Shown: positions 1-20,903 of the stretch, piece after piece
Numbering within the stretch: position 1 is the stretch's first letter
How the letters are laid out: each line of letters begins with the position of its first letter
From: a virus
IMG/VR virus record: IMGVR_UViG_3300042542_001161
Coordinates: 1 to 20,903 of that record
DNA length: 20,903 bases
Direction: 5' to 3' (one strand)
Notes under the pieces: generated by a model
What the model was told of the DNA's origin: nothing
The model's database searches: none
Seen by the model: only the letters and a program-made list of their open reading frames with translations
Position numbers and translations under genes: made by a program

Positions 1-65
1 TAGCCAGTTGCGCTAATGCTAGCGGTGCTGGTTACTGCTCCACTTGTTGGGGCTGGAAAAGCCAT
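1..65 (-). CDS. N-terminus of probable major capsid protein (partial, runs off window)
   Basis: The ATG at 65 opens a frame that stays open to the window edge, giving MAFPAPTSGVTSTASISATG. A strong AGGAGG Shine-Dalgarno lies 8 bases upstream, the best ribosome binding site in the head block, as expected for a very highly expressed gene. It follows directly after the portal and the scaffold candidate, the usual place of the major capsid protein in tailed phages. Only 21 codons are visible, so the identity rests on gene order and ribosome binding site strength, not on fold. It could instead be a head-decoration protein. Confidence 0.6.
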   Translation of the reverse strand, partial: MAFPAPTSGAVTSTASISATG

Positions 66-69
66 GTTC

Positions 70-86
70 TAATCCTCCTAGGATTA
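70..86 (-). promoter_or_regulatory. Ribosome binding site of the capsid gene inside an inverted repeat
   Basis: On the minus strand TAATCCT, AGG, AGGATTA form a perfect 7-base inverted repeat with a 3-base loop. The AGGAGG Shine-Dalgarno (74 to 79) occupies the loop and part of the downstream arm. Folding would sequester the ribosome binding site of the probable capsid gene; whether it folds in vivo is inference. Confidence 0.4.
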
Positions 87-103
87 AGTGTTGATTTTAG
101 GTT

Positions 104-904
104 TTAGAACCGACCCCTATTGGGGCGGGCATTAAGTAGCCGATCACGCATTTTCGCATACTGATCCATTGTCATATTACGGATGTCATCCGCATTTAAC
201 GTTTGGTATTCCGTTTGAGTTTCCATTGGCCCTACAGGAGGCGCCGTTACTGGTGCCCCCCTCAAGCGACCTTGCTGTTGCGCAGTCGCTTGTTGGATTG
301 ATTCAAGAATAGCAGAACTTCGGTCACGAAGTACACTAATTGATGTTTCAATCTCATCTTCCGAATTACCCGATACGAGATCAATGAGTTCAGGGATGAT
401 TTCTTCCTGTGACTCTTGAAGTCGGCGGTTACGGTAAGAACTAAGTTCCTGAAGGCGGCGCTCTTTTTCAATGATTGCCTCTTGGGCTAGGCGCTGTGCC
501 TCAATCTCGTCAAAACGGCGCTTGTAGTCACCGTCAATTTCTTGAAGTTTCAGGTTAAATTCCTCTTCACGCTTCAGGAGAAGTTCCTTGGCGCTCAGTT
601 CGTCAATCTCACGTTGACGCAGAATATCTGCCTCTTTAGCGGCACGTGCTTCAGCCTCTTTTTTAGCGGCTTCACGTTCAGCAGTGATTTGGCTCATTTG
701 CTCTTCCATGCTCTTCACACGGGTATCCGCTTCTTCAAGACGCTTGTACATCTTGTCTTTTTCTTGCTTGCGGATACTTTCAACTTCATCTTCGGTGAAT
801 ACCTTAGAAGTTGTTTTCATTGCCGACTCTACGAACTGTTCCACCATAGGGGCGTCCGCAGGTACGCTGATAATGTCCCCTTCGGGACTGGTATTTCTTG
901 CCAT
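104..904 (-). CDS. Probable capsid scaffolding protein (coiled coil)
   Basis: The 266-residue product is dominated by a long, highly charged Glu/Lys/Arg/Gln-rich helix from about residue 35 to 175, with heptad-like spacing and no catalytic motif. This is typical of phage scaffolding proteins, which assemble the procapsid shell and then leave. The N-terminus is acidic and the C-terminal 60 residues (Pro/Gln-rich, then a short basic 'RDRLLNARPNRGRF' end) could be the basic shell-contact tail found in several scaffolds. It lies between the portal and the probable capsid gene. The start is supported by AAGGAAT seven bases or so upstream of ATG at 904. It could also be a scaffold-protease fusion remnant, but no protease domain is visible. 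Confidence 0.75.
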   Translation of the reverse strand: MARNTSPEGDIISVPADAPMVEQFVESAMKTTSKVFTEDEVESIRKQEKDKMYKRLEEADTRVKSMEEQMSQITAEREAAKKEAEARAAKEADILRQREIDELSAKELLLKREEEFNLKLQEIDGDYKRRFDEIEAQRLAQEAIIEKERRLQELSSYRNRRLQESQEEIIPELIDLVSGNSEDEIETSISVLRDRSSAILESIQQATAQQQGRLRGAPVTAPPVGPMETQTEYQTLNADDIRNMTMDQYAKMRDRLLNARPNRGRF

Positions 905-953
905 GTCTATTCCTTATGTGTTGTTTGGCGATTAATAACTGTTATTAAGTAAC

Positions 954-2642
954 TTAATTGTCTTCGTCTGGGTTACGGCGTTGGGCGAACCTTGCTCCGT
1001 ATGCCCGTGAAACTAACTTGTTAACTATCTCTTCTTCAATTGGTGGAACCCCTGGTAAAGGAGCATTACCACCATTTGATGAAGTGACATTACCATCTCC
1101 AGATGGGGTAGGTGCGGGAGCCGCCCCACCGTCTGGTGTCGCAACCATTCCAGTAGCCAACATAATGGCTTGCTGAATTTGGGCACGCATCATGTCAAGA
1201 GCGCCTTGATCCAGGGCGTCGTCTTGAAGTTCTTCAAAGATTTCAAGCATCTTTTCGTTCGGGAATTCCTCACCCAATGTGGCAAGAGCACCACGCTTGG
1301 ACTCAAGACCAAGAGCCATCTTGGCTTGTACTTCATTGAGTTTGATAAGCACATCAACAGGAAGCGGTTCAGGCCAGTGAACGGTTGTCCTGTAAGTAAC
1401 AGGGTCAGCAGGATCCAACTGTGGGAGTTGGTCTGGTTCTGGTTCAGCCGCAATAGATGGGTTGTACGTCAACCATTCAGGCTGGAAAATAGCAACAGTA
1501 CGAATGATGATTTCGTTTACTTTTTCAAGACCCTTTGTGAAGTGGATCTTTTTCATCATGAAACGGTTCATCATTGGCTGGTACTGAATAGCCAAAGCAA
1601 CACCTGAGGTGTTTGATACTGGTTGGAATTGACCAAGAGCGGTCTCAGGGACACCAGTGATTTCGTGCATAGTGCGCTTTAAGAAAGTGATGTATTCCAA
1701 AGCGCCAGCCATCTCACCACGTGATTCAAGGTTGAATACGTTTGCGTCTTTAGGAAGACCAGCCCAAACTTTCTTAGGTCCACGCTCTAGTTGCGAAGCC
1801 TTAGCACCAGTGATGATGGTTACAGGAGCGGCGTGGTAGTTGATGATGTCTGAGACTTCAACCATCTTCTCATTGAGTTCACGGTTGAGAGGAATAATAT
1901 CCCAAATGTCTGACTGACCCCAAGGTGAAGAAGAGATGGTGGAGTTCGGGATGTGAACGATAGGAATCATTCCCAACACGTTCTCGTACTGGTCAATGAG
2001 TTCATCGTTAATAAACTGTTGAACAGTTTCATCAGTAAGAATCTCAGTGAATGTGTAAACCTGACGAGTGCCTTCTGGAGATGTCCCCCAGAATCGGTAT
2101 TTAAGTTTGAAGCGAATCAAACGGTCACGGTCATGCGGGTGATACTCAGGGAAGCAGTGCGCTGGGTTCAAAGGAATAATGCGCACACGTCCTTCGTGTG
2201 GAACGCCAGCAGGGTCTACGTAAGGCTCCTCATAGGCAACCTTGACAAACACGTCACCCGTTACTGAGGCTAGTTGTCCCATTTCCCAAAGCACATAATG
2301 TTTGTTGTTATCTTGATCCCAAACTTTATGGAGCAGGTGTGGAGTGATAGCACCATTTTGCTCAGGCACTTTAAATTGCACACCCTTACCAAAACAAAAG
2401 TTGGTAATGTAGTCCGACATAGTACGGACATAGTTCATGTAGAACTGAGACTCGCCCATCTCACGGCGGTACGACCAGTGATGTCCTAGGTACCACGCCC
2501 AAGCCGCAGAATAACGGTTTAAACGTGGTCCATGAACTTCAAACTCTTCGTCTGCGAGTTCAACCAATCCAAGCGGAGAGATAGCAACTGTGAGGTCACT
2601 TGAAGATGCACGATAAGAAGGTGACCAAAAATCAACAGCCAT
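954..2642 (-). CDS. Phage portal protein
   Basis: The 562-residue protein has the size and layout of an SPP1 gp6/HK97-like portal, the dodecameric ring at the unique capsid vertex through which DNA enters and to which the neck is attached. Recognisable features are the N-terminal 'YVRTMSDYITNFCFGKG' segment, the central 'GDVFVKVAYEE' and 'VRIIPLNPAHCFPEY' beta wing, the 'IPIVHIPN' strand, the 'IIPLNRELNEKM' helix, and the 'EITGVPETALGQ...SNTSGVALAIQY' stem/crown entry, which is characteristic of portals. The C-terminal 60 residues are Pro/Gly/Asn-rich and probably disordered. A weak GGAAAG lies about ten bases before the ATG. The neighbours (holin-like gene upstream, scaffold downstream) fit a head-assembly block. 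Confidence 0.93.
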   Translation of the reverse strand: MAVDFWSPSYRASSSDLTVAISPLGLVELADEEFEVHGPRLNRYSAAWAWYLGHHWSYRREMGESQFYMNYVRTMSDYITNFCFGKGVQFKVPEQNGAITPHLLHKVWDQDNNKHYVLWEMGQLASVTGDVFVKVAYEEPYVDPAGVPHEGRVRIIPLNPAHCFPEYHPHDRDRLIRFKLKYRFWGTSPEGTRQVYTFTEILTDETVQQFINDELIDQYENVLGMIPIVHIPNSTISSSPWGQSDIWDIIPLNRELNEKMVEVSDIINYHAAPVTIITGAKASQLERGPKKVWAGLPKDANVFNLESRGEMAGALEYITFLKRTMHEITGVPETALGQFQPVSNTSGVALAIQYQPMMNRFMMKKIHFTKGLEKVNEIIIRTVAIFQPEWLTYNPSIAAEPEPDQLPQLDPADPVTYRTTVHWPEPLPVDVLIKLNEVQAKMALGLESKRGALATLGEEFPNEKMLEIFEELQDDALDQGALDMMRAQIQQAIMLATGMVATPDGGAAPAPTPSGDGNVTSSNGGNAPLPGVPPIEEEIVNKLVSRAYGARFAQRRNPDEDN

Positions 2643-2681
2643 TAGTTATATCTTTCCACAAAAAAGGAGGATATGAATATC

Positions 2682-2966
2682 TTACTTCTTTTTTGGAGCG
2701 GCTTTCTTAGCGGCGGCTTTTACAGGAGCAGGTGCTTCTGCTTTAGCAGGAGCGGCGGCAATTGCCTGTTCAGCGACTTTCAAAAGAAGTGTAGTGTTTG
2801 CAGGACCAATCTTGGTGGAAACCACCGAGATAGCGGCGGCAACAAATGGCAATGCCAAAGCAACAAGTTCAGTTGAAATGTTGTACTTAGCGGCGGCAAA
2901 TGTCAGGATACCGAGAGCGGCACCTTTGATAGCGGCGTCTGCGTGGGCTGTCTTTAATTGACTCAT
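2682..2966 (-). CDS. Small membrane protein, holin-like
   Basis: The 94-residue protein has two hydrophobic segments (about residues 12 to 27 and 33 to 53) separated by a short polar turn, then a helix and an Ala/Pro/Lys-rich tail ending AAKKAAPKKK. Two membrane spans plus a strongly basic cytoplasmic tail in under 100 residues are the hallmarks of phage holins, which permeabilise the inner membrane and release or activate the endolysin. AAGGAG stands five bases before the ATG. The odd point is position: it lies between the proteasome-like gene and the portal, about 7 kb from the endolysin. A structural or DNA-binding role for the basic tail (histone H1-like Ala/Lys/Pro pattern) cannot be excluded. 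Confidence 0.55.
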   Translation of the reverse strand: MSQLKTAHADAAIKGAALGILTFAAAKYNISTELVALALPFVAAAISVVSTKIGPANTTLLLKVAEQAIAAAPAKAEAPAPVKAAAKKAAPKKK

Positions 2967-2991
2967 TATTTCTCCTTGGTAGGTGTATTGA

Positions 2992-3624
2992 TTATACCGT
3001 TTTACGGGTTCTTAGGTTTTCTTGACCTTGTACGTAGGTTTGGTACGGAGGTCCAGTGTAGGGGTCAAACCGAGCCGAAATGTTAAGAGCCTTAAGGGCA
3101 CTCGTTTTAGCCTGCTGGGCTGTCCACTTCTTTTTGTTCATCATGACCTGTAGGGCACCTAAAGCGTATTGAGCACCAGATCCAATGGCATATATACCAC
3201 TGGCTTCAGAGGACCACGCATAGTCTCCGTCCACCATGTAAATAACACCGTTAATGACCACAAGAATGCTTGACCCTTGTTCAGCAATATGTTGTTTGTT
3301 TTCGTTGAGGTCTGGGATTGAGTAACCCTGAGCGTCAAAACATTCACGCAATGCAGGGATGAACTTGGCAGTAAAGAACTGGTCAAGTTTCTTTCCCTTT
3401 AAATTTGGAGGTACTGCTGGGGGCTGGAAAACATGGTGCAAGATATTGATTGCACGCACATCCCCAGCCGCACCTAACAGATACTTACCGTTTGTGGCAA
3501 CTTTGCTAGAGCCTTCACGAAGCGTTCCAGTTTGAGCAAGCCCATCGGAATACATGGTGGAGATACGTGAGTCAACACATACCACGGCAAAACCGTCACC
3601 TTGGATTCCGACAATGGTTGTCAT
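2992..3624 (-). CDS. Proteasome beta/HslV-like Ntn-hydrolase (threonine peptidase)
   Basis: The 210-residue protein looks like an N-terminal-nucleophile hydrolase of the proteasome-beta/HslV type. It begins MTTIVGIQ, so removing Met would expose a catalytic threonine as in HslV and processed beta subunits. Counting from that Thr, the 'VDSR' motif puts Asp and Arg at positions 17 and 19, exactly the family positions. 'GSSKV' (Lys41 of the ORF) matches catalytic Lys33 after a short insertion. 'LLGAAGD' matches the substrate-channel glycines, 'AIGSGAQYALGAL' the serine loop, and 'RFDPYTG' the Asp166/Ser169 motif with Thr for Ser. There is no propeptide, as in HslV. Its ATG overlaps the phosphoesterase stop (TAATG). 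No partner ATPase is visible in the window. A virion-maturation or host-protein-degrading role is inference. Confidence 0.85.
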   Translation of the reverse strand: MTTIVGIQGDGFAVVCVDSRISTMYSDGLAQTGTLREGSSKVATNGKYLLGAAGDVRAINILHHVFQPPAVPPNLKGKKLDQFFTAKFIPALRECFDAQGYSIPDLNENKQHIAEQGSSILVVINGVIYMVDGDYAWSSEASGIYAIGSGAQYALGALQVMMNKKKWTAQQAKTSALKALNISARFDPYTGPPYQTYVQGQENLRTRKTV

Positions 3625-4778
3625 TAGTCTGCTTGGTATTCCTTACCTTGGTACATTCCCCAACCGTTGTAGATTGGAATTACATCGTAAGAGAAACGAT
3701 GCTGACCATCGTCTTCATAACGAACAATACCCAATCCTTGTTGCCAATTCTCATGGCGAGTAAGCGGGCGTCCGTCAAGGTCTACACCGCCCTTTGTGCT
3801 GGGAATAGCGCCGTCAATGCGAGCAAGGCAACCAGGAGAAGCAGCCATGATGGTGCGTGGACCATCAAAGTCTTCACGTGTTTTAAACGCTGTTTCAATG
3901 CGGTGAATGTGCCCATAGATAACGCTCGTCTTTTCATTGTTGAGATAGATGTGTGCAGTTGATCCTGAGGACTTAACACGATCGCCGTGGATGATTCGCA
4001 GTTTTTCATTGACCCAATAGTCTGATGCTGGATAACCTGGCTTGTAAATTACATTGAAGTCATCCATACGACAGAGGTATGGAACACTCAAAACAGGCCA
4101 TGATTCTGGGGTATTTCCCTTACGCAAACCATAAGCGGCTGATGCGTTAACCAAAACATATTTAGGCATACGCTCTTCGTGGTTACCAGCAAGCCATACG
4201 ATTTCTGCACTAGGAGCCGCCGCACGCATCTGTGCACAGAACACTGTTGCACGATCAATTGATGCTTGCGTTGTTTGTGCATACGCAGGGTACGTCAAGT
4301 ACTTACCCATCTCAGGGAAGTCAAGGTTGTCACCAACACAAATGACTGTGTCAGGATTCATCTCTTCAATGATCTTGAGTGCAACGTCAAGTGCTTTCTC
4401 ATCATGAGTTGGTTCTAGTGTTCCATCACGACCACGGTAGTAACCAATCTGAATGTCAGGAACAACAACGCATGTTTTAAATGTTGTTGGCTTCTTTACC
4501 TTTGCTTTAGGTACTGGCATCTTGATTGCAGGACCTTGTGTAACAACAGGCCATTCAGGACCAGTTTCCCACTTAGGTGAAAACTGAATTGCGGCAAGGT
4601 CATGAATATGTGCTTCACCGTCTGAGTCTTTTGACATTGCTTGATACAACTTGACACGCTTGATGTCACCGATTTCGTTGATGTCAATGTTCTTGCTCTC
4701 AAGCATTTCAACTAATTTGCCAAGCAACTTAGTCTTATCTTGTGGTGCTGTTGTTAACGCTTTTGCTAATTCACTCAT
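3624..4778 (-). CDS. Calcineurin-like metallophosphoesterase
   Basis: The 384-residue product carries the metallophosphoesterase motifs in order: VPDIQ (Asp108, Gln110), VGDNLDFPE (Asp150, Asn151), LAGNHEER (Asn199, His200), IIHGD (His264) and YGHIHR (His290, His292). These build the two-metal site that hydrolyses phosphomono- or diesters. The first motif has D-x-Q where the classical family has D-x-H. An N-terminal extension of about 100 residues begins with a helical segment and ends in a basic linker (PKAKVKKP). ATG 4778 was chosen because AAGGAG is seven bases upstream and the start forms an ATGA overlap with the preceding HTH gene; an ATG at 4805 would overlap it by 31 bases. The substrate is unknown; DNA or a nucleotide is possible. 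Confidence 0.88.
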   Translation of the reverse strand: MSELAKALTTAPQDKTKLLGKLVEMLESKNIDINEIGDIKRVKLYQAMSKDSDGEAHIHDLAAIQFSPKWETGPEWPVVTQGPAIKMPVPKAKVKKPTTFKTCVVVPDIQIGYYRGRDGTLEPTHDEKALDVALKIIEEMNPDTVICVGDNLDFPEMGKYLTYPAYAQTTQASIDRATVFCAQMRAAAPSAEIVWLAGNHEERMPKYVLVNASAAYGLRKGNTPESWPVLSVPYLCRMDDFNVIYKPGYPASDYWVNEKLRIIHGDRVKSSGSTAHIYLNNEKTSVIYGHIHRIETAFKTREDFDGPRTIMAASPGCLARIDGAIPSTKGGVDLDGRPLTRHENWQQGLGIVRYEDDGQHRFSYDVIPIYNGWGMYQGKEYQAD

Positions 4779-5074
4779 TGTGCATCTCCTTGGTAACAGC
4801 AACACTCTTTATTGACGTGGCGCTGGATCGTACTTATACTCACGTTGTAACCATGTTGGCGCATAACTTTTGTAAGCCATGATGCGCTGTATGTTTTGCT
4901 TTTACCTAAACCGTTGTCCTCACGAATGAGTTCAATTGCACGGTTAATTGCTTCTTGTTCTTCAGCAGACATTTTGGCTACTGTTCTGGTGAACTTACAT
5001 GTGTCTGCCGAAAGGTTAGTTCGGGGTGACAATAGGGCGTCCAGCAGACTTGTTTTCTGCTCTTCTTGTTTCAC
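4775..5074 (-). CDS. Small putative HTH DNA-binding protein
   Basis: This is a 99-residue protein with a GTG start at 5074 (TTAGG five bases upstream). Its C-terminal half, about residues 62 to 90, reads like a helix-turn-helix: 'SASWLTKVMRQHG', then a short 'YNVS' turn, then 'ISTIQRHVNKE' as recognition helix. A preceding helix 'SAEEQEAINRAIELI' would complete a three-helix domain. The end overlaps the phosphoesterase start by ATGA, so the two are translationally coupled. It could be a transcription regulator of the head operon or a DNA-binding partner of the phosphoesterase; a small-terminase role is less likely since it is far from the large subunit. The Cys-rich tail 'KECCCYQ' is unusual. 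Confidence 0.6.
   Translation of the reverse strand: MKQEEQKTSLLDALLSPRTNLSADTCKFTRTVAKMSAEEQEAINRAIELIREDNGLGKSKTYSASWLTKVMRQHGYNVSISTIQRHVNKECCCYQGDAQ
4786..4791 (-). promoter_or_regulatory. Ribosome binding site deciding the phosphoesterase start
   Basis: AAGGAG on the minus strand lies seven bases before ATG 4778 and inside the end of the HTH gene. It selects this ATG over the in-frame ATG at 4805, which has no comparable site. Confidence 0.75.
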
Positions 5075-5148
5075 AAATACCTAACCTTTTTCAATTCAGA
5101 ATTACGGTCAGGAATATCCTAGCACCCTATTCACGGGTGTGCCAAGTA

Positions 5149-5385
5149 TCACTTTGTCTTATCTAGGTGCCAATCAATGTGGTTGTCAAGACGCTCAGAA
5201 ACAGATTGGACTTTGTCGCCCACATTCTCAACACTGCGTCTTACAGTTTTTAAATGAAGCATGACCATCCCGTGGTCATTACGATTCTCTTTACGGAGGT
5301 CTTTTAGTTGTTTAATTCCTGCGCCAACCGCTCCAGCAAGCGTTGTAATAAGCGTGGCAATGATGAGCGCCCATGCATCTGTCAT
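5149..5385 (-). CDS. Small single-span membrane protein with coiled coil
   Basis: The 78-residue product has one N-terminal membrane segment (about residues 4 to 24, 'WALIIATLITTLAGAVGAGI') followed by a charged helical tail with heptad-like spacing ('LKTVRRSVENVGDKVQSVSERLDNHI'). The layout resembles small mycobacteriophage membrane proteins such as the DUF2746 family and some lysis accessory proteins; this is layout, not a motif match. The ATG overlaps the stop of the Gp88-family gene (ATGA). A 74-base gap follows before the HTH gene, with a small CACCC/GGGTG hairpin (5123 to 5139) but no T-run. A role as a holin partner is possible. Confidence 0.6.
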   Translation of the reverse strand: MTDAWALIIATLITTLAGAVGAGIKQLKDLRKENRNDHGMVMLHLKTVRRSVENVGDKVQSVSERLDNHIDWHLDKTK

Positions 5386-6416
5386 GCGTTATGCGGCCGT
5401 CTACGGGAGATCTGAACAGGTGACTCTGCTGATCCACTTTGCATCTGGCGAATAAAACCAGTCTCATCAAAAACGCCACGGCGTCCTTCAACTGTGATTT
5501 CCTTGGCTCGTAGGGCTACTGCTCCACCAATCCTTTCGTCAAGGTGGCGCATGTCGTGGGCGTCTCCAGCGGATTCCCCACGTGACGTACGAACTGTTGG
5601 AAGTTCAATACTGCGTCCTTGCTTGTCATTGATGGTCAATGAGTCAGGTATCTTGTCACCCTTTTTAATATTGAGAGGAACTGCAACGTTTCTACCAGAC
5701 TTAGTAATCTGCTCAATACGTGGAACAGTGGTGTTCTCAGTAAGGCTGTGGATCCAGTGGTAGTTGCTGTATGGGTTTGGATCCTCATGTTCAACAACGT
5801 CATGGGTATTAAACTTTGTATATTCGTTGAACTGTGTTCCTGGACGGGAGCCAATCAAAAGGTCAGAAGTCTGACCAAGGCGGTGCCAACCAACGTCTGA
5901 AGTACCGTTCAAGCGCACCACAGGAGTCCTGCGCATGGCACGTGACGTCCGTTCGTGGTTACGGATCTCGGAATGGACAAGACCCAAATACATGTCTGGC
6001 TGTTCCCATGCCATTTTGGTTCGTGCTTGTTTAGCAATTTCACCGCCAGTCAAACCAAGTTGACCAGACCCGCTCAAGCATGCACCTTTACAACCCTTAG
6101 TTTCAGAACCGCAGGTGTTGCAACCCTTAATACCGCTTTGGTTAGATGGTTGCAGGTATTGAACCAACTGCTTTGAACCCAATACGCCATGTTCACCAGA
6201 GGTTTCGTTGTGCTCTAGTTTTGTGGAACTTCCCAGCAAATGGGGTTTAATACCGCCACGAAGGATGTCTCCACCCTTAGTTGTCCCTGTAGTTGACCGT
6301 GACATAGCACTAAAGGTTTCTTTTGCTTCCTTGAGACCAGCACCTGTTGAGTACTTAAGGACGTCATCAACGCTTGCTTCGGCAAGGCGTTTTTCTAAAC
6401 TAGACCTAGTTCCCAT
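5382..6416 (-). CDS. Gp88-family phage protein with cysteine cluster
   Basis: The 344-residue protein has the layout I associate with the mycobacteriophage 'gene product 88' family (Pfam Gp88). It has a Cys cluster 'GCNTCGSETKGCKGACL' at about 98 to 114, then a helix, 'PVVRLNGTSDVGWH' at about 165 to 178, an aromatic 'FNEYTKF', 'NYHWIHSLTEN', 'GRNVAVPL', and near the end 'GDAHDMRHLDERIGGAVALRAKE', matching the family's D-x-R-x-L-D...LRAK ending. The four closely spaced cysteines could bind zinc or an iron-sulphur cluster. The biochemical function of the family is not established. GGAG seven bases before the ATG supports the start, and it overlaps the membrane-protein gene by ATGA. Confidence 0.72.
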   Translation of the reverse strand: MGTRSSLEKRLAEASVDDVLKYSTGAGLKEAKETFSAMSRSTTGTTKGGDILRGGIKPHLLGSSTKLEHNETSGEHGVLGSKQLVQYLQPSNQSGIKGCNTCGSETKGCKGACLSGSGQLGLTGGEIAKQARTKMAWEQPDMYLGLVHSEIRNHERTSRAMRRTPVVRLNGTSDVGWHRLGQTSDLLIGSRPGTQFNEYTKFNTHDVVEHEDPNPYSNYHWIHSLTENTTVPRIEQITKSGRNVAVPLNIKKGDKIPDSLTINDKQGRSIELPTVRTSRGESAGDAHDMRHLDERIGGAVALRAKEITVEGRRGVFDETGFIRQMQSGSAESPVQISRRRPHNA

Positions 6417-6418
6417 AC

Positions 6419-6877
6419 CTACGCTCCATCTTTATTCTGAGGATTTGCTTTTATATAAGACGAAATGCCCTGCGCACGGCGTCGCATTGGGTCTTGTGGG
6501 CGGTGGTTCATCCGAACACCTGTAGAAGTTTTGTTTAAATTAGATCGCACTGGTTTAAACAAATCAAGCGCATCTTGGTAACCAACGCCAAGACCTGACA
6601 TATTGCGCTTCATATCAATCCCACCTTTAGGACCATATGACTTTCCTATTTGTGGGTTGCGGTCATCTGTACCATAGTCAGGACGACGGTACTGCTGATG
6701 TGATTCGTGGAAGTGTTGTTTGCGAGACCTTACAGCCCCTGCAAAGAATCCAGCCCCAGCGTAAACCTGACCAATGCCGATCCCAGACTGGGTATTAGTA
6801 GGGGGAGTCGGTTGACTCCCCCCACCATTAACAGCGCTGTCAGTTGTGCTGGCGCCTGCGTCGGCGCCGCCTTCCAT
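6419..6877 (-). CDS. Unknown protein, Gly-rich N-terminus, basic C-terminal half
   Basis: I do not recognise this 152-residue protein. The first 40 residues are Gly/Ala/Ser/Pro/Thr-rich and likely disordered; a short hydrophobic patch 'IGIGQVYAGAGFFAGAV' follows. The rest is polar and basic with many Asn, Arg and Gly, and few hydrophobic core residues. The composition closely resembles the upstream 133-residue neighbour, from which it is separated by two bases, and two bases also separate it from the Gp88 gene. Such low-complexity proteins next to terminase may be minor virion components or DNA-associated proteins. No Shine-Dalgarno is evident, so translation is probably coupled. Confidence 0.6.
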   Translation of the reverse strand: MEGGADAGASTTDSAVNGGGSQPTPPTNTQSGIGIGQVYAGAGFFAGAVRSRKQHFHESHQQYRRPDYGTDDRNPQIGKSYGPKGGIDMKRNMSGLGVGYQDALDLFKPVRSNLNKTSTGVRMNHRPQDPMRRRAQGISSYIKANPQNKDGA

Positions 6878-6879
6878 AA

Positions 6880-7281
6880 CTAGTCGTTAACGACTGTTGG
6901 GTTCATGCGGTTCATGTGACCGCCGCTGTTGTACTCGTACTCAAACTGTGGCATTCCGTCGCCTGACATTGAGCCTTGTACAAACTCTGAGAGCACCGAT
7001 GGTGCCTCAATCCACGAAGCCGAGCCAACATGAGCACGCTCACGCATCGTCTCTTCTGGATACTTGTAAAACATCTCAGGGTTGTTGTGGTTCTGACGAC
7101 CAGGAGCCGACGAGGTGTCAGCGTATGCACCACGACCGAAATCGTTTGGTACGTCTGTGTCAGTTGCTACGCCTTCTTCAAAGCGAAGCGGTCCACGGTT
7201 GCCTGGGATGCTTGGCGCCATTGAACGCTCAAAAACGTTCGGTGAGCGCTCTGGGAATTGTGGTGCTGGTGCTACGTTCAC
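6880..7281 (-). CDS. Unknown Pro/Asn/Gly-rich protein downstream of terminase
   Basis: The 133-residue product has no recognised domain. It is rich in Pro, Asn, Gly and acidic residues ('APAPQFPERSPNVFE', 'TDTDVPNDFGRGAY') with a short amphipathic stretch near 'SWIEAPSVLSEFVQG', and looks largely disordered. The GTG start at 7281 is set by a perfect GGAGG five bases upstream. It is the first gene after the terminase large subunit and shares composition with the next gene, so the two may be a diverged pair or work together in the virion. Confidence 0.6.
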   Translation of the reverse strand: MNVAPAPQFPERSPNVFERSMAPSIPGNRGPLRFEEGVATDTDVPNDFGRGAYADTSSAPGRQNHNNPEMFYKYPEETMRERAHVGSASWIEAPSVLSEFVQGSMSGDGMPQFEYEYNSGGHMNRMNPTVVND

Positions 7282-7286
7282 GTAAG

Positions 7287-7291
7287 CCTCC
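7287..7291 (-). promoter_or_regulatory. GGAGG ribosome binding site fixing a GTG start
   Basis: GGAGG on the minus strand is five bases before GTG 7281, justifying the non-ATG start of the unknown gene downstream of terminase. Confidence 0.75.
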
Positions 7292-7326
7292 GTAATAGGG
7301 GTTTTTAACTTGTAACTAGATTACCA

Positions 7327-8886
7327 TCAATTAAAGAATGGATTTTCTGCCACCTGTATTTGAGGCAGGGTATCATGCATGGTCATAAAACAGGCGATTG
7401 CTAGGGAGTCTGGGTAGTCGTCAAAGGCACCTTTTTCATCAGGGGCTTCAGCCAACATATATGGACCACGGTAGGTCTTCTCTAGGTCGCTCATCTGTTG
7501 ATTGAACCGCTTCCAACCACGGGTACGGCGAGCCTTGGAGTGACCTGGAATTATTAATTGCTCTCTCTGAATGAGTTCTGTTAGGTGCACCCAACGCTCG
7601 TGCTGGGCTTTAGAGTCCGAAGATATCGCAAGCACCTCAATATCAGGAAGCAGGATCTGCATACGTTCGGCTACAGCACCACCAACACCCTGAGAGTCAA
7701 TACCAATTCTAAGGGGGTCGTAGTTGCGTAGGAAGTCAATAATCTGGAAGTACTGGGATTCCCATTCTTCGTTATTAATCTCTAGCCAGTTAAGGACACG
7801 GTGCTCATGGAACCCAAACGGATCTGGATGGTCCCAGTCAACCCAACAGACCGTCACTACGGTTGAGTCATTAGAACGGGCAACGTCAATACCGACCACC
7901 ACAGGAGTACGCCACCATTGTTTTACTATTGGCATAGACGGGTCATACAAGCGATCTAATCGCTCTTCAGTAACAAACATACCTCGGTCAAGTACCCATT
8001 TATTGCAGTACGACATTTGGAATTCGTCTGAGTCTTCACCAATGCGCAGTTTTTCTTTAGCAATAAACTTTGCATAGTTAGCGTTGTATTTAGAAGCGAC
8101 CTTCCAGTCGTACTCAAAGTGACATGGTCGTGTCTTTTTACCGTTGACCATACGTCGCTTGTTGTACTGGATCATCTTGTAAAAGTACGACTTGTTACGG
8201 GTAGCCGTACCTGTAAGGCAAATACTTCCGTTATTAAACGCCAACATCGGCTTAATTGATTTGGCGATCATGTACTCGTCGGCTTCCTGAGCCTCATCAA
8301 TCATGACGAAGTGGTACGTTTTTGATTCAATCTTTGCTTTTGGGTTACAGGTTTGCATACGGCAAAGCGATCCAGAATGCTTCAAGGTAATAATGCGACC
8401 CTTACCACGGGCGCCACCTGATGTTGCTTTGTCGTCAATCTCTGGGTCTAACAGGAAGTCCATTGCATGGTCGCTAGTGAGTTTGCCAACGATACGACTA
8501 AATACTGTGTCTGCTTGGTCTTCTACTGGTGCAAACACTCCACACCAAAAGCCTTTTTCAAACTTATCAAGCCATGTCGGATATATCTTTGACAACTTAG
8601 GCAAGATGACCATGAGCGAAGCCATGACGTTAGACAGCACTTCAGACTTACCTGACTGACGTGTAGCAACCACTGTCATTTCCTCACCGTCACCAAGAAT
8701 GACCGATTCAATTAATCGGTAAGCAATTGGGATCTGGTATGGGAACAACTCCACGTCACAGAACTCTTCGGTAAATACAATAATGCGTTTTACCAGTTCG
8801 TCTATGAATTCGGCGGACGTTTCGTCCAGTTCCTCGGCTATGTCCTCCGCTAAGAGGTTTTCGTCTAATTCGTCGTCTGTGAGCAC
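7327..8886 (-). CDS. terL: Terminase large subunit (packaging ATPase/nuclease)
   Basis: The protein pumps DNA into the prohead and cuts concatemers. ATPase motifs: adenine-binding 'FPYQ' (about 48), Walker A TRQSGKS (75 to 81), Walker B with catalytic Glu VMIDEAQ (194 to 200), and the coupling motif CLTGTA (223 to 228). The C-terminal RNase H-fold nuclease has its acidic residues in 'VVGIDVARSNDS' (Asp334), 'RIGIDSQGVGG' (Asp397) and 'FDDYPDSLA' (Asp490/493). The length of 519 residues is normal. The GTG at 8886 is the first usable start after an in-frame TAA but has no Shine-Dalgarno; translation is probably coupled to the upstream gene. The six codons before the GTG (LVYDWS) look protein-like, so an atypical upstream start is possible. 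Confidence 0.95.
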   Translation of the reverse strand: MLTDDELDENLLAEDIAEELDETSAEFIDELVKRIIVFTEEFCDVELFPYQIPIAYRLIESVILGDGEEMTVVATRQSGKSEVLSNVMASLMVILPKLSKIYPTWLDKFEKGFWCGVFAPVEDQADTVFSRIVGKLTSDHAMDFLLDPEIDDKATSGGARGKGRIITLKHSGSLCRMQTCNPKAKIESKTYHFVMIDEAQEADEYMIAKSIKPMLAFNNGSICLTGTATRNKSYFYKMIQYNKRRMVNGKKTRPCHFEYDWKVASKYNANYAKFIAKEKLRIGEDSDEFQMSYCNKWVLDRGMFVTEERLDRLYDPSMPIVKQWWRTPVVVGIDVARSNDSTVVTVCWVDWDHPDPFGFHEHRVLNWLEINNEEWESQYFQIIDFLRNYDPLRIGIDSQGVGGAVAERMQILLPDIEVLAISSDSKAQHERWVHLTELIQREQLIIPGHSKARRTRGWKRFNQQMSDLEKTYRGPYMLAEAPDEKGAFDDYPDSLAIACFMTMHDTLPQIQVAENPFFN

Positions 8887-8904
8887 AGACCAATCATAGA
8901 CTAA

Positions 8905-9204
8905 TTAGTAGTCGCTGTTATCAAACTTCATTTGGAGTTGCGAATCGTCGTTATAGATTGGGCGACGTGGGCGCAATTCCGAAATCAAAGCGGCTGAATC
9001 CTCAATAATCATAATGAGGGTTTTGATGTCAATAAGGACGTTTTCAGGATCTTCTTCTGACTGTTGGAACACCTTTGGAGAATACGACTCAGTGACCAAA
9101 AAGAGATCATGAACGGCATTAATGAGGCGACGCTTTTCCCCTGCTTCAATGTTTGATAGTACGGGCTTTGTTGATGTATTTGGCATAGGTTCTGATAGTA
9201 CCAT
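8905..9204 (-). CDS. Unknown small helical protein upstream of terminase
   Basis: The 99-residue product is not recognised. The N-terminal 20 residues are Ser/Thr/Pro-rich; the middle is amphipathic helix ('AGEKRRLINAVHDLFLV', 'VLIDIKTLIMIIEDSAALISELR') and the end is acidic and polar (NDDSQLQMKFDNSDY). It sits immediately upstream of and in the same reading frame as the terminase large subunit, separated by one TAA and six codons. Its position is where a small terminase subunit would normally be, but I see no helix-turn-helix, so that is only a possibility. Confidence 0.6.
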   Translation of the reverse strand: MVLSEPMPNTSTKPVLSNIEAGEKRRLINAVHDLFLVTESYSPKVFQQSEEDPENVLIDIKTLIMIIEDSAALISELRPRRPIYNDDSQLQMKFDNSDY

Positions 9205-9206
9205 TG

Positions 9207-9443
9207 CTATTTCGTAGCGTCAACCCGACTCTGTAACTCTTGCCACAAATCTGACAATGCTTCAATAGCGTCACTTACTTCACCATCTGGTCCATCGTGG
9301 TAACGCCAACGATCAAAGGAAGATCCAAGCATCATGACGCTGGTATCAAACCACTGCAATAAGGATGCTCGGTCTAAGTTTTGTAAACGCTTTGGTACTT
9401 CTCTTTTAGGAGGTTCTTCTTTTTTAAAAAATCCCATCACCAT
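9207..9443 (-). CDS. Unknown small protein
   Basis: This 78-residue protein has a basic start 'MGFFKKEEPPKREVPKRLQ' followed by two predicted helices ('LDRASLLQWFDTSVMMLGSSFDRW' and 'SDAIEALSDLWQELQSRV'). No family is recognised. The start is ambiguous: ATG 9443 overlaps the preceding gene by seven bases, while ATG 9437 would give a TGATG one-base overlap; neither has a strong Shine-Dalgarno. A two-base gap separates it from the next gene. The small helical fold and position before terminase would suit a packaging accessory protein, but this is inference. Confidence 0.6.
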   Translation of the reverse strand: MVMGFFKKEEPPKREVPKRLQNLDRASLLQWFDTSVMMLGSSFDRWRYHDGPDGEVSDAIEALSDLWQELQSRVDATK

Positions 9444-9742
9444 AATCCAATCTCTTGTGCGGGTACGTCCATTTCACGACCACCTACTGCTTGTAAAATA
9501 CCATCTGTTTCATCAGTGATGTTGGCACGTTTACATACCCCAATTTGTAATGTGCGAGTACGGGTGCGCAACTGCACGCCTTTACCATGACGCCATGGTT
9601 GCCCTAATTCTTTCATAATACCTATACACATCAAAGGTGTATTGGTGTTTGCAAAGTCCCTAGCAATCCAATAGATCGGGCCAATACCGTGAACTTCGTT
9701 ATAACTACATTTGAGACTGAACGAAAAACGTGCTCTCTTCAT
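9437..9742 (-). CDS. Unknown small protein overlapping the KTSC gene
   Basis: The frame is open from 9817, but ATG 9742 gives a 101-residue protein with only 38 bases of overlap with the KTSC gene, so I prefer that start. The recognisable stretch is beta-rich: 'GIGPIYWIARDF', 'HGKGVQLRTRTRTLQIGVCKR', then an acidic 'ITDETDGIL' and a tidy end 'EMDVPAQEIGLW'. The regular strands, glycines and charged C-terminus look like a real protein, not a shadow, but no named family comes to mind. The end overlaps the next small gene. A shorter start at the internal MCIGIM would remove the overlap. Confidence 0.55.
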   Translation of the reverse strand: MKRARFSFSLKCSYNEVHGIGPIYWIARDFANTNTPLMCIGIMKELGQPWRHGKGVQLRTRTRTLQIGVCKRANITDETDGILQAVGGREMDVPAQEIGLW

Positions 9743-10160
9743 CGCCTGATGCCCTACTGTTTGGAAAGTTATTGAGTACCGAGTTAATATAGCGTCCTTT
9801 TGATTGAGCAGACGCAAACGCTTGGTAAATATGTTCTGGAACGTTTAAGTATTTCCACGGAGTACCGTGTTTAATAAAGCGAACAAAAAGTGTGCCGTTA
9901 AAACCAATAGCGCCAGAGGTGCCTTCCATAGCAACATAACGAAAGGCTTCTACACGACTACTTTCATCTGCGGCGTGGTAGTAAGTGGTATTAGGATCCC
10001 AATGAATTGGGATCATTTCTGTTGGCGTAAACTTTGTCTCGTTCGCACGAGTACGAGCACGCTCTTCTTGGATAGCGTACTGACCTGAGTAGTAGTTTAA
10101 TCCTTCAGCAATACGGTCTCTTGCTGATCTGTTTAAGCCTGGTTTAGGTCGTGGTGCCAT
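9705..10160 (-). CDS. KTSC-domain protein
   Basis: The 151-residue protein ends in a KTSC domain (about residues 70 to 135): 'VEAFRYVAMEGTSGAIGFNG', strand 'LFVRFIKHGTPWKYLNVPE', then 'IYQAFASAQSKGRYINSVL' and 'NFPNS'. The pattern of a Ser-anchored first strand, F-x-x-G-x-x-Y/W-x-Y, V-P, and A-x-S-x-G-x-Y-x-N is the family signature, named for similarity to the C-terminal region of lysyl-tRNA synthetase. The N-terminal 65 residues are basic and polar. The domain is common as a stand-alone phage protein; its role is not established, with nucleic-acid binding suggested. An 11-base gap follows the endolysin gene. Confidence 0.75.
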   Translation of the reverse strand: MAPRPKPGLNRSARDRIAEGLNYYSGQYAIQEERARTRANETKFTPTEMIPIHWDPNTTYYHAADESSRVEAFRYVAMEGTSGAIGFNGTLFVRFIKHGTPWKYLNVPEHIYQAFASAQSKGRYINSVLNNFPNSRASGDEESTFFVQSQM

Positions 10161-10171
10161 ACGGCTCTATA

Positions 10172-10747
10172 TTACGCTTGTGGAGGAAGTGTTGCCTCGT
10201 AGTCAAGAACTGCCTGTGGCATTACCTTGCCTTCGGTAAAACGGATGTGCCAACTTTCAGCACCTGGCATGTCCACTACTTCATGGCTAAAACCAAACTT
10301 CTGTTCGTTAGCCAATAGCCAGTCCATGATCTTCTTGTTGCCAGTGTTGGCAATGTCAATGGCGATACCGAGCATGTGACGTGAGCAGGTCTTAGCGTCA
10401 TCGTTAGGAGCCGCTAGAGGAGCGTTGCCCTTCTTCAAGTACCACTTCACACCATTCCATGTGCGGGTTGAGGCTCCTGGAATTAACTCTTTCTGGTAGC
10501 GGGTGAGAAATCCTTGGGTCTGGGTTTGGATACTGCGGAATGTGTCCCCTGCTGAAGTCGGAGCCAACTTGACTCCATCTGCTGCGGCGGCTGCCTTCAT
10601 TGCCTCAAAGGCACGAGCGGCACAATGGTGCATCTGACCACCCACAGATAACTTGCGAAGCATCGCAGGCGTGATCTGAGAAGGCTTCTTACCTTCTAGG
10701 TGCTCACAGAATTTGATAGGGACTACGGGCCAAGGCATCTTTGTCAT
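10172..10747 (-). CDS. Endolysin, M15 (VanY/D-Ala-D-Ala carboxypeptidase-like) peptidase
   Basis: The 191-residue protein is an LAS-type zinc peptidase that would cut peptidoglycan stem peptides at lysis. The zinc motifs are visible: 'SRHMLGIAID' (S-x-H-x-x-G-x-A-x-D; His124, Asp131) and 'ESWHIRF' (catalytic Glu164, zinc His167). Upstream, 'TSAGDTFRSIQTQTQGFLTRY' matches the substrate-side region of M15 enzymes. There is no signal peptide and no evident wall-binding domain, so a holin would be needed for export. ATG 10747 has no clear Shine-Dalgarno; the in-frame ATG at 10738 is an alternative. A 100-base non-coding gap separates it from the oxygenase upstream. Confidence 0.88.
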   Translation of the reverse strand: MTKMPWPVVPIKFCEHLEGKKPSQITPAMLRKLSVGGQMHHCAARAFEAMKAAAAADGVKLAPTSAGDTFRSIQTQTQGFLTRYQKELIPGASTRTWNGVKWYLKKGNAPLAAPNDDAKTCSRHMLGIAIDIANTGNKKIMDWLLANEQKFGFSHEVVDMPGAESWHIRFTEGKVMPQAVLDYEATLPPQA

Positions 10748-10847
10748 GGCACCATTTTACACCAACACTAGGCAACGGGAACGTAAAGTTCCTCAGATAG
10801 TGCCAGAGCCTTGTGTTAATTAGGGGATTTAGCCATTTCGCTAACAA

Positions 10848-11432
10848 TTACTTCATAGTTAGGTTTATATTCAAAACTCTTCTATATGGGTGAACCATAG
10901 GATTTGTAGCAGAATGCCATGTCTTCGCTGGGAAGATTACCAATGAATTAGCGGATGGGGTTTGACGGTGGATTATTTCTTCTCTATCTTCTGCGTAAAA
11001 AACTGTGTCACCGTCAACTGAATCAAAATAAAAGACCCCAGTAAACATTTTGTCAATGTTGTCCAAGTGCCTTTCCCTATCAACATGTGGTCTTGGTGGG
11101 GGTATCTTGTTGTAGTTTTCCATAAGGTTTAAGTGCATTGAATAAACATTACTTATTTCCGAATTTAACTTATCTGCCATAATCCATGCAATTGGTAAAA
11201 ATAAATGCACCCAATCTGAATTACTTTCTCCATCCTTTATCAAACTATGTCTAAAGCCATGGTTGATAGAGTCTGTATTATTCTTTGAGCCATATGTTGT
11301 GTCTGGTTGAAAGAACCATGGAAAGTTTGGCGATGAAATTGCATCTAGGCCATTTTTAAAATGCGTTGGACTTAAAAGATTACTAAAGAATCTAATATTC
11401 TCCGACAATGATCCATTCCAATTTTGATTCAT
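10848..11432 (-). CDS. 2-oxoglutarate/Fe(II)-dependent oxygenase
   Basis: The 194-residue protein carries the iron facial triad of the double-stranded beta-helix oxygenases: 'RPHVDRER' (His116, Asp118) and 'TWHSATNP' (His173), followed by Arg184/185 in 'HPYRRVLNINL', which would bind the 2-oxoglutarate carboxylate. The intervening 'MFTGVFYFDSVDGDTVFY' and 'NSLVIFPAKTWHSA' strands match the phage and prolyl-hydroxylase-like group. Such enzymes hydroxylate proteins, nucleobases or small molecules; the substrate here is unknown. It lies directly after a tail-adhesin gene and its small partner, so modification of a virion adhesin is conceivable. The start at 11432 overlaps the preceding gene by 41 bases and lacks a strong Shine-Dalgarno; a TTG eight codons in is an alternative. 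Confidence 0.85.
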   Translation of the reverse strand: MNQNWNGSLSENIRFFSNLLSPTHFKNGLDAISSPNFPWFFQPDTTYGSKNNTDSINHGFRHSLIKDGESNSDWVHLFLPIAWIMADKLNSEISNVYSMHLNLMENYNKIPPPRPHVDRERHLDNIDKMFTGVFYFDSVDGDTVFYAEDREEIIHRQTPSANSLVIFPAKTWHSATNPMVHPYRRVLNINLTMK

Positions 11433-11757
11433 CCCAGTTATAGATTACCCCCTCAATAGGGTTTTCATTCGCTTTAGGTGGTACCCAGTCATTATTTTCA
11501 TTAAGAGTCCAGGATGGGTATGGTTGAAATCTAACGAATTCATCCCTAATCTCATCATAGGAAAACCCAATACTTGGATATTCCTTACGAATTCTGTTAT
11601 TGAAAGAACATTGTACCCAGCGGCCTTGTTTTATTGTATTGCAAAAATCAATACCCTTCTGTTCGTTTTCAACACCATCAAGCAATAATTCGTTATTGTG
11701 AACAGCAATAATATTTATTACAATATTGTTTTCGTCTAGTTCTGCAAAATAAGCCAT
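11392..11757 (-). CDS. Small tail-adhesin-associated 'DENNIV' protein, copy 2
   Basis: The 121-residue product begins MAYFAELDENNIVINII and contains 'RIRKEYPSIGFSYDEIRDEF', 'QPYPSWTLNENNDWVPP' and 'YNWDESKLEWI'. It is a clear paralogue of the protein at 14177 to 14521 (MAHYAFLDENNIV..., 'IRKQYAGIGFTYDADADVF', 'QPFPSWSLDDNHDWQAP'). Both follow a fibronectin/glycine-rich adhesin gene by a TAATG overlap, so a chaperone or attachment role for that adhesin is likely but inferred. ATG 11757 was chosen over upstream frame because the paralogue starts at the same residue. It overlaps the oxygenase start. Confidence 0.78.
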   Translation of the reverse strand: MAYFAELDENNIVINIIAVHNNELLLDGVENEQKGIDFCNTIKQGRWVQCSFNNRIRKEYPSIGFSYDEIRDEFVRFQPYPSWTLNENNDWVPPKANENPIEGVIYNWDESKLEWIIVGEY

Positions 11758-13349
11758 TAGAATGTAATACTCCCTGAACCAGTCCAAACATAAACATGAA
11801 AACCAGGACGAGATGTGGTGCTGTATGAAGGACTCCCAGTCGTTGCTACAGCAGGGGCAAATGTAGTTGAATAAGCAATAACACATTCGCCACCACCGCC
11901 AGCGCCCGTGCCACCACCGCCCCAAACGTTAGCATCGGCAGAACCTCCGCCTCCGCCTCCACCTACACCATTACCGCCAGATGTAAGACCATTGTTTACT
12001 CCTGCGGCTCCTCCTGCTCCATAACTTGCACCGTATCCAGCACCATATCTAACTGCACCACCACCGCCACCGCCCCATCCAACAGTTGTGCCTCTTATGG
12101 TTGGAGCAGCAGAGGTACCACCAGTACCAACACCGCCGTTGTAACCTCCACCGTTTCCGTTTCCTGTAATGGAATAACCCAAACCAGTTGCTGTAACTGT
12201 TGCGCCAAGAGCCGCACTAGATGTAGCACCTTGTCCTCCAACGGTTATTGTGTATGCAATACCTGACGACACTGGGGTATTAAGGTTTGCAACAGAAGCA
12301 CCACCGCCACCGCCTCTATATCCAACAGGTGTGAATTGCCAATATTCGCCCTGGCTGCCACCTGCTCCAACAAGAACCTGAACAGAAGTTGGGGCTGGCC
12401 TATTAGTGGTTGCGTTAACTCCAGCAGACTGCGGTCCTACGCCATAAGCGTTTTTGGCCCGAACATAGAAAGTGTAAGTCGTACTTGCCGTTAATCCAGT
12501 GACGGTTATTGGGCTTGCCGTTGTGTTGTTCCAAGAGTTTGTTTGCCCTGCAACATACAAATCCCAACCAGTCACCGTACCGCAACCAGTAGCCGTAAAT
12601 GAAACTACTACTGATGTGGCGGTAATAGTTCCAATGGTAATAACTGGTGTACATGTAGGAACACCCTCGGTTGTAAAGGAAACACCAGTAGATCCAGGAC
12701 CAACACCATAAGAGTTAACTCCACGAAGGTACACGGTGTACGCAGTATTTTGCGTAAGCCCAGAAACAGTTACAGGACTTACAGCGTCTGCTGGTGAAAG
12801 CGCAGCCCATGTTGAGTTATTAAACGAATACTCATAGTTGGTTAGAGCAGTACTGCTTGCGGCGGCAGTAAAGGATATCGCCGCAGATGTGTTTACTGGA
12901 ATTGCCGAAAGAGTAGTAGGGGCAGATGTTGGGATACCTTGTGATGTAAAGGAAACTGGTGATGACTCAACATCACTAACGCCGACATCGTTTACAGCCT
13001 TTAATTTAATTAAGTAAGCAGTGTTTTGTGTAAGACCAGTTACCGTGATTGGAGAAACACCGTCTGCTGGTGACAATGCAGCGTATGCACTATAAGTAGA
13101 CCCACCATTTGAAGAAATTGCGTATTGGTAGTTGGTAATACTTGCGCCACCAGTATCCGTTGGTGCCGTAAACGAAATTGCTACGGATGTGTTAGCAGGG
13201 GTTGCTGATAGAGAAGTTGGAGCATTTTGGGGTGCGCTTACACCAACCCAGACCGAATGCACTTGCCCAGAATTAGTACGAATCCCACGTGGACTTAAAT
13301 GGGTGGAAACCTGCTTCCCACCTTCAGTCTTTTTATTAAACGCCACCAT
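11757..13349 (-). CDS. Tail adhesin: three fibronectin-III domains plus glycine-rich domain
   Basis: The 530-residue virion protein has a short N-terminal piece (1 to 40), three fibronectin type III repeats (about 42 to 138, 140 to 229, 231 to 317), each starting near 'APTSLSA' and ending 'VSFTT', with the 'SP.TVTGLTQNTAY' strand pair. A glycine-rich region (about 320 to 490) with GGGGG runs follows, then a C-terminal aromatic cap 'RPGFHVYVWTGSGSITF'. Poly-glycine domains form the receptor-binding tips of several phage adhesins. The 454-residue protein at 14521 to 15885 has the same plan, including the cap. AAGGCG lies before ATG 13349. Host surface binding is inferred from architecture. Confidence 0.85.
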   Translation of the reverse strand: MVAFNKKTEGGKQVSTHLSPRGIRTNSGQVHSVWVGVSAPQNAPTSLSATPANTSVAISFTAPTDTGGASITNYQYAISSNGGSTYSAYAALSPADGVSPITVTGLTQNTAYLIKLKAVNDVGVSDVESSPVSFTSQGIPTSAPTTLSAIPVNTSAAISFTAAASSTALTNYEYSFNNSTWAALSPADAVSPVTVSGLTQNTAYTVYLRGVNSYGVGPGSTGVSFTTEGVPTCTPVITIGTITATSVVVSFTATGCGTVTGWDLYVAGQTNSWNNTTASPITVTGLTASTTYTFYVRAKNAYGVGPQSAGVNATTNRPAPTSVQVLVGAGGSQGEYWQFTPVGYRGGGGGASVANLNTPVSSGIAYTITVGGQGATSSAALGATVTATGLGYSITGNGNGGGYNGGVGTGGTSAAPTIRGTTVGWGGGGGGAVRYGAGYGASYGAGGAAGVNNGLTSGGNGVGGGGGGGSADANVWGGGGTGAGGGGECVIAYSTTFAPAVATTGSPSYSTTSRPGFHVYVWTGSGSITF

Positions 13350-13358
13350 GACAGCGCC

Positions 13359-13706
13359 TTAAGCGATTCGGTTAACGTATCCGCTTATCTGAATTGCGTT
13401 AGCGGCGGCGGCACAGAAAGCACGAACAACTGTTCCACCAGTCAAAATAAGACCTGGAACAATCAGGTATAGACCATTTTGTGCCTTAACGGTGAATTCA
13501 ATGTCATCATCTGTTGCCGTTGTTCCACCCCACTGGATGGTCAGCAAGCGGTCTGTTGCGGTGTCATTAACGGCATACAACCAAATCTCATCCAATGCCG
13601 TTGCATGGGCTGTGTGGATAAGCGTTCCAGCGGAGGCTGTCGCCACAACCTTGATCTGCCTACCATTTGTTGAACCACTAAGGGTTGTTTTGCTATATGT
13701 TGCCAT
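13359..13706 (-). CDS. Small beta-rich virion protein, copy 2
   Basis: The 115-residue product is almost all beta strands and small residues: 'NGRQIKVVATASAGTLIHTA', 'DEIWLYAVNDTATDRLLTIQWGG', 'LYLIVPGLILTGGTVVRAFC', 'AIQISGYVNRI'. It resembles in plan the 112-residue product at 19855 to 20193 (an ATG...II.AN.DT.DR.VT...G segment in both), so the two are probably distant paralogues. A beta-sandwich head or tail decoration protein, or a fibre-tip connector, is plausible given the neighbouring adhesins. AGGCGT stands four bases from ATG 13706. No specific family is claimed. Confidence 0.7.
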   Translation of the reverse strand: MATYSKTTLSGSTNGRQIKVVATASAGTLIHTAHATALDEIWLYAVNDTATDRLLTIQWGGTTATDDDIEFTVKAQNGLYLIVPGLILTGGTVVRAFCAAAANAIQISGYVNRIA

Positions 13707-13714
13707 AATTACGC

Positions 13715-14104
13715 CTAACTAAATATTCTTTGTGATAATACAATTTGGTCGTCTTCCCAGCCAGTAATCTTTGTTGTTGCAATAGCCGCCGACGCATTAA
13801 TATCTGCGTTCACAATCGTACCATCAGCAAGCATAGTGGATGTGATAGTTCCTGTTGGGGCGCTAAAAGTACCTGTAAAAGAAGCATTGTTCGTTGTGGC
13901 AAGGCCCGTCACTATGCCTGTACTGCCGTTTACTGAGATAACACCTGCTTGGTAGGAAAGGCTATTCCAGGCGGTTGAGCCATCACCAATTTTAAGTTTA
14001 CCTGTGTCGGTTTCACCGCCCAGTTCACCAGCACCAAGAGTGGGGTTAGACGCCGTCCAGTTAGCCGCTGTATCTCTACGAATCAGTATTCGTCTAAATG
14101 CCAT
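13715..14104 (-). CDS. Tail fibre protein with Mtd-like N-terminal domain, short form
   Basis: This 129-residue protein starts with the conserved segment 'RRILIRRDTAANWTASNPTL', followed by 'GELGGETDTGKLKIGDGSTAWNSL'. This matches the N-terminal domain of phage major tropism determinants and many fibres (Mtd_N-like), which anchors the adhesin to the virion. After about 50 residues come short 'NGSTGIVTGLATT' and 'TSTMLADGTIVNADINASAAIAT' fibre repeats; the chain then stops, with no receptor-binding head. It is a short form of the 260-residue protein at 15888 to 16670, sharing about the first 70 residues. It may be a naturally short connector or a truncated copy. GGAG is seven bases before the ATG. 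Confidence 0.82.
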   Translation of the reverse strand: MAFRRILIRRDTAANWTASNPTLGAGELGGETDTGKLKIGDGSTAWNSLSYQAGVISVNGSTGIVTGLATTNNASFTGTFSAPTGTITSTMLADGTIVNADINASAAIATTKITGWEDDQIVLSQRIFS

Positions 14105-14176
14105 TAGTCATCTCCAGAAGGGTTTTTATCTACCCAAGTATACAAGTTCTTTATCCTGCAATCGCTGTAATTACTA

Positions 14177-14521
14177 TCAGCCAGCGGGAATTGCGACCCA
14201 TGCCAGAGTTTCTTCGTCCCAATAGAACTCCCCCTCTGGTCTAGGGTTTGGTGCTTGCCAGTCATGGTTGTCATCTAAAGACCAAGAAGGAAATGGTTGT
14301 GGCGCAACAAACACATCAGCGTCAGCATCATAAGTGAAACCAATACCTGCGTACTGTTTACGAATGTTGTTGTTGTATGAAGTGCGTTTACAGGTTTGTC
14401 CACGTATGTTTCCATAATGTGTTTCCCAATCGGAAATACCATTTACAACTTCGGTTTCATTGCGACCAGTTATTACTTCTGTAACAATGTTGTTTTCATC
14501 TAAAAATGCGTAATGTGCCAT
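14177..14521 (-). CDS. Small tail-adhesin-associated 'DENNIV' protein, copy 1
   Basis: The 114-residue product begins MAHYAFLDENNIVTEVI and has 'NNIRKQYAGIGFTYDADADV', 'PQPFPSWSLDDNHDWQAP' and an acidic/aromatic 'EFYWDEETLAW' end. It is the paralogue of the protein at 11392 to 11757 and follows its own fibronectin/glycine-rich adhesin with the same TAATG overlap. The repeated pairing is the best clue to function: a dedicated helper, assembly factor or small structural partner of the adhesin. No enzyme motif is seen. Confidence 0.78.
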   Translation of the reverse strand: MAHYAFLDENNIVTEVITGRNETEVVNGISDWETHYGNIRGQTCKRTSYNNNIRKQYAGIGFTYDADADVFVAPQPFPSWSLDDNHDWQAPNPRPEGEFYWDEETLAWVAIPAG

Positions 14522-15885
14522 TAGAAAGAAACCGTTCCTGTTCCAGCCGTAAATGTGTAAACTCTGTACCCAGCACGGCTTACTGTGCTAACAGAGTATG
14601 TTAATCCTGCACCAATAGTGTTAATTTGAGGGAATGTACTTGGATATGCAATAATCACTATTCCAGAACCACCAGCACCTCCAATACGAGCCGCACCGCC
14701 AGAGCCTCCAGAACCACCACCACCTCCACCAGTGTTTGCGGACCCAGGATTACCAGCGTTAGCACCAACTCCATTACCACCACCGCCAGCACCACCTGAG
14801 CCGCCTGAAGTAAAACCACCAGCGCCTCCACCACCTGCACGAGTTACCGCAGAACCTGTTATTGATGAAGAGATTCCTGATCCACCGTTGCCGCCTTGGT
14901 TCGTTGAAACAGCGTTGGCACCGCTTCCACCAGCACCTCCTCCGCCGCCTCCTGAACCATAACCACCATTACCACCACCTGTACCGTTGCCTCCAGCATT
15001 ACCTTGACCAGCAGTACCAGCACCACCGACCATGCCTTGATAACCTTCACCGCCTCCGCCAGAGCCTCCAGAACCACCATTTCCAATTTCACTACCACCA
15101 AATCCACCACCAGTAGATGAAACACTGCTCAAAACAGAAGAAGAACCCTGTGATTGGGCTGCGCCACCCGCACCTACGGTAATGGTGAATCCACTAGTTG
15201 GTATTGCAAAACTAGCAGATGTTAAATACCCACCTGCACCACCACCACCGCTAGCATGTCCATTGCCAGCACCACCGCCACCAGCAACCACAAGATATTC
15301 AACATTGAATACTGTAGTGAATCCAACTCCTGCGGATTGCGAACCAACACCGTAAGCGTTTTTGGGTCGCACGTACACCGTATAACTTGTTCCAGAAGTC
15401 AATCCAGTTAGGTTTTTTGGACTAGACGAAACACCTGCATCAACCCAACTTGTTAAGTAGTAGTCATACCCCGTTATTGCACTACCACCAGCGGTAGTTG
15501 AGAAGTTAACGGTTGCTGTTGTTGCTGTAATACTGCTTACTGACGAAATAGTTGTAGTTCCAGTAGGTGGTCCAAATGTTGTAAATGAAACAGCAGTTGA
15601 AGCAGGGCCAGACCCAACAATGTTTACAGCCCTCAAGTAGACGCTGTACGCAGTGTTTTGTGCCAAACCGCTAACCGTTACGGGAGAAGTAGCGTCCGCT
15701 GGGGATAGGGCAGTCCATGAAGAGTTGTTAAATGAATACTCATAGTTGGTAATTGCAGCGCCACCGTCGTTTGTTGGTGCAGTAAACGAAATCGCTACGG
15801 ATGTATCCGTAGGAATAGCACTTAATGAGGTTGGAGCATTGACTGGTTCTGAAGCGTATGAGTTGGCTACGCCAAGTATTTGCAT
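14521..15885 (-). CDS. Tail adhesin: two fibronectin-III domains plus long glycine-rich domain
   Basis: The 454-residue protein has two fibronectin type III repeats (about 17 to 105 and 107 to 190) with 'APTSLSAIPTDTSVAISFTAP', then a glycine-rich domain (about 195 to 425) that opens 'EYLVVAGGGGAG' and is full of GG-S/A/N-GG repeats. It ends 'RAGYRVYTFTAGTGTVSF', the same cap as the 530-residue adhesin. ATG 15885 was chosen because it starts two bases after the upstream stop; a GTG at 15918 would overlap. The glycine region is likely a polyglycine helix bundle binding host surface glycans or proteins (inference). The downstream 114-residue gene overlaps by TAATG. Confidence 0.85.
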   Translation of the reverse strand: MQILGVANSYASEPVNAPTSLSAIPTDTSVAISFTAPTNDGGAAITNYEYSFNNSSWTALSPADATSPVTVSGLAQNTAYSVYLRAVNIVGSGPASTAVSFTTFGPPTGTTTISSVSSITATTATVNFSTTAGGSAITGYDYYLTSWVDAGVSSSPKNLTGLTSGTSYTVYVRPKNAYGVGSQSAGVGFTTVFNVEYLVVAGGGGAGNGHASGGGGAGGYLTSASFAIPTSGFTITVGAGGAAQSQGSSSVLSSVSSTGGGFGGSEIGNGGSGGSGGGGEGYQGMVGGAGTAGQGNAGGNGTGGGNGGYGSGGGGGGAGGSGANAVSTNQGGNGGSGISSSITGSAVTRAGGGGAGGFTSGGSGGAGGGGNGVGANAGNPGSANTGGGGGGSGGSGGAARIGGAGGSGIVIIAYPSTFPQINTIGAGLTYSVSTVSRAGYRVYTFTAGTGTVSF

Positions 15886-15887
15886 AA

Positions 15888-16670
15888 CTATGCCGCCGTA
15901 TTGCCGACTAAAACCCACTCATCAGTACCAATTTTTATCAACGTAGCCGCTGAGTATTGTCCGTTAAGTTTTAACTTAGAACCCTGAGAACGAATGGTTA
16001 CACCTGCACCTCCAACAGTTACCTGACCAGCGCCAAGTTGCAGAATGTTCACTTGGTCGCCAATAGTAAAACCAACAACTGCATTAGTGGGTATAGTCAA
16101 CGTGATTGCCGAAGCGTTGCTCAATGTAACCAAGTCATGTGCGTCAGTAAGCGCAAGCGTGTACGTAGTTCCAGTTTGAGCATTTAAAGTTAAGCCAGTT
16201 AGTTCGGCAGAACCAACAGCCCTATCAGCGATCTTTGCTTGAGTGACAGCGTCTGATGCGAGCATTGCATTCGTTACTGTGGAGTTAGGCAATACAACAG
16301 TGCCCGTAAACGTGGGTGAAGCAAGTGGTGCTTTAGCATCAATCTGTGTTTGGATAGCAGAAGTAACACCATCCACATAACCAATCTCCGTGGATGTGAC
16401 TGTTCCGATGGATGTAGTTGATGGTAAAACTACGGTTCCTGTAAATGTAGGACCAGCGGTTGTGGCAAGACCCGTTACTACACCTGTATTACCGTTCACC
16501 GAAGTAACGCCGCCTTGATAGGCGAGACTGTTCCATGCGGTTGAACCGTTACCAAGTTTAAGTTTGCCTGTGTCGGTTTCCCCACCTAATTCACCAGACG
16601 CAAGAGTTGGGTTAGCCGCAGTCCAAGCCGCTGCCGTGTCCCTACGAATCAATATTCGTCTAACTGTCAT
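15888..16670 (-). CDS. Tail fibre protein with Mtd-like N-terminal domain, long form
   Basis: The 260-residue protein has the Mtd-like N-terminal domain (about 1 to 50: 'VRRILIRRDTAAAWTAANPT', 'GELGGETDTGKLKLGNGSTA'). Two fibre repeats 'TFTGTVVLP' and a 'TQAKIADRAVGSAELTGL' shaft follow, then a C-terminal beta domain (about 165 to 260) with 'TYTLALTDAHDLVTLSNASA', 'LTIPTNAVVGFTIGDQVNIL' and 'TLIKIGTDEWVLVGNTA'. That C-terminal pattern recurs in many phage fibre ends that form a small beta-roll tip. It is the full-length counterpart of the 129-residue protein at 13715. TAATG overlap with the 59-residue gene upstream. Confidence 0.82.
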   Translation of the reverse strand: MTVRRILIRRDTAAAWTAANPTLASGELGGETDTGKLKLGNGSTAWNSLAYQGGVTSVNGNTGVVTGLATTAGPTFTGTVVLPSTTSIGTVTSTEIGYVDGVTSAIQTQIDAKAPLASPTFTGTVVLPNSTVTNAMLASDAVTQAKIADRAVGSAELTGLTLNAQTGTTYTLALTDAHDLVTLSNASAITLTIPTNAVVGFTIGDQVNILQLGAGQVTVGGAGVTIRSQGSKLKLNGQYSAATLIKIGTDEWVLVGNTAA

Positions 16671-16849
16671 TACGCACCACCACCATCGTCTACAAAGGAA
16701 AAATTAAGACTTGAATCGGAAAATCCTCCATCAGACACAGTCTCTGCAAGAACTTTCCATACCCCATCATAATATAGCCAAACCCTTCCACCTGATACGT
16801 ATTCATCTCCAGAAGATGGGGAGTTAGGGAAATCAAGTGGTGTAGCCAT
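16670..16849 (-). CDS. Small 59-residue fibre-associated protein ('DFPNSPS' N-terminus)
   Basis: Translated directly from the sequence: MATPLDFPNSPSSGDEYVSG, then GRVWLYYDGVWKVLAE, ending SLNFSFVDDGGGA. The first 30 or so residues match the start of the 124-residue protein at 20195 to 20569 (MAIDFPNSPSNNDQYTVGTT, 'TWMYNGTAWVIV'). The shared unit has the W-x-Y-x-G-x-x-W pattern of small phage fibre-entry domains. Both DNA segments also share GATTTCCCTAACTCCCC. It overlaps the following Mtd-like gene by TAATG and the stop of a 12-codon ORF upstream by TAATG. Likely a small structural connector of the tail-adhesin assembly. Confidence 0.72.
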   Translation of the reverse strand: MATPLDFPNSPSSGDEYVSGGRVWLYYDGVWKVLAETVSDGGFSDSSLNFSFVDDGGGA

Positions 16850-16887
16850 TATGATTCCATTGTATCTTGGTTATAGATGGTAGTCAT
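16849..16887 (-). CDS. Candidate micro-ORF, 12 residues
   Basis: ATG 16887 opens MTTIYNQDTMES and ends in TAA that overlaps the ATG of the 59-residue gene (TAATG). AAAGG (16894 to 16898) is six bases upstream of the ATG, while the 59-residue gene has no good site of its own. The ORF may be a real micropeptide or a translational lead-in that delivers ribosomes to the next gene. Confidence 0.35.
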   Translation of the reverse strand: MTTIYNQDTMES

Positions 16888-16896
16888 TAACTACCT

Positions 16897-17658
16897 TTAG
16901 AAATACGCCGTTATATAAATTGCGCCAGAACCACCAGCACCACCTGCTTGACCACTTGTTCCAGCAGCACCGCCTGCACCACCAGCACCGACTGAATACG
17001 AGTAACTAGCGGATGGTGCTGAAATTATTGCTTCTACATATCCAGCCGCACTACCAGTTCCACCCATGCAAACTCTTGTTGCCCCTGCGCCAGCATTTGT
17101 TCCACCAGCACCAAATGCTCCTAGAGGAGTTCCTGGTCCAAACGAACCACCAGTGTAAACTTGCCGAGCAGTGTTGTATTGTGCAACGTTGATTCCGCCC
17201 GCACCGCCGAAAACAAAACCAGTTGCAGGCGAGTTAACTGTTCCACTCCCAGGATTACCACAACCCTGCCCAGATGCCAAACCGATTCCACCACCAGTTG
17301 CGGTTAACAATGATGTGCCAAAGGTTGAAGTACCACCAATGCTTCCAGCGCCTGCGTTTCCTGCACCGTCACCACCGCCAGAACCAGCACCGCCACCACC
17401 GCCACCTACCATTTGAATCTTCAAATACCTAGCGTTAGATGGGGTTGTATATGTTCCGCTTCCACTTGTGTAAACAGTTAATTGTGGGGTTGGCTCAGGA
17501 AAAACAACAGCCCAAATAGAACTGTTCCAAGCCATGATTCTGTTTGTGTCAGTTTCATAAATAACTTGACCAACAAACGGTGAAGCAGGACGAGTAGACG
17601 ACGTACACACACCAGGCTTAACAATGGACTGTGCGCCAACAACACTACTCAGAGGCAT
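16897..17658 (-). CDS. Tail adhesin: 'PGVCTS' N-terminal module plus glycine-rich domain
   Basis: The 253-residue protein begins MPLSSVVGAQSIV, then the module 'KPGVCTSSTRPASPFVGQVI' and 'YETDTNRIMAWNSSIWAVV' (about 12 to 52), shared with the 362- and 210-residue proteins upstream. A strand 'LTVYTSGSGTYTTPSNARYL' leads to a glycine-rich domain (about 85 to 250) with GGGGGG and GAGGAGG runs, ending 'GGSGAIYITAYF'. The start at 17658 is chosen because GGAG lies five bases upstream; it overlaps the preceding 61-residue gene by 14 bases. The common module presumably attaches different tips to the same virion site (inference). Confidence 0.82.
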   Translation of the reverse strand: MPLSSVVGAQSIVKPGVCTSSTRPASPFVGQVIYETDTNRIMAWNSSIWAVVFPEPTPQLTVYTSGSGTYTTPSNARYLKIQMVGGGGGGAGSGGGDGAGNAGAGSIGGTSTFGTSLLTATGGGIGLASGQGCGNPGSGTVNSPATGFVFGGAGGINVAQYNTARQVYTGGSFGPGTPLGAFGAGGTNAGAGATRVCMGGTGSAAGYVEAIISAPSASYSYSVGAGGAGGAAGTSGQAGGAGGSGAIYITAYF

Positions 17659-17830
17659 TAGGACTCCATTCTTCGGCGGTGTTACCTTCAGCAACCCACG
17701 CTAGATACTGCTGGTAGTCAGAGTTAGCAGGGTCGGTAGGGACATGGCTCATAACACCGCCACAAACCATGACTATTGCGTCAGGGTATCCAGCATTAGT
17801 GCGCTTAAACCATTCAACAATGTTTGTCAT
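17645..17830 (-). CDS. Unknown small protein between two adhesin genes
   Basis: The 61-residue product MTNIVEWFKRTNAGYPDAIV continues 'MVCGGVMSHVP' and 'SDYQQYLAWVAEGNTAEEW'. The latter is the kind of short helical C-terminal segment often found in small fibre-linked phage proteins, but I know no assigned function. ATG 17830 overlaps the 362-residue gene by ATGA, with no clear Shine-Dalgarno, so translation is coupled. It occupies the same slot after a 'PGVCTS' adhesin as the two micro-ORFs at 16849 and 19176. Confidence 0.62.
   Translation of the reverse strand: MTNIVEWFKRTNAGYPDAIVMVCGGVMSHVPTDPANSDYQQYLAWVAEGNTAEEWSPNASE
17664..17667 (-). promoter_or_regulatory. GGAG ribosome binding site deciding an adhesin start
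   Basis: GGAG on the minus strand stands five bases upstream of ATG 17658 and favours it over the in-frame start at 17694, which would create a longer overlap. Confidence 0.7.
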
Positions 17831-18915
17831 AACTCTATGCTCGCCGTGTATCTGCTCAAAATCATCATTCCATTTACGCCAGTAGTCCCACCAATACCAC
17901 CAGCGACATATTGCCAACCGTCTGTGTTGACATCAATAGATACTGGAGGGGTGATGTTATTTTGTCCAGTTCCGCCAGCATTTGCAATACTTATTTTGCC
18001 AGAATTTCCTGCCGAGTCAAAAACTGTAATTGTTGGTGCGGCTCGCATACTTACTGGGAACTTTGCAAAACTACAGTGAAAGTTTCCGCTGTTGAAAATG
18101 TTGTAATAAAGGGTAGTTGTGTTTTGTTCATAGTAGTACCGTTCGCATTTAGCAAGCGTTGTGCCGTAGTCTTCAAACTCAAATGGTGTAGCAACAGCAC
18201 CAGCCTCAAGTTGAATACCAGTAATGTCAAAGGTTCCAGTAGCGTTTGCGGGAAAAGTAACAATAAAAGAAACTGAACTATTAGACGTAATTGTTTTACC
18301 CGATACAGAAGGCATAGTAAAACTCACGGAAAAGCGTTGCCAAGTTGAAGTAAAACTAAAGTTAGTTGAGTTTACCGCAACTGCACTAGAGCCACCTGTC
18401 CCAAACTCTTGATATGTTTGCCAGTTAACAGTCCTTGATGCGTCTGCTTTCCCGTAAAAACTTAACGTAACCGTTTGACCATTAAGTTTTCGTACATCTT
18501 CAATTCTGGAAAACATACCGTTCGTTGTTGAACCAGAACCAGCAACAGTAAAAGCAACACGCATATAGTTTGAAACATTCAAACCAGTAGGTTGGTCACC
18601 AGTAAAAGTCTGTTGGCTGATTGTTCGTGTTGCACCAGTGCCGTCGTAGTACATGAACCATCTGTCTGCGATAAAGGCTGCGTTAGCAGGGTTGCTGAAC
18701 GAAGTCCCTCGTTGCCAAATCTTAAAGTCCCCGTTTACAACCATGTTCCTGCCACCAGCGATAGGAGCCAACACAGTCCACTGTGTACCATCCCACACCG
18801 CAGTCTGGTCAACATCAGTCATATAAATAACCTGACCATCAAACGGGGCAGACGGGCGGTTGCCTGAAGTACAGACTCCAGGCTTCAAGCCTTGTGTCGT
18901 AGCAGAAATCGTCAT
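17827..18915 (-). CDS. Tail fibre protein: 'PGVCTS' module plus jelly-roll-like carbohydrate-binding domain
   Basis: The 362-residue protein has the shared N-terminal module (about 8 to 51: 'GLKPGVCTSGNRPSAPFDGQ', 'VWDGTQWTVL'). It continues 'NMVVNGDFKIWQRGTSFSNP' and 'ADRWFMYY' (about 57 to 92), the signature opening of fibre domains of the 'N-G-x-F-x-x-W-Q-R-G-T' type. A beta-sandwich of carbohydrate-binding-module shape follows ('LSFYGKADASRTVNW', 'WQRFSVSFTMPS', 'TFDITGIQLEAGAVATPFEF'). The segment 'YGTTLAKCERYYYE' marks the end of that domain, and a variable C-terminal beta domain follows. It would bind host surface glycans (inference). ATGA overlaps with genes on both sides. Confidence 0.82.
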   Translation of the reverse strand: MTISATTQGLKPGVCTSGNRPSAPFDGQVIYMTDVDQTAVWDGTQWTVLAPIAGGRNMVVNGDFKIWQRGTSFSNPANAAFIADRWFMYYDGTGATRTISQQTFTGDQPTGLNVSNYMRVAFTVAGSGSTTNGMFSRIEDVRKLNGQTVTLSFYGKADASRTVNWQTYQEFGTGGSSAVAVNSTNFSFTSTWQRFSVSFTMPSVSGKTITSNSSVSFIVTFPANATGTFDITGIQLEAGAVATPFEFEDYGTTLAKCERYYYEQNTTTLYYNIFNSGNFHCSFAKFPVSMRAAPTITVFDSAGNSGKISIANAGGTGQNNITPPVSIDVNTDGWQYVAGGIGGTTGVNGMMILSRYTASIEL

Positions 18916-19166
18916 TGCTCTAAAAGACTCTCTTGTCTTTCTGCGGCAGATTGGATGTTGGCAGCAAGTACTACAGCGTCACGGTCAGCAGGAATTTCTG
19001 TAATAGTAGGGTCAGCCAACATACGTTGTACCTCTATTTGGAAGATTTCCTCTATCGCTACACGGCAACGCTCTTTTACTGCGTTGTTAATCCAATCCTG
19101 TTGGTCAACAGCAACATATCCAAGCGCTTTATTTTCTGCTTCCGTAAGTGTGATTGTATATTCCAT
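18912..19166 (-). CDS. Conserved-looking small phage protein, function unknown
   Basis: The 84-residue product is mostly helical and acidic: 'EYTITLTEAENKALGYVAVD', 'DWINNAVKERCRVAIEEIF', 'IQSAAERQESLLEQ'. Small helical proteins of this kind are common beside phage fibre genes; no function is known to me. AAAGGAA five bases or so before ATG 19166 is a clear ribosome binding site. It overlaps the start of the 362-residue fibre gene by ATGA, so the two are co-translated. Confidence 0.68.
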   Translation of the reverse strand: MEYTITLTEAENKALGYVAVDQQDWINNAVKERCRVAIEEIFQIEVQRMLADPTITEIPADRDAVVLAANIQSAAERQESLLEQ

Positions 19167-19175
19167 AAGTTTCCT

Positions 19176-19226
19176 TTATCCGAGTAAAAAAGTAATTACA
19201 GGGGTATGCCTAGTGTAAATCGTCAT
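19176..19226 (-). CDS. Candidate micro-ORF, 16 residues
   Basis: ATG 19226 reads MTIYTRHTPVITFLLG and stops. It forms an ATGA overlap with the C1q-type fibre gene and has GAGGAG (19237 to 19242) ten bases upstream. Its TAA runs straight into the AAAGGAA site of the 84-residue gene. A small hydrophobic peptide or a coupling device are both possible. Confidence 0.38.
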   Translation of the reverse strand: MTIYTRHTPVITFLLG

Positions 19227-19855
19227 GAAATTAGCGCTCCTCTAAAAAATGTATGCTCATATTGCTGGAAAATTGTTCTTGCTTGACCATCAGACCAAGA
19301 AGCAACACCAAGTGTGTCACCAACATTTAAATAGATATTACTGGCACCAGCAAGAATGTTCCAGGTGTTCCCACCATCAAAAGCAAAAGTACGTTCTCTG
19401 CCTCCGTTGTATCTAAACCACACCTGAGAAACAAATGCGTTTTGATAAATGCTTGCAGAAAATACGTAGTTTCCAGCCACGGGAGCAGTAAACAAACCAG
19501 TGGAAGTATTGAAATGAGAACCCACGTTGTATGAAGTTGCATTAAATACAACCGTGTTTCCGCCCGTATAACTTAAGTTTCCATTTCTAGTAGCAAGAAA
19601 TGATGGTTGTGCGGTAGCAGTCAATACACCAGAAGCAACAGTAGTTGGAAGCGTTACCGTTCCAGTAAAAGTTGGCGATGCTGTGTTTGCCTTGCTTGGT
19701 GGGTACTCAACCCAAGCAGAACCAGTCCACACCTTTGCCAAAGTGGTATCGGTTTCGTAGATAATCTGACCGACATAAGGTGAACCAGGGCGTGTAGTAC
19801 TAGTGCATACTCCTGGCTTTACTGAGCCAATACCGTAGCCTTCAGAAAAAGCCAT
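19223..19855 (-). CDS. Tail fibre protein: 'PGVCTS' module plus C1q-like head
   Basis: The 210-residue protein has the shared N-terminal module (about 10 to 50: 'GSVKPGVCTSTTRPGSPYVG', 'KVWTGSAWVEY'), a short fibre repeat 'ASPTFTGTVTLPTTV', and from about residue 83 a C1q/TNF-like beta-sandwich. That domain runs 'PSFLATRNGNLSYTGGNTVV', 'YNVGSHFNTSTGLFTAPVAG', 'NYVFSASIYQNAF', 'NIYLNVGDTLGVASW'. The 'N.G..FN...G.FTAPV.G.Y.F' run is the C1q signature. Such trimeric heads serve as binding tips in bacterial and phage proteins. TAATG overlap with the gene upstream and no separate Shine-Dalgarno. Confidence 0.83.
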   Translation of the reverse strand: MAFSEGYGIGSVKPGVCTSTTRPGSPYVGQIIYETDTTLAKVWTGSAWVEYPPSKANTASPTFTGTVTLPTTVASGVLTATAQPSFLATRNGNLSYTGGNTVVFNATSYNVGSHFNTSTGLFTAPVAGNYVFSASIYQNAFVSQVWFRYNGGRERTFAFDGGNTWNILAGASNIYLNVGDTLGVASWSDGQARTIFQQYEHTFFRGALIS

Positions 19856-20193
19856 TAGGCAGTCTGCTTCTCCCAGCCAACGGCTGTAACTGTTACTTTG
19901 GCGGCTGTATCTGATAAACCTTGTAATGTCTCACCAGCCGCTAGAACAATGGCTGTATCCCAGACCATAAGATCGTTTGCGCCAATAGGAAGCGCCGACA
20001 TGATGCGGTTGGCGGCTGTAGCCGCTGAACCAATAGCCAATGTCACCGTACGGTCAACGGTATCCGTATTTGCAATGATTATTTGCTTAATGATGTCGGC
20101 ATAGCCAGTTGCGGCTGTCACAATTGTGGTCGTAGATGTGCCTAACTGGACTGGACCACCAAGCCGTGCTTCGTTTCTGTCTCCAATTGCCAC
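19855..20193 (-). CDS. Small beta-rich virion protein, copy 1
   Basis: The 112-residue product starts with GTG 20193, supported by AGGAG six bases upstream. It has 'LGTSTTTIVTAATGYADIIK', 'QIIIANTDTVDRTVTLAIGS', 'NDLMVWDTAIVLAAGETLQG' and 'AAKVTVTAVGWEKQTA': alternating beta strands with small residues and no catalytic motif. The same plan is seen in the 115-residue product at 13359. It is probably a structural virion protein, perhaps a tail or fibre connector. It overlaps the C1q fibre gene by TAATG. Confidence 0.7.
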   Translation of the reverse strand: MAIGDRNEARLGGPVQLGTSTTTIVTAATGYADIIKQIIIANTDTVDRTVTLAIGSAATAANRIMSALPIGANDLMVWDTAIVLAAGETLQGLSDTAAKVTVTAVGWEKQTA

Positions 20194-20194
20194 G

Positions 20195-20569
20195 TCACGC
20201 TCCTATAGTCATAGTCATAATTGCACCTTCTGTAGTCGTTGAAAGACCACCAGAAGGAGGGATGATCGCCCATTTTACACCCGAAGTGGTAGACGAGTCA
20301 GCGGTCAACACATAGGAGTTAGATGCTCCAGCCGCTAGTTTTTCCGCCGTAATAGCATTTGTAGCAATTTTTGCTGTGGTAACAGAGTCACTAGCAAGTT
20401 TGGCATCAGTAACGGCAAGTGCGGCTATTTTTGCAGTAGTGACTGCATCAGTGGCAATTGCGGATTCGCCCAAGACGATAACCCATGCTGTGCCGTTATA
20501 CATCCACGTTGTTGTTCCAACGGTGTATTGGTCGTTGTTTGACGGGGAGTTAGGGAAATCTATAGCCAT
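20195..20569 (-). CDS. Short fibre-type protein with heptad-like 'TAKI/DAKL' repeats
   Basis: The 124-residue protein has a 'DFPNSPS' N-terminal unit (1 to 35, shared with the 59-residue protein at 16670), then about five repeats of the A-x-T-x-A-K-I/L type (residues 38 to 80: 'DAVTTAKIAALAVTDAKLAS', 'TAKIATNAITAEKLAAG'), typical of trimeric fibre shafts. A short 'NSYVLTADSSTTSGVKWAII' end follows. GGAGG is four bases before ATG 20569. It follows the S74 fibre gene with a TAATG overlap and is one base from the next gene. A small fibre or fibre-connector is likely. Confidence 0.75.
   Translation of the reverse strand: MAIDFPNSPSNNDQYTVGTTTWMYNGTAWVIVLGESAIATDAVTTAKIAALAVTDAKLASDSVTTAKIATNAITAEKLAAGASNSYVLTADSSTTSGVKWAIIPPSGGLSTTTEGAIMTMTIGA
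20200..20204 (-). promoter_or_regulatory. AGGAG ribosome binding site supporting a GTG start
   Basis: AGGAG on the minus strand lies six bases before GTG 20193, inside the last codons of the preceding gene. Confidence 0.65.
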
Positions 20570-20903
20570 TATGCCTCCAACGCTTCAATACGGGCAGTTA
20601 ATTGTTCAATCACTGCTTGTTGTTCTTGAACAGTTTTAACTAGCAACCAGGTAATTTCCGTTGCATTAACAGACTTGATGTCTGTAGTTTCTTCATCTTC
20701 TGGATTAAGTTTACCTTCATAGGTGTGAACCGTATCTGGAAGCACCAACTCAATTTCGTTAGCAACAACACCAAGACCTTTGGAACCAGCCTGTAAACCG
20801 CCTTTGCCGTTGTGTTCCCACTCACGAACACGGACCTGCATAAGTTCTGCTGTGCCTTTGTCGTAGTCACGTACATTGTCTTTGAGGCGAATGTCTGATA
20901 GTG
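20569..20903 (-). CDS. C-terminal S74 self-cleaving chaperone domain of a tail fibre/spike (partial)
   Basis: The frame stays open to the window edge, so the ATG at 20841 is internal. The visible 111 codons begin 'LSDIRLKDNVRDYDKGTAEL', the S-D-x-R-x-K signature of the peptidase S74/endosialidase intramolecular chaperone. 'REWEHNGKGGLQAGSKGLGV' and 'VANEIELVLPD' follow, then 'SVNATEITWLLVKTVQEQQA' and a coiled-coil end. In this family the domain drives trimerisation of the beta-helical fibre upstream of it and is then released by cleavage just before the conserved Ser. The receptor-binding body lies outside the window. The gene ends in a TAATG overlap with the next fibre gene. Confidence 0.9.
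   Translation of the reverse strand, partial: LSDIRLKDNVRDYDKGTAELMQVRVREWEHNGKGGLQAGSKGLGVVANEIELVLPDTVHTYEGKLNPEDEETTDIKSVNATEITWLLVKTVQEQQAVIEQLTARIEALEA

Follow-up and report, generated by a model that had tools for sequence, protein, structure and literature searches.

Homologues of the proteasome encoded by phages were catalogued in 2021, when their function was unknown and their gene contexts were uninformative (PMC8665760). Several of the classes described in that survey are relevant here. AAH is a group I proteasome homologue that was described in phages, although none of the phages reported to carry it were actinobacterial (PMC8665760). PPH is a shorter protein of about 140 aa that lacks helix 2, and BPH is a homologue with no known unfoldase (PMC8665760). 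A search of the literature on the function of phage HslV or proteasome homologues returned this survey and genome reports only.

The window is the 20,903-nucleotide stretch of viral DNA that was analyzed. It comes from a 97,275-bp contig whose ends overlap by 220 bp, indicating that the genome is complete. This parent genome encodes the tail sheath, tube, and baseplate proteins of a myovirus, along with RecA, DNA polymerase A, a DnaB-type helicase, and ferritin. It also carries two WhiB genes, and WhiB regulators are a marker of phages that infect Actinobacteria (PMC10202952, PMC6802176). The peptidase gene and its neighbors are listed in Table 1. The first-pass annotation gave the exact end points of the open reading frame and left its minus-strand orientation unstated; it also placed the holin-like, portal, and scaffold genes correctly, whereas the capsid gene that it counted in the same block lies just beyond the window, at 18950-20029 of the 97-kb parent contig. 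The capsid protein belongs to the N4-gp56 family (TIGR04387, 127 bits against a cut-off of 60) and is preceded by the separate scaffold-like gene, whose position corresponds to that of the annotated "scaffolding protein" in phage Alone3.

Table 1. Features of the peptidase locus, in window coordinates.
Feature	Position	Strand	Details
Scaffold-like charged protein	104..904	-	between portal and N4-gp56-type major capsid gene
Portal protein, SPP1 gp6-like	954..2642	-	PF05133; PHROG_64
Small membrane (holin-like) protein	2682..2966	-	flanked by portal and peptidase; no family match
Peptidase, proteasome-like (group I, HslV/BPH/AAH-type) N-terminal-Thr hydrolase	2992..3624	-	210 aa
Peptidase active-site residues			nucleophile Thr2; Asp18, Lys41, Ser149, Asp187
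Metallophosphoesterase	3624..4805	-	PHROG_20266; stop overlaps peptidase start (TAATG)
GP88-family gene	5382-6416		PF17338
Terminase large subunit	7327..8886	-	
VanY-type carboxypeptidase	10172-10747		

The peptidase sequence opens MTTIVGIQGDGFAVVCVDSR and contains all of the motifs originally read from it, including the MTT start, Asp18 and Arg20 (family positions 17 and 19), the GSSK motif with Lys41, the AIGSG loop at residues 146-150, and DPYTG at residues 187-191. It scores 34.1 bits against the Pfam Proteasome profile PF00227, for which the curated cut-off is 22.4, and matches PHROG_1040 ("peptidase HslV family") with E=4e-24. Three overlapping scans retrieved 336, 199, and at least 568 viral stretches encoding relatives. 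Thr2, Asp18, and Lys41 are invariant in all 165 distinct homologues, and each of the 42 distinct peptidases in the window's own clade begins with MTT, implying that these proteins have no propeptide. The four pairs with measurable dS give dN/dS values of 0.03-0.13 (four further pairs were saturated and left out), and by this measure the peptidase is under strong purifying selection. A scan of the peptidase region for promoters and terminators gave no signal above that of shuffled sequence.

AlphaFold2 modeling of the peptidase monomer from a 58-sequence viral alignment yields a model with a pLDDT of 90.3 and a pTM of 0.86, in which the strands and four helices run in proteasome order. The top PDB match is BPH (5ovs; E=2.8e-12, TM 0.69-0.71 on query length), followed by HslV and then by 20S beta and Anbu, with BPH and HslV matches at E values of about 1e-12 to 1e-11. 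The model thereby predicts the four-layer alpha-beta-beta-alpha sandwich expected of the family, and its top viral structural match comes from an uncultured phage, in a protein that bears the name HslV. In profile alignments to HslV and BPH, the threonine, the aspartate, and the GSG loop line up with the corresponding catalytic elements of those enzymes; the HMM alignment offsets the lysine by a few residues, and the assignment of Lys41 rests on its invariance and spacing. Fold, profile score, and an N-terminal Thr with equivalents of Asp17 and Lys33 place the protein in PF00227. The initial description, that of a proteasome-beta/HslV-like peptidase whose active site looks intact, is thus supported by both family profiles, by the conservation of the catalytic residues, and by the predicted fold.

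The peptidase gene is found in a small number of recurring contexts. The 98 loci of the window's group, which were collected through the peptidase and include some contigs counted twice, run from terminase through metallophosphoesterase, peptidase, (holin-like gene), and portal to the scaffold-like gene, always on one strand. In a second group, made up of phages of about 39 kb and including the cultured Planktophila phage F5 (OX376641, "LanE43-AprF5"; PMC10202952), 80 of 81 loci have the peptidase immediately after the portal, usually at a distance of 14-15 nt. The proposed search for the gene beside portal identifies two lineages, with portal and peptidase on the same strand throughout. In a third group, the metallophosphoesterase–peptidase pair neighbors a WhiB gene and is not adjacent to a portal, and other phages have the homologue in replication or early regions. 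A WhiB-family regulator beside or close to the peptidase was seen in two non-portal lineages (L242:5447-5779, L220:8709-9041, L002:20715-20954).

In the gene tree, the second portal-linked group forms one clade (100/97), and portal linkage overall requires at least two changes on the starred branches. The metallophosphoesterase–peptidase pair recurs in several unrelated actinophage backbones, away from head genes. Peptidase identity correlates with that of the metallophosphoesterase at r=0.93 and with that of the portal at r=0.68; the first two proteins have diverged in step with each other to a greater degree than either has with the portal. The TAATG stop/start overlap indicates, at the level of sequence, that the peptidase is translationally coupled to the upstream metallophosphoesterase. 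A GTDB scan for cellular copies of the peptidase found no clear case and a single match, on a contig (L111) binned as Gammaproteobacteria that nevertheless shows the metallophosphoesterase–peptidase–WhiB gene order of phages and is probably a fragment of an actinophage placed in the wrong bin.

Were the peptidase responsible for maturing the head, it should be retained by phages that share these head genes. Viral contigs were scanned by portal instead of by peptidase, and loci with enough upstream sequence were counted. Ten of 46 syntenic loci lack the peptidase even though their portals are 82-98% identical to that of the window. One of these gene-minus loci belongs to a complete 94,522-bp relative (237-bp terminal overlap) with no peptidase anywhere in its genome. 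BRock and Alone3, two Streptomyces phages with 53-54% identical portals and with portal, scaffold, and capsid genes in line, also have no peptidase in their whole genomes according to a profile that detects phage F5 at 6e-63. The Manuelviruses likewise lack the gene, and they, BRock, and Alone3 are also without S78. Of the 66 portal relatives in the second portal-linked family, 54 (the Manuelviruses among them) have no peptidase after the portal, and Microbacterium phage LeeroyJenkins carries a homologue far upstream of a separate annotated capsid maturation protease. The peptidase is therefore not required wherever the head module is used. The same module occurs without the gene, and the capsid or scaffold maturation role suggested in the first-pass annotation is not supported on this basis. 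Judged by gene content, the peptidase is shown to be dispensable, and it represents an exchangeable accessory in the late-gene region rather than an invariant component of the head module.

In all eight gene-minus loci inspected, the peptidase slot between the metallophosphoesterase and the holin-like gene is filled by an unrelated 98-aa open reading frame (L298:5320-5616 (+), also in L310, L312, L315, and L336). It shows a weak match to PHROG_25889, a PHROG of unknown function, and could belong to an alternative system. The GP88-family gene and the VanY-type carboxypeptidase vary in presence and position among relatives, marking the terminase–portal stretch as a cassette region.

The most likely role of the peptidase is that of an optional aid to infection, not of a capsid-maturing enzyme. 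A compact group I proteasome homologue in an exchangeable late accessory cassette, it probably degrades or processes host proteins during infection and has no part in head maturation. By analogy with its family, removal of Met1 would expose the Thr2 nucleophile, with Lys41 and Asp18 serving as the charge relay, and the protein probably forms a homo-oligomeric ring or double ring with its active sites sheltered inside. The cassette lies with the late genes between terminase and portal and would be expressed late. In a clade with no phage ATPase, the enzyme may target unfolded proteins with no need for ATP, or it may rely on an unfoldase of the host. The distribution of the gene suggests that host proteins of small actinobacteria would be degraded or processed in support of take-over, counter-defence, or amino-acid recycling. 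Degradation of host proteins, the alternative offered in the first-pass annotation, would be a better reading than head maturation. Absence from relatives means that the gene is not universally required; its portal-side location in two separate lineages could still reflect a head-linked action in the phages that carry it.

A different possibility is that the peptidase is the proteolytic half of an ATP-dependent machine, working with a phage ClpA/B-like AAA+ protein in jumbo phages and with a host unfoldase in the ~97-kb phages. In favor of this idea, a strong AAA_2 match is present in the peptidase-bearing jumbo relatives G007, G019, G020, and G021 and in the 104-kb G024. Where read, these proteins are single-AAA ClpA/ClpB-D2-like ATPases, some 425-475 aa long, that have both a GYVG pore loop and a GTGF loop. 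AAA_2 loci of jumbo or large phages were noted at L110:1674-3089 (-) and in L417, L418, L419, and L420. However, AAA_2 (Clp/HslU) has no match in the eight records (~85-97 kb) that represent the clade of the window or in the complete parent genome (G001), extending to the whole genome the earlier observation that no partner ATPase is visible in the window. Weak PF00004 matches in the ~97-kb clade fall below the cut-off and were discarded as candidate partners. In G007 and G019, the AAA+ and peptidase genes are about 50 kb apart, the GTGF loop resembles ClpP-docking loops, which makes host ClpP an equally likely partner, and no co-occurrence of these families with AAA+ proteins was reported in the 2021 survey (PMC8665760). 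Such an ATP-dependent machine is unlikely. Also quite unlikely is a broader proteasome-like machine of freshwater actinophages that would remodel the host proteome, combining a portal-side ring in small phages with a dedicated ClpA/B-like unfoldase in jumbo phages.

The proteasome-like family includes a monomeric ligase (PMC8665760), and the loops around residues 64-116 of the peptidase are strongly conserved, both consistent with a non-degradative Ntn enzyme that, like connectase, would act as a ligase, an amidase, or a site-specific processing enzyme. The model nonetheless lacks the helical insertion between strands 3 and 4 that marks connectase, and its four predicted helices are kept as in ring-forming members, making such a function rather improbable. 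Replacement of S78/ClpP-type prohead proteases, with the peptidase trimming scaffold, portal, or capsid in its carriers, is very unlikely: the late/head-block position, the portal adjacency in two lineages, and genomes without S78, ClpP, or S77 proteases speak for it, while the gene-minus portal relatives, the second protease of LeeroyJenkins, and an N4-gp56-type capsid with its own scaffold-like gene speak against it.

These observations show proteasome homologues to be abundant in actinobacterial viruses and to occur in repeatable contexts (metallophosphoesterase–peptidase and portal–peptidase), with gains and losses of the gene between genomes that otherwise match. The conserved contexts and the ClpA/B-like ATPase of jumbo relatives provide new leads. 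Natural plus/minus pairs, together with two cultured Planktophila phages that have the gene, make its role directly testable.

Compared with known systems, the peptidase shares its location in the head gene block with the prohead proteases (S78, S77/T4 gp21, and ClpP-like), but its fold is unrelated to theirs and it is dispensable in close relatives. The absence of a classical prohead protease, first noted for this block, extends to the complete parent genome, where S78, ClpP-like, and S77 (U9-type) profiles find nothing; proteases of other families may be present. HslV of the HslVU system has the same fold, TT start, and Asp/Lys/GSG active-site elements, yet the parent genome has no HslU and the loops around helices 1-2 are longer in the peptidase. 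HslV orthology was rejected on the equivalog profiles TIGR03692 and NF003964, which give 27 bits against 158 and 28 against 137, respectively. Like the peptidase, PPH is a phage-encoded proteasome homologue, but at 210 aa and with helix 2 present (residues 77-98) the peptidase does not fit that class.

BPH (beta-proteobacterial proteasome homologue; PDB 5ovs, 5ovu), the best PDB fold match, is ~19% identical and is a cellular double-ring enzyme. The architecture of AAH and group I is found in the peptidase, with a compact core, helices 1-4, no propeptide, and neither strand 12 nor the C-terminal helix 5, the last secondary-structure element of the model being a strand at residues 194-200. Its nearest plasmid-borne cellular relatives are from Rhizobium/Mesorhizobium, Streptomyces, and Paraburkholderia, a distribution close to that of AAH (Fuchs, Alva & Lupas 2021), and the PHROG_1040 match points to the same class. 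The peptidase thus fits AAH as its closest described class, a likeness drawn from architecture and the distribution of relatives. Unlike the AAH proteins of the 2021 survey, the peptidase described here is carried by actinobacterial phages and is found in repeatable gene contexts.
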